A stretch of DNA of 64,000 bases from Arenimonas terrae (lineage in GTDB: Bacteria; Pseudomonadota; Gammaproteobacteria; Xanthomonadales; Xanthomonadaceae): NCBI RefSeq assembly GCF_006265115.1, contig NZ_SMDR01000001.1, forward strand, positions 682,001 through 746,000, given 5' to 3'. Each line of letters begins with the position of its first letter. The first letter of the stretch is position 1. Positions 1-64,000 of this stretch are shown here, one piece after another. Position numbers and translations under genes: made by a program. A model generated the notes under the pieces. The model saw only the letters and a program-made list of their open reading frames with translations, was not told where the DNA came from and did no database searches.

Positions 1-411
1 CGCGTCGGCGTTCCAGCGGTGGATGCGCTCGTAGGCCCAGGGGCTGATGCAGGGCGTGACCAGCAGATTGGCGCGGCCCTCGTAGTCGGCCGCATGCTGG
101 TCGAGGAACAGCAGCGCGCCGTGCACGCCGCTGGTCTCGTAGCCATGCACGCCGCCGGTGACCAGCATCAGCGGCAGCTCGTCGCGCCAGCTCCGGCTGC
201 GCACGGCGAACAGCGGGTAGCGCCCGTCCGGGCCGTAGTCGAGCTCGCCATAGGTCGCGACGTCGAAGCGCGTACGCAGACCGTCGATCACGCTGACGAC
301 CTCCTCGGTGTAGCTGCGCTGCTTGCGCTGCAGCGCGCGCCACTGCAGCTTTTCGGCGGCGCCCCAGGGCGTGCCCGGGGTGCCGACGGGATAGGGCCAG
401 GACGGATTCAT
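1..411 (-). CDS. M14 family zinc carboxypeptidase-like protein (3' end outside window)
   Basis: This is the N-terminal 137 residues of a protein that runs out of the left edge. It begins at an ATG and reads into a peptidase fold. Residues 80-100 carry the strand-turn LMLVTGGVHGYETSG, in which H89 and E92 form the HxxE zinc motif of M14 carboxypeptidases and related deacylases. No signal peptide is evident, so a cytoplasmic enzyme is likely. The second zinc histidine and catalytic glutamate would lie beyond the window, so activity cannot be judged. It could be an amidohydrolase-like M14 subfamily member rather than a true carboxypeptidase. Confidence 0.75.
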   Translation of the reverse strand, partial: MNPSWPYPVGTPGTPWGAAEKLQWRALQRKQRSYTEEVVSVIDGLRTRFDVATYGELDYGPDGRYPLFAVRSRSWRDELPLMLVTGGVHGYETSGVHGALLFLDQHAADYEGRANLLVTPCISPWAYERIHRWNADA

Positions 412-464
412 GCACGGACCTCGCGATGGGGAGGGCCATGCTAGCGCAGCTGCCGTGGCCCGGA

Positions 465-1064
465 TCAGTGCACCGCGTAGACCTTTCCGCTCTCGCCGCC
501 CTCCACCGAACGCGCGTAGCCCAGCGCCACGCGCGCGCCCGGCACCGGCTGGAAGCCGCGGAAGAAGGCGCCCAGGTCCTCCATCGATTCGACCAGCACG
601 CCCGGGCTGACCGCATTGATGCGCAGGCCCCGCGGCAGCTCCACCGAGGCGGCGCGCACGAACCCCTCGATGCCGCCGTTGGCCAGGCTGGCGGCCGCGC
701 CGTAGGCCACCGGGTCGTGGTTGAGCACACCGCTGGTGAGCGTGATCGAGCCGCCGTCGCGCAGGTGCGCCTGGCCGATCAGCGCCAGGTTCACCTGGCC
801 CATCAGCTTGTGCGCCAGGCTGAACCTCCACTGCTCGTCGGTGAGCTCCAGCAGCGGTGCCCAGCCGACCTGCCCGGCCGCCGAGACGATCGCGTCCACC
901 GTACCCAGGCGCTGGAAGGCCGCGCGCAGGCTGGCCGGGTCGGCCAGGTCCAGCGGCAGGTCGGCGCCCTTGCGGCCGGCGACCACGATCTCGTGCCGGC
1001 TGCCCAGTTCGGCCGCCACGGCGCGGCCCACGGTGCCCAGGGCACCCACCAGAAGAATCTTCAT
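465..1064 (-). CDS. Short-chain dehydrogenase/reductase (atypical, short)
   Basis: This 199-residue SDR starts MKILLVGALGTVG, with the glycine-rich nucleotide-binding turn at residues 7-13. The chosen ATG sits six bases after an AGGAG ribosome site; an ATG two codons upstream abuts the site and is less likely. The active-site tyrosine lies in VAYGAAASLANGG, but the usual YxxxK lysine is missing, as in a subgroup of short SDRs. The NAV-SPG stretch near the C-terminus is typical. It is transcribed divergently from a LysR regulator 97 bp away, which probably controls it. The substrate is unknown. Confidence 0.8.
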   Translation of the reverse strand: MKILLVGALGTVGRAVAAELGSRHEIVVAGRKGADLPLDLADPASLRAAFQRLGTVDAIVSAAGQVGWAPLLELTDEQWRFSLAHKLMGQVNLALIGQAHLRDGGSITLTSGVLNHDPVAYGAAASLANGGIEGFVRAASVELPRGLRINAVSPGVLVESMEDLGAFFRGFQPVPGARVALGYARSVEGGESGKVYAVH

Positions 1065-1145
1065 GTCCATCTCCTCTCCGACCCGATTGGTCGCGACAGA
1101 GAATCTAATGGTGCGGGTTGCTGGCATCATCGGGCCGGGAGTGGC

Positions 1146-1160
1146 TATTCTGTTTCCTCA
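1146..1160 (+). promoter_or_regulatory. Possible -10 box just before lysR start
   Basis: TATTCT at 1146-1151 lies ten bases before the LysR ATG and no ribosome-binding site is visible in that gap (TTTCCTCA). If it is a real -10, the transcript would start at or next to the ATG and be leaderless. No convincing -35 hexamer is present at normal spacing, so this stays tentative. Confidence 0.25.
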
Positions 1161-2078
1161 ATGGAAACAAAAAGCCAACGCTTCCCCCAGGCCCTGGCCC
1201 TGCTGACGGTGGTCGACACCGGCAGCTTCACGCGCGCCGCCGAGCGCCTGGGCCTGTCCAAGGCCCAGGTCAGCAAACAGGTCACGGCGCTGGAGGCGGC
1301 GCTGGGCGTGAAGCTGCTCCACCGCACCACGCGCCGCGTCGCACTCACCGAGGCCGGCCAGCTCTATGTGGACTTCGCCCGCCAGGCGCGGCACGCCCTG
1401 GACGACGGCGAACGCGCCGTCTCGGCCGTGCGTACCGAGGTCGATGGCCTGCTGCGCCTGACGGCCCCGACCTCGTTCGGCGATGGGTTCCTTGCCGACC
1501 TGCTGGCCGATTTCCGCGCGCTGCACCCGGCGGTGCGCTTCGACGTGGACCTGTCCATCGGCACCCGCGACCTGATCGGCGAAGGCTACGACTTCGCCAT
1601 CCGCATGGCGCGCACGCTCGACGCCAGCCTGGTGGCGCGGCCGCTGGGCGTGATGCGCGAGATCGTCGTCGCCAGCCCCGACTACCTGGCGCGCCACGCG
1701 CCGCAGGGCATCACCGCGCCGGCGCAGCTGGCCGCGCTGGAGGCGCTGCGCAACAACCACTTCCGCGACGAAGGACGCTGGCTGCTGCAGCGCGGCGAAG
1801 AAACGATCGACGTGCCCGTGCAGGGCACGCTGGCCATCAACCACTTCGTCGGCATCCGCCGCGCGGCGCTGCGCGGCCAGGGCATCGCCCGGCTGCCGCG
1901 CTACCTGGTGAGCGAGCAGATCGCGCGCGGCGGCCTGGTGCAGCTGCTGCCCGGCTGGCAGCTGCCGCCGACGCCGGTGGCGCTGGTGTACCCGAGCCGC
2001 AAACACCTGCCGCAGCGCTCGCAGGTGTTCCGCGACTTCGTGGTGGACTGGATCGCGCGGGCCGGCGTGCTGGACTGA
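1161..2078 (+). CDS. LysR family transcriptional regulator
   Basis: This 305-residue protein has the LysR layout: a winged helix-turn-helix at about residues 8-65 (recognition region around RAAERLGLSKAQVSKQV, then HRTTRRVALTEAG) and a periplasmic-binding-like effector domain from about residue 92 to the end. The reading frame is open far upstream, but family alignment places the start at METKSQRF. It diverges from the SDR gene, the classic arrangement in which the regulator controls its neighbour and itself. It resembles the AaeR/DmlR-like branch, whose members often regulate a nearby oxidoreductase. The effector is unknown. Confidence 0.9.
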   Translation: METKSQRFPQALALLTVVDTGSFTRAAERLGLSKAQVSKQVTALEAALGVKLLHRTTRRVALTEAGQLYVDFARQARHALDDGERAVSAVRTEVDGLLRLTAPTSFGDGFLADLLADFRALHPAVRFDVDLSIGTRDLIGEGYDFAIRMARTLDASLVARPLGVMREIVVASPDYLARHAPQGITAPAQLAALEALRNNHFRDEGRWLLQRGEETIDVPVQGTLAINHFVGIRRAALRGQGIARLPRYLVSEQIARGGLVQLLPGWQLPPTPVALVYPSRKHLPQRSQVFRDFVVDWIARAGVLD

Positions 2079-2202
2079 GCGCGGCGCCCGGGCGGCCGAT
2101 CCACTCCCTTCGTCGTGTCCCGACCACGGGCTGGCGCATCGGCAGGGCGGATCGCGACCACTTGCGCGTTACTTGTCGGCACACCCACCGACCCAACCTG
2201 CC

Positions 2203-3591
2203 ATGACCCGGACGCTCCCGCTTCTCCCGCTGTTGCTCCTGCCTTCCCTCGCCACCGCCGCCCCGCTGGCCTGCGGCAGCGTGCCGACCCAGATGCGCGC
2301 CGCGATTGCGCCCCGCGCTGGCGGACCCGAGGTGCTGGAACTGCGCACCGTCGCCACGCCCGCACCGGGCCCGGACGAGGTCCTGGTCCGCGTGCACTAC
2401 GCCAGCGTCAATCCGGTGGACTGGAAACTGCAGGAGCGCGGCGCCCTGCCCTATCCCGCGATCCCGGGCGGCGACTTTTCCGGCGAAGTGGTCGCGGCCG
2501 GCGATCGCGTGCAGGCCTACGCCTGCGGCGCGCGCGTGGCCGGCATTGCCGATGCGCGCGGACGCGGCGGCAGTTATGCCGAATACGTGGTGGTGCCGAG
2601 CGAAGCGATCGTCCTCAAGCCCGAGGCGTATTCGATGGCGGAGGCGGCTGCGTACCCGACAGTGGCGATCGCCGCCTGGCGCTACCTGATCGCCAGCGCC
2701 GACCTGCAGCCCGGCGAGCGCGTGCTGGTGCACGGCGGCGCCGGCGGCGTCGGTTCGATGCTGGTGCAGATGGCCAAGGCGCGTGGCGCCATCGTCATCG
2801 CCACGGCGTCGGCGCGCAACCACGATTACCTGCGCGGCCTCGGCGCCGACCAGGTGATCGACTACACCACCACCCGCTTCGAGGATGCCGTGCGCGGCGT
2901 GGACGTGGTGGTGGACACCGTGGGTGGCGACACGCTGGCGCGCTCCCCGGCCGTGCTGCGCGACGGCGGCCGCCTGGTCACCCTCGTCGGCAGCGTGCCG
3001 CCGGCGCTGTGCGATGCGCGCATCCGCTGCCCGGCGGCCCCGGGATGGAATGTGCCTGCCGGCCTGGCCCATGCTGCGCCGCTGATCGCCTCCGGCCAGC
3101 TGAAGGTCAACATCGAGCGCAGCTATCCGCTCGACCAGGCCGCTGCCGCCCAGCAGCACAACCGCGAGGGCCGCACACGCGGCAAGGTCGTGATCGCGAT
3201 GGGCGCCGACGAGACCGCCGCCGCGCTGGTGCCGCTGCAGGCCTATCTGGACGGCCACGCCACCGGTGAAGGCCGGCACTTCCAGCGCGCCTTCGCCGCG
3301 GACGGCTGGCTGATCGGCCTCAAGGACGGCGCCTACCGGCAGTGGCCGGCGCGCGACTACATCGCCGCCTCGTCCAGCGGCCAGGCGCCGCGCGACGAAG
3401 CGCAGCGCCGGCGCAGCATCCGCCAGCTCACCGTCACCGGCCAGGTCGCCACGGCGGTGATCGAACTCGACTATCCGGACATGAAGGCGCTCGACCACAT
3501 GAGCCTGCTCAAGCGCGACGGCGAATGGCGGATCGTGGCCAAGGTCTACGACGCGATGACGCCCGCGCCCGCCGCCGCAGCGGGCGACTGA
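2203..3591 (+). CDS. Exported zinc-independent quinone oxidoreductase (MDR) fused to an NTF2-like domain
   Basis: This 462-residue protein begins with a clear signal-like leader (MTRTLPLLPLLLLPSLATA, cleavage near AAP), followed by a medium-chain dehydrogenase domain at about residues 30-335. The nucleotide-binding turn VHGGAGGVGSM is near residue 177 and the catalytic zinc ligands are absent, as in quinone oxidoreductases. Residues about 340-455 form an alpha+beta NTF2/lumazine-binding-like domain (YLDGHATG through GEWRIVAKVYDAM). The ATG at 2203 is preferred over an upstream TTG because it places the leader at the N-terminus. An NADPH-dependent reductase in the periplasm would lack its cofactor, so either export or activity is unusual. 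Confidence 0.8.
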   Translation: MTRTLPLLPLLLLPSLATAAPLACGSVPTQMRAAIAPRAGGPEVLELRTVATPAPGPDEVLVRVHYASVNPVDWKLQERGALPYPAIPGGDFSGEVVAAGDRVQAYACGARVAGIADARGRGGSYAEYVVVPSEAIVLKPEAYSMAEAAAYPTVAIAAWRYLIASADLQPGERVLVHGGAGGVGSMLVQMAKARGAIVIATASARNHDYLRGLGADQVIDYTTTRFEDAVRGVDVVVDTVGGDTLARSPAVLRDGGRLVTLVGSVPPALCDARIRCPAAPGWNVPAGLAHAAPLIASGQLKVNIERSYPLDQAAAAQQHNREGRTRGKVVIAMGADETAAALVPLQAYLDGHATGEGRHFQRAFAADGWLIGLKDGAYRQWPARDYIAASSSGQAPRDEAQRRRSIRQLTVTGQVATAVIELDYPDMKALDHMSLLKRDGEWRIVAKVYDAMTPAPAAAAGD

Positions 3592-3642
3592 GCGCGACTG
3601 CTGTGCGCCACCGCTGCGGCGCGACCGCGGCGGAGGCCGGGA

Positions 3643-4560
3643 TCAGGCACCGCCGCGCGCCGCCGCTTCGATCGCCGCCACGTCCAGCTTGTGCATCGGC
3701 AGGAAGGCATGGGTGACGCGACTCACCAGAGCCTGGTCCGCCGAGCTCAGGTAGGCGTCCAGCACCGCCGGCGTGACCTGCCAGGAAAGCCCGAAGCGGT
3801 CCTTGCACCAGCCGCATTGCTCGGATTCGGGCACCGACGACAGCTGTGCCCAGTAGCGGTCGATCTCGGCCTGGTCGCGGCAGCTGACCACGAAGGAAAT
3901 CGCCTCGTTGAAGCCGAACGAATGGCCATGGCCGCTGTCCATGGCCGCGAACCAGGTTTCGCCCAGCCGGAAATCGGAGAACATGATGCGGCTGTCGGCG
4001 TCTGGCGCCGCGCCGTCCGGATACGGCTCGAGCCGGCCTTCGCGCGAGCCGTCGAAGACGCTGCGGTAGAAACGCCCGGCCGCTTCGGCCTGGCCGGTGG
4101 CTTCGCGGGTGAACATCAGCGCCGGCATGATCGGCGGCCGCGGCTCGCCGGAGCCATCGGACAGGATCAGCTGCCACGACAGCCCATAGCGGTCCTGCAC
4201 CCAGCCGAAGCGCGGGCTGAAGGGATAGGCGTCGAGCGGCATCAGCGCGGTTCCGCCGTCCATCAGCGCGGCCCAGGTCCGGTCGAGCCGTTCGCGCGCA
4301 TTCTTCTCGCGCGACGGATCGAAGTTGAGCATGAAGGACACCGCCGGGGTGAACCGGAACAGCGGCCCCGCACTGATGGCCTTGAACGGCTGGCCGTGCA
4401 GCGTGAAAGCCACCACGTCGCAGTCGCCCGAGGGCGTGTCGCGCAGGGTGACCAGCGAGTCGACCTTCGAATCCGGGAACAGCGCGCAGTAGAACTCCGC
4501 CGCTTCCCTGGCCTGGGTGTCGAACCACAGGTGCGGCGTGATCGGCTTGACGAGTGGCAT
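3643..4560 (-). CDS. Tandem PhnB-like VOC-fold protein
   Basis: This 305-residue protein contains two PhnB/3-demethylubiquinone-methyltransferase-like (glyoxalase/VOC superfamily) domains in tandem. The first runs over residues about 5-130 (PHLWFDTQAREAAEFYCALFP, FGWVQDRYGLSWQL) and the second over about 145-290 (GQAEAAGRFYRSVFD, CGWCKDRFGLSWQV). Each ends with the W.xDRxGxSWQ signature. GAAGGAG lies seven bases before the ATG. Such proteins are common, have no settled reaction, and may be metal-dependent enzymes or binding proteins. A single-domain relative lies at 18736-19215. Confidence 0.85.
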   Translation of the reverse strand: MPLVKPITPHLWFDTQAREAAEFYCALFPDSKVDSLVTLRDTPSGDCDVVAFTLHGQPFKAISAGPLFRFTPAVSFMLNFDPSREKNARERLDRTWAALMDGGTALMPLDAYPFSPRFGWVQDRYGLSWQLILSDGSGEPRPPIMPALMFTREATGQAEAAGRFYRSVFDGSREGRLEPYPDGAAPDADSRIMFSDFRLGETWFAAMDSGHGHSFGFNEAISFVVSCRDQAEIDRYWAQLSSVPESEQCGWCKDRFGLSWQVTPAVLDAYLSSADQALVSRVTHAFLPMHKLDVAAIEAAARGGA

Positions 4561-4672
4561 GGCGGGCTCCTTCGGTGGGTGTGGCCTATTGGGGGCCTTA
4601 CCCTAGCACCGCATCCGCGGCGCCAGACCGCCGGGAATTGAGCTCACTACCTCGCCGCGGAAACCGCCACGA

Positions 4673-5485
4673 TCAGTTCGCGGCGGCGCCCTTGATCGTC
4701 GCGTCGATCCAGTCGAGATAGTGCGACACGCGCACCTGGTAGGCCTCGGCGCCATAGCGGCTGGCCCGGTAGTCTTCCAGCGCGCCTTTCCACTGCTGCC
4801 ACGACATCAGGCCTGCGAGCTGCCACTGGCCGCCCTGGTTGATCAGCACCGGGCCGCCGCTGTCGCCGTTGCCCTGCAGCCCTTCGCGCGCGGTGCCGCC
4901 CGGCGGTGCGTCGAATCGCAGCACCAGCCAGGCGCCGTCCACGCGTTCGACCTGGTTGGTGGCGCGCCGCAGTTCGGTGCGGTGCGGCGAGTGCGGATCC
5001 ACCCCGGCCTTGCCGGTGGCGGTGGCGCCCTTGCCATACAGCCACACACCCTTTCCGGTTTCCTGCGTGCCGCGATAGAGCGGCAGCGGCGCGACGTCGG
5101 TGACCGGCTCGGCCAGGCGGACCAGGGCAATGTCGGCGGACGCCGCGAGCTGCTTCATCAGCGGTGCGGCGTCGCCGGTGAGCGCCGCCGGATCCGGCGC
5201 GCGGAAACCGGGATGACGGACCACCTCGGCCACCGCAACGCTGCGGCCCTGGATCGTCACCGACGCCAACTCGCCGGGCGTCACGGCATGCGCCACGGTC
5301 AGCACCCAGGTCGGCGCCACCAGCAGGCCATGGCCCTCGTCCGGCAGGTCGACCAGCGTCGGCAGTTGGGCGGCGGTGGCGCGGTAGGCGGCCTCGGGCA
5401 CGTCATCGCGCTGGACGATGGCCATCGCGCCCGGCGCGAACAGGACCGCGGACAAGACCACGCCGTGCAGACTCCTACCCTTCAT
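4673..5485 (-). CDS. Secreted trypsin-like serine protease
   Basis: The protein has 270 residues: a signal peptide (GRSLHGVVLSAVLFAPGAMA), then a chymotrypsin-fold protease. The triad is complete: H66 in LTVAHAV, D118 in SADIALV and S209 in GNGDSGGPV. There is only limited cysteine content, as often seen in bacterial S1 proteases. The ATG at 5485 has AGGGG at good spacing; another ATG two codons upstream is possible. It stands alone between convergent or divergent neighbours. It should act in the periplasm or outside the cell; the substrate is unknown. Confidence 0.88.
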   Translation of the reverse strand: MKGRSLHGVVLSAVLFAPGAMAIVQRDDVPEAAYRATAAQLPTLVDLPDEGHGLLVAPTWVLTVAHAVTPGELASVTIQGRSVAVAEVVRHPGFRAPDPAALTGDAAPLMKQLAASADIALVRLAEPVTDVAPLPLYRGTQETGKGVWLYGKGATATGKAGVDPHSPHRTELRRATNQVERVDGAWLVLRFDAPPGGTAREGLQGNGDSGGPVLINQGGQWQLAGLMSWQQWKGALEDYRASRYGAEAYQVRVSHYLDWIDATIKGAAAN

Positions 5486-5593
5486 GCCCATCCCCTGGTT
5501 TGTGTCCCGGCTAGCTTAACCGCATCACGCGGCCCTCACACCAGCTTACGGGGCCGGCGGCAGCATCGGTCTCCCCGACCCGAGGAAAACCCC

Positions 5594-5953
5594 ATGTCCT
5601 ATGTCGACGGATTCGTGATCGCGGTTCCGACCGCCAACAAGCAGAAGTTCATCGACCACGCGAGCACCTTCGATCCGCTGTTCCTGGAGTACGGCGCGAC
5701 CCGTGTCGTCGAATGCTGGGGCGACGACGTGCCGGCCGGGAAGCAGACCGACTTCCAGCGCGCCGTGCATGCGACGGCCGACGAGACCGTGGTGTTCTCG
5801 TGGGTGGAATGGCCGGACAAGGCCACCCGCGATGGCGCGGTAAAGAAGATGATGGAAGACCCGCGCATGGACCCGAAGGAGAACCCGATGCCCTTCGACG
5901 GCATGCGGATGATCTTCGGCGGTTTTTCGCCGGTGCTGATCCTGGGCGATTGA
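5594..5953 (+). CDS. DUF1428 family protein (YbaA-like)
   Basis: This small protein of 119 residues starts MSYVDGFVIAVPTANKQKF and matches the DUF1428 family through its DGF-pattern start, WGDDVP, SWVEWPDKATRD and the PMPFDGMRMIFGGF ending. The family adopts a ferredoxin-like alpha+beta fold of dimeric barrel type and its role is unknown. The frame is open far upstream, but the ATG follows GAGGAAAA at suitable spacing and gives the normal family length. It diverges from the serine protease gene and is transcribed alone. Confidence 0.85.
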   Translation: MSYVDGFVIAVPTANKQKFIDHASTFDPLFLEYGATRVVECWGDDVPAGKQTDFQRAVHATADETVVFSWVEWPDKATRDGAVKKMMEDPRMDPKENPMPFDGMRMIFGGFSPVLILGD

Positions 5954-6041
5954 TCGGCCAAGTCGAGATGGCGTAGCGACCCATCTCCCCGTCCCTCTGC
6001 CGCAAGGCGAGAGGGACACGAGGAAGGCCGTGGCGAAGAGA

Positions 6042-7469
6042 TCAGCCCTCGCCCTTCTCCGGCTTGCCGCTGAACTTCTGCAGCAGCTTCTTGCCTTCGG
6101 GCGACTGCGCCAGGCCTTCGAGCATGCTGGCCACGGCGGTGCCGCCGTCGGCGGAGAACAGGTCCATCACGCTCGACAGGCCCTTGCCCGGCGTGCCGGC
6201 ATTGGTGATGACCTTGACGTCGGCGGTCTTGAGCGCCTCGGCCTGGGCCATGCCCACGGCCTGCGCGGCTTCGATGTTGCGGATGCCCAGCAGGTAGTTC
6301 TGGTAACCCTGGTCGCTGCCGATCTTCTCGGCCAGCTTGATCTGCGCGTCCACCGGCGCCATCAGGATCGCGGTTTCGGCCTGGCCCTTCGCGTTGCCCT
6401 CGGCGGCGATGCCTTCGGCGTTGCGCTTGGCGGCCTCGAGCTGGCCTTCGGCGGTCAGCACGGTCTGCTGCTTCTGGCCCTCGGCCGAGACGATGGCGAC
6501 CTGCTTGGCGGCTTCCGCAGTCACCACCGACACCTGGCGGGCGGCATCCGCCTGCACGATGGCGACGTCCTTGGCCTGGGCCGCAGCGATGATCGCAGCC
6601 TCGCGGTCGATCTCGGCGCCGCGCACGGTCTTGACCTGCACCACGTCCATTTCCTTGGCCGCGGTCTCGCGCTGCTGCACCTTCACCTGCTGCGAGGCCT
6701 GCTCGTTGGCGACGCCGACGTTCTTGTCCTTTTCCGCCGTGCGCAGGCCGACCTGTTCGGCGGCCAGCTGCCGCGACATCTCGATCTCGCGCTTGGCGGC
6801 GATCTCGGCCATCTCGGCCTGGCGGGTGTTGTCGGCCACCACCAGGCGCGATTCGCGCTCGATGCCCGAGGTGCGCTTGGCCATGATGTTGTGGATGACG
6901 TCGCTGTCCTTGGAATCGCGGATGTCCATCAGCTCGATGTTCTTGATCGCCTCCACGCCCCAGCCGCCCAGCTGCGGCTGCACCTCCTTGGTGAAGGCTT
7001 CGCCGAAGCGGCTGCGGTCGAGCATGATCTGGTCGATCTCGTGGCCGGCCAGCACGGTGCGCACGGCGCCCTGAACGATGGCGGTCAGCTGTTCCTTCAG
7101 TTCGTCGAACGAGGCCACGCGCTGTGCGGCGGTGTTGGAGTCGTTGATGCGGAAGAAGGCCATCACGTGCACCAGGAAGGGCACGCGCTCCTTGTCGTAG
7201 GCGGCGTAGTCCGGCAGGTCGATGGCGAAGTTCGACACCGGCAGCGTGACCTTGGTCAGGCCGATCAGCGGGAAGCGCGAGGGCCATTCGTAGTAGGTGT
7301 TGCTGTCGAAGCCCTTGCCGTACGAGACGGTGTTCTTTCGCGTCTGCACGATGTGCACTTCGTTCACCGGCACCACCCGGCGCAGGGCGATGATCCAGAA
7401 GAAGAAGACAGCGGCGATGACGGCGACGACGACGGCAGCGGCGACGAGGATCAGGGAGGTGCCGAGCAT
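6042..7469 (-). CDS. Flotillin family SPFH membrane protein (YqiK-like)
   Basis: This 475-residue flotillin has one N-terminal transmembrane segment (residues about 5-28), an SPFH/band-7 domain (about 30-215) and a long alanine/glutamate-rich coiled coil (about 215-400) with the EA-repeat character of flotillins. A short Gly/Ser-rich tail ends in SGKPEKGEG. Flotillins oligomerise at the inner membrane and organise membrane microdomains or envelope stress functions. The usual NfeD-type partner gene is not adjacent, so it appears to be monocistronic. Confidence 0.92.
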   Translation of the reverse strand: MLGTSLILVAAAVVVAVIAAVFFFWIIALRRVVPVNEVHIVQTRKNTVSYGKGFDSNTYYEWPSRFPLIGLTKVTLPVSNFAIDLPDYAAYDKERVPFLVHVMAFFRINDSNTAAQRVASFDELKEQLTAIVQGAVRTVLAGHEIDQIMLDRSRFGEAFTKEVQPQLGGWGVEAIKNIELMDIRDSKDSDVIHNIMAKRTSGIERESRLVVADNTRQAEMAEIAAKREIEMSRQLAAEQVGLRTAEKDKNVGVANEQASQQVKVQQRETAAKEMDVVQVKTVRGAEIDREAAIIAAAQAKDVAIVQADAARQVSVVTAEAAKQVAIVSAEGQKQQTVLTAEGQLEAAKRNAEGIAAEGNAKGQAETAILMAPVDAQIKLAEKIGSDQGYQNYLLGIRNIEAAQAVGMAQAEALKTADVKVITNAGTPGKGLSSVMDLFSADGGTAVASMLEGLAQSPEGKKLLQKFSGKPEKGEG

Positions 7470-7661
7470 GGAGGTTCCTGGCGGGGTGAAGTGCGGCGAG
7501 TATAGAACGCCGCTTCACCGGATTTCGCCGCTTTCCGGCGCGGGCAAGCGGCGCTGACGGGCGGGGGTGCGCAGGACAGCCGGCCCGAGGCTGCCGGTGA
7601 CCGTCCCGCCAGCGGCTTTGCGTTCTCGCTTGCACACCCGCCCCGCCCAAGGACCCACCCG

Positions 7662-8729
7662 ATGCGCCGCCTGCCCACCCTGCTCTGCCTGATGTTCGCC
7701 GCCACCACGGCCTGGGCCGATGCCACCGAACCCACCCGCGACATCGACGGGGCGAAGGACCCGGCCTGGCTGCAGCGCTACGAAGGCAGCTTCATCGTCA
7801 GCTACGAGTTCCGCGGTTTCGACGCGGTGAAGTTCCCGGCCTCCGCGCTCGAGCGCGTGCCCGACCAGACCGACGCCTACAACAACCAGGTGCACCGGGC
7901 GAAGCAGAACCGCGAGGTCGAGGGCGAATACACCCGCCTGCTCTATATCGCCCCGGCCGATCGTTCGCCGCTGGAAGTGATGCGCAACTACCTGGACCTG
8001 GTCGAGGAAGGCGGCGGCAAGACCCTCTACCGCTGCACCGACAGCGACTGCGGCGGCGAACTCAACGGCAACGACCACGGCGGCGGCATCCAGGGTCTGA
8101 TGGAGCAGATCTACCCGCAGGCACGAGTGAAAGACGCCGACTTCAGCAACGGCAAGTGCGCCAGCGGCGCCACCCCGCGCGAACAGCACTATTCCCTGGT
8201 CACCCTGCCCGACGGCAGCGGCGGCGAGCGCACCCTGGGCCTGCTGGCCTACCAGGTCGGCGACCGCAGCTACTGCGATGCGCTGGAGAACCGCACCGCC
8301 ATGCTGGTGGTCGCCGTCTCGCCCAAGGCGCGCGAGCGCAAGATGGTGACGGTGAGCTCGGACGAGATGGCCAAGGCGCTGGACGCCGCCGGCCACATCG
8401 CCCTGTACGGCATCCAGTTCGACACCAACAAGTCCTCGCTCAAGCCCGAGTCGGTGGACACCATCGCCCAGATCGCCAAGCTGCTGCAGGCCCAGCCGGC
8501 GCTCAAGCTCGACGTGGTCGGCCACACCGACAACGTCGGCGACGCCGCGGCCAACCTCAAGCTGTCGCAGCGTCGCGCCGATGCGGTGGTCGCCTCGCTG
8601 GTCGAAGACCACGGCATCGACGAGGCGCGCCTCACCGCCCGCGGCGAAGGCCTGGGCAAGCCCGTGGCCGACAACGCCACCGAAGAAGGCCGCGCCAGGA
8701 ACCGTCGCGTGGAGCTGGTGAAGCGCTGA
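7662..8729 (+). CDS. OmpA family protein with N-terminal DUF4892-like domain
   Basis: The protein has 355 residues: signal peptide (MRRLPTLLCLMFAATTAWA), an N-terminal domain (about 25-225) resembling DUF4892, and a C-terminal OmpA/MotB peptidoglycan-binding domain (about 240-355). The latter shows GIQFDTNKSSLKPES, VVGHTDNVG and LSQRRADAV, with the D and R residues that bind diaminopimelate. No porin barrel is apparent. It probably links the outer membrane or periplasm to peptidoglycan. It is transcribed alone and followed by a hairpin terminator candidate. Confidence 0.9.
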   Translation: MRRLPTLLCLMFAATTAWADATEPTRDIDGAKDPAWLQRYEGSFIVSYEFRGFDAVKFPASALERVPDQTDAYNNQVHRAKQNREVEGEYTRLLYIAPADRSPLEVMRNYLDLVEEGGGKTLYRCTDSDCGGELNGNDHGGGIQGLMEQIYPQARVKDADFSNGKCASGATPREQHYSLVTLPDGSGGERTLGLLAYQVGDRSYCDALENRTAMLVVAVSPKARERKMVTVSSDEMAKALDAAGHIALYGIQFDTNKSSLKPESVDTIAQIAKLLQAQPALKLDVVGHTDNVGDAAANLKLSQRRADAVVASLVEDHGIDEARLTARGEGLGKPVADNATEEGRARNRRVELVKR

Positions 8730-8752
8730 GCGTTCGGATCCCTGCAACCCGG

Positions 8753-8776
8753 AACGGCCGCCGAAAGGCGGCCGTT
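8753..8776 (+). terminator. Hairpin terminator candidate after OmpA-like gene
   Basis: AACGGCCGCC and GGCGGCCGTT pair perfectly over ten bases around a GAAA tetraloop, 24 bases after the stop codon. The T tract is weak (TTCTGGTT), so termination may be partial or the hairpin may protect the 3' end. Confidence 0.6.
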
Positions 8777-8858
8777 CTGGTTCCGGCCGGCGCCGTCCGA
8801 ACGCCCGCACCGGCCGCGGCTGCCAGGGCTGGCCCGTCGTGACCTCCGGCAGGGTTGT

Positions 8859-8893
8859 ATCGTTTTTCGATATGGTTATTATCGTTCAACGAT
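8859..8893. promoter_or_regulatory. Twin operator ATCGTT-N3-CGAT upstream of DUF2975 operon
   Basis: Two 13-bp sites, ATCGTTTTTCGAT (8859-8871) and ATCGTTCAACGAT (8881-8893), follow the pattern ATCGTTnnnCGAT. The second is a perfect odd palindrome. They start 22 bp apart, about two helical turns, and end 18 bp before the ATG of the DUF2975 gene. A likely ligand is the small HTH protein encoded second in the operon, which would make the circuit autoregulatory. Confidence 0.6.
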
Positions 8894-8911
8894 GCCACAG
8901 AGGCCCCACCC

Positions 8912-9436
8912 ATGAACCGTACCGCCAGCCGCGCCCTCGCCGTTTCCCGCCCCCTGCTGCAGATCCTCACCGTCGCCAACGGCATCTACGCGGCCGGCAT
9001 CACGACCCTGCTGGCGAGCAGCTTCTTCCGCGCCGACTGGCCCTGGGTGCCGCTGGGCCTGGTCGTCGAAGGCCCGGACAGCAGCATTCCCTCGGCGCTG
9101 CGCACGGTGATGGTGCTGGGCCTAGTCGGCGCCTTCCTGGTGCACACGATCCTGCGGCGGCTGCTGGCCGTCGTGGACACCGTGCGCGCCGGCGACCCCT
9201 TCGTGGCCGAGAACGCGGTGCGCCTGCAGTCGATCGCCAAACGCGTGGTCGGCATCGAAGTGCTGCGCCTGGCCGTGCACCTGGTCTACGAGAACTTCGC
9301 GCGCCAGGGCACGCCGCTGGACCTGGGCGAGGCCTTCGCGCTGACGCCCTGGCTGGCCGTGCTGCTGCTGTTCGTGCTGGCCGGCGTGTTCGCCCAGGGC
9401 ACGCGGATGCGCGGCGACCTCGAAGGCACGGTGTGA
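8912..9436 (+). CDS. DUF2975 membrane protein
   Basis: This 174-residue membrane protein has about four hydrophobic segments (roughly residues 16-38, 66-86, 110-130 and 145-165) and a conserved soluble loop TVRAGDPFVAENAVRLQSIAKRVVGIE, the hallmark of DUF2975. The ATG at 8912 gives the family start MNRTASRALAVSR. DUF2975 proteins are almost always followed by a small YozG-like HTH protein, as here with a one-base gap. The pair behaves like a membrane sensor plus regulator, though no function is proven. Confidence 0.9.
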   Translation: MNRTASRALAVSRPLLQILTVANGIYAAGITTLLASSFFRADWPWVPLGLVVEGPDSSIPSALRTVMVLGLVGAFLVHTILRRLLAVVDTVRAGDPFVAENAVRLQSIAKRVVGIEVLRLAVHLVYENFARQGTPLDLGEAFALTPWLAVLLLFVLAGVFAQGTRMRGDLEGTV

Positions 9437-9437
9437 C

Positions 9438-9659
9438 ATGGCGATCACCGTGCGCCTGGACGAACTGCTGCACGCGCGCCGCATGACCCTGACCGAACTG
9501 GCCACGCGCGTGGACATCACCGTCGCCAACCTGTCGATCCTCAAGACCGGCAAGGCCAAGGCCATCCGCTTCTCCACCCTCGAGGCCATCTGCACCGCCC
9601 TGGGCTGCCAGCCCGGCGACCTGCTGGCCCACGACCCGACCCAGCCCGCCGAGGAATGA
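9438..9659 (+). CDS. Small YozG-like Cro/CI helix-turn-helix regulator
   Basis: This 73-residue protein is a single Xre-type HTH (LDELLHARRMTLTELATRVDITVANLSILKTGKAKAIRFSTLEAICTALGC). It lacks an effector domain. The spacing to the DUF2975 gene is one base, and its stop overlaps the next gene's possible ATGA start. It probably binds the twin ATCGTT sites in front of the operon. Confidence 0.9.
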   Translation: MAITVRLDELLHARRMTLTELATRVDITVANLSILKTGKAKAIRFSTLEAICTALGCQPGDLLAHDPTQPAEE

Positions 9660-9661
9660 GC

Positions 9662-10099
9662 ATGGACCTTGCCTATCCGTTCCGCACCGACCAGTCGCGC
9701 CACGAGGGCGTGCGCCCTGTCCAGATCTGGGGACTTCGCCTGTTCTACTTCCTGATGCTGATCTTCGTCGCGCCCAACGCCTGGGGCGTGCTGCTGGACC
9801 ACCGCGGCGATTGGGATCCACTGCACGCCGTGACCTGGGCGGTGTGGGCGACCTACCCCACGCTGGCGGTGTTCGCGCTGTTCAAGCCGCTGCGCTGGCT
9901 GCCGCTGATGCTCTTCACCCTGGGCTACAAGGCGGTGTTCCTGGGCTTCGTCGCGGCACCGCTGTGGCTGGCGGGCACGATGGAAGGCTCGAGCGCGCAG
10001 CCCGTCGCCGAATCCTTCCTGGCGCTGCCGCTGCTGGCGCTGGTGGTGCCCTGGGCTTACGTGTGGAAGACCTACGTGCGCGCAGACCGGACGGCCTGA
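9662..10099 (+). CDS. Hypothetical four-helix membrane protein
   Basis: This 145-residue protein starts MDLAYPFRTDQSRHEG and has four hydrophobic segments (about residues 24-44, 57-75, 82-104 and 115-135). The ATG at 9662 lies six bases after GAGGA; an ATG at 9656 overlapping the upstream stop would place the site too close. I do not recognise a family. Its tight coupling with DUF2975 and HTH genes suggests one membrane-linked regulatory unit. The small cluster of charged residues at the N-terminus is probably cytoplasmic. Confidence 0.75.
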   Translation: MDLAYPFRTDQSRHEGVRPVQIWGLRLFYFLMLIFVAPNAWGVLLDHRGDWDPLHAVTWAVWATYPTLAVFALFKPLRWLPLMLFTLGYKAVFLGFVAAPLWLAGTMEGSSAQPVAESFLALPLLALVVPWAYVWKTYVRADRTA

Positions 10100-10114
10100 G
10101 GCGCCGGGCGCTAC

Positions 10115-10495
10115 CTAGAAGGCGGGCGGAGGCCCGGCCCAAAGCGCGGCCTCCTGCGCCAGCCAGTGGCGGGCCTCTTCCTCGCTTTCGAAGACATTGC
10201 CGTCGAAGCCCAGTCCCTGCGCCAGCACCACGTCGAAGCGCTCGCCGTCGTTGAGCTCGGGAGGGCTGATCATCGCCATGCGCAACCGCCCCTGGGTCGT
10301 CGCCGCCCAGCGCCGCACCATGCCCACGCGGGCCAAGAGATCGGGCTTGGCGAAGCCGGTGAGGCCGCGCACGTCGATCAACACGCGCCGTTCGCCTTGC
10401 GCCATCGCCTGGCGGAGGCAGTCGTCGACTTCGTCCACGGCCTGGGCGAAGGTTTTCGGACCCTGGAGGCGGAAGGCAAGGAGGTTCTCGGGCAT
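10115..10495 (-). CDS. SpoIIAA/STAS-like domain protein
   Basis: This 126-residue protein has the alternating pattern of the SpoIIAA-like (STAS-type) fold: FRLQGPKTFAQAVDEVDDCLRQAM, the strand RVLIDVRGLTGFAKPDLLARV, then MRMAMISPPELND and the C-terminal FESEEEARHWLAQE. The last element is common in Xanthomonadaceae STAS/SpoIIAA-like proteins. No phosphorylatable serine can be placed confidently. It converges with the membrane protein to its left and lies just downstream of trmY on the same strand, 43 bases away, so they may be co-transcribed. Confidence 0.65.
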   Translation of the reverse strand: MPENLLAFRLQGPKTFAQAVDEVDDCLRQAMAQGERRVLIDVRGLTGFAKPDLLARVGMVRRWAATTQGRLRMAMISPPELNDGERFDVVLAQGLGFDGNVFESEEEARHWLAQEAALWAGPPPAF

Positions 10496-10538
10496 GGGGC
10501 ATTACAGGCCGGGAACCCTGGCCGATGCAAGCAGGACG

Positions 10539-11132
10539 TCAACGCTCGTCCAGCGCGTGGTGGATCAGCACCACGCACTGCGAGGCGAACAGCATCTTCC
10601 TGCCCAGCGAAATCCGCTTCGTGCCCAGGCGGTCGAGCGTGTGGAAGGTGTTCTTCGGCATCGGGATGTGGTCGGTGAGCAGGAAGCAGGGCCGTTCGGC
10701 GAAGACCTGTTCGCGGATCGGCGTGCCCTTCGGGTCCATCACGAACAGCTGGTGATCGGCGGCCAGCTCCTGCACCAGCCGCTCGAAGGCGACCGTGCGC
10801 ACGGTGACGCCCGATTCCACCGGCCGCGACTCCTCCTTGCCCATGCCGCGGGAGACGTCCAGCGCGGCCGCGACCTTGCCCAGCAGCGAGCGCTCGTCGA
10901 AGCCGCCGATGGCGTGCATGGCGCTGGCCTCGAAGCGGATCGTGCGCGAGAAGTCCTGCGTGCTTTCCAGCACCAGGTAGACCACCACGTCCGGCCGGTG
11001 CGACTGCGCCACGAAGATCGCGTTCATCAGCGTGTGGGCGAGGATTTCCGGGTGCGCCTCCTGGCCGATGGCCGCCAGCAGCTTCTGGCGGTCGGTGGGC
11101 GCGGCGCGGGCGCGAAGGACGAAGGTTCGCAT
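10539..11132 (-). CDS. trmY: TrmY-family tRNA (pseudouridine-54 N1)-methyltransferase
   Basis: The 197-residue product begins MRTFVLRARAAPTD and aligns throughout with TrmY/DUF358, a SPOUT methyltransferase of archaea. Conserved blocks are LMNAIFVAQSHRPDVVVYLVLE, FSRTIRFEAS, GGFDERSLLGK, VESGVTVR, LTDHIPMP, KRISLGRKMLFASQC and HHALDE. The C-terminal block forms the S-adenosylmethionine trefoil knot. In archaea it methylates pseudouridine 54 of tRNA; in bacteria the substrate is less certain. The in-frame extension to 11216 lacks family similarity, so the shorter start is used. Confidence 0.85.
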   Translation of the reverse strand: MRTFVLRARAAPTDRQKLLAAIGQEAHPEILAHTLMNAIFVAQSHRPDVVVYLVLESTQDFSRTIRFEASAMHAIGGFDERSLLGKVAAALDVSRGMGKEESRPVESGVTVRTVAFERLVQELAADHQLFVMDPKGTPIREQVFAERPCFLLTDHIPMPKNTFHTLDRLGTKRISLGRKMLFASQCVVLIHHALDER

Positions 11133-11306
11133 GGGCTTCCTGGCGGCGGGACGCGGCGATTGTCTCCGGAGCCCGCGCGGCGCGCCAGCGGGCGGCAGGT
11201 CCGCCCGCGCCGCCATTTTCCGTTAGTGGCCTACGGCGATCGTGTCTGGAGACGGGTTGCCGGATTTCAAGCGGTGACGGGTGGCACTGCGGTCGCCGCC
11301 CCGAGT

Positions 11307-11341
11307 TATATTCGAATGGCAGGGCCGGTAGCGTACCGGCC
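11307..11341 (+). promoter_or_regulatory. Possible -10 and 5' leader hairpin before SPFH gene
   Basis: TATATT (11307-11312) resembles a -10 box. Shortly after it GGCCGGTA and TACCGGCC form an eight-base stem with a GCG loop (11323-11341), so the mRNA would begin with a hairpin ahead of the GGAGAG ribosome site at about 11350. No good -35 is seen. Confidence 0.4.
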
Positions 11342-11361
11342 ACGAAACATGGAGAGCAGTC

Positions 11362-12501
11362 ATGGGTCTCGTACAGGCGGTGGTCGGTTCGGTCGGTGGC
11401 GTGCTGGCCGACCAGTGGAAGGACTTCTACACGGTGCCGGCCGGGCTGCCGGCCACGGCCGCGCTGTTCGCCGCGGTGCCGCAGGGCACGAACGCCGGCC
11501 GCGGCTCGAACACCAAGGGCTCCTCGAACATCATCAGCAACGGCTCGAAGATCGTCGTGCCCGAAGGCTACGGCCTGCTGCTGATGCAGGACGGCAAGAT
11601 CACCGGCTTCGCGGCCGAGGCCGGCGGCTACGAATGGCGCTCGGACGACATCAACTCCCAGTCCATCTTCGCCGGCGACGGCATCGTCAGCCCGCTGATC
11701 AAGCAGAGCTGGGAGCGCTTCAAGTTCGGCGGCCAGCCGGGCGGCCAGCAGCTGGCCTTCTTCGTCTCGCTCAAGGAGCTGCCGGACAACCGCTTCGGCA
11801 CCCAGTCGGAAATCTACTGGGACGACGGCTTCCTCAACACCCAGGTCGGCGCGGTGACGCGCGGCTCGTACACGCTCAAGATCACCGACCCGATCCTGTT
11901 CGTGAAGAACTTCGTGCCGGCCAAGTACCTGCAGCCGGGCCAGGTGTTCGACTTCACCGACATCGACAATGCCGCCGCCAGCCAGCTCTTCAACGAGGTG
12001 GTGGGTTCGCTGGCGCCGGCCTTCAGCCTGTACTCGAACGATCCGGCCAAGGGCAACCGCATCAGCAAGCTGCAGCAGGACTCGATCGGCTTCGCCCAGA
12101 GCCTGTCGGCGGCGGTCGAGAACGCCTACCAGTGGAGCTCCGGTCGCGGCCTGGCCATCGTCAAGACGGCCATCATTTCGATCGAGTACGACGCCAACAC
12201 CAAGGAACTGCTCAAGACCGTGCAGCGCGCCGACGCGCTGGCCGGTGCCCGCGGCAATTCCAACCTGCAGGCCAGCGTGGCGGCGGGCATCCAGTCGGCC
12301 GGCGAGAACGGCGGCGCGGCGGGCCTGGTCGGCGTCGGCATGGCGACCGGCATGCTGGGCGTGGGCGGCATGCAGCAGCCGGTGGCACCGGCGGCCGACG
12401 ATCCGGTGGCCAAGCTCAAGAAGGCCAAGGAGATGCTGGACCTGGGCCTGATCACGCAGAGCGACTACGACGCGCTCAAGGCCAAGGCGCTCGGCCTGTA
12501 A
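11362..12501 (+). CDS. SPFH-domain protein, YdjI-like, with C-terminal SHOCT motif
   Basis: This 379-residue protein has an SPFH/virion-core-like domain (about residues 20-290; GSKIVVPEGYGLLLMQDGKI, SLKELPDNRFGTQSEIYWDD, VTRGSYTLKITDPILF) and a Gly/Ala-rich linker. It ends with a SHOCT-type helix hairpin (VAKLKKAKEMLDLGLITQSDYDALKAKALGL). It resembles Bacillus subtilis YdjI. The next gene matches the YdjG zinc-ribbon protein, and in B. subtilis these genes are co-transcribed with a PspA homologue, which is not seen here. The role may be membrane-stress related. The ATG follows GGAGAG. Confidence 0.85.
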   Translation: MGLVQAVVGSVGGVLADQWKDFYTVPAGLPATAALFAAVPQGTNAGRGSNTKGSSNIISNGSKIVVPEGYGLLLMQDGKITGFAAEAGGYEWRSDDINSQSIFAGDGIVSPLIKQSWERFKFGGQPGGQQLAFFVSLKELPDNRFGTQSEIYWDDGFLNTQVGAVTRGSYTLKITDPILFVKNFVPAKYLQPGQVFDFTDIDNAAASQLFNEVVGSLAPAFSLYSNDPAKGNRISKLQQDSIGFAQSLSAAVENAYQWSSGRGLAIVKTAIISIEYDANTKELLKTVQRADALAGARGNSNLQASVAAGIQSAGENGGAAGLVGVGMATGMLGVGGMQQPVAPAADDPVAKLKKAKEMLDLGLITQSDYDALKAKALGL

Positions 12502-12522
12502 GCCCGGAGCCGGATCACTGCC

Positions 12523-13827
12523 ATGGCCAATCCGCCGCCGCTTCCGCCCCCGCTTCCGCCCGGCATCGGACCGGGTTCGCCGCAGGAGGTGCCGCCGCTG
12601 CCGGGCACCTTCCCGGTGGACCCGGCCACCCTGCCCAAGCCCATCCGTGACGAGGTGCTGGCGCCCGACCCGGTCGCCATCGACACCGCGTCCGAGGAAC
12701 TCAAGGACGGCCAGAACCACTGCCCGAAGTGCGGCGCCACCGACATCCGGCAGCGGCCCGGCACCGACGTGCTGATCTGCCTGTTCTGCCGGCACGAATG
12801 GCATGGCGAGGGCGTGGAGGAAGCCTTCGGGCTGGGCGAAGGCCTGGACGACCTCTCGGGCACCATCATCTCCTCGGGCGCGCAGAACATCGCCGCCGAC
12901 GTCTCGCACCTGATGACCTTCAAGTGCACGGGCTGCGGCGCCGAAGTCACGGTCAACACGGAAAACTCGATGACGGCGCGCTGCCACTGGTGCCGGCACC
13001 AGTTCGGCGTGAACGAGCAGATCGCCAACGGCGCCGTGCCCGACGCCGTGCTGCCCTTCCGGATCAAGAAGGACGACGCGGTGGCGCGCATCCGCCAGTT
13101 CGTGGACAAGCGGCGGATGTTCGCGCTGAAGGAGTTCAAGGAGCAGTTCACGCCCGAGAACGTGGTGGGCGTGTACCTGCCCTACATGATCGTGGACGGC
13201 AAGTGCAGCGCCGACATCGCCGGCGAAGGCGAGATCAAGACCCGCGAATACACCCGCGGCAGCGGCAAGGACAAGAAGACCTACTACGACGCCGACGTGT
13301 ACGCCGTGCAGCGGCACGTGGACTTCACCGTGGACGACCTGCCGCTGGAGTCCAACCGCGCCCGCGGCAAGCTCGACACCAAGGTCAACACCAACAACAT
13401 CATCAACACCATCCTGCCCTTCGACGTGAAGAACGCGGTGAAGTGGAACGCGTCCTACCTGGCGGGCTTCACGTCCGAGAAGCGCGACGCCGACGTCGAG
13501 GCGTTGCGCCCGCGCCTGGAAGACCAGCTGCTGTCGATCGCCCGCCACCAGGTGGAGTCGTCGACCGGCCGCTACGACCGCGGCGTGCGCTGGGAAGAGG
13601 AAAGCCTGGACGTGCACGGCACCCGCTGGGTGGCCATGTACCTGCCGGTGTGGCTGTATTCCTACCAGCAGCCCGGCAGCGGCATGCTGCACTACATCGC
13701 AGTGAACGGCCGCACCGGCGAAACCATGGGCAGCATCCCGATCCAGCAGTGGAAGCTGCTGCTGGCCGCCATCACCACCGGCACCTTCATCGAGGCGATC
13801 GTGATCGCCCTACTGGCAGCGCAGTAA
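12523..13827 (+). CDS. TFIIB-like zinc-ribbon membrane protein, YdjG-like
   Basis: The 434-residue product starts with a proline-rich tail (about 1-40), then two CxxC-CxxC zinc ribbons (CPKCG and CLFC at about 66-90; CTGCG and CHWC at about 135-160). A conserved beta-rich domain follows (about 170-400; LPFRIKKDDAV, FTPENVVGVYLPYMIVDG). A single C-terminal transmembrane helix (about 408-432) anchors it. This is the architecture of YdjG-type proteins that accompany SPFH partners. It lies 21 bases after the SPFH gene and overlaps the next start, so the three form one operon. Confidence 0.85.
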   Translation: MANPPPLPPPLPPGIGPGSPQEVPPLPGTFPVDPATLPKPIRDEVLAPDPVAIDTASEELKDGQNHCPKCGATDIRQRPGTDVLICLFCRHEWHGEGVEEAFGLGEGLDDLSGTIISSGAQNIAADVSHLMTFKCTGCGAEVTVNTENSMTARCHWCRHQFGVNEQIANGAVPDAVLPFRIKKDDAVARIRQFVDKRRMFALKEFKEQFTPENVVGVYLPYMIVDGKCSADIAGEGEIKTREYTRGSGKDKKTYYDADVYAVQRHVDFTVDDLPLESNRARGKLDTKVNTNNIINTILPFDVKNAVKWNASYLAGFTSEKRDADVEALRPRLEDQLLSIARHQVESSTGRYDRGVRWEEESLDVHGTRWVAMYLPVWLYSYQQPGSGMLHYIAVNGRTGETMGSIPIQQWKLLLAAITTGTFIEAIVIALLAAQ

Positions 13828-14075
13828 TGAGCGACGACAATGGCGTATGGCTGCTCGCCCTCGGCCCCACCGGCGCCGCGGCCCTGTACTGGGCGATCTA
13901 CCGCTACTACCGCAACACCGACAAGTCGCATGCCTTCGAGCGCGAGACCAAAGTCGACGCGAAACCGGTGACGGGCACCGACCGCAAGACCGGCGACGTG
14001 ACCGGCGTGCGCAACTCGCGCATCCCCGGGGACAATGTGAAGGCGTATCGGGATCGGGTTAAGCGGGTCAGGTAG
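13827..14075 (+). CDS. Small single-pass membrane protein of the SPFH/zinc-ribbon operon
   Basis: This 82-residue protein overlaps the zinc-ribbon gene by one base (TAATG). One transmembrane helix (about residues 8-24, WLLALGPTGAAALYWAIY) is followed by a charged soluble tail ending DNVKAYRDRVKRVR. I recognise no family, but the position corresponds to a small third member of YdjG/YdjI-type operons. It may help anchor or assemble the complex. Confidence 0.75.
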   Translation: MSDDNGVWLLALGPTGAAALYWAIYRYYRNTDKSHAFERETKVDAKPVTGTDRKTGDVTGVRNSRIPGDNVKAYRDRVKRVR

Positions 14076-14086
14076 GCCGGCGGGGC

Positions 14087-14377
14087 TCAGGCCGCAATCC
14101 GCTGGATCCGCCCCAGCTTGCCGCCCAACGTTCGGCGCGCCTCTTCAAGATCGTACGTTGCCTGGAGCTCCAGCCAGAACCGCTCGCTGGTGCCCAGCGC
14201 TGCCGCCAGCCGGAGCGCCGTATCCGCGCTCACGCCACGCTTGCCGAGAACGATTTCGTTGATGCGCCGCGGCGGAACGCCCGCGGCCCGCGCCACGGCG
14301 TTCTGGCTGATGCCCAGGGGCGACAGGAACTCCTGGAGCAGGATCTCGCCAGGGTGGATGTTGGGTAGACGATTCAT
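14087..14377 (-). CDS. higA: HigA antitoxin (Xre family)
   Basis: This 96-residue protein matches the HigA/VapI-type antitoxin: MNRLPNIHPGEILLQEFL, then an HTH (GISQNAVARAAGVPPRRINEIVLGKRGVSADTALRLAAALG) and the tail SERFWLELQATYDLEEARR. It follows higB by 12 bases, the toxin-first order typical of HigBA. It neutralises HigB and represses the promoter, probably through the two inverted repeats upstream of higB. A TTG two codons upstream is possible but the ATG matches family members. Confidence 0.93.
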   Translation of the reverse strand: MNRLPNIHPGEILLQEFLSPLGISQNAVARAAGVPPRRINEIVLGKRGVSADTALRLAAALGTSERFWLELQATYDLEEARRTLGGKLGRIQRIAA

Positions 14378-14389
14378 GGGCAACCCCGT

Positions 14390-14671
14390 TCAGTGGTAGT
14401 CGACGATGGCAACCTCGAACGCTTCGCCGTCACGCCAGCGGAAACAGATCCGCCACTGATCGTTGATGCGGATACTGAACTGGCCGCGACGCCCTCCCTT
14501 GAGCGCCTCGAGGCGATTGGCCGGCGGCACCCGCAGATCATCCAGCGTCGCCGCCGCAGCCAGCATCCTCAGCTTCCGCCGGGCCACCGGCTGGATGGCC
14601 TGGGGCAACCGCCGCGAGCCCGAACCATCCCAAACCCGCTCTGTTTCCTGATCCGCGAAGCTGCCGATCAT
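14390..14671 (-). CDS. higB: HigB toxin (RelE superfamily mRNA interferase)
   Basis: The 93-residue product matches HigB/plasmid-maintenance killer proteins: MIGSFADQETERVWDG, KLRMLAAAATLDDLRVPPANRLEALKG, GQFSIRINDQWRICFRW and FEVAIVDYH. The RINDQWRICF strand and C-terminal VDYH are the family's catalytic face. It cleaves mRNA at the ribosome when free of HigA. The pair opens the accessory stretch and is transcribed leftwards from its own promoter region. Confidence 0.93.
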   Translation of the reverse strand: MIGSFADQETERVWDGSGSRRLPQAIQPVARRKLRMLAAAATLDDLRVPPANRLEALKGGRRGQFSIRINDQWRICFRWRDGEAFEVAIVDYH

Positions 14672-14680
14672 GGTCGAATG

Positions 14681-14712
14681 TAACGCTCCCCGTTATATAA
14701 CGCAACCCGTTA
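14681..14712. promoter_or_regulatory. Double HigA operator (TAACG-N5-CGTTA twice)
   Basis: Two identical-format palindromes, TAACG-N5-CGTTA, lie at 14681-14695 and 14698-14712, two bases apart, directly before higB. Their junction also forms the 12-bp palindrome CGTTATATAACG. A TATAAC reading leftwards overlaps the outer site and could be the -10 of higBA. This is the expected place for autorepression by HigA. Confidence 0.65.
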
Positions 14713-14865
14713 TAGCTGCGCCGGTCTGCTAACCGCGCAAGTCCGCGCACCTTGCCGTTGCTCCAGGCCCGCGGGAATCAGTGAATTGCGCGCAGTGGGG
14801 TCGGCAGTCCCAGGGCTATTCCTCGCCTACCCCAGTTGACGTAACCTGGTCAGAGGGAGAATCCG

Positions 14866-15804
14866 ATGGCCTTTTGGTGGGTCAACCACAAGCAGACACG
14901 CGACCACGAAGTGCGTGGTGGCTACCTGTGGTCGCCCTATCGCAACGCCAACGGCGCCTTCAATCAGACTTACGAGAACTTGCGCCATGCCCGAGTGGGT
15001 GATGTCGTCTTCTCATTCGCCAATGCCCAAATCGGAGCGGTTGGCCGCGTGACCGCGGCGGCTACCCCCAGCCCCAAACCGATCGAGTTCGGCAATGTCG
15101 GTGACAACTGGGCCAATGAAGGCTGGCTTGTCGAGGTCGACTTCGTGCCCGTTCCGCGGGCCCTTCGACCGCAAGCCCACGCCCAGGCCATCGCGCCCCT
15201 GCTACCTGCACGCCACTCTCCGATACAGGCCAACGGCCATGGCAATCAAGGCTGTTATCTGGCCGGGATCTCAGACGCCCTGGGCGCGGTCCTGGTGGAA
15301 CTGATGGACGCTGGGACCCTGCTTCCAGCGACGAACCGGATCAGCGAGCCGGAACTCGGTCCAGCGCTCCTCGAGGACCTGCACCGGATCGAAGGCGACC
15401 TTTCGATTCCAGATACCCAGAAGCCGCAACTCGCCAAGGCCCGTATCGGTCAGGGCCTGTTCCGGAAGCGCGTCATCCTGCTTGACCCAACGTGCCGCGT
15501 AACCGGCGTGACCGAAACCCGCGTGTTGATCGCCAGCCATATCAAGCCGTGGAAAGACTCGAGCAATGCCGAGCGAATCAATGGCCACAACGGCATCATG
15601 CTCTCGCCACACGTAGACGCCCTGTTCGACGACCACCTGATTACCTTCGAGGACGACGGACGAATTCATGTGCACGAGTCCCTGCCGCGGGACGTCCTCG
15701 ATCGCTGGGGAATCGACCCAAGTCGTCGGGTGGAACGATTCCGGCCAGAACAGGCCATTTTCCTTGGCCACCATCGAAACGCATTCGGAGCGAAGATCGG
15801 ATAG
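14866..15804 (+). CDS. HNH endonuclease with EVE-like N-terminal domain
   Basis: This 312-residue protein has two parts. Residues about 1-115 (MAFWWVNHKQTRDHEVRGGYLWSP, VGDVVFSFANAQIGAVGRV) resemble EVE/PUA-like modified-base-binding domains. Residues about 185-290 form an HNH nuclease (FRKRVILLDPTCRVTGVTETRVLIASHIKPW, then HNGIMLSPHVDALFD). SHIKPW and LSPHVDALFD are the hallmark HNH blocks. The domain pair suggests a type IV, modification-dependent restriction enzyme that cuts phage DNA bearing altered bases. It sits between higBA and an Mrr-like gene. AGGGAG precedes the ATG. Confidence 0.8.
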   Translation: MAFWWVNHKQTRDHEVRGGYLWSPYRNANGAFNQTYENLRHARVGDVVFSFANAQIGAVGRVTAAATPSPKPIEFGNVGDNWANEGWLVEVDFVPVPRALRPQAHAQAIAPLLPARHSPIQANGHGNQGCYLAGISDALGAVLVELMDAGTLLPATNRISEPELGPALLEDLHRIEGDLSIPDTQKPQLAKARIGQGLFRKRVILLDPTCRVTGVTETRVLIASHIKPWKDSSNAERINGHNGIMLSPHVDALFDDHLITFEDDGRIHVHESLPRDVLDRWGIDPSRRVERFRPEQAIFLGHHRNAFGAKIG

Positions 15805-15903
15805 GCATGCCGTCTTCCGTAACGATGACTGACCCATCCCCTACCCGGTGACCTGTTCAGCCCCTTCGCGGCGGTCACCTCTTAATCCTCTCAAGAGACC
15901 CCG

Positions 15904-16707
15904 ATGGCCGCACGACGCCGAACCTCAGGACTGGAAGCCCTTGCCGCAATGCCGTGGCCCGTCGGGATCGGCTTGGGCATCGCCGGCTTTCTGCTGGTCA
16001 GGTATGGCGCCCCGTGGTACTTCAGCCAGGACAGCTCGGCCATTTCGAAAGCCTTCGCCCAGGGCCTGGCCAACGGCCCCGTGCAAGTGTTCTCCTGGGT
16101 CGTCCTGTTGATCTGCTGGCTTGGCGCTGGTCTTTCTTACATCAAACAGCGCCAGCGTGCCCGCCTGTTTGATGCCCAATCGAAAACCCTTGAGCTGTCG
16201 GCCCTGAGCTGGCGCCAGTTCGAAAGCCTCGTGGCCGAATGGTTCCATCGACAGGGATATCAGGTCGTGGAAACTGGCGGTGGCGGACCGGACGGTGGTA
16301 TCGACCTGATCCTCAGGAAGGGAGGCCGGAAAGAACTGGTGCAATGCAAGCACTGGAAGCGTCGCCAGGTGAGCGTCACGACGGTCCGTGAGATGTGGGG
16401 GCTGCTGCAACACCACCAGGCCGACGGCGTGTGGATTGTATGTACTGGTGAATTCACCGCCGATGCCGCGACGTTTGCTGCCGGCAAGCCCGTCCACCTG
16501 GTCACAGGCGCCCAGTTGGGAAGCCTCATGCAAGAAATCAGTGCAGGAGCGCAACCATCGCCCTTCTCGGAAGAAGTGCCGGCACCCAGCCTCACCTGCC
16601 CACGATGTGGTCGCGGAATGGTTGAGCGACAGAACCGTCGAACCGGCGACCGATTCTTCGGCTGCGAGACATACCCTGCCTGCAAAGGCACCTCGGCGAA
16701 GCCGTAG
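15904..16707 (+). CDS. Membrane-anchored Mrr-like restriction endonuclease with zinc finger
   Basis: The 267-residue product begins with two hydrophobic segments (about residues 17-36 and 60-80), then an Mrr-type PD-(D/E)xK nuclease domain (about 95-215). The active site is E108, D134 in PDGGIDL and Q147-C-K149, where the lysine is catalytic. The C-terminus (about 228-265, CPRCG to CETYPACKG) is a topoisomerase-IA-type zinc finger. Mrr proteins cleave methylated or foreign DNA. The anchor would place cutting at the inner membrane, where phage DNA enters. It is 100 bases after the HNH gene. Confidence 0.85.
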   Translation: MAARRRTSGLEALAAMPWPVGIGLGIAGFLLVRYGAPWYFSQDSSAISKAFAQGLANGPVQVFSWVVLLICWLGAGLSYIKQRQRARLFDAQSKTLELSALSWRQFESLVAEWFHRQGYQVVETGGGGPDGGIDLILRKGGRKELVQCKHWKRRQVSVTTVREMWGLLQHHQADGVWIVCTGEFTADAATFAAGKPVHLVTGAQLGSLMQEISAGAQPSPFSEEVPAPSLTCPRCGRGMVERQNRRTGDRFFGCETYPACKGTSAKP

Positions 16708-16752
16708 CGCGTCGGCCACCTTCGGCCGTGCCGCGTTCGTGAGATCACGCCG

Positions 16753-17658
16753 TCAGCCTTCGCCCATGAAGTCGCGATAGGCGGCCAGCACCTCATTGGG
16801 CGCTTCCACCTGCGGGTAATGCCCCACCCCCGCCAGTTCATACACCGGCGCTTGCGGCAGCAGCTCGCGCCACCGGGCGACAATGCCGCGGCCGGAGATG
16901 GGGTCTTCCAGGCCGTTGATCAGGGCGAGGGGCACGGTGGCGTGCTGCAGGGCCCCGACCCAGCGTTCGCGGTGGCGGTGGCGTTCGGCGATGTAGCGCA
17001 GCAGCTTGGGCATCACGGCCTTGCCGCCGTCGCGGGTGAGCTGCTGCCAAGCTTCGGCCAGTTCGCCGTCGGGCCAGGGCCGGGCGCAGATGCGCTGCAG
17101 GCTGGCGGTGAAGGTGCGCTCACTAATGAAGCGAACCAGCAGCGGCCCCAGCGGCCCGGCCAGCAGGCGCTGGATGCGCAGCGGGCGCGTGGCCTCGGGG
17201 AACAGGCCGCCGTTGAGGAAGGCCACCGAGGTGATGCGGAAGCCCAGCCGGCCCTCGCGCTGCCGCGCCAGCAGTTCCTGCGCCACGGTATTGCCGTAGT
17301 CGTGGGCCAGCACCGCCACCTTGCGCACGCCGGTGGCTTCGGCCAGCGCCACCCACTGGTCGGCCGACGCGGCGATGGAATAGACGAACTTGCGCGGCTT
17401 GGCCGAGGCGCCGAAGCCCAGCATGTCCAGCGCGAACACTTCGTGCTGTGCCGCCAGCTCGGACCACAGCCCGCGCCAGTCGCGGCTGGAGGTCGGGAAG
17501 CCGTGGATCAGCCACAGCGCCGGCCCCTGCCCGTCCCGGCGCGCCTGCAGTCGATGGCCCTGGAACGTGAGCGTGAACTTGGCAGCCTGTTCGTATCGGG
17601 TCACGCGAACCTCCGACTGCAGGCCCTGCATCCATGCGGTGGCCGCCTGGTGCGCCAT
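16753..17658 (-). CDS. Alpha/beta hydrolase (haloalkane dehalogenase/epoxide hydrolase-like)
   Basis: This 301-residue alpha/beta hydrolase has the oxyanion segment WLIHGFPTSSRDW, a nucleophile elbow AHDYGN with aspartate (as in dehalogenases and epoxide hydrolases), a cap region, and the acid and base in NGLEDPISG and GVGHYPQVEAP. With an aspartate nucleophile it is not a simple esterase. The frame is open further upstream; the ATG at 17658 is chosen because upstream residues lack family character. It diverges from the SRAP gene. The substrate is unknown. Confidence 0.82.
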   Translation of the reverse strand: MAHQAATAWMQGLQSEVRVTRYEQAAKFTLTFQGHRLQARRDGQGPALWLIHGFPTSSRDWRGLWSELAAQHEVFALDMLGFGASAKPRKFVYSIAASADQWVALAEATGVRKVAVLAHDYGNTVAQELLARQREGRLGFRITSVAFLNGGLFPEATRPLRIQRLLAGPLGPLLVRFISERTFTASLQRICARPWPDGELAEAWQQLTRDGGKAVMPKLLRYIAERHRHRERWVGALQHATVPLALINGLEDPISGRGIVARWRELLPQAPVYELAGVGHYPQVEAPNEVLAAYRDFMGEG

Positions 17659-17763
17659 CGGGCGCGGGCGCCGGCTGCTGATCATCCTTGAACTCGAAAT
17701 TGCGCCATGTCGGCCGGCATTATGCCAGCGCCGCGAAATGCCGGCCCGCGTTATGCTTCGCAC

Positions 17764-18699
17764 ATGTGCTACTCCGCCCAGATCGAAGCCAGCTACAAGG
17801 CCTTCGTGCGCAAGTACGGGGCCGTGCTGGACATTCACGAATACGTGCGCATCGCCAACCGCGACCTGAAAAAGGCCCGCGAGGCCTACAAGGTGCCGAA
17901 GGCCGTGGCGCTGTCGTTTGTGGACGGCAGCTCGCCGGCGGAACAGGAAATCGCCGCCGCCTTCCTGCGCGGCCTGGCCGACCAGGTGAAGGACGAACAG
18001 GCCGAAATCGCCGCCCTGCGCGAACGGCTGCAGGCCGCCGAAGCCAGACTAGCCAGCCCGCGGCCCACGAAAAAGGCCGCGGACGACGCCCGCATCGCCC
18101 AGCGCAAGATCGAAGCCGCCGAACGCCGCCTCGCCGGCCTGCAACGCCTGGACCTGCAGCCCGCGGACTCGCGCCTGTGGCCCGGCCAGTTCGTGCCGGT
18201 GATGATCGTGCAGGACGGCAAGCGCCTGGTCACGCCCATGCGCTACCGCTGCCGGCCCGCGTACGTGGACGAAGCGTTCGAGAAGGCGCGCCCCGGCCTG
18301 TACAACGCCCGCCTCGATTCCCTGGAAACTTTCTGGAAGCCGCTGTTCGGCCACCGGCACGCCGTGGTGCTGGTGAATTCCTTCTACGAACGCGTGGACC
18401 GCGACGGCAAGTCGACCGAAGTCGAGTTCACCCCCGACGACGGCGAACCGATGCTGGTGGCCTGCCTGTGGTCGGACTGGGGCGACGGCGACGAGCGCCT
18501 GCATTCCTTCGCCATCATCACCGACGAGCCGCCACCGGAAGTCAGGGCCGCCGGGCATGACCGGATGATCGTGCGGATACAGCCGGAGGACCTGGAGGCC
18601 TGGCTCAATCCGGATCCGTCGAACCTGAAGGCGCTTTACGACCTCTTCGACCGGCGGCCGCGGCCCTACTACTCGCACCGGGTGGCCGAAGAGGCTTGA
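17764..18699 (+). CDS. SRAP domain protein (YedK/HMCES-like) with coiled-coil insertion
   Basis: The 311-residue protein begins MCYS, exposing Cys2, the residue that crosslinks to abasic sites in SRAP/YedK/HMCES proteins. Other family residues follow: NARLDSL (about 181), VNSFYER with the active-site glutamate (about 208) and GHDRMIV with the histidine (about 264). Residues about 60-125 form an unusual helical, charged insert (ADQVKDEQAEIAALRERLQAAEARLA) not found in short YedK. It should shield abasic sites in single-stranded DNA. It is transcribed alone. Confidence 0.88.
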   Translation: MCYSAQIEASYKAFVRKYGAVLDIHEYVRIANRDLKKAREAYKVPKAVALSFVDGSSPAEQEIAAAFLRGLADQVKDEQAEIAALRERLQAAEARLASPRPTKKAADDARIAQRKIEAAERRLAGLQRLDLQPADSRLWPGQFVPVMIVQDGKRLVTPMRYRCRPAYVDEAFEKARPGLYNARLDSLETFWKPLFGHRHAVVLVNSFYERVDRDGKSTEVEFTPDDGEPMLVACLWSDWGDGDERLHSFAIITDEPPPEVRAAGHDRMIVRIQPEDLEAWLNPDPSNLKALYDLFDRRPRPYYSHRVAEEA

Positions 18700-18735
18700 C
18701 CGGGGTTGCGCCGGGTCAGAGGCCGAAGCCTGGCC

Positions 18736-19215
18736 CTACTTCCCGCCGCGCACCGCCGCTTCGATGGCCGCCACGTCGATCTTGCGCATCGGAAACATCG
18801 CCTCGAACGCGCGCTTGGCTACGTCGCCGCCGGCAGCCATGGCTTCCGTCAGCACCCGCGGCGTGATCTGCCAGCTGATGCCCCACTTGTCCTTGCACCA
18901 CCCGCACTGGCTTTCCTTGCCGCCGTTTTCAACGATGGCGTTCCAGTAGCGGTCCGTCTCTTCCTGGTCTTCGGTCGAAATCTGGAAGGAGAAGGCTTCG
19001 CTGTGCTTGAACGCCGGGCCACCGTTGAGGCCGATGCACGGGATGCCCGCGACGACGAATTCCACGGTCAAGGCGTCGCCGGCTTTGCCATCGGGGTAGT
19101 CGGAAGGTGCGCGGTGGACTGCGCCGAGGTGGCTCTGCGGGAAAAGGCGCGTGTAGAAGCGCGCGGCTTCTTCGGCGTCGTGTTCGAACCATAGGCAGAC
19201 AACGCTTTTGTTCAT
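18736..19215 (-). CDS. PhnB-like VOC-fold protein (single domain)
   Basis: This 159-residue protein is a single PhnB/3-demethylubiquinone-methyltransferase-like domain: MNKSVVCLWFEHDAEEAARFYTRLFP, FVVAGIPCIGLNGGPAFKHSEAFSFQI, CGWCKDKWGISWQITP and the tail MFPMRKIDVAAIEAAVRGGK. It resembles the second half of the tandem protein at 3643-4560, and both end with a DVAAIEAAxRGG-type tail. The ATG at 19215 follows GAGAATG-type sequence. Its reaction is unknown. Confidence 0.85.
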   Translation of the reverse strand: MNKSVVCLWFEHDAEEAARFYTRLFPQSHLGAVHRAPSDYPDGKAGDALTVEFVVAGIPCIGLNGGPAFKHSEAFSFQISTEDQEETDRYWNAIVENGGKESQCGWCKDKWGISWQITPRVLTEAMAAGGDVAKRAFEAMFPMRKIDVAAIEAAVRGGK

Positions 19216-19548
19216 GGGAACATTCTCTCCACGGCGATGGCCTTCAACAGAACTCGGACTAGAAGTAGGGAGCCCCGGGATCAAGCTATACCAAAGTCCG
19301 CAACCAGGGCCCGGCAACTACGATTGACTGCATTCTGAAGACCGCGGACTTGGTGGATCAACGAGAGCATCCCGACACTTTTGCAAATAGCCGCACACCT
19401 CAGACTGGCGCACCAAAGATCCGCTCAACCACAAACCACCGACCTAGGACGCCGGGAAATAGGATGGACTAGATACCAGAACGCGCCGCAACTGGCGCAA
19501 TGAAGAATCCCAAGCAACCCCAACGACCTCGCCTACAACAAGCCAAGA
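19216..19548. other. Gene-free 333-bp boundary of the accessory module
   Basis: No open frame of credible composition, RNA gene or repeat was recognised. Base composition falls from the GC-rich flank towards the AT-richer DUF262 gene, so this is probably the left boundary of the acquired segment. I found no clear direct-repeat attachment site matching the other side. Confidence 0.5.
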
Positions 19549-20580
19549 CTATTTTCCGAGATAGCGAAGCAGAATCTCTGTTCTCAGCCGAATACTCCCA
19601 GAGTCATTTGTGTTTCTCGCCATCATGTCGAAGTTCGACAGATCATGATCACCAGGCAGGCCTTCGGCAACCTTCTCCTTATTTTTTTGCCTAAGCTCGT
19701 TAAACCTTACGAACTTTTCTCGCAGCCCGGGCACCGGTCCAGTCTGACGGCAAACCTGATAGTAGACAGTTAACGGGCCTTGTGAGGACAACAAGACATC
19801 TCGAGGAACGAACACCTTCTCCATCCAACCCAAAACTGCATTGACTCGAGATGCGGCCTTTTCAAACCCAGGGGACTCCGCTTTGACGCCCTCATCAACC
19901 AATCGATCAATTTGAGTCTTCTTCGTGTCAACTATTTTCCCCCTGAACTCAAGCAGAAGAAGCTTTGCTGCAACCGCCTTGTCTTCACCGCGCTTGGTTG
20001 AGAAACGCACCCTAGTCCTGAAGAAGTCGTGCTTTGCTATGGCGGAGATTTGCTTCGGCACCACACCCTTCATTGCATTCCTGAATTCAGGCGCAGTAAG
20101 TGGCTTGCTCGAGTTTAGCCGGATGAAAAGGTCGTTGATCTTCGCCTCATCATCCGTAATGACGCTCATGACATCCAAGTTGAACTGATCAAACCGGTCA
20201 GCGACTTCAGAGTGAGTTTCCTTCAGATCCTTGTAGAAAAGCCCCCCCAGGCTAAGAAGTGGATTGGCCTCAAACACAAAGTCTTGTCTAAGCGGAAACT
20301 TATTCCCAACAAAATCAATAATCGCTTCCAGGCGCTGCTTTCCATCAATAACTGCGTAGCGCCGATTGATAACGTTTAGCGATGTGTTCCCAAACGAGAA
20401 ATCTGCCAGATAAATCTTTGGGATGTCGTAGTCGTTGATTATCGAATCAACCAGATACGCCTTCGCGCTTTCGGACCAAACATTACCTTTCCGCTGGTAC
20501 GGCGGAGAAAAATCTATCTCGTTCCGGCGGGAGTTCCACCACGAAACCGTTCGCCGATCATGCGCCTGCACTTTGAACAT
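19549..20580 (-). CDS. DUF262 domain protein (GmrSD-N-like)
   Basis: The 343-residue product contains an N-terminal DUF262 domain (about residues 10-190): PYQRKGNVW (28-36), then the nucleotide-interacting DGKQRLEAI (79-87; family consensus DGQQR) and FIRLNSSKPLTAPEFRNA. DUF262 belongs to the ParB/sulfiredoxin superfamily and occurs in GmrSD-type restriction and other defence proteins. No DUF1524 HNH nuclease follows in the same chain, so this is a half-architecture. The ATG shares one base with the stop of the FRG gene (TGATG) and has GGAG seven bases upstream. Its codon use is far AT-richer than that of its neighbours. Confidence 0.87.
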   Translation of the reverse strand: MFKVQAHDRRTVSWWNSRRNEIDFSPPYQRKGNVWSESAKAYLVDSIINDYDIPKIYLADFSFGNTSLNVINRRYAVIDGKQRLEAIIDFVGNKFPLRQDFVFEANPLLSLGGLFYKDLKETHSEVADRFDQFNLDVMSVITDDEAKINDLFIRLNSSKPLTAPEFRNAMKGVVPKQISAIAKHDFFRTRVRFSTKRGEDKAVAAKLLLLEFRGKIVDTKKTQIDRLVDEGVKAESPGFEKAASRVNAVLGWMEKVFVPRDVLLSSQGPLTVYYQVCRQTGPVPGLREKFVRFNELRQKNKEKVAEGLPGDHDLSNFDMMARNTNDSGSIRLRTEILLRYLGK

Positions 20581-21383
20581 CACCTGGCTCCAAATCCTGC
20601 GGATCGCTTCAGTTCACGCGCCAGACCGTCCAAGTCAGGAAATACGGTCGAATCCAGCACCCCCGCTCCAAGCAGCTCACGGAACACAGACTCTTGATGA
20701 ACTCCATTAATTTCTATTTTTTGAAGAGTTCCATCTTCGAAGGCTCCAGCAGTGAAAACATCCTCCATTGGGTCCATAGATCTCCCAAAAAGAGTAAAAA
20801 CACCGCGCTGGGAAACAATTCTTGGGCTGTTATGCACACCATAAACCGCAACCGGGCGATCCATAAGCGTTGCTCCGTCGCCAACCTGAACGTATCCATT
20901 AGTTAGCCGGCTATCCCCCACGGAAAACGGCTCTCCCGAATAATTGATGTGTGCATGAACCGTCCTATTCCACAGGACCGGCTTTAGCCTCCATACACAC
21001 GACGATCCAGTTGTCGTTCCGGTCGCATCCCGGCGGAGATCACATAGAGCGAAGAACAGTGCTACGAATGCATTCTCCGACCAGTCAAGCAGCCGAGTAG
21101 GCATTCCATGGTGCTGCATTAGGAACATCAGCTCCAACCTGTCAACCGGAAGCGCTCTACTGACCATGGGCTGCGCTCTTTCGCGAAAGCGAGTGATTAA
21201 AGATGCCTCCAACCCAAGTAATTGCGCGGACACGCCAATAGTCGGATGACGATAGAGCGATGGAACAAGCCTGTGCGTCGAGGACGAAACACCCCTGAAC
21301 CACTTTAGCTCATCTGGCTCTGCTGCAATTGCGCGGGCATACCCTGAAAGGGTTCGGATTTCTATAGTCTCCAGTGTAGGCAT
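20580..21383 (-). CDS. FRG domain protein
   Basis: This 267-residue protein carries an FRG domain: WFRG (28-31) with the following THRLVPSLYR, then LMQHHGMPTRLLDWSENAFVALFFA (89-112), the most conserved block. FRG domains occur in defence and toxin contexts and resemble ADP-ribosyl-type folds in some proposals, but no activity is firmly known. It is coupled to the DUF262 gene by a one-base overlap, so both are made together. No clear promoter lies in the 89 bases between it and icmF. Composition is strikingly AT-rich for this genome. Confidence 0.85.
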   Translation of the reverse strand: MPTLETIEIRTLSGYARAIAAEPDELKWFRGVSSSTHRLVPSLYRHPTIGVSAQLLGLEASLITRFRERAQPMVSRALPVDRLELMFLMQHHGMPTRLLDWSENAFVALFFALCDLRRDATGTTTGSSCVWRLKPVLWNRTVHAHINYSGEPFSVGDSRLTNGYVQVGDGATLMDRPVAVYGVHNSPRIVSQRGVFTLFGRSMDPMEDVFTAGAFEDGTLQKIEINGVHQESVFRELLGAGVLDSTVFPDLDGLARELKRSAGFGAR

Positions 21384-21472
21384 CTATTTTTTCGCTCTTG
21401 TCAGAGAACAAGCTTGAGCCATGAGAAATCGAAGCTTCACGCAACAGCCGAGATACTTCTTTTGATTTGAAG

Positions 21473-24400
21473 TTACATGTTCCGGCGATACTCCCCACCC
21501 ACCTCATAAAGCGCATGACTGATCTGCCCCAGTGAATGCGTCTTCACCGCCTCCATCAACGCCGCGAAGATGTTCTTCCGGTCACGGGCGGTGGACTGCA
21601 GGGGCTTGAGGTGGTCTGAGGCCAAGGGGTTTCGGGCCAGCTGGTAGGTCCGGACGTTCGCGATCTGGGCGCCCTTCTCGCCTTCGGTGCTGCGGATCAG
21701 TTCGATGGTGGTGGCCACCTCGCCCGCGTGGTCCTTGGGCAGGAAGGTGTTCACGCCCACCAGGGGCAGGCTGCCGTCGTGTTTCTTGTGTTCGTAGTAC
21801 AGGCTTTCTTCCTGGATCTTGCCGCGCTGGTACATGGTGTCCATGGCGCCCAGCACGCCGCCGCGTTCGCTCAGGGCTTCGAACTCGCGGTACACGGCCT
21901 CTTCCACCAGGTCGGTCAGGTGGTCGACGGCGAAGCTGCCCTGCCAGGGGTTCTCGTTGAAGTTGAGGCCCAGTTCCTTGTTGATGATCATCTGGATGGC
22001 CACGGCGCGGCGCACGCTTTCTTCGGTGGGCGTGGTGATGGCCTCGTCGTAGGCGTTGGTGTGCAGGCTGTTGCAGTTGTCGAACAGCGCGTACAGGGCC
22101 TGCAGCGTGGTGCGGATGTCGTTGAACTGGATCTCCTGCGCGTGCAGTGAGCGGCCGCTGGTTTGGATGTGGTACTTCAGCATCTGGCTGCGTTCGTTGG
22201 CGCCGTAGCGTTCGCGCATGGCGCGGGCCCAGATGCGGCGGGCCACGCGGCCGATCACCGTGTACTCCGGGTCCATGCCGTTGCTGAAGAAGAAGCTCAG
22301 GTTGGGCGCGAAGTCATCAATGTGCATGCCGCGCGCCAGGTAGTACTCGACGATCGTAAATCCGTTACTCAGGGTGAAGGCCAGCTGGCTGATCGGGTTC
22401 GCCCCCGCTTCGGCGATGTGGTAGCCGCTGATGGACACCGAGTAGAAGTTGCGGACCTTGCGATCCACGAAGAACTGCTGGATGTCGCCCATCATGCGCA
22501 GGGCGAATTCGGTGCTGAAGATGCAGGTGTTCTGGGCCTGGTCTTCCTTCAGGATGTCGGCCTGCACGGTGCCGCGCACGGTGCTGAGGGTTTTCGCCTT
22601 GATCTGCTCGTAGACCTCGGGCTCGACCAGCTGGTCGCCGGTGATTCCCAGCAGGCCGAGGCCCAGTCCGTCGTTCGTGGGCGGCAGCTCGCCGTGGTAT
22701 TCGGGGCGCTTCTTGCCCTCGAAGAAGGCCTCGATCTTCTTGTGCGCTTCGTCCCAGCGCTTCTGGTCCTCGCGCAGGTACTTCTCGACCTGCTGATCGA
22801 TGGCGGTGTTCATGAACATCGCCAGGATCATCGGCGCCGGGCCGTTGATGGTCATGGACACGCTGGTGGACGGCGCGCACAGGTCGAAGCCGGAATACAG
22901 CTTCTTCATGTCGTCCAGCGTGGCGATGGACACGCCGGAGTTGCCGATCTTGCCGTAGATGTCCGGGCGCTCGGCCGGGTCCTCGCCGTACAGGGTGACG
23001 CTGTCGAAGGCGGTGGACAGGCGCGCGGCCGGCTGGCCGACGCTGAGGTAGTGGAAACGCCGGTTGGTGCGTTCCGGCGTGCCCTCGCCCGCGAACATGC
23101 GGATCGGGTCTTCGCCGCTGCGGCGGTACGGGTACACGCCGCCGGTGTACGGGTAGGCGCCCGGCAGGTTTTCCTTGCTCAGGAAGGTCAGCAGCTCGCC
23201 CCAGCTCTTGTAGGTGGGCGCGGCGATCTTCGGGATCTTCTGGTGGCTGAGCGATTCGCGGTAGTTCTCGACGCGGATCGTCTTGTCGCGCACCTTGTAT
23301 TCGCCCACCTCGTCGGTGATGGACTTCAGGCGCTCGGGCCATTCGCGCAGCAGGGCAATGGATTCGGCGCTGAGCGCCTTCACCGCGTCGTTGTAACGCT
23401 GGCGCAGGGTGACCAGGCTGCGGTCGACGCTGGCGGCGCGGCGTTCCTCCAGCGGGCCGCGGGCGTCGGCGCCCTGGGCCTGCTGCCACTTGAACACCAC
23501 CTTGCGGCGCTCCTGGCCGGTGCGGCGCTCGCCGCAGGCGGGCCATTCGTTCGGGTTGGCGCCGGGCGTGGCCGGGGCGCGCTGCACCAGCAGGTGGTGC
23601 GGGTCGTAGAGGTCGAGCTGGCGCGGCAGGTCGGCGTCGTCCAGGTCGTGCAGGCTCTGCCAGTAGCTCTGGGCGCGGTCGGCGGCTTCGGCCTGGCGTT
23701 CGATGCTGGCGTTGATCTGGCGGCCCTGTTCGGCGATCTCGGCCAGGTAGCGGGTGCGGGCGCCGGGGATCAGCACGGTGGCGCGCGGTTCCTTCAGGCC
23801 GGTGTCGACGTTCGGCGAAAAATCGCAGTGCGGGCTCGACGGCGCCAGCTTGGCCTTCACCAGGCGGCACAGGTTGCTGAACATCCAGCTCACGCCGGGG
23901 TCATTGAACTGGCTGGCGATGGTCGGATAGACCGGCACCTCCTCGTCCTTCAGGGCGAAGGCGACGCGGTTGCGCTTCCACTGCTTGCGCACGTCCCTCA
24001 ACGCATCCTCGGCGCCGCGCTTGTCGAACTTGTTCAGCACGACGAGCTCGGCGAAGTCGAGCATGTCGATCTTCTCGAGCTGGCTGGGGGCGCCGAAATC
24101 GGACGTCATCACGTAGACCGGGAAATCCACCAGGTCCACGATCTCGGAATCGGACTGGCCGATGCCGGCGGTTTCCACCATCACCAGGTCGTAGCCCTGG
24201 GCGCGCAGGAAGGCCACGCAGTCCTTCAGCACCGCATTGATGGCGGCGTGCTGGCGGCGGGTGGCCATCGACCGCATGAAGACGCGCGGGCTGCGCAGCG
24301 AGTTCATGCGGATGCGGTCGCCCAGCAGGGCGCCGCCGGTTCGGCGGCGGGTCGGGTCGACGGAAATCACGGCGATGCGCATTTCCGGGAAATGCTGCAG

Positions 24401-25141
24401 GAAGCGGTTCATCAGCTCGTCGGTGACGCTGGACTTGCCGGCGCCGCCGGTGCCGGTGAGGCCGATCACCGGGGTCTTGCCGCCGGCCAGCTGCCATTCC
24501 TTGCGCAGGGTGGCCAGCTGGGCCTCGTCGAGTTCGCCTTCTTCGATGGCGGTCAGCATCTTGCCGATGCTGATCTCGTCGTTGATGTCGGGTGCGAAGC
24601 CGGTGTCGGCCTCGGCTTTGCCCGCGCCTTTCTTCTTGCCGCCGGGCGTGGAGATAAATGCACTCTGACCCCGGATTTTGCGGGCGGCTTCGGTGCGGCG
24701 GACCAGGTCCTCGATCATCGCCACCAGGCCCATCTGCATGCCGTCGTTGGGGTGGTAGATGCGCTCGACGCCGTAGTCCTGCAGCTCCTTGATCTCCTCG
24801 GGCGTGATGGTGCCGCCGCCGCCGCCGAACACGCGGATGTGCGACGCGCCGCGCTCGCGCAGCATGTCCACCATGTACTTGAAGTATTCGGTGTGGCCGC
24901 CCTGGTAGCTCGACAGCGCGATGCCGTCGGCGTCTTCCTGCAGCGCGGCGCGCACCACGTCCTCGACGCTGCGGTTGTGGCCCAGGTGCACCACCTCCAC
25001 GCCTTGCGCCTGGATCAGGCGGCGCATGATGTTGATGGCGGCGTCGTGGCCGTCGAACAGGCTGGCCGCGGTGACGAAGCGCAGCGGGCTGCGTTCGGCC
25101 TGGGTGTCGGCGGTCGGGACCTGGGAGGCGGGGGTGCTCAT
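21473..25141 (-). CDS. icmF: Fused isobutyryl-CoA mutase IcmF
   Basis: This 1222-residue protein fuses three modules. A B12-binding domain (about 20-150) has [10 protein letters not shown] and [11 protein letters not shown] MeaI-type G-protein chaperone (about 190-520) has the P-loop [12 protein letters not shown] at about 226-237 and NKFDKRG. A mutase barrel (about 560-1222) has [10 protein letters not shown] and [13 protein letters not shown]. IcmF interconverts isobutyryl-CoA and n-butyryl-CoA using adenosylcobalamin, and related enzymes act on pivalyl- or isovaleryl-CoA. The linker at about 155-164 is encoded by a repeat-element end. The AT-rich FRG/DUF262 module follows it. Confidence 0.95.
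24652..24679 (-). repeat. Repeat-element end embedded in the icmF linker
   Basis: A 26-base stretch (24652-24677) is identical to the right terminal repeat of the 116-bp element at 30773-30888. It is read in frame in icmF, giving the residues [10 protein letters not shown] at about 155-164 between the B12 domain and the G-protein domain. Only one end is present, with no second inverted copy nearby. Confidence 0.85.
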
Positions 25142-25219
25142 GGGGCGGACTCGTACGGCGGGTGCGGGGAAGGCCCGATTGTAGCGTCCCCGCGGGCCCC
25201 TGCCCGCCCCGCCCGGGCC

Positions 25220-25864
25220 TCAGCCGCCCAGGGTCTCGCAGAAGGACTTGGCGTAGGCGCTGCGCCGCACTTCGGCATCGCGCCGTCGCGCGGCGTCCAC
25301 CAGCTCCAGACTGGCGCCGCGCAGACGGTCGATCTCGGCGCCGCGGCGGAAGGCGACCTCGCGCTGCAGGCGGGCGCGGCGGTGATCGTCCAGGCCCGAT
25401 TCGAAGGTCACCCGGTTGTCGGCCAGGGCGCGCCAGGGCACGAAGATTGCGTGCAGCTCGCCTTCGGCCACCGCGAAGAAGCCGGCGCCGAACAGGTCGG
25501 CGCTGGCGGTGTGCGCGTGCAGGGTCCATTCGCCGCCGTCGCGGTAGCGCAGCGTGCTCATCACCGACTGCGGCGGCGCCACCGGCTGGCCCTCGGCCTC
25601 GGCGCTGAGCAGGATGCCGCGCAGGTCGCCGATGGGGTTGGAATGGGTCTCGTCGCCGGCGCGAAGGATGACGTTGCCGCCCTCCCAGTCCAGGCCCACC
25701 AGGTGGCCGAACAGCAGGTCGCCGGAGTTCAGCAGCAGGATGACCTTCTGCAGGTCGGGGTTCACGTGGCCCATCCAGCGCGGCGGCTGCGGCAGACCGT
25801 AAAGCACACCGGCGCCGTAGCCGAAGCTTCCGGGCAGGTCGTCGATGCGCTGCAGGTCGGTCAT
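25220..25864 (-). CDS. Hypothetical protein
   Basis: This 214-residue protein starts MTDLQRIDDLPGSFGYGAGVLYG; the longer in-frame extension to 25957 lacks protein-like composition. Visible features are a beta-rich middle (VILLLNSGDLLFGHLVGLDWEGGNVILRAG) and a strongly charged helical C-terminus (HRRARLQREVAFRRGAEIDRLRGASLELVDAARRRDAEVRR). There is no signal peptide or transmembrane helix. I do not recognise the family. It lies 79 bases upstream of icmF on the same strand and may share a transcript with it. Confidence 0.65.
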   Translation of the reverse strand: MTDLQRIDDLPGSFGYGAGVLYGLPQPPRWMGHVNPDLQKVILLLNSGDLLFGHLVGLDWEGGNVILRAGDETHSNPIGDLRGILLSAEAEGQPVAPPQSVMSTLRYRDGGEWTLHAHTASADLFGAGFFAVAEGELHAIFVPWRALADNRVTFESGLDDHRRARLQREVAFRRGAEIDRLRGASLELVDAARRRDAEVRRSAYAKSFCETLGG

Positions 25865-25975
25865 GGCCGCGAGTCTAGGAGTTTCGGGGCGGGTTTTCAT
25901 CGGGCACAGGCTGGCCCACCCTGCCCGAACCCCGCCTGAAATCGTGACGCGGCGCACGGTTCACACTTCTGAATC

Positions 25976-26021
25976 CAAAGAAAAAGGCGGAGCCGGCGCC
26001 TTGCCCTACGCCGGCCCCGCC
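25976..26021 (-). terminator. Rho-independent terminator after exported globin gene
   Basis: Read leftwards, a 13-base-pair stem (26021-26009 with 25998-25986, one G-U pair) around a ten-base loop is followed by TTTTTCTTT. It begins eight bases after the globin stop and ends the ECF-sigma-linked gene block. Confidence 0.85.
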
Positions 26022-26028
26022 GCCCCAC

Positions 26029-26580
26029 TCACTCGGTCACGACTTCCCGGTGCATCGGCGCCAGCTTGGCCAGCAGCCGGTTCTGGGCGCTGAAGGGCAC
26101 GTCGTGCTGGTCCATCGCCACCTGCAGCACTTCCACCAGGCGGTTGAAGTCGGCGCGGTCGATGCCCAGGCCGGCGTGCGAACTTTTCATGTCGCGGCCG
26201 GTGTAGGTGCAGTCGCCGCCCAGGATCACGCAGAACTGCTCGACCAGCTGGCGCTTCACCCGCGCCTGGTCGGCATTGGCGAAGAACGGGCCCATCTTCT
26301 CGTCGGCCAGCAGGCCGGCCATGAAGGTGTCCATCAGCTTCGTCAGGCCGGCTTCGCCGCCGAACTGGTCGAGCACCGGCCGCAGTTCGGGGTGGGCGGG
26401 CGCCGGGTTGGGCGCGGTGGGGTCGTTGGCGGCAGGCGCGGCGGCGGCCTCTTCGGCCTCGAGCCGGGCCTCCTCGTCGAGCACGGCCTGTTCCTCGGCG
26501 CTGACCGCCGGGTCCTGGGCGAACACCGGCAGGGCCAGGCCCAGCGCCAGCAGGAAGATCAATCGGGTGCGGAAGTTCAT
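26029..26580 (-). CDS. Exported group 1 truncated hemoglobin
   Basis: This 183-residue protein has a signal peptide (MNFRTRLIFLLALGLALPVFA), an acidic Ala/Pro-rich linker (about 22-65) and a truncated-globin domain (about 68-183). The globin domain shows DQFGGEAGLTKLMDTFMAGLLADEKMGPFF and the CYTGRDMKSSHAGLGI-like heme-binding segment, with the proximal histidine in SSHAGL. Most truncated globins are cytoplasmic, so export is notable. It is the last gene of a leftward block with DUF3034 and COG4315-like proteins. It may handle nitric oxide, oxygen or heme in the periplasm. Confidence 0.85.
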   Translation of the reverse strand: MNFRTRLIFLLALGLALPVFAQDPAVSAEEQAVLDEEARLEAEEAAAAPAANDPTAPNPAPAHPELRPVLDQFGGEAGLTKLMDTFMAGLLADEKMGPFFANADQARVKRQLVEQFCVILGGDCTYTGRDMKSSHAGLGIDRADFNRLVEVLQVAMDQHDVPFSAQNRLLAKLAPMHREVVTE

Positions 26581-26597
26581 GGCGTTCTCCGTGGGGC

Positions 26598-27494
26598 TCA
26601 GAAGCCGACCTGCAGCGAGGCGTAGAGCCCGCGCTGGTCGTCGGCGATGACGATGTTGCCGAGGTCGACGTAGGCGACGGTCAGCGAGACGTTCTTGTAC
26701 GGCGCCCAGGCGACGAAGGCGTCGAAGGCGTTTTCCTCGACCGCGATGCCCAGATTGTTGGGCTTGTTGCGGTACTCGGCGCCGATGGCCACGTTGCGGC
26801 TGATCAGGTACGCCACCGAGGCCTCGAACTGCGGCTGGTAGTCGTCGTTGAGGTCGCCGCCGAAACCCAGGATGCCGAACTGGTTGGCGCGGGTGAAACG
26901 CACGGTGCCGTTCACCAGCAGGCTCTGGGCCAGGAACAGCTTGGTCGCGCTGATGTAGTAGTCCACGCCGCTGTCGTCGCGGGCGCCGACGAAGGCCAGC
27001 ACGGCCGACTGGTCGTTCTTCTTGTACTGGGCGCCGATGGCGATCTGCGGCATCCAGCTGTCCTGCTCGAGCACGGCGTCGCCGGCGATTTTCACCTTCA
27101 CGCCGATCGTGTCCTGGGTGAAGGTGAAACCGCGGCCCAGGCCCAGGGCCGCACCGACGTTCTCGGTGTCGAACTTCTGCCGCGACACGCTCAGCTCGAC
27201 GCGGTCGTACAAGCCGACCAGCACGCCGTAGCTGTCGAGGCCGTAGTCGTCGACGTTGACGCGGGTATAGAAGGCGTTGCCGCCGACCTGGTCGCGGGTG
27301 CCGTAACCGCCGATCACGGCCCAGGGCGTCAGGCCGCCGCCGGCCGAGCCTTCCACCTGACTCACGCCGCCGGTGAGCAGCAGCTTGCCGGAGGTATCGA
27401 AGCCGTCGTCGTCGCCGGTCTCCTGGGCGAAGGCGTGGGAACATAGCGCCAGCAGGCAGGCGCCGGACAGCGCGGAACGTCGGAAAACACTCAT
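26598..27494 (-). CDS. DUF3034 family outer-membrane protein
   Basis: The 298-residue product has a signal peptide (MSVFRRSALSGACLLALCSHAFA) and a beta-rich, alternating-residue body ending in a terminal phenylalanine (LYASLQVGF), the signature of outer-membrane barrels. It matches DUF3034 (TSGKLLLTGGVSQVEGSAGGGL, GYGTRDQVGGNAFYT). It overlaps the preceding gene by four bases (ATGA). Its role, probably a channel or adhesin-like barrel, is unknown. Confidence 0.82.
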   Translation of the reverse strand: MSVFRRSALSGACLLALCSHAFAQETGDDDGFDTSGKLLLTGGVSQVEGSAGGGLTPWAVIGGYGTRDQVGGNAFYTRVNVDDYGLDSYGVLVGLYDRVELSVSRQKFDTENVGAALGLGRGFTFTQDTIGVKVKIAGDAVLEQDSWMPQIAIGAQYKKNDQSAVLAFVGARDDSGVDYYISATKLFLAQSLLVNGTVRFTRANQFGILGFGGDLNDDYQPQFEASVAYLISRNVAIGAEYRNKPNNLGIAVEENAFDAFVAWAPYKNVSLTVAYVDLGNIVIADDQRGLYASLQVGF

Positions 27495-28048
27495 CGGGTG
27501 GTCCTCGTGGCGGAAGGCGTGGAAGGAGGCGCCGGCCGGGTCTGGCCCGGTCGCGGCATCGGCATCGGGAAATACGGGGTCACCTGCGACTGCAGCGCCG
27601 GCGGCACCTTCACCAGGAACCAGACGCCGGCCACGCCGTCGCCGCCGGCGGCGCCGCGCTTGCGGTCGGAGACCCAGCGATAGAGCGGCTTGCCCTGCCA
27701 GGCCCACATCGGGCGGCCATCGCGGCTCCGGGCCAGGGTGAAGGGACCGAAGGGTTTGGCGTCGGGCGCGGCGTAGTGCGGCGGCCACAGGGCTTCGCAG
27801 GCGGAGTCGCAGCGGCTCTGGCCAGGCAGGTCTTCGGTATAGGTGTAGAGCGCACGGCCACCCTGCTCGACCAGCAGGCCGTTGCGCCGCCAGATCGGCA
27901 CCGGGCTGGCCGCGGCGATCTCGGCCGGGCTGCGCGGGCGGGCGGCGTCGCCCTCGGCGCGGGGTGCGGGGGCCGGGGACTGGGCGGCGGCAAGGGACGC
28001 GGCGCTCGCGAACACGAGGGCCAGCAGGCTGGCGGAGAAGCGGGTCAT
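27491..28048 (-). CDS. Exported COG4315-like (secreted repeat) protein
   Basis: This 185-residue protein starts with a signal peptide (MTRFSASLLALVFASAASLAAA) and holds two short repeats of the COG4315/secreted-repeat type (YTYTEDLPGQSRCDSACEALWPPHYAA and PLYRWVSDRKRG). It ends in a Pro/Thr-rich tail. Such proteins occur beside sigma/anti-sigma loci. It is the first gene after a promoter candidate resembling the ECF consensus, and overlaps the DUF3034 gene. Its biochemical role is unknown. Confidence 0.78.
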   Translation of the reverse strand: MTRFSASLLALVFASAASLAAAQSPAPAPRAEGDAARPRSPAEIAAASPVPIWRRNGLLVEQGGRALYTYTEDLPGQSRCDSACEALWPPHYAAPDAKPFGPFTLARSRDGRPMWAWQGKPLYRWVSDRKRGAAGGDGVAGVWFLVKVPPALQSQVTPYFPMPMPRPGQTRPAPPSTPSATRTTR

Positions 28049-28091
28049 GGCGGGCAAGGCCTTTGGCAAGCACGCTTGGGCGTGCGAGCGG

Positions 28092-28122
28092 CCTTACGCG
28101 GGCGGCGGGCCGGTCGGATGCA
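28092..28122 (-). promoter_or_regulatory. Candidate ECF-sigma promoter
   Basis: Read leftwards, TGCATCC (28122-28116) and TAAG near 28096-28093 are separated by about 19 bases. This resembles the TGATCC-N18-TAAGA promoter of the RpoE/ChrR system in Rhodobacter. It lies between chrR and the first exported-protein gene, where a sigma-controlled target promoter is expected. Confidence 0.4.
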
Positions 28123-28123
28123 C

Positions 28124-28612
28124 CTAGGTCTCGGAATCCGGCGCGGACAGCTTGCGCAGGCGTTCCGGGTCGGGGATGAGCTCGCTGCGGATCATCAGCA
28201 GCGCGCCCTTCGGGGCCTCGAAGGCCTTGTGCCGTTCGCCCGGCGGCGCGAGCAGGAAGTCGCCCGGGAAATATTCGACGCCGTCGTGCAGGACCGAACC
28301 CTCCAGCACCAGGCATTCCTCTTCGCGCGTGTGCGGATGCGGCGGCACCGCCGCGCCCGGCTCGATGCGCCAGAGGCTGGTCTGGGTGCCCTCGGCCTCG
28401 TCGCGGCGCAGGGTCTTGATGCGGATGCCGGGCACGAAGGGTTTCCATTCGCCTTCGTCGGCGCGCACCACCTTCGTGCGCATGCGGCGCGCACCGGCCA
28501 GGATCCGGGCGCGCAGCGCCGACGCGGCCGCGGGTGCCGGCGCGCTCTCCGGCAGCAGGCCGGCCAGGGCGGCCAGCAGCAGGTCGTCGCGGGGCGGCTT
28601 GCGTGTGCTCAT
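28124..28612 (-). CDS. ChrR-like anti-sigma factor (cupin)
   Basis: This 162-residue protein carries a short N-terminal segment and a C-terminal cupin (about 55-150) with PPHPHTREEECLVLEGSVLHDG and EYFPGDFLLAPPGERH. The HxH, E and H residues form the cupin metal site. It overlaps the sigma gene by four bases. ChrR-type proteins sequester the partner ECF sigma via an N-terminal zinc domain and release it on singlet oxygen or peroxide. The N-terminal zinc ligands are not obvious here, so it may differ mechanistically. Confidence 0.8.
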   Translation of the reverse strand: MSTRKPPRDDLLLAALAGLLPESAPAPAAASALRARILAGARRMRTKVVRADEGEWKPFVPGIRIKTLRRDEAEGTQTSLWRIEPGAAVPPHPHTREEECLVLEGSVLHDGVEYFPGDFLLAPPGERHKAFEAPKGALLMIRSELIPDPERLRKLSAPDSET

Positions 28613-29223
28613 GGCCGGTCGCCCTCCCCCTGCAGCGCCGCCCGGAGCGCGGCCAGGCCGCGACGGGCGTGCGATTTCACCGTGCCCAGCGGCAGTCCGG
28701 TGCGCTGCGCGATCTCGGGTTGCGACAACTCCTCTTGGTACGACAGTTCCAGCACGCGACGCTGGGCGGGGGTGAGCGCCTCCAGGGCGCGCCGAATCGC
28801 CTTCGCCTGGTCCAGGCGTTCGATCAGCACCGGTGCGGATTCATCTTCACCCGGCGTATACGCCTCGTCGGCACCGCCCGGATGCAGGGGCTGTTCCAGC
28901 CGCTGACGGCGGCCGCGGCGCCGGCGGTCGACCGCGCGGCTCCACGCCAGGGTCAGCAGCCAGGCCATCACTGCGCCCCGTTCCGGGCAATAGCTTACGG
29001 CGCGGTCCCAGACCTGCAGGAAGACGTCGCTGACCACTTCCTCGGCGTCCTGGGGCTGGCGCAGCACGCGCAGGGCCAGGCCGTAGACGCGGCCCAGCGC
29101 CAGGTCGTAGAGCTGACCCAGCGCGTCGGCGTCGCCGAAGCGGATGCGGCCGATCAGCGCGACCAGTACGGCTTCGTCGGGATCGAGGGGCGGCGCGGAG
29201 GGAAGCGGCAACTCGAGCGCCAT
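28609..29223 (-). CDS. ECF RNA polymerase sigma factor
   Basis: The 204-residue product has sigma region 2 (about 35-105; LGQLYDLALGRVYGLALRVLRQPQDAEEVVSDVFLQVW) and region 4 (about 140-195; ALEALTPAQRRVLELSYQEELSQPEIAQRTGLPLGTVKSHARRGLAAL). The start MALELPLPS is preferred to an extension at 29250. It is coupled to the cupin anti-sigma factor by a four-base overlap. It probably responds to oxidative or photo-oxidative stress and drives the leftward block below it. Confidence 0.92.
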   Translation of the reverse strand: MALELPLPSAPPLDPDEAVLVALIGRIRFGDADALGQLYDLALGRVYGLALRVLRQPQDAEEVVSDVFLQVWDRAVSYCPERGAVMAWLLTLAWSRAVDRRRRGRRQRLEQPLHPGGADEAYTPGEDESAPVLIERLDQAKAIRRALEALTPAQRRVLELSYQEELSQPEIAQRTGLPLGTVKSHARRGLAALRAALQGEGDRP

Positions 29224-29292
29224 GGCGGTCCGGGACGGAAGACGCGCCATTAGCCGTCGGCCCGCGAGGAGAGCGCGTGAAGGCGATCGACC

Positions 29293-29400
29293 AAAAAAAG
29301 GGCGACCGCGCGGCGGTCGCCCAATAAACCCTGCTCTAAGGGTTGGAGGCTGGCGGTTTTCCGGGGAGAGACAAAACCGCCAAGCCCTCAGGAGAACGCC
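29293..29400 (-). ncRNA. Candidate small RNA or leader attenuator (three hairpins)
   Basis: Read leftwards, three hairpins follow one another. GGCGGTTTT/AAAACCGCC (29381-29352) has a 12-base loop containing CCCC. AACCCT/AGGGTT lies at 29344-29327. GGGCGACCG/CGGTCGCCC (29322-29300) is followed by seven Ts (29299-29293). The last is a textbook terminator with no protein gene upstream. It could be a free sRNA with a C-rich loop, or an attenuator in the ECF sigma leader, as it ends 70 bases before that gene. The 5' end is not located. Confidence 0.5.
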
Positions 29401-29550
29401 CGCGCCGCCGGGAACCGGACACGCAGAAGTGGCCGCGACCGCCGGACGGCGCGAATGGACCGACGGACGCGGAATGCGGCCTGCGGACCGGTCACCTGCC
29501 CGTCTAGAGCGTTTGCTTTACACTACGGCGCGCCTTGACCCGGGGGCGCC

Positions 29551-29579
29551 TTGGCTGCCCCGGGACATAGCCATTTAAT
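29551..29579 (+). promoter_or_regulatory. Candidate promoter for leucine dehydrogenase gene
   Basis: TTGGCT (29551-29556) and TTTAAT (29574-29579) are separated by 17 bases, a good sigma-70 spacing. Transcription would begin near 29586, leaving an 80-base leader before the ATG. Confidence 0.45.
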
Positions 29580-29666
29580 TCAATCACTTGCGGAACACTC
29601 TTCGAGTAACGACGCACGCCAGCACTCGCGCAGGCGCCCGCGTTTTCCGCCGGACCGGAGCTTTCC

Positions 29667-30767
29667 ATGATCTTCGAAACCATCTCCACCTCGGGCCACG
29701 AGGAAGTGGTGTTCTGCCATAACAAGGACGCCGGCCTGAAGGCCATCATCGCGATCCACAACACCGTGCTGGGCCCCGCGCTGGGCGGCACGCGCATGTG
29801 GCCCTACGCGAGCGAGGCGGAAGCCCTGAACGACGTGCTGCGCCTGAGCCGCGGCATGACCTACAAGGCGGCGGTGTCGGGCCTGAACCTGGGCGGCGGC
29901 AAGGCGGTGATCTGGGGCGACCCGAACAAGGACAAGTCCGAGGCGCTGTTCCGCGCGTTCGGCCGGTTCGTGAACTCGCTCGGTGGCCGCTACATCACCG
30001 CCGAGGACGTCGGCATCGACGTCAACGACATGGAATACGTGTACCGCGAGACCGAGTTCGTGACCGGCGTGCACCAGGTGCACGGCGGCTCGGGCGACCC
30101 GTCGCCGTTCACCGCCTACGGCACCCTGCAGGGCCTGATGGCCGCGCTGCAGGTCAAGTTCGGCAACGAGGAAGTGGGCAACTACTCCTACGCCGTGCAG
30201 GGCGTGGGCCACGTCGGCATGGAGTTCGTGAAGCTGCTGCGCGAGCGCGGCGCCAAGGTCTTCGTCACCGACATCAACAAGGACGCCGTGCAGCGCGCCG
30301 TCGACGAGTTCGGCTGCGAGGCCGTGGCCCTGGACGACATCTACGACGTGGACGCCGACGTCTATTCGCCGACCGCCCTGGGCGGCACGGTGAACGAGAA
30401 GACCCTGCCCCGCCTGAAGTGCAAGATCATCTGCGGCGCCGCCAACAACCAGCTGGCCAACGACCAGATGGGCCTGGAAGTGGCCGCCAAGGGCATGCTG
30501 TACGCCCCGGACTACGCGGTGAACGCCGGCGGTCTGATGAACGTCTCGCTCGAGATCGACGGCTACAACCGCGAGCGCGCGATGCGCATGATGCGGACGA
30601 TCTACTACAACCTCGGCCGCATCTTCGAGATCAGCAAGCGCGACGGCATCCCGACCAACAAGGCCGCCGACCGCATGGCCGAAGAGCGCATCAACGCCAT
30701 CGGCAAGCTGCGCCTGCCGCACCTGGGCGCCCCGGCCCCGCGTTTCCAGGGCCGCCGCGGCAACTGA
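29667..30767 (+). CDS. Leucine/valine dehydrogenase family (Leu/Glu/Phe/Val dehydrogenase)
   Basis: The 366-residue enzyme has the substrate domain motif GLNLGGGKAVI (K79, the catalytic lysine) with K67 in TYKAAV, and the Rossmann turn VQGVGHVG near residues 177-184. Its length and the ITAEDVGID block match leucine dehydrogenases. It oxidatively deaminates branched-chain amino acids to 2-oxo acids with NAD, feeding the leucine pathway genes downstream. A repeat element separates it from the isovaleryl-CoA dehydrogenase gene. Confidence 0.93.
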   Translation: MIFETISTSGHEEVVFCHNKDAGLKAIIAIHNTVLGPALGGTRMWPYASEAEALNDVLRLSRGMTYKAAVSGLNLGGGKAVIWGDPNKDKSEALFRAFGRFVNSLGGRYITAEDVGIDVNDMEYVYRETEFVTGVHQVHGGSGDPSPFTAYGTLQGLMAALQVKFGNEEVGNYSYAVQGVGHVGMEFVKLLRERGAKVFVTDINKDAVQRAVDEFGCEAVALDDIYDVDADVYSPTALGGTVNEKTLPRLKCKIICGAANNQLANDQMGLEVAAKGMLYAPDYAVNAGGLMNVSLEIDGYNRERAMRMMRTIYYNLGRIFEISKRDGIPTNKAADRMAEERINAIGKLRLPHLGAPAPRFQGRRGN

Positions 30768-30772
30768 CAAAA

Positions 30773-30888
30773 AATCCGGGGTCAGAGTGCATTTATCTTC
30801 ACGCGCTGCCCCGGACAATTCGACGCCATCCGCCCGTCGGTTCCGAGGAACCGACGGCGCGAAGATAAATGCACTCTGACCCCGGATT
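30773..30888. mobile_element. 116-bp MITE-like element with 28-bp perfect terminal inverted repeats
   Basis: The ends (30773-30800 and 30861-30888) are perfect 28-base inverted copies (inner parts GTGCATTTATCTTC and GAAGATAAATGCAC). The interior contains a second hairpin: CCGTCGGTTCC and GGAACCGACGG (30834-30857) around GA. It fills the gap between the leucine dehydrogenase stop and the next ATG, 11 bases on. No protein is encoded. The form suggests a REP/BIME-like or transposase-mobilised miniature element; no target duplication is obvious. Confidence 0.85.
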
Positions 30889-30899
30889 GGATCTGACGT

Positions 30900-32057
30900 A
30901 TGCGCACGTTTCCGCTTGGTGAAGACCTCGATGCCCTGCGCGACGCCGTCCGGCGCTTCGCCGAGAGCGAGATCGCCCCGCGGGCGGCGCAGATCGACCA
31001 CGACAACCTCTTCCCCGCCGACCTGTGGCCCAAGCTGGGCGAGATGGGCCTGCTGGGTATGACCGTGCCCGCCGAATACGGCGGCAGCGACATGGGCTAC
31101 CTGGCCCACCTGGTGGCGATGGAGGAGATCTCCCGCGCCTCCGGCTCCGTCGGCCTGAGCTACGTCGCGCATTCCAACCTGTGCGTGTCCAACCTCTACG
31201 CCAACGGCAGCGAGGCGCAGCGCCACAAATACCTGCCCAAGCTGTGCAGCGGCGAATGGAAGGGCGCGCTGGCGATGAGCGAACCGGGCGCCGGTTCCGA
31301 CGTGGTCGGCTCGATGAGCTGCCGCGCCGATCTGCGCGACGGCGTCTGGATCGCCAACGGCAACAAGATGTGGATCACCAACGGCCCCGAGGCCGACGTG
31401 CTGGTGGTCTACATGCGCACCGCCGGCAAGGACGCGGGCTCGCGCTGCATGACCGCCTTCATCGTCGAGAAGGGCATGAAGGGCTTCTCCACCGCCCAGA
31501 AACTCGACAAGCTGGGCATGCGCGGCTCCAACACCTGCGAACTGGTGTTCGAGAACTGCGAGATTCCCGCCGAAAACGTCCTGGGCGAAGTGAACCAGGG
31601 CGTGCGGGTGCTGATGAACGGCCTGAACACCGAACGCCTGGTGATCACCGGCGGCCCGCTGGGCCTGATGCAGGCCGCGCTCGACGTCGCCCTGCCCTAC
31701 GTGCGCGAACGCAAGCAGTTCGACCAGGCCATCGGCACCTTCGGCCTGATGCAGGGCAAGATCGCCGACATGTACACGGCGCTGCAGTCCAGCCGCGCCT
31801 TCGCCTACCAGGTGGCCCGCGATTTCGACGCCGGCCGTGCCAGCCGCGTGGATTCGGCCAGCTGCCTGCTGCACGCCAGCGAGTGCGCGGTGCAGGTGGC
31901 GCTGGAGGGCATCCAGGCCCTGGGCGGCAATGGCTATATCAATGAATACGCGACGGGGCGGATCCTGCGCGACGCCAAGCTCTACGCGATCGGCGCCGGC
32001 ACCAACGAGATCCGCCGCATGCTGATCGGCCGCGAGCTGTTCGAAGACCGCGGCTGA
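30900..32057 (+). CDS. liuA: Isovaleryl-CoA dehydrogenase
   Basis: This 385-residue acyl-CoA dehydrogenase has the FAD motifs [15 protein letters not shown] and WITNGPEAD, and E245 in [14 protein letters not shown], the isovaleryl-CoA-specific catalytic glutamate. The C-terminal [12 protein letters not shown] has alanine where medium-chain enzymes carry the base, as expected for this subfamily. It converts isovaleryl-CoA to 3-methylcrotonyl-CoA in leucine breakdown. The upstream ribosome site is weak because the repeat element ends 11 bases before the ATG. A terminator follows. Confidence 0.95.
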
Positions 32058-32097
32058 AGCAGCGGCGTCGGACGGCGCCCGGCCTAGAGGCAACCAA

Positions 32098-32128
32098 GGG
32101 CGGAGCCGCGCGGCTCCGCCCTTTTTCT
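32098..32128 (+). terminator. Rho-independent terminator after liuA
   Basis: GGGCGGAGCC (32098-32107) and GGCTCCGCCC (32112-32121) form a perfect ten-base stem with a GCGC loop, followed by TTTTTCTT. Confidence 0.92.
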
Positions 32129-32138
32129 TGCGCCGCGC

Positions 32139-33476
32139 TCAGGCCGCGCGCGCCACCGGCGCAGCGCCCAGCGCCCGCCGCAGCAGCGCCGCCGTGCTCG
32201 CCCGGCCCGGCTTGGTCGCCGCGCGTTCGGCGGTGACGGCTTCGGCCAGGGCGCGGTCGCCGCTGCCGATCGCCGCCTCGATCAGGCTCAGGTCGATCAG
32301 GTCGCGCTGGGCGTGGCTGCCGCCGAAGCGGTGCGCGATCGGCCGGACCCAGCGCAGCCCGCGCGCCGCCTGGCGGTGGTCGCCGTCGGCCAGGGCCAGC
32401 AGCGACTCCAGCAGCGGCGCGCCGACCTCGGCGGTGAACAGGGCGTTGTCGCCGGCGCCCGCGGTGGCCCGGCGCTGCGCGTCGCGCACTTGGGCGAGCA
32501 GGTCCTTGCGGCCCGCACCGGCGAAGGCCAGCGCCGCGTGCACGTCGTTGAAGGCGTACCAGCCACTGCCGGCCTGCGGCGCCCAGGCCTCGGCCACGGC
32601 GGTCCAGCGCTCGCCCACATCGATGCCCCGCAGCTGCAGCCGCCAGAGCATGGCCGAGGCATCGATCAGGTCCATCGCGGTCTGCGGGCGGTGGCCGAAG
32701 ATCGGGCCGTCGAAGAGTTCGAGCACGCGACCGATCTCGTCGCGCTCCAGGTGGTACAGGGCCAGGTGCCACCAGTTGTGCACGGCGAAGAAGCAGTCCT
32801 TCGACCAGGCCTCGGTGTCCTCGTTGAGCCAGGCGATGCCCTCGTCCACCCGGCCCTCCATCTCCATCACATGGGCCACGGCGTGCCAGGCCCAGGCGTC
32901 GCGGCGCTGCAGCTCCAGCGCCTGGTGGCCGGTGAACTCGGCCTGGGCGTACTGGCCGCATTCCTCCAGGCCGAAGGCCTGCATGCCCAGCACGGCGTGG
33001 TAGCCGGGCACCGACGCCGACCAGGCCGGCAGGGCCCGGCTGATGCGGTCGCGCAGCATGCGGGCGTCGCCGGTGAAGAAGTCGAGCAGGTGGCCCATCT
33101 GCAGCGCCAGCGCGTCGCGCGGGTGGGCAATGCTCAGGTCCTCGAGCGTGCGTGCGGCCAGGCGCCAGCGGCCTTCGGCCCAGGCGGACGCGGCGCGCAG
33201 GTGGGCCTGTTCGCGCGGCGTCGCGCCCAGGGTTTCGGCGGTACGCAGGGCCTCGCGGGCCAGCGGCAGCGGCGCGGCTTCGGAGGCGGTGAGGTAGAGC
33301 CAGGCCAGCGCGGCGTGGCCCATCACGAAGGCGGGGCTGTCGGCGACGGCCTGGGTCAGGGTGGCGACCGGATCGCCGGAATAGCACTGCAGCTGGTGCA
33401 GGGCCTGGTCGTAGAGGACGGCGGCCTGGGCGCTGGCGCCGGTCAGGGGGTGGCCTTGGGCATCGGTGTGGATCAT
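32139..33476 (-). CDS. TTC38-like tetratricopeptide protein
   Basis: The 445-residue soluble protein consists of helical TPR-like repeats along most of its length (for example AWHAVAHVMEMEGRVDEGIAWL and FFAVHNWWHLALYHLE). The HVMEMEGR and HNWWHLALYHLE blocks match the TTC38 family. There is no signal peptide. The ATG at 33476 begins MIHTDAQGHPLTG; open frame upstream lacks conservation. TTC38 proteins in bacteria have no established role. It is transcribed against the liu genes, which surround it. Confidence 0.82.
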   Translation of the reverse strand: MIHTDAQGHPLTGASAQAAVLYDQALHQLQCYSGDPVATLTQAVADSPAFVMGHAALAWLYLTASEAAPLPLAREALRTAETLGATPREQAHLRAASAWAEGRWRLAARTLEDLSIAHPRDALALQMGHLLDFFTGDARMLRDRISRALPAWSASVPGYHAVLGMQAFGLEECGQYAQAEFTGHQALELQRRDAWAWHAVAHVMEMEGRVDEGIAWLNEDTEAWSKDCFFAVHNWWHLALYHLERDEIGRVLELFDGPIFGHRPQTAMDLIDASAMLWRLQLRGIDVGERWTAVAEAWAPQAGSGWYAFNDVHAALAFAGAGRKDLLAQVRDAQRRATAGAGDNALFTAEVGAPLLESLLALADGDHRQAARGLRWVRPIAHRFGGSHAQRDLIDLSLIEAAIGSGDRALAEAVTAERAATKPGRASTAALLRRALGAAPVARAA

Positions 33477-33685
33477 GGGGTTTCTCTTGTGCGTCGGGGG
33501 AGGCGGGACGCTTAGGGTCCCAAAGACGAATACGCGCGACCCGGGCGGCTTCCGCCAGATTCCGGCCGTTGCGGCCATTGGCGGCAGCGCCCCACGGGCA
33601 GGACAATACGTCTCCTGAATGTCCGTCCGGCGCGTTGGCCGGCTCGGGCATAATTGCCGTTTCCCCGCGTCCATTCGGAGTTCCC

Positions 33686-34861
33686 ATGTCCAAGGTCATC
33701 ATCGCCGGCGCCAAGCGCACCGCCCTCGGCGCCCTGCTCGGCCAGTTCACCGGCGTGCCCGCCACCCAGCTCGGCTCGACCGCCATCAAGGCGGCGATGG
33801 AGCAGTCCGGCGTGGCCGGCGACAAGGTGGACGAAGTGATCATGGGCTGCGTGCTGCCCGCCGGCCTGGGCCAGGCCCCGGCCCGCCAGGCCGCGCTGGG
33901 CGCGGGCCTGCCGACCGCCGCCGGCTGCACCACCGTCAACAAGGTCTGCGGCTCGGGCATGAAGGCGATCATGATGGGCAGCGACCTGATCAAGGCCGGC
34001 TCGGCCGAGGTCGTGGTCGCCGGCGGCATGGAGTCGATGACCAATGCCCCGCACCTGCTGATGGGCTCGCGCACCGGCACCAAGTTCGGCCCGATCGAGA
34101 TGCTCGACCACATGGCCTGGGACGGCCTGGTCAACCCCTACGACAAGCAGGCCATGGGCGTGTTCGGCGAACTGTGCGCCGACAAGTACGCGTTCAGCCG
34201 TGCCGACCAGGACGCCTTCGCAGCCGAGTCCGTGCGCCGCGCGCTTGCCGCCCAGGCCGAGGGCGCCTTCAAGGACGAGATCGCGCCGGTCACCGTCGCC
34301 GGCCGCAAGGGCGACGTGGTCGTGGACACCGACGAGCAGCCGGGCCGCTGCGACATCGCCAAGATCCCGAGCCTGCGCCCGGCCTTCAAGAAGGACGGCA
34401 CGATCACCGCCGCCAGCTCGTCGAGCATCAACGACGGCGCGGCCGCCGTGGTCCTGGCCTCCGAAGCCGCGGCCAAGGCCCAGGGCCTGACCCCGCTGGC
34501 CACGATCGTCGCCCACGCCAGCCATGCCCAGGCCCCGGAGTGGTTCACCACCGCCCCGGTCGGCGCCATCCAGAAGGTGCTGGCCAAGGCCGGCTGGAGC
34601 GTGGCGGACGTCGACCTGTTCGAGGTCAACGAGGCGTTCGCGGCCGTGGCCATGGCCCCGATCAAGGAGCTGGGCGTGCCGCACGACAAGCTCAACGTGC
34701 ACGGCGGCGCCTGCGCCCTGGGCCATCCGATCGGTGCGTCCGGCGCCCGCCTGGTGGTCACGTTGATCCATGCGCTGCGCCGCCGCGGTGGCAAGCGCGG
34801 CGTCGCCGCCCTGTGCATCGGCGGCGGCGAAGCGACCGCCGTGGCCATCGAACTGGCCTGA
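33686..34861 (+). CDS. Acetyl-CoA C-acetyltransferase (thiolase)
   Basis: This 391-residue thiolase has the acyl-enzyme C88 (VNKVCGSGMKA), H347 (GGACALGHPIGASGARL) and C377 (LCIGGGEATAV). Its length and motifs fit the biosynthetic acetoacetyl-CoA thiolase family (PhaA/AtoB). It should interconvert two acetyl-CoA with acetoacetyl-CoA, complementing the acetoacetate produced by HMG-CoA lyase. The ATG follows GGAG. No polyhydroxyalkanoate genes are in the window. Confidence 0.93.
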   Translation: MSKVIIAGAKRTALGALLGQFTGVPATQLGSTAIKAAMEQSGVAGDKVDEVIMGCVLPAGLGQAPARQAALGAGLPTAAGCTTVNKVCGSGMKAIMMGSDLIKAGSAEVVVAGGMESMTNAPHLLMGSRTGTKFGPIEMLDHMAWDGLVNPYDKQAMGVFGELCADKYAFSRADQDAFAAESVRRALAAQAEGAFKDEIAPVTVAGRKGDVVVDTDEQPGRCDIAKIPSLRPAFKKDGTITAASSSSINDGAAAVVLASEAAAKAQGLTPLATIVAHASHAQAPEWFTTAPVGAIQKVLAKAGWSVADVDLFEVNEAFAAVAMAPIKELGVPHDKLNVHGGACALGHPIGASGARLVVTLIHALRRRGGKRGVAALCIGGGEATAVAIELA

Positions 34862-34929
34862 AACCGCCGACGGGCGGCCGGCCCAGATCGGCCGCCGAAG
34901 TTTATTTTCCGTAAAAGACCGGATTCCCC

Positions 34930-34957
34930 TTGACTCCGGCTTGGTTCCTGACATGAT
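34930..34957 (+). promoter_or_regulatory. Candidate sigma-70 promoter for Ala-rich lipoprotein
   Basis: TTGACT (34930-34935) and CATGAT (34952-34957) are separated by 16 bases. The ATG at 35023 follows a leader of about 60 bases with AGGA. Confidence 0.6.
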
Positions 34958-35022
34958 TTTGCCCACGTGTGCCGCAGGCGCACGTCTTGCTTACTAAAAA
35001 CGTCTAGACGAGGAAACAACCC

Positions 35023-35403
35023 ATGTCCCTGAACAAGACCCTGCTCGCCATGGCCCTGGGCCTGGCCCTGGCGGCCTGCTCGAACCAGGCTGAGCAGGCG
35101 GCTGACGCGGCTACCGATGCCGCTGCTGCTGCCGACGCTGCCGCCACCGAGGCTGCCGACGCCGCTGCCGCCGCCACCGACGCCGCGACCGAAGTCGCTG
35201 CCGACGCTGCCGACGCTTCTGCCGAAGTCGCCGCCGACGCCGCTGAAGTCGCGACCGACGCCGCTGCCGACGCCGCTGCTGCTGGCACCGAAGCCGCTGC
35301 CGACGCCGCTGCTGACGTGGCCGACGCCGCTGCCGAAGTTGCCGAGGACGCCGCCGAGACCGCCGAAGAGGCTGCCGACGCTGCCGACGAAGGCGGCAAC
35401 TAA
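35023..35403 (+). CDS. Alanine-rich acidic lipoprotein
   Basis: The 126-residue product has a signal sequence with the lipobox LAAC (MSLNKTLLAMALGLALAAC), so Cys19 should be lipidated. The rest is more than half alanine, with regularly spaced D/E/T/V, forming one long acidic helix without aromatic residues. The composition matches Ala-rich lipoproteins of Xanthomonadales that have no assigned role. It has its own promoter candidate and a strong terminator, so it is monocistronic. It could act as an envelope spacer. Confidence 0.85.
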   Translation: MSLNKTLLAMALGLALAACSNQAEQAADAATDAAAAADAAATEAADAAAAATDAATEVAADAADASAEVAADAAEVATDAAADAAAAGTEAAADAAADVADAAAEVAEDAAETAEEAADAADEGGN

Positions 35404-35428
35404 GCCTTCGCTGCAAGCTTCAAGCAAA

Positions 35429-35460
35429 CGGGCGCGACGCAAGTCGCGCCCGTTTTCTTT
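35429..35460 (+). terminator. Rho-independent terminator after Ala-rich lipoprotein
   Basis: CGGGCGCGAC and GTCGCGCCCG form a ten-base perfect stem with a GCAA loop (35429-35452) followed by TTTTCTTTT. Confidence 0.93.
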
Positions 35461-35546
35461 TGCCCGGCCGCCGATGAGCACGGGGACCCTAGGCTGGGCC
35501 GGCCCCGGCCCGTAAACTCGACGGGTTTTCCAGCGAGCGGCCGCGC

Positions 35547-37154
35547 ATGCCCATCCTCACCAGCCAGATCGATCCGCGCTCCCCCGAATTCCAGGACAAC
35601 GCCGCGCAGCTGCGCGCTGCCGTCGCCGACTTCGAGGCCCAACTGGCGAAGGTCGCCCTGGGCGGCGGCGACAAGGCCCGCGCCAAGCACACCGAACGCG
35701 GCAAACTGCTGCCGCGCGAACGCATCACCGCCCTGCTCGATCCCGGCTCGCCCTTCCTGGAGCTCTCGGCCCTGGCTGCCGGCGGCATGTACGAAGACGC
35801 CGCGCCTGCCGCCGGCGTGATCACCGGCATAGGCCGCATCCACGGCATCGAGGTGGTGGTGGTCGCCAACGACGCGACGGTCAAGGGCGGCACCTATTTC
35901 CCGATGACGGTGAAGAAGCATCTCCGGGCGCAGGAAGTGGCGCTGGAGAACCACCTGCCCTGCGTCTACCTGGTCGATTCCGGCGGCGCCTTCCTGCCGC
36001 TGCAGGACGAGGTGTTCCCGGACAAGGAGCACTTCGGCCGCATCTTCTACAACCAGGCCCGGCTGAGCGCGAAGAACATCCCGCAGGTCGCGGTGGTGAT
36101 GGGCAGCTGCACGGCGGGCGGCGCCTATGTGCCGGCGATGTGCGACGAGTCGATCATCGTGAAGGAACAGGGCACGATCTTCCTCGGCGGCCCGCCGCTG
36201 GTGAAGGCCGCGACCGGCGAGGTCGTGGACGCCGAATCGCTCGGCGGCGCCGACGTGCACACGTCCGTGTCCGGCGTCGCCGACCATTTCGCCGAAAACG
36301 ACCGCCACGCGCTCGAGATCGCCCGCGACGTGGTGAAGCACCTCAACCGCAAGAAGCAGCTGGCCGTCGCCGTGCAGCCGCCGCGCGAGCCACTGTACGC
36401 GCCCGAGGAACTCTACGGCGTGATCCCGAAGGACACGCGCCGGCCCTTCGACATCCGCGAAGTGATCGCCCGCGTCGTCGACGGCAGCGAGTTCCAGGAA
36501 TTCAAGGCGCGCTACGGCAAGACCCTGGTCTGCGGCTTCGCCCATATCCACGGGTACCCGGTGGGCATCGTCGCCAACAACGGCATCCTGTTCGCCGAGA
36601 GCGCGCTCAAGGGCGCGCATTTCATCGAGCTGTGCAACCAGCGCGACATCCCGCTGGTCTTCCTGCAGAACATCACCGGCTTCATGGTCGGCAAGAAGTA
36701 CGAAAACGCCGGCATCGCCAAGGACGGCGCCAAGATGGTGACCGCCGTGGCCTGCTCGCACGTGCCCAAGTTCACCGTCGTCATCGGCGGCAGCTTCGGC
36801 GCCGGCAACTACGCCATGTGCGGCCGGGCCTACGGCGCGCGGTTCCTGTGGACCTGGCCGAACGCGCGCATCAGCGTGATGGGCGGCGAACAGGCCGCCA
36901 GCGTGCTGGCGACCGTCAAGCGCGACGGCATCGAAGCCGGCGGCAAGACCTGGAGCAAGGACGAGGAAGAGGCCTTCAAGGCCCCCATCCGCGACCAGTA
37001 CGAGCGCCAGGGCCACCCCTACTACGCCACCGCCCGCCTCTGGGACGACGGCATCATCGACCCCGCCGACACCCGGCGCGTACTGGGCCTGGCGCTGTCG
37101 GCCAGCCTCAACGCGCCGATCGAGAAGGACCGCTTCGGCGTGTTCCGCATGTAA
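35547..37154 (+). CDS. liuB: 3-methylcrotonyl-CoA carboxylase carboxyltransferase (beta) subunit
   Basis: The 535-residue protein is the carboxyltransferase subunit of the biotin enzyme: [23 protein letters not shown], then the acyl-CoA site [16 protein letters not shown] and [16 protein letters not shown]. The length and motifs are those of MCC beta rather than propionyl-CoA carboxylase. It transfers carboxyl from biotin to 3-methylcrotonyl-CoA, forming 3-methylglutaconyl-CoA. Its alpha partner is 41250-43250; the hscC pair and liuC lie between. Confidence 0.95.
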
Positions 37155-37177
37155 TCCACCCCACCGAATCCCATCGA

Positions 37178-38872
37178 ATGATCGTCGGCATCGACCTTGG
37201 CACCACCCACTCCCTCATCGGCCATTACGGACCGGACGGCCCGGTCCTGATCCCCAACGCACTGGGCAGTTTTCTCACGCCGTCGGTGGTGAGCCTGGAC
37301 AGCGACGAACGCCTGCTGGTGGGCCAGGCGGCCCGCGACCGCCTGAGCACGCAGCCCCGCAGCGTCGCCGCGACGTTCAAGCGCTACATGGGCACGGACC
37401 GCAGCGTGAACCTCGGCGGCCGGAAGTTCAGGCCCGAGGAACTGTCGGCCATGGTGCTGCGTTCGCTGGTCGCCGACGCCGAAGCGCACCTGGGCTCGAC
37501 GCCGACCGAGGCGGTGATAAGCGTGCCGGCCTACTTCAGCGATTCGCAGCGCAAGGCGACCCGAGTCGCGGGCGAACTGGCGGGCCTGAAAGTCGAGCGC
37601 CTGATCAACGAACCGACTGCCGCGGCGCTGGCCTACGGCCTGCAGGAACGCAAGGACGAGTCCACCTTCCTGGTCTTCGACCTGGGCGGCGGCACCTTCG
37701 ACGTCTCGATCCTCGAGGCGTTCGACGGCGTGATGCAGGTGCATGCCACCGCCGGCGACAACTACCTGGGCGGCGAAGACTTTGTCGAGGCGCTCACCCG
37801 CGACTGCTGCCAGTCGCTCGGCCTTCGCCATGCCGACCTCGATCCGCGCGAGCAGATGCAGTTGGCCAGCCGCATCGAAAGGGCCAAGCAGCAGCTGAGC
37901 CAGCAGAGCGAAGCAGTGGTGGCGTTCACCGCCGGCGGCCGCGACCTGCAGTGGACCATCGACGAAGCCCGCTTCGCGCAACTGGTCGAACCGCTGATGC
38001 AGCGTCTGCGCCAGCCGATCGAACGCGCCCTGCGCGACGCCCGCCTGGACCCCTCCCAGCTGGATGAAGTCGTCCTGGTCGGTGGCGCCTCGCGCATGCC
38101 GCTGGTCTCGCGGCTGGTGGCGCGCATGCTCGGCAAGCTTCCGCTGCGGCACATCAACCCGGACCAGGCCATCGGCCTCGGCGCAGCGGTGGCCTCAGGC
38201 ATGAAGGCGCGCAACGTGGCGCTTGAAGAAATCGTGCTCACCGATGTCTGCCCCTACACCCTGGGCCTGGCGACCTCGCGCAGCGACGAACAGGGGCGGC
38301 GCAGTTTCGGCCATTTTTCGCCGCTTATCGAACGCAACAGCACCGTGCCGATCAGCCGCGTCGAACGATTCTTCCCCGGCGAGGACTGGCAGACCGAGCT
38401 AAAGCTTGAGATCTATCAAGGCGAAAACCCGCGCGTGGCCAACAACGTCCGCCTCGGCGAACTGAACCTGCCGCTGCAGCGCAAGAAGGCGGCCGAAAAC
38501 CCGGTCGACGTGCGCTTCACCTACGACATCAACGGCGTGCTGCAGGTGGAAGTGGAAGTCCTGGCCGCCGGCACCCGGCACGAGCTGATCCTGGAAAAGA
38601 GCCCCGGCTCGATGGACAAGGACGAGATCCGCCGCCGGCTGGAGCAACTGGCGGCCATCAAGGTGCACCCGCGCGACCAGCAGCCCAACATCGCGGCCAT
38701 CGCCCGCTGCGAGCGCCTGTACGAGGAGCACATCGGCGCCGCCCGCCAGGCCCTGCAGGAATGGCTGACCCGCTTCCTGGCCGTGGTGGAAAGCCAGGAC
38801 CCGACCCTGATCGAACGCCACCGCCAGGAGTTCTCCGAAGCGATGGACCAGCTTGAATCGCAGGTGCGCTGA
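37178..38872 (+). CDS. hscC: Hsp70-family chaperone HscC
   Basis: The 564-residue protein starts MIVGIDLGTTHSLIG, the ATP phosphate-binding loop, and continues with VFDLGGGTFDVSILE and VVLVGGASRMPLV of the Hsp70 ATPase domain. A shortened substrate-binding domain follows (to about residue 564). The length agrees with HscC rather than DnaK (about 640). HscC is a specialised Hsp70 with a J-like partner; that partner is the next gene, overlapping by one base (TGATG). Its place inside the liu cluster is unexplained. Confidence 0.92.
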   Translation: MIVGIDLGTTHSLIGHYGPDGPVLIPNALGSFLTPSVVSLDSDERLLVGQAARDRLSTQPRSVAATFKRYMGTDRSVNLGGRKFRPEELSAMVLRSLVADAEAHLGSTPTEAVISVPAYFSDSQRKATRVAGELAGLKVERLINEPTAAALAYGLQERKDESTFLVFDLGGGTFDVSILEAFDGVMQVHATAGDNYLGGEDFVEALTRDCCQSLGLRHADLDPREQMQLASRIERAKQQLSQQSEAVVAFTAGGRDLQWTIDEARFAQLVEPLMQRLRQPIERALRDARLDPSQLDEVVLVGGASRMPLVSRLVARMLGKLPLRHINPDQAIGLGAAVASGMKARNVALEEIVLTDVCPYTLGLATSRSDEQGRRSFGHFSPLIERNSTVPISRVERFFPGEDWQTELKLEIYQGENPRVANNVRLGELNLPLQRKKAAENPVDVRFTYDINGVLQVEVEVLAAGTRHELILEKSPGSMDKDEIRRRLEQLAAIKVHPRDQQPNIAAIARCERLYEEHIGAARQALQEWLTRFLAVVESQDPTLIERHRQEFSEAMDQLESQVR

Positions 38873-40374
38873 TGCCGTTCCAGTACCTTGGCCTGCGCGA
38901 GGACGCCGATGAGCGCGAAGTCCGCCGCAGCTACGCACGCCTGCTCAAGACGACCCGCCCGGACGATGATGCGGCCGGTTTCCAGCGGCTGAACGAGGCC
39001 TACCAGGCTTGCCTGCAGCACATCCGCTACCGCCAGTGGGAAGCCCGGCAACAACCGGATGAGGCCGCCGAAGCGGCCAACGGGGAAATGGCGGCCCCGG
39101 CCGTGAACGAGCGGCAGGCGGCGGACGTCGCGCCGGCGCACGCCACGGACCCGGCGCCGCCGGAACCTGCAGCGGAAACGGACGCCGATGACGGCGACTC
39201 TTCCGCACCCCGCTATTTCGATCTGAACGCCTTCCTGGCCGCCTTGTTCGAACAGGTGGACAAAGGCTCACCCGGCGCGCTCTCGACATGGCTCTACGCC
39301 CAGCCCGACCTGTACTCGATCGGCCTGAAGTCGGCCATCACGGTGGAAGTGCTGCGGGTCGTCAGCGAACGGCAGCCGCCGGTACCGGTGGCGTTGCTGG
39401 AAGCCATCACCGGCTTCTTCGGCATCGACAGCCTGGGACCGCGCGACTGGTGGCTGATCGACCGCGTCAATGCCTCGCGGGCACGCGCGGCGACGCTGGA
39501 GCGGTTCCGGACCGGCAACCTGCCCCGCGTCTCCAGGGAACCGGTGCCGTACTTCGATCGCCTGATCGACCGTGACCTGGCGCGCCCGAAGTGGCATTGG
39601 ACGACGCCGCTGCTCTGCCTCCTGCCGACGATACCGACCCGCGGCCGCAACCGGATCAACGAACTCAACCAGCTGACCGAGGGCTTCGCCGAACAGGCGA
39701 TCGATCCGAAACGTACGGCCCTGTACCGGGAACTCGCCGACAGGACCCTGCTGAGCGGGCGACGCCTGCTGCTTTCGTTGACACGTTCAGTGCTGTTCGG
39801 AACGCCGCTCTTTCTATGGATGACCCACGCCAACGGCGAATTTTCGCCCGAGCTGCTGATTGCCTTCGGGTCCCTGGCGATGTTCTTCCTGGTCTGGCAG
39901 GCGGCCACGGCCGGCCTGCACCGGGTCCGTGTCTACCTGGAAGCGCGCGGTCATGGCCACCGAATCCGCGAAGGCGGAATCGGCCTGCTGCTCCTGCTGG
40001 GGCTGGGTATCGGGGCCGCTCGCCAGGACGCGCCCGGACTGCTGCCGTATTCCCTGGTGTTGATCGCCGCCTGGCACACCTTCACCCTGCCCCGGATGAC
40101 CGTGGGTTTCGCCATCTGCGCCCTGTTCGCATTCGCCGACCTGATGGTCAGCCTTCCGGGAGCCGGTCTGGCGTGGCCGCTGCCCCCGGCCCTGGCCGGC
40201 CTGGCGCTTTCCTCGGCATCGGTCCTGGCGCTGGACCGCCTGCGCTCGAAGCTCACCGGCGTGCCGGTAACCACGATGCTGCATGATGTCCTCTGGATGA
40301 AATGTTTCCTGTTCGGCAGTTTCATCGCCCTGGTGGTGCTGGGCGTCGTCGCCGGCATGGCCCTGTCGCCGTGA
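38872..40374 (+). CDS. J-domain-like membrane protein (DjlB/DjlC-type HscC partner)
   Basis: This 500-residue protein begins with a short J-like domain (about 1-45): YLGLREDADEREVRRSYARLLKTTRPDDDAAGFQRLNEAYQA. The canonical HPD tripeptide is RPD here. A low-complexity acidic linker (about 60-120) follows, then a soluble helical region and about six hydrophobic segments near the C-terminus. It directly overlaps hscC by one base, matching the HscC-DjlB/DjlC association of E. coli. The altered histidine may mean that it only binds HscC. Confidence 0.85.
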   Translation: MPFQYLGLREDADEREVRRSYARLLKTTRPDDDAAGFQRLNEAYQACLQHIRYRQWEARQQPDEAAEAANGEMAAPAVNERQAADVAPAHATDPAPPEPAAETDADDGDSSAPRYFDLNAFLAALFEQVDKGSPGALSTWLYAQPDLYSIGLKSAITVEVLRVVSERQPPVPVALLEAITGFFGIDSLGPRDWWLIDRVNASRARAATLERFRTGNLPRVSREPVPYFDRLIDRDLARPKWHWTTPLLCLLPTIPTRGRNRINELNQLTEGFAEQAIDPKRTALYRELADRTLLSGRRLLLSLTRSVLFGTPLFLWMTHANGEFSPELLIAFGSLAMFFLVWQAATAGLHRVRVYLEARGHGHRIREGGIGLLLLLGLGIGAARQDAPGLLPYSLVLIAAWHTFTLPRMTVGFAICALFAFADLMVSLPGAGLAWPLPPALAGLALSSASVLALDRLRSKLTGVPVTTMLHDVLWMKCFLFGSFIALVVLGVVAGMALSP

Positions 40375-40446
40375 TGCCGTCCCCCGGTTCCCTGCCCGAT
40401 CCGATCCGTTCCGCGTCAATGCGCCTGCCTGCGCGAGGTTGATCCG

Positions 40447-41249
40447 ATGACACAAACCGACTATCTGCGTTTGGACCGCGGATCGACCGAAGGCACCGTG
40501 CGACTGGCCCTCAGCCGTCCGAAGACGCACAACGCCTTCGATGACGTGCTGATCGCCGAACTAACCGCGGCGCTCGAACAGCTCGACGCCGATCCGTCGG
40601 TGCGCGCCGTCGTGCTCACCGGCGAAGGCAGCACCTTCTCCGCCGGCGCCGACCTGGGCTGGATGCGGCGCATGGCCCAGGCCAGCGAAGCCGAGAACCG
40701 CGAGGACTCACTAAAGCTGGCCAAGCTGATGCGCACCCTGAACTTCCTGTCCAAGCCGACCATCGCGCGCGTGAACGGCTCGGCCTACGGTGGCGGCGTC
40801 GGCCTAGTCGCCTGCTGCGACTACGCCATCGGCGCCGAGGGCGCGAAGTTCTCGCTGTCGGAAGTGAAGCTGGGCCTGGTGCCCGCCGTGATCTCGCCCT
40901 ACGTCACCGCCGCGATCGGCCCACGCCATGCGCGCCGGCTGTTCACCGGCGCCGAGGTGATCGAGGCGCCCGAGGCGCTGGCGATCGGCCTGCTGCACAC
41001 CGTCGCGCCGGTGGCCGAACTCGACGCCGTGGTGGACCGGGCCCTGCACTTCTGGGCCAAGGGCGGCCCGGTTGCCCAGCGCGAAGCCAAGCAGCTCGCG
41101 CTGCGCATGGCCGGCCTCACCCGCGAGTCGGCCGAACGCGTGGACACGGAGAACGCCGCCCTGATCGCCCGCCTGCGCGTTTCCCCCGAAGGCCAGGAAG
41201 GCCTGACCGCCTTCCTCGACAAGCGCCCGCCGAACTGGATTCCGTCCTG

Positions 41250-41250
<1 letters not shown>
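40447..41250 (+). CDS. liuC: Methylglutaconyl-CoA hydratase (enoyl-CoA hydratase family)
   Basis: The 267-residue crotonase-family protein has oxyanion-hole segments TFSAGADLGWMRRM and YGGGVGLVACCDYAIG, followed by FSLSEVKLGLVPA. Operon position between MCC subunits and HMG-CoA lyase supports hydration of 3-methylglutaconyl-CoA to HMG-CoA. The stop overlaps the next start (TGATG). Confidence 0.92.
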
Positions 41251-43246
<1,996 letters not shown>

Positions 43247-43250
<4 letters not shown>

Positions 43251-43816
43251 ACAAGCTGACCATCCTGATGTGCTGCCTGCTGCTGTCCGCCTGCGAGGCC
43301 ACCACCTTCGAGAAGGCGCCGATCGCCGCCCTGCCCTGCGACCCGGCCCTGGCCGGCCACTGGGCCTCGGAGGGCGAAGGCGACGACAAGGACGGCGAGA
43401 TCGTCCTGCAGATCGACGCGGCCTGCCAGCTGTCGGTGCTAGAACAGAAGGCCGACGGCCCGCGCACCGGCGAAGCCACCGCCCTGCACCTGGGCCGGCA
43501 CGGCCGGCACCACTACGCCTGGGTGGACGCCGGCTGGATGATGCGGCGCTTCGACGAAGACCATCAGTTCCCGGCCGGCGACGTCTACCTGGTGCGCTAC
43601 CGGCGCCAGGGCGACCGGCTCGCGCTGTGGTCCACCGACGACAAGGCGGTCGCGCACGCCATCATCGACGACCGCCTGGACGGCGAGGTGCTGGCGTCCG
43701 ACAACGAACTCTTCAACCGCCTCACCGGCACGCAGGAGCCGGCGGTGCTCGAGCACCGCGGCCTGTTCGATGCCGACGCGGCTGAATTCCGGCGTTTGGA
43801 CCTGCCGCAGAAATGA
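43247..43816 (+). CDS. Hypothetical lipoprotein in liu operon
   Basis: This 189-residue lipoprotein starts at GTG (GTGA overlap with liuD) and has the lipobox LSAC (MNKLTILMCCLLLSAC). The mature part is beta-rich with GHWASEGEGDDKDGEIVLQI and DVYLVRYRRQGDRLALWSTDDKAVAHAIIDD. I recognise no family. Four-base overlaps on both sides show translational coupling with leucine catabolism genes, but a functional link is not obvious. Confidence 0.8.
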
Positions 43817-44706
43817 CCCAGCCCGCCCAGGTCCGCATCGTCGAGGTCGGCCCCCGTGACGGCCTGCAGAACGAAAAGACCCTCATCCCGACCGCGGCCA
43901 AGATCGAGCTGATCGACCGGCTGACCGCCACCGGCCTGCAGACCGTCGAGGCCACCAGCTTCGTCAGCCCCAAGTGGGTGCCGCAGCTGGCCGACGCTGC
44001 CGACGTCTTCGCCGGCATCCACCGCCGCCCCGGCGTCGCCTACCCGGTGCTGGTGCCGAACCTGCAGGGCTACGAGCGCGCCCGCGCCGTCGGCGCCGAG
44101 GAAGTGGCTGTGTTCACCGCCGCCTCGGAGGCCTTCAACCGCAACAACACCAATGCCTCGATCGACGAGAGCATCGAGCGCTTCCGGCCAGTACTCGAGG
44201 CCGCGAAGGCCGACGGCGTGCGCGTGCGGGGGTATGTCTCGACCGTGCTCGGCTGCCCCTTCCAGGGCGAGGTGCCGCTGTCGGACGTGGTGCGCGTAGC
44301 CAGGAACCTGCATGCCCTGGGCTGCTACGAGATATCGCTCGGCGACACCATCGGCATCGGCACGCCGGGCAAGGCGCGGGCGATGCTCAGGGCCGTGGCC
44401 GCCGAGGTGCCGATGCCGGCCCTGGCCATCCATTTCCACGACACCCGCGGCCAGGCCCTGGCCAACATCCTGTCGTGCCTGGAGGAAGGCGTGGCCGTGG
44501 TGGACGCGGCGGTCTCGGGCACCGGCGGCTGCCCCTACGCCCCCGGCGCCAGCGGCAATGTCGCCAGCGAGGACGTGGTCTACATGCTCGAAGGCCTGGG
44601 CATCCGCACCGGCGTGGACCTGCCGAAGCTGGTGGAGACCGGCCGCTGGCTGGCCGCCCTGCTCGGCCGCGGCTCGGGCAGCAAGGTCAATCTGGCCAGC
44701 GTCTGA
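43813..44706 (+). CDS. liuE: Hydroxymethylglutaryl-CoA lyase
   Basis: The 297-residue HMG-CoA lyase has RIVEVGPRDGLQNE (R15, D16), AIHFHDTRGQALANI with the metal-binding histidines (about 206-208) and the signature GGCPYAPGASGNVASEDVVYML containing the active-site cysteine. It cleaves HMG-CoA to acetyl-CoA and acetoacetate, the last step of leucine breakdown. It overlaps the upstream lipoprotein gene by four bases. Confidence 0.95.
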   Translation: MTQPAQVRIVEVGPRDGLQNEKTLIPTAAKIELIDRLTATGLQTVEATSFVSPKWVPQLADAADVFAGIHRRPGVAYPVLVPNLQGYERARAVGAEEVAVFTAASEAFNRNNTNASIDESIERFRPVLEAAKADGVRVRGYVSTVLGCPFQGEVPLSDVVRVARNLHALGCYEISLGDTIGIGTPGKARAMLRAVAAEVPMPALAIHFHDTRGQALANILSCLEEGVAVVDAAVSGTGGCPYAPGASGNVASEDVVYMLEGLGIRTGVDLPKLVETGRWLAALLGRGSGSKVNLASV

Positions 44707-44765
44707 CACGGTCTGCCCGCGCGGCCGCGGTGTATGCTCGGGACGCCCCCGCCCCCGCGTGACCC

Positions 44766-47357
44766 ATGGACCAGGACAGCCCGCGCACCGACACCGCCGA
44801 GGCCGACGCCAGCGCCGCCCGGCGCGGACGCGACGAAGCCCTGATCGCGCGCCTGGAACAGCTGATCAACGGACCCGCGGCCGCCGCCGACCCGGTCCTG
44901 CTGTCGGAACTGCTGGCCTGCCTGCGCGGTCTGCAGCGCGAAGCCGACAGCCTGCGCCTGCGTTACACCGCCCTGTTCGACGCCGTGCCCGACCCGGTCA
45001 GCATCATCGACCCCGAAGGCCGAGTGCTCGACCTCAACCGCGCCGGCGAGAAGGCCTACCGGCGCCCGCGCGGCGAGATCGTCGGCAACCTCGTGCACGT
45101 GCTCAACCCGGACCTGCCGCGCGACCACATGGGCCCGGTGCTCGACGCCCTGGGCCGCGACGAGACCTACGTGGTCGAGGTCAACAACATGCGCGGCGAC
45201 GGCACGCGCTTCCCGGTCGAGGTGCATTCGGCGACCTTCCAGGACGGCCCGCACCGGCATGTGATCGCCGTGGCGCGCGACCTGACCCGGCGCCGCGAGG
45301 CCGAGCTCAACTACCACGCCCTGCTGGTGGCGATCGACAAGGGCGTGCTGTTCCAGGCCGAGGACGGCCGCATCCTGTCGGGCAACGCCGCCGCCTTCCG
45401 CATCCTCGGGCTCGAGGAAGGCCAGGACATCGTCGATGCCCTGCGCTGGGAAGACTGGCTGGTGATCGACCACCGTGGTTACCCGCTGGGCTTCCGCGAG
45501 ATGCCGCCGATGCGGGCGCTGTCGTCGGGCAAGATCGTCGAAAGCACCCTGCTCGGCCTCTACCACCACCGCCGCAAGCAACTGACATGGGTGTCGGCGA
45601 CCTCGGTGCCGCAGTTCCGGCCCGGTGCCGACCGGCCGCACCAGGTGATCTCGCTGTTTTCCGACGTCACCGAACTCAAGCGCGACAGCGCGCTGTTCCT
45701 GCGCGCGCAGGCGCTGGCGCGCATCGGCGGCTGGGAATGGGACGGCGGCCGCAACCGCCTGTACCTGACCGACGAGGCGCTGCGCATCATCGGCCGCCGC
45801 GACGATCCGCCGCGCACCCTGGCCAGCGTGCTGACCCACATCGCCGCGGCCGACCGGCCGCAGGTCGAGGACGCGATCGAGAGCGTGATCCGCGACGGCG
45901 GCGGCTTCGACCTCGAGGTGCAGGTGGTGCGCCCCGACGGGCAGAGCCATTGGGCCCGCCTGATCGGCCAGGCCGAGGGCCGCGCGCCGATGAATGCGCG
46001 GCTCACCGGCACCCTGCAGGACATCACCCAGCGCCGGCAGATCGAGGAGGCCCTGCGCAGCCAGGCGCGCACCGACCCGCTGACCGGCCTGTTCAACCGC
46101 GACGGCATCCTGACCGAGCTCGAGCGACGGCTCGGCGAAAAGCCCGGCACCACGGTCGTCTACATCGACCTGGACCGCTTCAAGCTGGTCAACGACCTGC
46201 TCGGCCATGCCGCCGGCGACCACCTGCTGGTGAACGCCGCGCGCCGGCTCGAGCGCTGCGTCGGCGAGGCCGGCGTGCTGGCGCGTTTCGGCGGCGACGA
46301 ATTCCTGGTGCTGGCCGACACCGAGCACGACGCCGGCGAGGCCGAGGCCCTGGCCGAGCGCATCACCCGCGCCTTCGGCGACAGCTTCCGGTATGCCGGC
46401 GAGGAATTCACGATCACCACCAGCGTCGGCCTGGCGCGGCACCCGGAGCACGGCAAGACCGTGCAGCAGCTGGTCAACAACGCCGACGCGGCCATGTACG
46501 ACGCCAAGCGGCGCGGCCGCAATACCTGGCAGCTGTTCAATCCCGACCTGGCGCGGCAGCAGCACGACCGCGTGCAGATCGAGGCCCAGCTGCGCCGCGC
46601 GCTCGACAACCAGGAGTTCCGGCTCGTCTACCAGCCGCTGGTCGCGCTGTCGGACGGCAAGGTGCGCACCGCCGAGGCCCTGATCCGCTGGCGCAGCCCG
46701 GCCCTGGGCGAGATGCGGCCCGACCATTTCATCAGCCATGCCGAGACCACCGGCGACATCGTCCGCATCGGCGCCTGGGTCATCGAGGCGGCCTGCCGGC
46801 AGATGGCGGCCTGGCGCGCCGAAGGCTTCGCGCTCGAACGCGTGGCGGTGAACATCTCCTACCGCCAGTTCCTGACCGAGGACCTGCCCCAGATCATCGC
46901 CGACGCGCTGGCCGAACACGGGCTGCCCGGTTCGGCGCTGGAGCTGGAGTTCACCGAGCGCGTGCTGATCGAGGACGCGCCCGATACCCTGCACACCTTC
47001 GAAGCCCTGCGCGCCCTGGGCGTGGTGCTGACCATCGACGACTTCGGCGAAGGCTACAGCGCGCTCAACTACCTGCGCCGGCTGCCGATCCACGGCCTGA
47101 AGCTGGCCCAGAGTTTCCTGCAGGGCGTGCCCGGCAATGCCTCGGACGTGGCGATCTGCCAGGCCGTGGCCGGCATCGCCCGCAGCCTGGGCCTGGACGT
47201 GGTCGCCGAGGGCGTGGAAAGCCCGGCCCAGCGCGACTTCCTGCTGGGCCTGGGCATCCGCACCGGCCAGGGATTCCTGTTCAGCCCGGCCCTGGAGCCG
47301 GACAATTTCGCCGCCTTCCTGCGCCAGACCGGCCTGCACTCGCCCCCAGCGCCATGA
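44766..47357 (+). CDS. PAS-GGDEF-EAL cyclic-di-GMP protein
   Basis: The 863-residue protein has PAS-like sensor domains (about 60-420), a GGDEF domain with an intact RFGGDEF (about 505-511), and an EAL domain (about 600-855). The EAL domain has AEALIRW, VNISYRQF, LEFTERVL, IDDFGEGYSALNYL, VVAEGVE and GQGFLFS. The EAL K-I-D-type motif reads LKLAQSF (aspartate replaced). The RxxD inhibition site before GGDEF is missing (GEAG). It could synthesise or degrade cyclic di-GMP. It overlaps the GNAT gene. Confidence 0.93.
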   Translation: MDQDSPRTDTAEADASAARRGRDEALIARLEQLINGPAAAADPVLLSELLACLRGLQREADSLRLRYTALFDAVPDPVSIIDPEGRVLDLNRAGEKAYRRPRGEIVGNLVHVLNPDLPRDHMGPVLDALGRDETYVVEVNNMRGDGTRFPVEVHSATFQDGPHRHVIAVARDLTRRREAELNYHALLVAIDKGVLFQAEDGRILSGNAAAFRILGLEEGQDIVDALRWEDWLVIDHRGYPLGFREMPPMRALSSGKIVESTLLGLYHHRRKQLTWVSATSVPQFRPGADRPHQVISLFSDVTELKRDSALFLRAQALARIGGWEWDGGRNRLYLTDEALRIIGRRDDPPRTLASVLTHIAAADRPQVEDAIESVIRDGGGFDLEVQVVRPDGQSHWARLIGQAEGRAPMNARLTGTLQDITQRRQIEEALRSQARTDPLTGLFNRDGILTELERRLGEKPGTTVVYIDLDRFKLVNDLLGHAAGDHLLVNAARRLERCVGEAGVLARFGGDEFLVLADTEHDAGEAEALAERITRAFGDSFRYAGEEFTITTSVGLARHPEHGKTVQQLVNNADAAMYDAKRRGRNTWQLFNPDLARQQHDRVQIEAQLRRALDNQEFRLVYQPLVALSDGKVRTAEALIRWRSPALGEMRPDHFISHAETTGDIVRIGAWVIEAACRQMAAWRAEGFALERVAVNISYRQFLTEDLPQIIADALAEHGLPGSALELEFTERVLIEDAPDTLHTFEALRALGVVLTIDDFGEGYSALNYLRRLPIHGLKLAQSFLQGVPGNASDVAICQAVAGIARSLGLDVVAEGVESPAQRDFLLGLGIRTGQGFLFSPALEPDNFAAFLRQTGLHSPPAP

Positions 47358-47842
47358 CCGACCCCTTCCGCATTCGCCCCATCACCCCCGCCGACGATGT
47401 TGCGGTGGCCGGCATCATCCGCACGGTGATGCCCGAATTCGGCGCCAACGGTCCGGGCTTCGCCATCCACGACCCCGAGGTTTCGGCCATGTGCGCCGCC
47501 TACGACCGCCCGGGCGCGGCCTATTTCGTCATCGAGGACGCCGGCACCGTGCGCGGCGGCGGCGGCGTGGCCCCGCTGGACGGCGGCCCGGAGGGGGTCT
47601 GCGAACTGCGCAAGATGTATTTCCTGCCCGAGCTGCGCGGCCGCGGCGCCGGCGCCGCCCTGATGGCCCGGTGCCTGGACGCCGCCCGCCGCCTGGGCCA
47701 CCGCCAGGTCTACCTGGAAACCCTGCGCGGCATGGACGCAGCCCAGAAGCTCTACGAGCGCAGCGGCTTCCGGCGCCTGGACGGGCCGATGGGCGCGACC
47801 GGGCATTTCGGCTGCAACCGGTTCTACCTGCTCGACCTGTGA
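47354..47842 (+). CDS. GNAT family N-acetyltransferase
   Basis: The 162-residue GNAT protein has the acetyl-CoA-binding motif YFLPELRGRGAGAALMARCLD (QxxGxG/A type) and the terminal SGFRRLDGPMGATGHFGCNRFYLLDL. It overlaps the cyclic-di-GMP gene by four bases. The substrate is unknown. Confidence 0.88.
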   Translation: MTDPFRIRPITPADDVAVAGIIRTVMPEFGANGPGFAIHDPEVSAMCAAYDRPGAAYFVIEDAGTVRGGGGVAPLDGGPEGVCELRKMYFLPELRGRGAGAALMARCLDAARRLGHRQVYLETLRGMDAAQKLYERSGFRRLDGPMGATGHFGCNRFYLLDL

Positions 47843-47884
47843 CGATGCATTAGAATTGCCGCCTTTCCAGAAGCGGGAATCCTC

Positions 47885-48655
47885 ATGCAGATCCAGGACC
47901 TCCGCGCCGTCGTCACCGGCGGCGTTTCCGGCCTCGGCCTGGCCGTGGCCCAGCGCATCGTCGCCGGCGGCGGCAAGGTGGCGCTGTTCGACCTCAACGA
48001 CGACAAGGGCGCGGCCGCGGTCGCCGAACTCGGCGCCGGCAATGCCAAGTACCTGCGCGTGGACGTCAGCGACGAAGCCGCGGTGGTGGCCAACATCGCC
48101 GCCGCCCGCGACTTCCTCGGCGGCCTCAATGCCGCGATCAACTGCGCCGGCATCCTCGGCGCCGGCCGCGTGCTGGGCAAGGACGCGCCGATGCCGCTGA
48201 AGAACTTCAGCACCACGGTGATGGTGAACCTGGTCGGCAGCTTCAACGTCGCCAAGGCCGCCGCCGACGTGATGCAGCACAACGCCGCCGGCGAAGACGG
48301 CGAGCGCGGCGTGATCGTCAACACCGCCAGCGTCGCGGCCTATGAAGGCCAGATCGGCCAGGCCGCATATTCGGCGTCCAAGGGCGGCGTGGTCGCGATG
48401 ACCCTGCCGATGGCGCGCGAGCTGGCGCGTTTCGGCATCCGCGTGAACACCGTCGCGCCGGGCATCTTCTGGACGCCGATGGTGGACGGCATGCCCGAGG
48501 CCGTGCAGCAGTCGCTGAGCGCCTCGATCCCCTTCCCCTCGCGCCTGGGCCGGCCGGAAGAATTCGCCGATCTGGTCGCCTACATCCTGGGCAACCGCTA
48601 CCTCAACGGCGAGACCATCCGCCTGGACGGCGCCGTGCGCCTCGCCCCCAAATAA
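47885..48655 (+). CDS. Short-chain dehydrogenase (3-hydroxyacyl-CoA dehydrogenase, type II-like)
   Basis: The 256-residue SDR has the nucleotide turn TGGVSGLGLAVA, NCAGI, catalytic serine in VIVNTASVAAYEG and YSASK (Y and K). It resembles the HSD17B10/type II 3-hydroxyacyl-CoA dehydrogenases involved in branched-chain and fatty-acid breakdown. A fatty or branched acyl-CoA is a plausible substrate. A TAGAAT lies 34 bases before the ATG. Confidence 0.88.
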   Translation: MQIQDLRAVVTGGVSGLGLAVAQRIVAGGGKVALFDLNDDKGAAAVAELGAGNAKYLRVDVSDEAAVVANIAAARDFLGGLNAAINCAGILGAGRVLGKDAPMPLKNFSTTVMVNLVGSFNVAKAAADVMQHNAAGEDGERGVIVNTASVAAYEGQIGQAAYSASKGGVVAMTLPMARELARFGIRVNTVAPGIFWTPMVDGMPEAVQQSLSASIPFPSRLGRPEEFADLVAYILGNRYLNGETIRLDGAVRLAPK

Positions 48656-48673
48656 TCTCCAACGAGACTTCCC

Positions 48674-49237
48674 ATGAAAGCCGGCGAAATCAAGAAAGGC
48701 AACGTCATCGAACACAACGGCACCGTCTACCAGGTGCGCGACATCGAGCGCAGCTCGCCGCAGGGCCGCGGCGGCAACGTCAAGTTCCGCTTCACCCTGT
48801 ACAGCGTGCCGGGCGGCGTGAAGTTCGACCTCAGCTGCGGCGCCGACGACGAGCTGCGCGAGGTCGAGCTCAGCCGCCGCGCCAGCACCTACAGCTACAA
48901 GGACGGCGAGGCCTTCGTGTTCATGGACGACGAGGACTTCACGCCCTACCAGCTCGACGCCGACGTGGTCGGCGACGCCGCGGGCTACATCACCGACGGC
49001 CTCACCGGCTGCTACGTGCAGCTGATCGAGGACGCGCCGGTGGCCGTGCAGCTGCCGCCGACCGTGGTCCTGGAAGTGGTCGAGACGCCGCCGGAGCTCA
49101 AGGGCGGCACCGCCACCAAGCGCCCGAAGCCGGCCAAGCTCAACACCGGCATCGAGATCATGGTGCCGGAGTACATCGTCAACGGCGAGAAGATCCACGT
49201 TTCGACCACGACCGGCGAGTTCAATGGTCGAGCCTGA
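48674..49237 (+). CDS. efpL: Elongation factor P-like protein EfpL (YeiP)
   Basis: The 187-residue EF-P paralogue has the KOW-like N-terminal domain ([35 protein letters not shown]) and two OB domains. The tip loop SSPQGRG carries arginine where EF-P has its modified lysine or arginine, typical of YeiP/EfpL. It helps ribosomes through difficult motifs, including polyproline. Ending on CxxQLI.., the C-terminal OB (TGEFNGRA) is intact. Confidence 0.93.
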
Positions 49238-49245
49238 GCCGCTTG

Positions 49246-49266
49246 CGACAGTCCAGTGGACTGTCG
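49246..49266. repeat. 21-bp palindromic repeat behind efpL
   Basis: CGACAGTCCA and TGGACTGTCG (49246-49255, 49257-49266) are perfect complements around a single G. It lies nine bases after the efpL stop and may form a hairpin or be a REP-type unit. Confidence 0.75.
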
Positions 49267-49281
49267 TGGCTCAGGCGAGGG

Positions 49282-49400
49282 TGAGCCATGGATGGCGAAC
49301 GGCAGCGCACCAGGGATGGTTGCTTGCCGCTGGATTGAGGTAGCTCGGGCTCCTGAGCCATGGATGGCGAACGGCAGTGCGCCCGGGATGGCTGCTTGCC
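49282..49400. repeat. Diverged 47-bp direct repeats
   Basis: Two 47-bp copies (49282-49328 and 49354-49400), 72 bp apart, start TGAGCCATGGATGGCGAACG and differ at four positions. They fill most of the efpL-nudix gap. The bases GGCTCA at 49268-49273 also reverse-complement the TGAGCC start. They suggest a local genome repeat family. Confidence 0.85.
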
Positions 49401-49415
49401 TCGACCCCAGTGTCG

Positions 49416-49976
49416 TCAGCCCGATCGCGATCCGGCTGACAGCCACTTCCCCGCCATCCGCCGCATCGATTCGTCCGCCGACGGATCCGCCGCGATCTCC
49501 GCCACCGGCTTCCAGGCCAGCGCCAGCGATTCCTCGCTGATCGCGAAGGCTTCGCTGCCGGTCGCGCGGACAACGAAGCGCACATCGTAGTGCCAGTGGT
49601 CCGGATCCGCGCCGCGCGCCGGGATCAGGTGCCGGTCGAGGTCGAAGATCCCGCCCTCCACGACCAGGTCGGTCAGCCCCGACTCCTCCTCGGCCTCGCG
49701 CAGCGCCACCCGCGCCAGGTCGGCGTCGCCGTCGGCGTGGCCACCCAACTGCAGCCAGCGCGCCAGCTTGCGGTGATGGGTCAGCAGCACGCGCTGCCCG
49801 TCCGCGCTGACCAGCCAGGCCGAACCGGTGAAATGGCCGGGCGGATGCCGGCGTTCGAACACGTCCGGCGAAGAGGCCAGGAAATGGCTGAACAGGCCAG
49901 CATCTGCGGCCTGTTCGGGGTGGTCGGCCAGGAACAGCGCCAGGGCGCGACGGAGGTCGAAAGGTTCGGCGGGCAT
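49416..49976 (-). CDS. Nudix hydrolase
   Basis: The 186-residue protein contains the Nudix box GGHADGDADLARVALREAEEESGL (GX5EX7REUXEEXGU), with its metal-binding glutamates in REAEEES. N-terminal residues (PAEPFDLRRALALFLADHPE) are helical. Substrate choice is unclear; the family hydrolyses nucleoside diphosphate derivatives. The ATG at 49976 is used; one at 50021 would add 15 residues. Confidence 0.85.
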   Translation of the reverse strand: MPAEPFDLRRALALFLADHPEQAADAGLFSHFLASSPDVFERRHPPGHFTGSAWLVSADGQRVLLTHHRKLARWLQLGGHADGDADLARVALREAEEESGLTDLVVEGGIFDLDRHLIPARGADPDHWHYDVRFVVRATGSEAFAISEESLALAWKPVAEIAADPSADESMRRMAGKWLSAGSRSG

Positions 49977-50160
49977 GTCGGCGGGGCGTGCGAAGGCACC
50001 GTAGTTTACGGCCCCGAGCATGACTTCGGCCGGCTTGTGGCCCCCGGCGGGCTGGGCTAAGGTTAGCCGCCGCCCGTGACCGCCTGGTCGCGGCCAAGAT
50101 TGGGTCCGGCGCCGCCGCAGGCACCGCGTCCCAGCACAATAAGATCGAGGGGAGAGTTTG

Positions 50161-51729
50161 ATGGCAAGCGCGTCCAACCGGGGCTTCGTCGCCCGCCTTC
50201 TGCTTCGCAAGACCGTCGAACAGGTCCAGCGCGAAACGGAAACCAGCCAGCTGAAGCGGACCCTGGGTCCCTGGAACCTCGTGTTCCTGGGCATCGGCTG
50301 CATCATCGGCGCGGGCATCTTCGTGCGTACCGGCAATGCCGCCGCGCTGCACGCCGGTCCGGCCGTGCTGTTCTCCTTCCTCATCGCCGGCACGGTCTGC
50401 GCCCTGGCGGGCCTGTGCTACGCAGAACTTTCTTCCACGCTGCCGGTGTCGGGCTCCGCCTACACCTACAGCTACACCACCATCGGCGAGTTCGCCGCCT
50501 GGACCATGGGCGCCCTGCTCCTGCTCGAATACGGCCTGGCGGCCTCGGTGGTCGCGGTCGGCTGGTCCGGGTACGTCGTCAGCCTGCTGGGCGACTATGG
50601 CCTGGTGATTCCGCCCGAACTCACCGGCCCCTATGGCCATGAACTGGTCCGCAACGGCGCCGCCGTGATCGGCGCCGACGGCAACCCGGTCACCACCCTG
50701 TTCAATCTGCCGGCCTTCCTGGTGTGCATGGCGCTGGCGGCCCTGCTGGTGATCGGCGTGTCGGAAAGCGCCAAGGTCAACAACGTGATCGTTGCGATCA
50801 AGATGTCGGTGATCATCGCCTTCATCCTGATCGTCGGCTGGTACGTCATCCAGAACTTCGACGCGCTCAAGCAGAACTGGGACCCGTTCATTCCGGAGGC
50901 CACCGGCAAGGAAGGCGAGTTCGGCTGGGGCGGCATCCTGCGCGCCGCGTCCATCGTGTTCTTCGCGTACATCGGCTTCGAGGCGGTCTCGACCGCCGGC
51001 CAGGAAGCCAAGAACCCCAAGAAGGACATGCCGATCGGCATCATCGGCTCGCTGGTGGTCTGCACCATCCTCTACATCCTGGTCTCGATCGTGATGACCC
51101 TGGTGGTGAACTACAAGGTGCTCAACGTGCCGGATCCGGTCGCGGTCGCGGTCGACGCGCTGGGCAGTGACTGGGCATGGTTCGCCAAGATCATCAAGGC
51201 CGGCGCGATCATCGGCCTGACGTCCGTGGTGCTGGTGCTCATGTACGGCCAGACCCGCATCTTCTACACCATGGCCCGAGACGGCCTGCTGCCGAAGGTG
51301 TTTGCTTCGGTGCATCCGCGCTTCCGCACCCCGTGGGTGAACACGATCCTGGTCGGCCTGCTGACGGCGTCCGCCGCGGCATTCTTCGACATCAATACGT
51401 TGGGCGACATGACTTCGGTCGGCACCCTGGCGGCGTTCGGCATCGTTTGCCTCGCGGTGATCTGGCTGCGCACCACGCATCCGCAGATTCCGCGCGGCTT
51501 CCGCGTCCCGCTTTATCCGGTGCTGCCGGTCCTGGGCATCGTCGCCTGCTTCGCCCTGATCTTTACGGTCGAAAGCCGGGTGCTGGTGTTCTTCGGCTGG
51601 TACCTCATCGGTGCGATCGCACTATATTTCGCCTACGGCATGCGCAATTCGCGCCTGAACAAGGGCCAGGGCCAGCTCGATGGCCCTGATATGCCTGAGT
51701 ACAAGGAAGACGCACCGGACGGTCGCTGA
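50161..51729 (+). CDS. APC family amino acid permease (YfnA/CAT-like)
   Basis: The 522-residue membrane protein has about 12-14 hydrophobic segments and the APC start LGPWNLVFLGIGCIIGAGIFV. The middle FFAYIGFEAVSTAGQEAKNPKKDMPIGI is typical of cationic and bulk amino-acid permeases. The ATG follows GAGGGGAG. It could import amino acids for the catabolic genes. It is immediately followed by another APC transporter. Confidence 0.9.
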   Translation: MASASNRGFVARLLLRKTVEQVQRETETSQLKRTLGPWNLVFLGIGCIIGAGIFVRTGNAAALHAGPAVLFSFLIAGTVCALAGLCYAELSSTLPVSGSAYTYSYTTIGEFAAWTMGALLLLEYGLAASVVAVGWSGYVVSLLGDYGLVIPPELTGPYGHELVRNGAAVIGADGNPVTTLFNLPAFLVCMALAALLVIGVSESAKVNNVIVAIKMSVIIAFILIVGWYVIQNFDALKQNWDPFIPEATGKEGEFGWGGILRAASIVFFAYIGFEAVSTAGQEAKNPKKDMPIGIIGSLVVCTILYILVSIVMTLVVNYKVLNVPDPVAVAVDALGSDWAWFAKIIKAGAIIGLTSVVLVLMYGQTRIFYTMARDGLLPKVFASVHPRFRTPWVNTILVGLLTASAAAFFDINTLGDMTSVGTLAAFGIVCLAVIWLRTTHPQIPRGFRVPLYPVLPVLGIVACFALIFTVESRVLVFFGWYLIGAIALYFAYGMRNSRLNKGQGQLDGPDMPEYKEDAPDGR

Positions 51730-51758
51730 GCCCGGCGCTGCGGACACCGCCTGATCCC

Positions 51759-53051
51759 GTGACTACGGCGGCTCCGAAGAAGATCGGCGTGTTGTTGGCC
51801 ACCTTCGTGGTGGCCAACAACATGATCGGCTCCGGGTTTTTCCTGCTGCCCGCCTCCCTGGCCAGCCAGGGCGGCGTCACCGCCATCAGCTGGCTGATCG
51901 GCACGGTGATCGCGATGATCCTGGGCGGCGCCTTCGCCCGCCTGGCCCGCGACTACCCGCATCTCAACTGCCCCGACGACTACGTGCGCCCGGCCCTGGG
52001 CCGCGACATGGGTTTCCTCGCCACCTCGCTGTACTGGGTGGCCGCCTGGATGGGCAACAACGCCATCGCCGTTGCCGCCTTCGGCTACCTCGTCACCCTG
52101 ATGCCGATTGACGGCAACGACACGACCGTGCGCCTGGTCGGCCAGCTGGCCCTGATCTGGGCGATGTTCGCAATCAACCTGATGGGCGCGCGCCCGGTCG
52201 CCAAGTTCCAGTCGGTCTGCGTCGTGTTCGGCCTGCTGCCGGTGGCGGCGGTGCTGATCGGCGGCTGGGGCCATTTCGACGCCGGCCTGTATTCCGAGGC
52301 CTGGAATGTCACGGAGAACAGCGACGCCACCGTCGTGTTCGCGAACCTGGCGCCGGTGTTCTGGGCCTTTGTCGGGCTCGAGACCGGCGCAATGGTCGCC
52401 GGCATCGTCGACGACCCGGACCGCAACGTACCGCGCGCCACACTGGCCGGCGTGGTGATCGCCGGCGTCGTGTACCTGGTGTCGTCGGTGCTGGTGATGG
52501 GCATCGTGCCGCACCAGGAACTGGCAGCCTCCGGTGCGCCCTTCGCCCTGGTCGCCGCAGTGATCTTCGGGCCCTGGGCAGCGATCGCGATCGCCGCGGC
52601 CGCCGCACTGAAAGCGACCGGCACCCTGGGCGGCTGGATGCTGGTCACCGGCGAAGCCGGCGCGCGCGCGTCGGAACGCGGCTACCTGCCGCGGATGTTC
52701 GGCAAGACCCTGCCCAACGGCGCCGCGGTCTGGGGCCTGCTGTTCGTCGCGCTGGCGATGACGGTGATCGCCTTCGCCACGCTGGCTCCAACGGTCGCCG
52801 GCCAGTTCGGCACCATCATCGGCATGGTCACACTGCTGATCGTGCTGGCCTACCTGGCCGCGGGCCTGGCCCTGATGGTGGGCACGCCGGCACGACCCTC
52901 GGGCACCGCCGACCGCGCGCTCGGCGCGGTATCGCTGCTGGCCTGCGGCGTGCTGATCTTCACCTCGCCCTGGTCGATGATCGCCGGCGCGGCGGTCGTC
53001 GCGGTGGTGGCCTGGGTGCTGTTCCGGGTGTTCGGCCGCAAGACGGCCTGA
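51759..53051 (+). CDS. APC family amino-acid/polyamine antiporter (AdiC/PotE-like)
   Basis: The 430-residue protein has about 12 transmembrane segments; its VVANNMIGSGFFLLPASLA motif and lengths match AdiC/PotE-type antiporters. It begins at GTG, 29 bases after the preceding permease, so co-transcription is likely. Substrates are undefined; the family exchanges basic amino acids with their amines. Confidence 0.87.
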   Translation: MTTAAPKKIGVLLATFVVANNMIGSGFFLLPASLASQGGVTAISWLIGTVIAMILGGAFARLARDYPHLNCPDDYVRPALGRDMGFLATSLYWVAAWMGNNAIAVAAFGYLVTLMPIDGNDTTVRLVGQLALIWAMFAINLMGARPVAKFQSVCVVFGLLPVAAVLIGGWGHFDAGLYSEAWNVTENSDATVVFANLAPVFWAFVGLETGAMVAGIVDDPDRNVPRATLAGVVIAGVVYLVSSVLVMGIVPHQELAASGAPFALVAAVIFGPWAAIAIAAAAALKATGTLGGWMLVTGEAGARASERGYLPRMFGKTLPNGAAVWGLLFVALAMTVIAFATLAPTVAGQFGTIIGMVTLLIVLAYLAAGLALMVGTPARPSGTADRALGAVSLLACGVLIFTSPWSMIAGAAVVAVVAWVLFRVFGRKTA

Positions 53052-53081
53052 CCGGCTGTACGGTTCGCAAGGACGGCGCGG

Positions 53082-54473
53082 TCACTCCGCGCCGTCGTCG
53101 TTTCCGGCGTCCGTGAGGTCCTGCAGTGCCGCCGGCAGCTTCTTGGTCGGCGACACCCCAAGCTTGCGCAGCATCTCGGCCTGGCGCACCAGGTTGCCGT
53201 GGCCGGTCGAGAGTTTGGACACGGCGTCCTGCTGCGCCTTCTGGGCGCGGTCGAGCGCCTCGCCCACCTTGCCCATGTCCTCGGCGAAGAGCACGAACTT
53301 GTCGTAGAGCTTCGAGGCGCGGTCCGAGATCGCCTTGGCGTTGGCGTTCTGGTGTTCGGTGCGCCAGATCTGCGCCACCAGCTTGAGCGAGGCCAGCAGG
53401 TTGCTCGGCCCAACCAGGATGATCTTGCGCTCGAAGGCGTAGGCGTAGAGCTGCGGGTCGCGGCGCAGCGCCTCGAGGAAGGCGGCCTCGACCGGCACGA
53501 ACATCAGCACCAGCTCCGGGCTGCTCAGGCCCTCGAGGCGGCTGTAGTCCTTCTCGCCCAGCTGTTTGACATGGTTGCGCAGCGCCACCACATGCCGGCC
53601 GAACGCCGCCTCGCGTTCGGCTTCGTCGGTCGCCTCGCAGGCGCGCTGGTAGTCGAGCAGCACCATCTTGGCGTCGATGATGATGGACTTGTCTTCCGGC
53701 AGGCGCAGCACCGCGTCGGGCCGGTAGCGGTCGCCGTCGCCGTCCCTGAAGCTTTCCTGCGTGAAATAGTCGCGGCCCTTCTCCAGCGCCGCGGTTTCCA
53801 GCAGGCGCTCGAGCTTGAGTTCGCCCCAGTAGCCCTGGCTGCGGTTGTCGCTGCTGAGCGCGCGGCTCAGGCTCTGCGCTTCCTGGCCCAGGGTCTGGTT
53901 CAGGCGCACCAGGTCGTCGATGCGGGTCTGCAGCGCGACGCGGGAGTTGTTCTCCTTCTCGTAGGCGTCGCTGACGGTCTTGCGGAAGCCGTCGATCTGG
54001 TCCTTGAGCGGAGTGAGCAGCTGGCCGATCTGGGTGGCGTTCTGTTCGCCGAAGCGCTTGGACTTGTCTTCGAGGATCTCGGTCGCCAGCGCCTGGAAAT
54101 CCCGCTTGAGCTGCTCGCGCGCCGACTCGAGGTCCTGGTAGCGCTTTTCGGCGGCGTCCTTCTGTTCCTCGAGCCGGGCCGCGAGGCTGGCGGCGCGCGC
54201 TTCCGCGTCCGCGCGTGATTGACCGGCGGCGCGCAGCTCGGCCTCGACCGAGGCCAGGCGGGACTTGAGGTCGTCGCGCTGGTCGGCCAGTGCCTGGAGG
54301 TCGCGCGCCAGGCCAGCCAGCTCGGGCTCGCGTTCGGCGCGGCCCGCGCTGCGGGCGTCCTGCAGGCGGCGGCGCGCGATCCACAGCGCGGCTGCGCCGG
54401 CGATGATCAGGCCGGCGAGCAGGCCCAGCAGCAGGAAGGTGGATTGTGCAGCGGTCAAGGCGATCCCCGGCAT
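53082..54473 (-). CDS. rmuC: DNA recombination protein RmuC
   Basis: The 463-residue protein has an N-terminal transmembrane helix (about 10-32), a long coiled coil (about 35-200) and the RmuC nuclease-like domain (about 210-420). The domain includes QGYWGELKLERLLETAALEKGRDYFTQ and KSIIIDAKMVLLDY. RmuC limits inversions between short repeats in E. coli. The C-terminus is acidic (DAGNDDGAE). It converges with the transporter genes. Confidence 0.93.
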   Translation of the reverse strand: MPGIALTAAQSTFLLLGLLAGLIIAGAAALWIARRRLQDARSAGRAEREPELAGLARDLQALADQRDDLKSRLASVEAELRAAGQSRADAEARAASLAARLEEQKDAAEKRYQDLESAREQLKRDFQALATEILEDKSKRFGEQNATQIGQLLTPLKDQIDGFRKTVSDAYEKENNSRVALQTRIDDLVRLNQTLGQEAQSLSRALSSDNRSQGYWGELKLERLLETAALEKGRDYFTQESFRDGDGDRYRPDAVLRLPEDKSIIIDAKMVLLDYQRACEATDEAEREAAFGRHVVALRNHVKQLGEKDYSRLEGLSSPELVLMFVPVEAAFLEALRRDPQLYAYAFERKIILVGPSNLLASLKLVAQIWRTEHQNANAKAISDRASKLYDKFVLFAEDMGKVGEALDRAQKAQQDAVSKLSTGHGNLVRQAEMLRKLGVSPTKKLPAALQDLTDAGNDDGAE

Positions 54474-54535
54474 CAGCGATGCGGGGATTCTAGCCGCCCG
54501 ACGGTCTCACCGGCCGAGACGGCCGGCGTCGCGGT

Positions 54536-54853
54536 TCAGGCCTTCTTGGCCCAGGCGCTGCACCAGGCCGCGGCCGGCACGCTGAAGCCCGGGAACAGGG
54601 TGCAGGCCCCGGTGGCCGCGGTGAAGAACTGGCAGTTGGCGCAGCTGCTGCCCGGCTTGTAGCTGGCGTGCTTGCTGGTCTTGGCGTCGGCGACGTAGGC
54701 CAGGGCCACGGCGGTGGCATTGTCGGCCGGCAGCGGCTTGAGCGCCTGGGCGGCGGCGGTACCGACCAGGGCCGGCGCGACGAACGGCAGGGCCGCGGCA
54801 ACGACGGCGGCGCGGACGAGGAACTGACGGCGGGACGGATTCTGTGCGTTCAT
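54536..54853 (-). CDS. High-potential iron-sulfur protein (HiPIP)
   Basis: The 105-residue protein begins with a Tat-type signal (SRRQFLVRAAVVAAALPFVAPALVG) and carries the four cysteines of HiPIP (SCANCQFF, TGACTLFPG, AAWCSAW) that bind a 4Fe-4S cluster. It should be a periplasmic electron carrier. It is divergent from the mtn operon; the FNR-type box in the gap could serve either side. Confidence 0.92.
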   Translation of the reverse strand: MNAQNPSRRQFLVRAAVVAAALPFVAPALVGTAAAQALKPLPADNATAVALAYVADAKTSKHASYKPGSSCANCQFFTAATGACTLFPGFSVPAAAWCSAWAKKA

Positions 54854-54922
54854 GCGGGCTCTCTGGCTACGGGGAAATCCCGATGGCTGGGCGCAGTGTA
54901 GACCTCGCGGGTGAACGATGCG

Positions 54923-54936
54923 TTGACGCAGGTCAA
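54923..54936. promoter_or_regulatory. FNR/Anr-type box upstream of mtnB
   Basis: TTGAC-gcag-GTCAA at 54923-54936 matches the FNR pattern TTGAY-N4-RTCAA. A TAGAAT at 54961-54966 lies about 30 bases downstream, putting the box near position -43 of an expected start at about 54973, close to the ATG. It may control mtnB or the HiPIP gene. Confidence 0.45.
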
Positions 54937-54973
54937 TCGGCCCCTGCCGCCGGCTTGGGCTAGAATCCGCGGC

Positions 54974-55609
54974 ATGGAAAACCTGCCCTACGACCCGGCC
55001 CGGCTGGCCCAGCGCGCCGCCGAGATCGTCGCCAACACCCGGGAGCTGTCCGCCCTGGGCTGGACCCCGGCCACCAGCAGCAACTTCTCGATGCGGCTGG
55101 ACGACCGCCATGCCGCCATCACGGTCTCGGGCCGCGACAAGGGCCGGCTGACCGAGGCCGACATCATGGTCGTGGATTTCGCCGGCCAGCCGGTCGCGAC
55201 GAGCCACCGCCCGTCCGCCGAAACCCTGCTGCACACCCAGCTCTATGCCCGCTTCCCGGAAATCGGCTGCGTGCTGCACACCCATTCCCGCACCCAGACC
55301 GTGTGCTCGCGCCTGTTCGCGGCGCAGGGGCACATGCGCCTGGAGGGCTACGAGCTGCTGAAGGCCTTCGCCGGCAACCAGACCCACGAGATGGCCATCG
55401 ACGTGCCGGTGCTGCCCAACACCCAGGACATGCCGGCGCTGGCCGCCCAGGTCGAGGACCTGCTCGATGCCGGCCCGCTCTGGGGCTATCTGATCGATGG
55501 CCACGGCCTCTACGCCTGGGGCCGCGACATGGCCGAGGCGCGCCGCCACCTGGAAGCCTTCGAATTCCTGTTCGCCTGTGAGCTCGACCTGAGGAGACTG
55601 CACGCATGA
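54974..55609 (+). CDS. mtnB: Methylthioribulose-1-phosphate dehydratase
   Basis: The 211-residue class II aldolase-like protein has zinc ligands in VLHTHSRTQ (about 100-103) and DGHGLYAWG, with [13 protein letters not shown] and SGRDKGRL. It dehydrates methylthioribulose-1-phosphate in methionine salvage. The start MENLPYDP is chosen because upstream residues are not conserved. Its stop overlaps mtnD by four bases. Confidence 0.93.
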
Positions 55610-56163
55610 GCCGCCTTCGGATCTTCAAGGACGCCGACCCGTCCACTCCGCTGTCCTCCACCGAGGACCTGGCGACGATCGCCGAGCGCCTGAAACCCAT
55701 CGGCGTGCGCTTCGAGCAGTGGCAGGCCGCGCAGCCGGTGCAGCCGGGCGCCACGCCCGACGAGGTGATGGCCGCCTATCGCGCGGACATCGACCGCCTG
55801 GTCGCCGAGAACGGCTTCAAGACCGTAGACGTGGTGTCGATCGCGCCCGACAACCCGAACAAGGACGCGATGCGCGCCAAGTTCCTGGACGAGCACTTCC
55901 ACAAGGAAGACGAAGTGCGCTTCTTCGTCGCCGGCTCGGGCCTGTTCACCCTGCACGTGGGCGACACCGTGTACGAGATCCGCTGCGAGCAGGGCGACCT
56001 GATCGGCGTGCCGGACTCGACCACGCACTGGTTCGACATGGGCCCGGAGCCGAGCTTCGTCGCCATCCGCTTCTTCACCGAGCCCGACGGCTGGGTCGGC
56101 CATTTCACCGGCACCGACATCGCGCAGAAGTTCCCGCGTTACGAAAAAGGCCAGGCGGGCTGA
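55606..56163 (+). CDS. mtnD: Acireductone dioxygenase
   Basis: The 185-residue cupin has the metal site [11 protein letters not shown] (two His, one Glu near residues 97-103) and a third His in STTHWFDMG. It oxidises acireductone to 2-keto-4-methylthiobutyrate (Fe form). Coupled by overlap with mtnB and followed by mtnC after two bases. Confidence 0.95.
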
Positions 56164-56165
56164 GG

Positions 56166-56867
56166 GTGAAGACGATCCTGACCGACATCGAGGGCACCAC
56201 CAGCAGCATCTCCTTCGTCAAGGACGTGCTGTTCCCGTATGCGCGGCGCGCCCTGCCCGGCTTCGTCGCCGCGCATGGCAACGACCCCGGGGTGCGCCGC
56301 TGGCTCGATGCCGTCGCGGCCGAGAACGGCGGGCTGTGCCAGGACGCGATGATCGTCGAGACCCTGCAGGGCTGGATCGACCAGGACCGCAAGCACACGG
56401 CGCTCAAGGCGCTGCAGGGCATGGTGTGGAAGGACGGGTATGTGCGCGGGGACTATGCGGCGCATATGTATCCGGATGCGGCCGAGGCGCTGAGGGCATG
56501 GCACGCGCAGGGGCGTGGCATCAACGTGTATTCGTCGGGCTCGGTAGCGGCGCAGAAGCTGTTCTTTGGCTACAGCGCGGCGGGTGACCTCACACCGCTG
56601 GTGTCTCGTTGGTTCGACACCGAGATGGGCGGCAAGCGCGAGGCGGAAAGCTACCGCCGCATCGTCGCGGCGCTGGGCGTGCCGGCCGGCGAGGTGCTGT
56701 TCCTGTCCGACGTGGTCGAGGAACTCGACGCCGCCCGCGAAGCCGGCCTGGACACCGTGCTGGTCGACCGCCGCGAGGACTATCCGGCGCCGCGACACGG
56801 CGAAGCGACCCACGGCCACCGCCGGGTCGAGAGTTTCGCCGACGTCGATCCGGGGCGCAGCGCCTGA
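56166..56867 (+). CDS. mtnC: Enolase-phosphatase
   Basis: The 233-residue HAD-superfamily protein starts (GTG) with [24 protein letters not shown]; the DxE motif is the HAD nucleophile variant typical of Mtn[13 protein letters not shown] and [13 protein letters not shown] complete the active site. It converts the enol intermediate to acireductone, between mtnB and mtnD steps. The GTG follows GAGG, near the mtnD stop. Confidence 0.93.
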
Positions 56868-56899
56868 TCACACCCCACCCGCGCTGGCCGTCGCGGCGA

Positions 56900-57838
56900 A
56901 TGGCCGGGTTCGCGCTGGGCCTGTGCCTGGCGGCCGGCTGCGGCGCCAAGGACATCGACAAGGCGGCGCCACAGCCGCAGAAGAACGACGCGTCCACGAC
57001 CCGGCAGGCGCTCCTGGCCCGCGATATCGCCGCGCTGGCGCCGCAGCGGCCCGGCCACCGCGACCTCTACGTGCTGGCCGTCGCCGGCGACGGCACCGAG
57101 CAGGTGTTCCGCAACGAAGTGCTGCACCTGGAGAACCTCGCCACGCGCCGCCTCGACGCACCCGGCCGCGTGCTGGTGCTCGCCAACCATCCGCAGGATT
57201 CGCTGCAGCGGCCGCTGCCGCTGGCCGATCCGGGCAGCCTGCGTACCGCACTGGCAGGCTTGGGCGATGCGATGGATCCGGACGAGGACGTGCTGCTGCT
57301 CTACCTCACCAGCCACGGCACCGAGGACCACCGCTTCCTTCTGCGCCAGCCCAAACGCGGCGACCGGCTGCTGACGCCGCGCCAGCTGCGCGAGGCGCTT
57401 GATGCGTCCGGCATCCGCCACCGCGTGGTGGTGATCTCGGCCTGTTATTCCGGCGGCTTCATGCGCGAGCTCGACGACCCCGACACCCTGCTGCTGATGG
57501 CGGCGCGGCGCGACCGGCCGTCCTTCGGCTGCGGCAACGATTCGGTGGCGACCTACTTCGGCCGCGCCTGGCTGGTGGACGGACTCAACGCCACCGTCGA
57601 TTTCGCGCTCGCCTTCGAACAAGCGCGGGCCGCGATCGAAAAACGCGAAAAGGCCGAAGGCTTGCTGCCCTCACGGCCGCAGATCCAGCGCGGCGAGCGC
57701 ATCGACGCCACCCTCGCCGCCTGGCGCGCCGGCTTCACGCCCGGCCCGCCCTTGCCCTATCCGCACGCCGAACCCGAAGCGGCCGGCGAAAAGCTCATTC
57801 CGCCGCGTCTGCCAGCCGGTAAGTCCGGCTCGCGCTGA
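56900..57838 (+). CDS. C13/caspase-like cysteine peptidase lipoprotein
   Basis: This 312-residue protein has a lipoprotein signal (MAGFALGLCLAAGC) and a C13/caspase-fold domain. The catalytic pair is H in LTSHGTEDH (about 139) and C in VISACYSGGF (about 182). It would be tethered to the envelope. It runs convergently into the phosphoesterase gene, overlapping it by 44 bases. A protease with adaptor role is possible; targets are unknown. Confidence 0.83.
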   Translation: MAGFALGLCLAAGCGAKDIDKAAPQPQKNDASTTRQALLARDIAALAPQRPGHRDLYVLAVAGDGTEQVFRNEVLHLENLATRRLDAPGRVLVLANHPQDSLQRPLPLADPGSLRTALAGLGDAMDPDEDVLLLYLTSHGTEDHRFLLRQPKRGDRLLTPRQLREALDASGIRHRVVVISACYSGGFMRELDDPDTLLLMAARRDRPSFGCGNDSVATYFGRAWLVDGLNATVDFALAFEQARAAIEKREKAEGLLPSRPQIQRGERIDATLAAWRAGFTPGPPLPYPHAEPEAAGEKLIPPRLPAGKSGSR

Positions 57839-59438
57839 GCTCGCCGCGCCAGCGGTCGAAGGCGCGCACCTGGATGCGGTGTTCGCCGCTGGCCAGGTCG
57901 GTCGGCAGCGTGCCGCGCCAGAGATGGCTAGACACCGCCGCTTCCGGCGAGCGGTCGAAACCGCGCAGGCGGTCGGCGGTGTCGTCGAGCGCGTTTTCCA
58001 GCAGCAGGCGCGGGTCGGCGCGGTCGACCCGGCGCATCGGCTGCCAGTCGCCCTCGTCCACCCGGAACTCCACGCGCGTCTGCGCATCGCCCATGAAGAC
58101 GTTGGCGTAGACGCCGAAAGCCGGATACGCGCCGCGCCGCAGCAGTTTCGGCGCATGCAGGGCCATGCCCTCGACATCGAAGCGCGCCTCCGGCGAGCGC
58201 CACCGCAGCCAGTAGCGGCCGTCGCGCAGCACCGACAGCTCGGCCCAGCCCTTGGGGGTGCCGTCGGCCATGGTCGCGTCCGGAATGCCCTCGGCATCGG
58301 CGACACCGCTCCAGAAGGACCCGCAAGCGGCGCCGAGGTTGTACTCGTGCAGCGGCTGCTCGCCCCGCCAGCCATCGTCGGCATCGTGCCAATGGTGGCG
58401 CTGCACGTGGCCGTGCGCGCTGAGCAGCAGCAACTTCGGGAAATCCTTCAGCAGGGCGAACAGGCGCTCGCGGTCGGCGCGGCGGAAGGTCTCGCGCTCG
58501 GGCGAGGGGTCGAAGAACGGGATGTGCGCGGCGAGCACCAGCAGCCGGTCGCGCGGCAGCGTCGCCAGGTAGGCTTCCAGGAAGGCGAACTGCTCTTCGC
58601 GCAGCCCGCCGACGAAGTCCGGCGACAGCCCCGGCCGGTACACCACGTTGTCGAGCAGCACGAAGTTCGCCTCGTGCTCCTCCCAGGCCAGCGTGTCGGG
58701 TCCGTAGACGGCACGGAAGCTGCGCAGCGAGTCTTCGTCGCGGCTGGCGTCGAAGTCCAGGTCGTGATTGCCGGCCAGGTGCAGCCAGGGCACGCCCAGG
58801 CGGGTGGTGGCGCGGTTCATCGCCGGGTACAGCGACAGGTCGTCGTGCACCACGTCACCCAGGGTCAGGCCCAGGTGGCCGGCAGCGCCGTCGCCGTACA
58901 CCGGCGGGACCTGGCGGGCAGCGGAATGGGAGAAATGCGTCCTGCGCACGGCCTCGACGATGCCGCGGTCGTAGTGCTCGACCTGGCGGGCGGTCTGCGG
59001 CTGCGGGTCGCCGAACAGCAGCACGTCGAGCTTGCCGGGTTCGCGCAGGTTCTCGTGCAGAGCGAAGTTGCGGCAGTGCGGGAACTCGTGCGCGAAACCG
59101 CCGTACTTCAGCGCCGGGCCGGGGTCGCGCTGCACGTGGCGCCAGAAGTCCGGCAGGCCGTCCTCGCGCTTCGGAAGCCGGTAGCCCGCCGGCTTGATCA
59201 CGAACACGGTGCGCCCGTCGATCACCGGCAGCGTATAGGCGCCGTATTCGTCCGTACGTACGATGCGCTCGCCGTCGGAGACCGCGACGCCGGCCAGCGG
59301 CAGGTCGCCGGCGCCGAATTTTCCGTCCCGGTCGCGGTCGTCGTAGACGTAGCCGCTGTTGCAGGGCGGCAGCAGGGCCGCGGCCGGCGCCGACAGGAAG
59401 GCCAGGCTGAGCAGCGAACAGCGGAGCACAGGTCGCAT
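57795..59438 (-). CDS. Exported calcineurin-like phosphoesterase
   Basis: The 547-residue product has a signal peptide (MRPVLRCSLLSLAFLSAPAAA), an N-terminal beta domain (SGYVYDDRDRDGKFGAGDLPLAG), a metallophosphatase core (LLFGDPQPQ, TLGDVVHDD, LAGNHDLDF, SAHGHVQRHHW) and a C-terminal domain (about 390-547). This matches the calcineurin-like phosphoesterase with C-terminal domain family. Substrate unknown. Confidence 0.9.
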   Translation of the reverse strand: MRPVLRCSLLSLAFLSAPAAALLPPCNSGYVYDDRDRDGKFGAGDLPLAGVAVSDGERIVRTDEYGAYTLPVIDGRTVFVIKPAGYRLPKREDGLPDFWRHVQRDPGPALKYGGFAHEFPHCRNFALHENLREPGKLDVLLFGDPQPQTARQVEHYDRGIVEAVRRTHFSHSAARQVPPVYGDGAAGHLGLTLGDVVHDDLSLYPAMNRATTRLGVPWLHLAGNHDLDFDASRDEDSLRSFRAVYGPDTLAWEEHEANFVLLDNVVYRPGLSPDFVGGLREEQFAFLEAYLATLPRDRLLVLAAHIPFFDPSPERETFRRADRERLFALLKDFPKLLLLSAHGHVQRHHWHDADDGWRGEQPLHEYNLGAACGSFWSGVADAEGIPDATMADGTPKGWAELSVLRDGRYWLRWRSPEARFDVEGMALHAPKLLRRGAYPAFGVYANVFMGDAQTRVEFRVDEGDWQPMRRVDRADPRLLLENALDDTADRLRGFDRSPEAAVSSHLWRGTLPTDLASGEHRIQVRAFDRWRGELSASRTYRLADAAE

Positions 59439-59480
59439 GGGCATCTCCGGAACCAACCCGGATTATGCCCAAGCGCAGGC

Positions 59481-60095
59481 TCAGCGCGCCGCCGCCGCGT
59501 GCCGGTCGCGCAATACGGCCACGACGTCGTCCAGGCCAAGACCGCGCTCACGCAGCAGCACGGTGAGGTGGAAGACCAGGTCGGCGGCTTCGCCCAGCAG
59601 GGCGGCATCGTCCTGGGCCACGGCCGCGAGCGCGGTTTCCACGCCCTCCTCGCCCACCTTCTGGGCGATGCGGCGGGTGCCCGCTTCGAAGAGTTTCGTG
59701 CTGTAGCTTCCGGGCGGCCGTTCGCGCTCGCGCCGGGCGACCAGCTGGTCGAGCCGTGCCAGGAAGTTTTCCGGCGCATCGGCGAAGCAGCTGGCGCGAC
59801 CCAGGTGGCAGGTCGGGCCGCGCGGATGGGCCTGTACCAGCAGGGTGTCGCCGTCGCAGTCGGCCTCGATCGCGACCAGGTCGAGCACATCGCCGCTGCT
59901 CTCGCCCTTCATCCACAGCCGCTGGCGGCTGCGGCTGAAGAAGGTGACGCGGCGCGTGGCCAGGGTCGCGTCCAGCGCGGCGCGGTCCATGTAGCCCAGC
60001 ATCAGCACGCGGCCTCCGGTCGCGTCCTGGACGACGGCGGGCAGCAGGCCACCCTGCTTGTCCCAGGCCAGGCCGGAGATCTGTTCAGGCGACAT
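59481..60095 (-). CDS. hisI: Bifunctional phosphoribosyl-AMP cyclohydrolase/phosphoribosyl-ATP pyrophosphatase
   Basis: The 204-residue HisIE has the cyclohydrolase domain (about 1-110; [40 protein letters not shown]) and the pyrophosphatase domain (about 115-204; [25 protein letters not shown]). It performs steps two and three of histidine synthesis. It overlaps hisF by 11 bases and is the last his gene. Confidence 0.95.
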
Positions 60096-60861
60096 CGCGC
60101 ACCTCGAAGCCCTGCGCGCGCAGGGCGGTCTTGAGTTCGGGGATCCGGACCGCGCCGGAGTGGAAGACGCTGGCGGCCAGGGCGGCATCTACGTCGGCGT
60201 CGGCGAAGACGGCAGCGAAGTGTTCCGCCGCGCCGGCGCCGCCGGAGGCGACCAGGGGAACGCCGCAGATCGCGCGCACCGCCCGGAGCTGTTCGAGGTC
60301 GTACCCGGCGCGAACGCCGTCCGCGCCCATGCAGTTGAGCACGATCTCGCCGGCACCGCGCTCCTGGACCTCGCGCACCCAGTCCAGGGTGCGCCGGCCG
60401 GGCGCACGCGTTTTTGTCGGGTCGCCGGTGTAGGCGCGCACCCGCCATTCGCCGTCCGGATCGCGCTGGCTGTCGATGCCGACCACGACGCACTGCACGC
60501 CAAACGCGGCGGCAAGTTCGGCGATCAGCTTCGGCCGTTCCAGCGCCGGCGTGTTCACCGACACCTTGTCGGCGCCGGCCTGCAGCACCGCCCGCGCCTG
60601 CGCGACTGAGCGGATGCCGCCGGCGACGCAGAACGGGATGTCGATCAGCCGCGCCACGCGTTCGACCCAGGCCACGTCGACACCCCGGCCCTCGGGGCTG
60701 GCGGTGATGTCGTAGAACACCAGCTCGTCGGCGCCCTCGTCGCGATAGCGCAAGGCCAGCGCTTCGATCGCGCCCATGACCACGTGGTCGCGGAAGCGCA
60801 CGCCCTTCACGACCAGGCCGTCCTTCACGTCCAGGCAGGGGATCAGGCGCCGGCTCAGCAC
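60085..60861 (-). CDS. hisF: Imidazole glycerol phosphate synthase, cyclase subunit HisF
   Basis: The 258-residue barrel protein starts at GTG, overlapping hisA by seven bases, and shows [19 protein letters not shown] with the active-site aspartate D11-type residue, VAGGIRS and LASGGAG. It pairs with HisH to make imidazole glycerol phosphate. Length matches E. coli HisF. Confidence 0.95.
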
Positions 60862-61604
60862 GGCGCCTCCGCGGCCAGCGCCTCGGACAGCGTGAAGCGG
60901 CCCTCCAGCAGGGCCTTGCCCAGCACGATGCCGGCGCAACCGGCGGCGCGGGCCGCGGCGAGGTCGCTCAGGGCCCGCGCGCCGCCCGAGGCCTGCACGG
61001 CCAGCTCGGGCAGGCGTGCGCACAGGTGGCGATAGAGCACTAGGTTCGGGCCCGAGAGCATGCCGTCGCGGTCGATGTCGGTGCACAGCAGGTGTCGCAG
61101 CCCGACGGCGGCGAAGGCGGCGGCGAGCACGTCGAGCTCCTTGTCGCCCGACTCGGTCCAGCCTTGCACCGGCAGGCGCCAGCGGCCTTCGCCGTCGCGG
61201 CGCGCGTCGAGCGCGACGGTGAGGCGTTCGGCGCCGTAGCGGGCGATCCAGCCGGCGACGCGGCCGGATTCGCGCACGGCGAGCGAGCCCACCACCACGC
61301 GGTCCGCCCCCGCGGCGAACAGCGCCTCGAGGTCGGCCTCGCCGCGCACGCCGCCGCCGGTCTGCACCTTCAGCGGCGTCTCGGCCTTCAGCCTCGCCAG
61401 CAGCGGCGCCAGCGTGTAGCCGCCGGCGCGGGCGGCGTCCAGGTCCACGAGGTGCAGCCAGCGGGCGCCGGCATCGGCGTAGGCGCTGGCGAGGGCCAGC
61501 GGGTCCTGGGCGTACTGCGTCTCGCGGGCGTAGTCGCCCTGCAGCAGGCGCACCACGCGGCCGCCGCGCACGTCGATGGCCGGATAGAGTTCGAAATCGC
61601 TCAT
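60855..61604 (-). CDS. hisA: Phosphoribosylformimino-5-aminoimidazole carboxamide ribotide isomerase HisA
   Basis: The 249-residue half-barrel-repeat enzyme has [20 protein letters not shown] (Asp at start), VQTGGGVRG and ATDIDRDGM-like [15 protein letters not shown]. It catalyses the Amadori isomerisation before HisHF. It overlaps hisH by four bases. Confidence 0.95.
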
Positions 61605-62200
61605 GCGCGGCCACCCGTTAGGAAGTTCTGCAGCAGGCGCGCGCCCACCGCGGCCGAACGCTCGGGGTGGAACTGGGCGCCACTGACGTTGCCGCGGGCG
61701 ACGACGGCGGCGAAGGGCAGGCCGTGGTCGGTCGTCGCGATGCAGTCGCTGGTCACGGGAGCGGCATAACTATGGACAAAGTAGGCCTGGGCCTCGTCAC
61801 CGATACCTTCCAGCAGCGTGCTGGGGCGCGTTGATCGGAGTTGGTTCCAGCCCATGTGCGGCACGCGGATGCCCGGCGCCGCCGGCAGCCGGGCGACGCG
61901 GCCCGGCAGCAGGCCGAGACAGGCCTCTTCGCCTTCCTCCGAGGTTTCGAACAGCAGCTGCATGCCCAGGCAGATGCCCAGCAGCGGCTGCCGCAGCCCG
62001 CGCAGGGTCTCGACCAGCCCGAGCTCGCGCAGCCGCGCCATGCCCGGGCCGGCGGCGCCCACGCCAGGCAGGATCACGCGGTCGGCGGCGATGATTTCGG
62101 CCGGGTCGGCGCTCAGCCGCGACTCGACGCCGAGCCGCTGCAGCGCATACCGCACCGAGCCGATGTTCGCGCCGCCGGAGTCGACCAGCACCAGGTTCAC
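61601..62200 (-). CDS. hisH: Imidazole glycerol phosphate synthase, glutaminase subunit HisH
   Basis: The 199-residue class I amidotransferase has the nucleophile cysteine in [13 protein letters not shown] and H/E in GAQFHPERS. It begins at GTG (GTGA overlap with hisB). It supplies ammonia to HisF. Confidence 0.95.
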
Positions 62201-63285
62201 AGCGCCCCCTTGGTGCTGGGCAGCTCGCGCCCCTGCCGGCGAACAGCCTGGCGCAGCGCGCGGGCCACCGCCTTGAAGCAGGCCTCGACCATGTGGTGGC
62301 TGTTCTCGCCGCGCACCTGCAGGTGCAGGTTCAGGCCGGCGGTTTCGCACAGCGAGCGGAAGAAATGCGGCACCAGTTCGGTCGCCAGGCCGCCGACCTC
62401 GGTGCGCGGGAAGCTGCCTTCGAACACGAAATAGGGGCGGCCGGAAAAATCCACGGCGGCGGCGGCCAGGGTCTCGTCCATCGGCAGGGTGATCGCGCCG
62501 GTGCCGGCGGAATCGCCGTAGCGGCCGATGCCGCGCTTGTCGCCCAGCGCCTGCTTGAGCGCCTGGCCGAGCGCGAGCGCGCTGTCCTCGACCGTGTGGT
62601 GCTCGTCGATGTGCAGGTCGCCGGCGCAGCTGAGCTGCAGGGCGAAACCGCCGTGTTTGCCCAGCTGCTCGAGCATGTGGTCGAAGAAGCCCAGGCCGGT
62701 GGCAATGTCGGGATCGGCAACGCGGTCGAGGTCGACCTGCACGCGAACCCGCGTCTCCTTCGTGGTCCGTTCGACGCGGGCTTGGCGCGGGGCATCCGCC
62801 AGTTCGTGGGCGATGCCTTCCCAGGTGTCCGGGCCCGGCGCCAGCTTGAAACCGCGGCAGCCCAGGTTGGCCGCCAGCTGCAGATCGGTGTCGCGGTCGC
62901 CGACCACGGCGGAGTTGGCCAGGTCAATGCCGCGGTCGCGCAGGTAGGGCAGCAGCAGGCCGAGGCCCGGTTTGCGGGTCGGCTTGCCCTCGTGTTCGAA
63001 ACTCTCGTCGATGAGCTGTTCGCGGAAGACGATGCCCTGCGATTCGAGCACCTGCAGCATCAGCGCGTGCGGGCCCTCGAAGCTCTCGCGCGGGAAGCTG
63101 GGCGTGCCCAGGCCGTCCTGGTTGCTCACCAGCACGAACTGGAAGCCGGCGTCGCGCAGCTTGAGCATGGCCGGGATCACGCCGCGCACGAAGCGCAGCT
63201 TGGCGTAGCTGTCGATCTGGAAATCGGCCGGCTCTTCGATGATCGTGCCGTCGCGGTCGACGAACAGGATGCGCTGCCCGCTCAT
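62197..63285 (-). CDS. hisB: Bifunctional histidinol-phosphatase/imidazoleglycerol-phosphate dehydratase
   Basis: The 362-residue protein fuses an HAD phosphatase (about 1-165; [21 protein letters not shown]) and an IGP dehydratase (about 170-362; [37 protein letters not shown] metal motifs). The fusion is typical of enterics and Xanthomonadales. It overlaps hisC and hisH by four bases. Confidence 0.96.
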
Positions 63286-64000
63286 GCCGCCGCCCTCCCC
63301 GCCTGCAGCGCCGCCAGCAGCGCGTCGTTCTCGCCGGGGCTGCCGATGCTCAGGCGCAAGGCGTCGCCGAGCTGCGGCGAGGCGCGCATGTCGCGCACCA
63401 CCACCCCCGCGGCGAGCAGCCGGGCGAAGGCCGCGCCGGCATCCTCGAACCGCGCCAGCAGGTAGTTGCCCTGCGAGGGATAAACCCGCAGCACGCCCGG
63501 GCAGGACGGCAGCTCATGGCGCAGGCGCTCGCGCTCGGCGCGCACGGTCAGCACGCGGCCGCGGGTCTGCGCCAGCGCCGCGTCGGACAAACCAGCCAGG
63601 GCCAGCTGCACGCTCGGCGAAGGCAGCGGATACGGCGCCTGGCAGTTGCGCAGCAGCTCCACCAGCTCTGGCGCGGCCAGCAGGCAGCCGATGCGCGCCG
63701 CCGCCAGGGCATGCGCCTTGGACAGGGTGCGCAGCACTGCCAGGTTCGGCTGCTCGTCGATCCAGCCAGCCACCGAGGGCTGGTCGCTGTATTCGCCGTA
63801 GGCCTCGTCCACCACCAGCAGGCAGCGGCCGGCGAGACGGCGCGCCAGCGCCAGCAGGTCCGCCGGCGCGATCGCCTGGCCGGTGGGGTTGGCCGGCGAG
63901 CACAGGAACACCAGCTTCGCGCCCGAGGACACCGCCGCGTCGGCCACCGCCTGCAGGTCGAGGGAAAAACCGCCGGCGCCGTCGCGCAGCGGCAGCTCGA
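63282..64000 (-). CDS. hisC: Histidinol-phosphate aminotransferase (5' end outside window)
   Basis: The C-terminal part (about 239 codons) of His[29 protein letters not shown] (PLP-binding Asp and Tyr), [19 protein letters not shown] with the PLP lysine, and the C-terminal arginine region [12 protein letters not shown]. The N-terminal half lies beyond the right edge. It overlaps hisB by four bases. Confidence 0.93.

Follow-up and report, generated by a model that had tools for sequence, protein, structure and literature searches.

The window, a stretch of 64,000 nucleotides from Arenimonas terrae, carries two adjacent leftward genes for an FRG protein and a DUF262 (GmrS-like) protein:

20580-21383, minus strand: FRG gene, first of the pair, 267 aa (Pfam FRG PF08867, E 2.7e-20; PADLOC PDC-S15, 1.9e-48)
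19549-20580, minus strand: DUF262 (GmrS-like) gene, 343 aa from the ATG at 20580, or 344 aa if the GTG at 20583 is used (Pfam GmrSD_N/DUF262 PF03235, 1.3e-17; PADLOC NsnA, 3.1e-26)

The FRG stop codon TGA and the DUF262 start codon ATG have one base in common (TGATG); read from the GTG, the two genes share four. The initial annotation had described two leftward genes with this one-base overlap, AT-richer than their surroundings, with FRG and DUF262 domains and no DUF1524 HNH partner, and each of these points was recovered. Both open reading frames were found at these positions; their GC contents are 0.522 (FRG) and 0.489 (DUF262) versus 0.687 for the window, and GC3 is 0.49 and 0.57, respectively, versus 0.93 in the gene just upstream. 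Pfam matched both domains, the strings PYQRKGNVW and DGKQR are present in the DUF262 translation, and there is no Pfam match to DUF1524; at E 0.001 no domain other than FRG and DUF262 was matched in the pair. No tRNA was found in the 10-30 kb part of the window and no convincing repeats flank the pair, so that integration by either route was rejected.

Both proteins have strongly conserved motifs among aligned members of paired loci (77 FRG and 75 DUF262 proteins):

21291-21302, minus strand: FRG WFRG motif (W28, R30, G31), invariant in 77/77
21081-21116, minus strand: FRG QHHGMPTRLLDW motif (Q90-W101), with Q90, H91, T96, R97, L98, D100 and W101 in 77/77
20796-20810, minus strand: FRG QRGVF motif (Q192-F196), with Q192, G194 and F196 in 77/77
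20491-20496, minus strand: DUF262 QR motif (Q29, R30), 75/75; a GmrS motif according to passages of PMC4619093
20332-20349, minus strand: DUF262 IDGKQR motif (I78-R83), equivalent to GmrS DGQQR, with D79, G80, Q82 and R83 in 75/75
20113-20127, minus strand: DUF262 FxxxN motif (F152-N156), with F152 in 74/75 and N156 in 75/75

R30, T96, R97 and Q192, invariant in all 77 aligned FRG proteins, are candidates for the NAD-binding catalytic residues of an ART. At position 81 of DUF262, lysine (44 proteins) or arginine (31 proteins) stands for the first glutamine of GmrS DGQQR. The AF2 model of FRG (pLDDT 94.9) has ART-like structural neighbours at weak similarity; a Foldseek comparison of this model with the PDB returned nothing significant, and no solved structure matches FRG by sequence. 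The DUF262 model matches BrxU over residues 5-343, without the DUF1524 nuclease of BrxU, and the sequence search of solved structures gave two chance-level rows only. Judging by these predicted folds, FRG is likely an ART-type NAD-using effector and DUF262 likely a GmrS-like NTP-switch sensor.

Conservation of the gene pair

GTDB species genomes were scanned for DUF262 with a seven-row alignment, which yielded 318 relatives among 427 candidate stretches; the best 80 of 318 were kept. FRG was found directly upstream on the same strand in 76 of these best 80, ranked by DUF262 alone, with all seven seed rows themselves taken from paired loci; the 76 include FRG copies that are truncated at a contig start or broken into two frames (L045, L048, L085, L091, L103 and L121). 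Among the four unpaired loci, L104 has what reads from its sequence as a transposase-like frame in the FRG place. In L102 the central part of the locus is missing, so that pieces of FRG and DUF262 are joined in a single frame; FRG is absent altogether from L074 and L096.

The same picture emerged from the other collections. In viral contigs, 17 of 29 DUF262 relatives score above 300 bits, with FRG upstream in 16 and a contig edge at the start of the remaining one, while none of the 12 relatives below 90 bits has FRG beside it. Across 398 genomes of the window's phylum, DUF262 was matched in 58; five of these, the window's genome included, score 408-470 bits and all are paired, and the next match, at 137 bits, is without FRG. 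Overall, nearly all DUF262 relatives above ~290 bits are paired, versus 0 of the 47 examined below ~140 bits (L003-L012, L141-L152 and L230-L254), where loci from genome searches reach ~1.5 kb either side; chance adjacency was rejected on these grounds. The reverse test started from the best 80 of 230 viral FRG loci, of which L131, already known to be paired, was set aside, leaving 79. Seventeen of them score above 225 bits and have DUF262 downstream (15) or a contig edge (two). No DUF262 was found beside the 62 loci below 200 bits or within ~1.5 kb of 25 further weaker FRG loci, which amounts to 0/87.

The arrangement is also tight: in 84 full-length pairs the gap equals -4 in 29 and falls between -60 and +20 in 80. 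A phylum was assigned for 76 of the best 80 loci, giving 15 phyla; since two of these hold only the unpaired L074 and L096, the pair spans 13 named phyla. Some organisms occur in more than one collection (L002/L108, L014/L092/L126 and L015/L099). The two genes co-occur far beyond chance, and FRG-DUF262 is, almost certainly, a real two-gene module forming a conserved operon with FRG first.

Tree distances of the two proteins are strongly correlated (r = 0.907 for 79 of 84 pairs, after three odd ORFs and two near-copies were dropped), with a maximum of 0.129 in 2000 shuffles; shared descent of the species may contribute to this value. In the DUF262 tree all paired proteins fall into one branch (support 100, length 1.4), and L074 and L096 are nested within it, which fits a later loss of FRG. 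Paired FRG proteins cluster apart from solo ones, although a single paired-FRG clade was not borne out: the paired label needs three changes on the FRG tree and three on the DUF262 tree. The two paired-clade DUF262 genes without FRG (L074:6600-7652 and L096:3050-4114) lie beside Rrf2/cysteine-synthase-like and ordinary genes; they may be remnants or may work with another partner.

Genomic setting of the pair

In the window, the pair lies at one end of a segment that differs between members of the genus:

21473-25141, minus strand: fused B12-binding/MeaB/methylmalonyl-CoA-mutase gene (Pfam) upstream of the pair, its 3' end being the exchange site
14077-21472, no strand: variable segment, missing from relative G021
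15904-16707, plus strand: Mrr-type nuclease gene (Pfam Mrr_cat, 2.6e-30)
14866-15804, plus strand: HNH_2 endonuclease-like gene (Pfam 1.1e-11; PADLOC HNH, 5e-22)
14087-14671, minus strand: HigB-like toxin and HTH antitoxin genes (Pfam HigB-like, 3.7e-20; HTH_3, 6.2e-11)

Homology to the genus relatives ends within ~20 bp of the stop codon of the fused mutase gene, which we take to be icmF-like (icmF below). In G021 (locus L185) the block ending at window position 14076 lies ~300 bp from icmF, and 14077-21472 was therefore defined as the variable segment. No other genome of the genus has this DUF262; a weak, unpaired relative is present in G018. We compared 14 relatives downstream of icmF (L178-L191), and in seven of them it is followed directly, on its own strand, by genes of low GC (0.35-0.56). 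When these seven were scanned against PADLOC, six matched different defence-type operons: PD-Lambda-4_A, Old/GajA, PDC-S33 (RelA_SpoT-domain), PDC-M31A+B, a type II methylase with DpdB, and PDC-M71A+B. The seventh (L180) has a low-GC pair of ORFs (178 and 526 aa) with no PADLOC match, which could be another unknown system. Defence operons are thus exchanged at the post-icmF site, and in the window this slot is filled by FRG-DUF262.

The HNH, Mrr-like and HigBA genes had been cited as strengthening a defence role. They are indeed present at 14.1-16.7 kb in the same variable segment, but three genes (an alpha/beta-hydrolase ORF, SRAP and a PhnB-like gene) intervene. A role of the HNH or Mrr genes as FRG or DUF262 partners found no support, since they are at least 2.8 kb away and are not fixed neighbours in relatives of the pair. 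A HigBA+HNH block with ~73% DNA identity also lies downstream of icmF in L189.

For other genomes, the four nearest ORFs at each of 34 loci (36 named; L066 and L116 left out) were collected, 136 in total, together with 133 ORFs from same-genome, same-contig control regions; the neighbour ORFs were called by a longest-ORF rule, and some of them may be spurious. At a PADLOC cut-off of 1e-10, 174 families were matched near the pair versus 2 in the controls, a difference that is exaggerated, since the 174 include many redundant models that match a single protein. Among named families, MTase_II and REase_II each account for 4 of 136 ORFs versus 3 model-member matches in 133 control ORFs. The Pfam families of neighbours include Eco29kI (5), m5C methylase (4), integrase (2) and ABC-3C CTD10 (2), and ordinary families, gyrase and aldehyde dehydrogenase for example, are also found; of the 103 control Pfam families, the 25 listed include neither Eco29kI nor m5C methylase.

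As the PADLOC family count is inflated, a genome-wide position test was added for Eco29kI and m5C methylase, both chosen after the neighbours were seen. The 35 pair-carrying whole genomes have 7 Eco29kI genes, every one of them at most 10.3 kb from the pair (0.03 expected); the limit of 10.5 kb just takes in one of them at 10.25 kb, the other six being within 4.4 kb. For m5C methylase, 5 of 54 genes lie within 10.5 kb (expected 0.21, Poisson p 3e-6). Of 97 loci, 15 have a methylase cluster within ~5 kb, 8 have Vsr and 7 have Eco29kI. These position counts, the PADLOC comparison and the icmF exchange site agree in placing the pair near known defence genes, an enrichment that the initial annotation had proposed to test.

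An m5C methylase/Vsr/Eco29kI cassette adjoins the pair in L081, L097, L101, L105, L112 and L119. In L131, L133 and L139 the pair adjoins phage CI-repressor and CII-type genes and is presumably cargo of P2-like prophages; a Hymenobacter plasmid carries it as well. Since the two genes travel together through many phyla and sit among phage-defence genes, they form a probable phage-defence system. The initial proposal of a candidate defence system is thus strongly supported by the many-phyla pairing, the adjoining restriction and defence genes and the exchange site in the genus, and we consider it very probable that FRG-DUF262 acts in defence.

Related systems and predicted roles

GmrSD and BrxU share the DUF262 (GmrS) domain with the pair (Pfam 1.3e-17), together with a motif set found in 74-75 of 75 proteins, in which K/R takes the place of the first Q in DGQQR. 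In contrast to them, the pair is without the DUF1524 HNH nuclease, fused or nearby, and its partner is an ART-like FRG. PF07510 (DUF1524) was matched in 6 of 36 genomes, the nearest match lying ~13.5 kb from the pair and being weak (4.4e-5). An ordinary GmrSD was ruled out, with no DUF1524 in the window protein or adjoining it. Elsewhere in the window's genome, on another contig (G000:C2:340242-340688), DUF1524 is matched within an open frame of 948 aa, perhaps a full GmrSD enzyme.

In PADLOC the DUF262 protein is matched best by NsnA, a Menshen protein, and by PD-T4-2_A (6.8e-11); a literature search for NsnA found no paper with that word. Menshen and PD-T4-2 also have DUF262 without DUF1524, according to parts of PMC10952713, whereas the DUF262 partner here is FRG. 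Unlike Menshen, the window pair has no OLD-type nuclease gene at its locus, being flanked by icmF and the PhnB-like gene, and unlike PD-T4-2, it has no HEPN match (Pfam, E 0.001).

The FRG domain was reportedly first treated in a 2020 paper. PDC-S15, the PADLOC candidate of FRG proteins that the window FRG matches, also matches FRG of L044, L106 and L117. It is a one-protein candidate, which we assume to be the meaning of the S in its label, whereas FRG here is half of a fixed pair. NAD-degrading RES/ART toxins such as MbcT belong to the ART superfamily, which also includes FRG in sections of PMC9503650, and to which FRG has weak structural similarity; their partner is an Xre-type antitoxin, unlike the GmrS-like partner found here. 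The claim of an undescribed system stands in part. No paper joining FRG and DUF262 was found in the searched literature, whose scope lay outside preprints and most subscription papers, so that an earlier mention is possible; against it, FRG is already PDC-S15 in PADLOC and is called a potential antiviral ART effector in sections of PMC9503650. Each domain is therefore already tied to defence (FRG as PDC-S15, DUF262 as a known defence domain), and it is the pair that was not found named as a system.

What the analysis shows is a conserved, co-inherited operon in a defence setting, with invariant motifs in both proteins and with their folds as predicted by models. The initial annotation had allowed sensor and effector roles either way round; the predicted folds favour FRG as the ART-type effector and DUF262 as the GmrS-like NTP switch. 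DUF262 would be a GmrS minus the nuclease, in which a ParB/sulfiredoxin-fold nucleotide-binding domain with the GmrS motifs is followed by a helical domain. It would recognise some cue of the invader, most simply a feature of foreign DNA, change shape on binding or hydrolysing an NTP, and act on FRG by physical contact. FRG, as an ADP-ribosyltransferase-fold enzyme using NAD+, would then destroy NAD+ or ADP-ribosylate an essential target, and the infected cell would no longer support the phage, i.e. abortive infection. All odds expressed here are judgements and were not computed. A mobile abortive anti-phage system with FRG as NAD-using effector and DUF262 as NTP-switch sensor seems reasonably probable to us; the narrower version, in which the switch reads modified or foreign DNA and turns on the ADP-ribosyltransferase with NAD+ loss as the outcome, is tentative.

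Toxin-antitoxin action is unlikely as the main role, although an NAD-using toxin FRG kept inactive by DUF262 could stabilise mobile DNA or induce dormancy, with phage protection as a by-product. The invariant GmrS nucleotide-site motifs argue against it, as a plain antitoxin would not need them; so does the retention of DUF262 without FRG in L074 and L096, which would nevertheless fit a lone antitoxin too. We see only a slight chance that the roles are reversed, with DUF262 as the effector that acts on DNA (the ParB/Srx fold includes some nucleases) and FRG making or sensing an ADP-ribose signal that controls it. Passages of PMC4619093 leave nuclease activity of GmrS open, and FRG is placed among signal-generating enzymes in sections of PMC9503650, but the proposed nuclease of GmrSD is the HNH domain rather than DUF262, and DUF1524 is absent here. 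The Eco29kI, Vsr and methylase counts given above would suit a pair that is an accessory of adjoining restriction-modification cassettes; this is very improbable, as 29 of 35 pair genomes have no Eco29kI at all and none lies beside the pair of the window.

If the favoured sensor-effector reading is right, an ART-type and probably NAD-using effector would join the HNH, OLD and HEPN-listed partners of DUF262. In the narrower, tentative version, DUF262 would serve as a common sensor platform that can be combined with an HNH, OLD, HEPN or ART effector, and copies of the pair beside Eco29kI cassettes would provide a second line once restriction fails. The pair is small and has relatives in genera that are culturable and non-pathogenic. 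Two questions become testable, namely which cue DUF262 responds to without a DUF1524 nuclease and whether FRG enzymes consume NAD+, and the role of at least one clade of FRG proteins would be explained. Many solo FRG genes without DUF262 were also observed, both in viral contigs (L255-L333, below 200 bits) and in P2-like and other enterobacterial phages; these probably represent further FRG systems.
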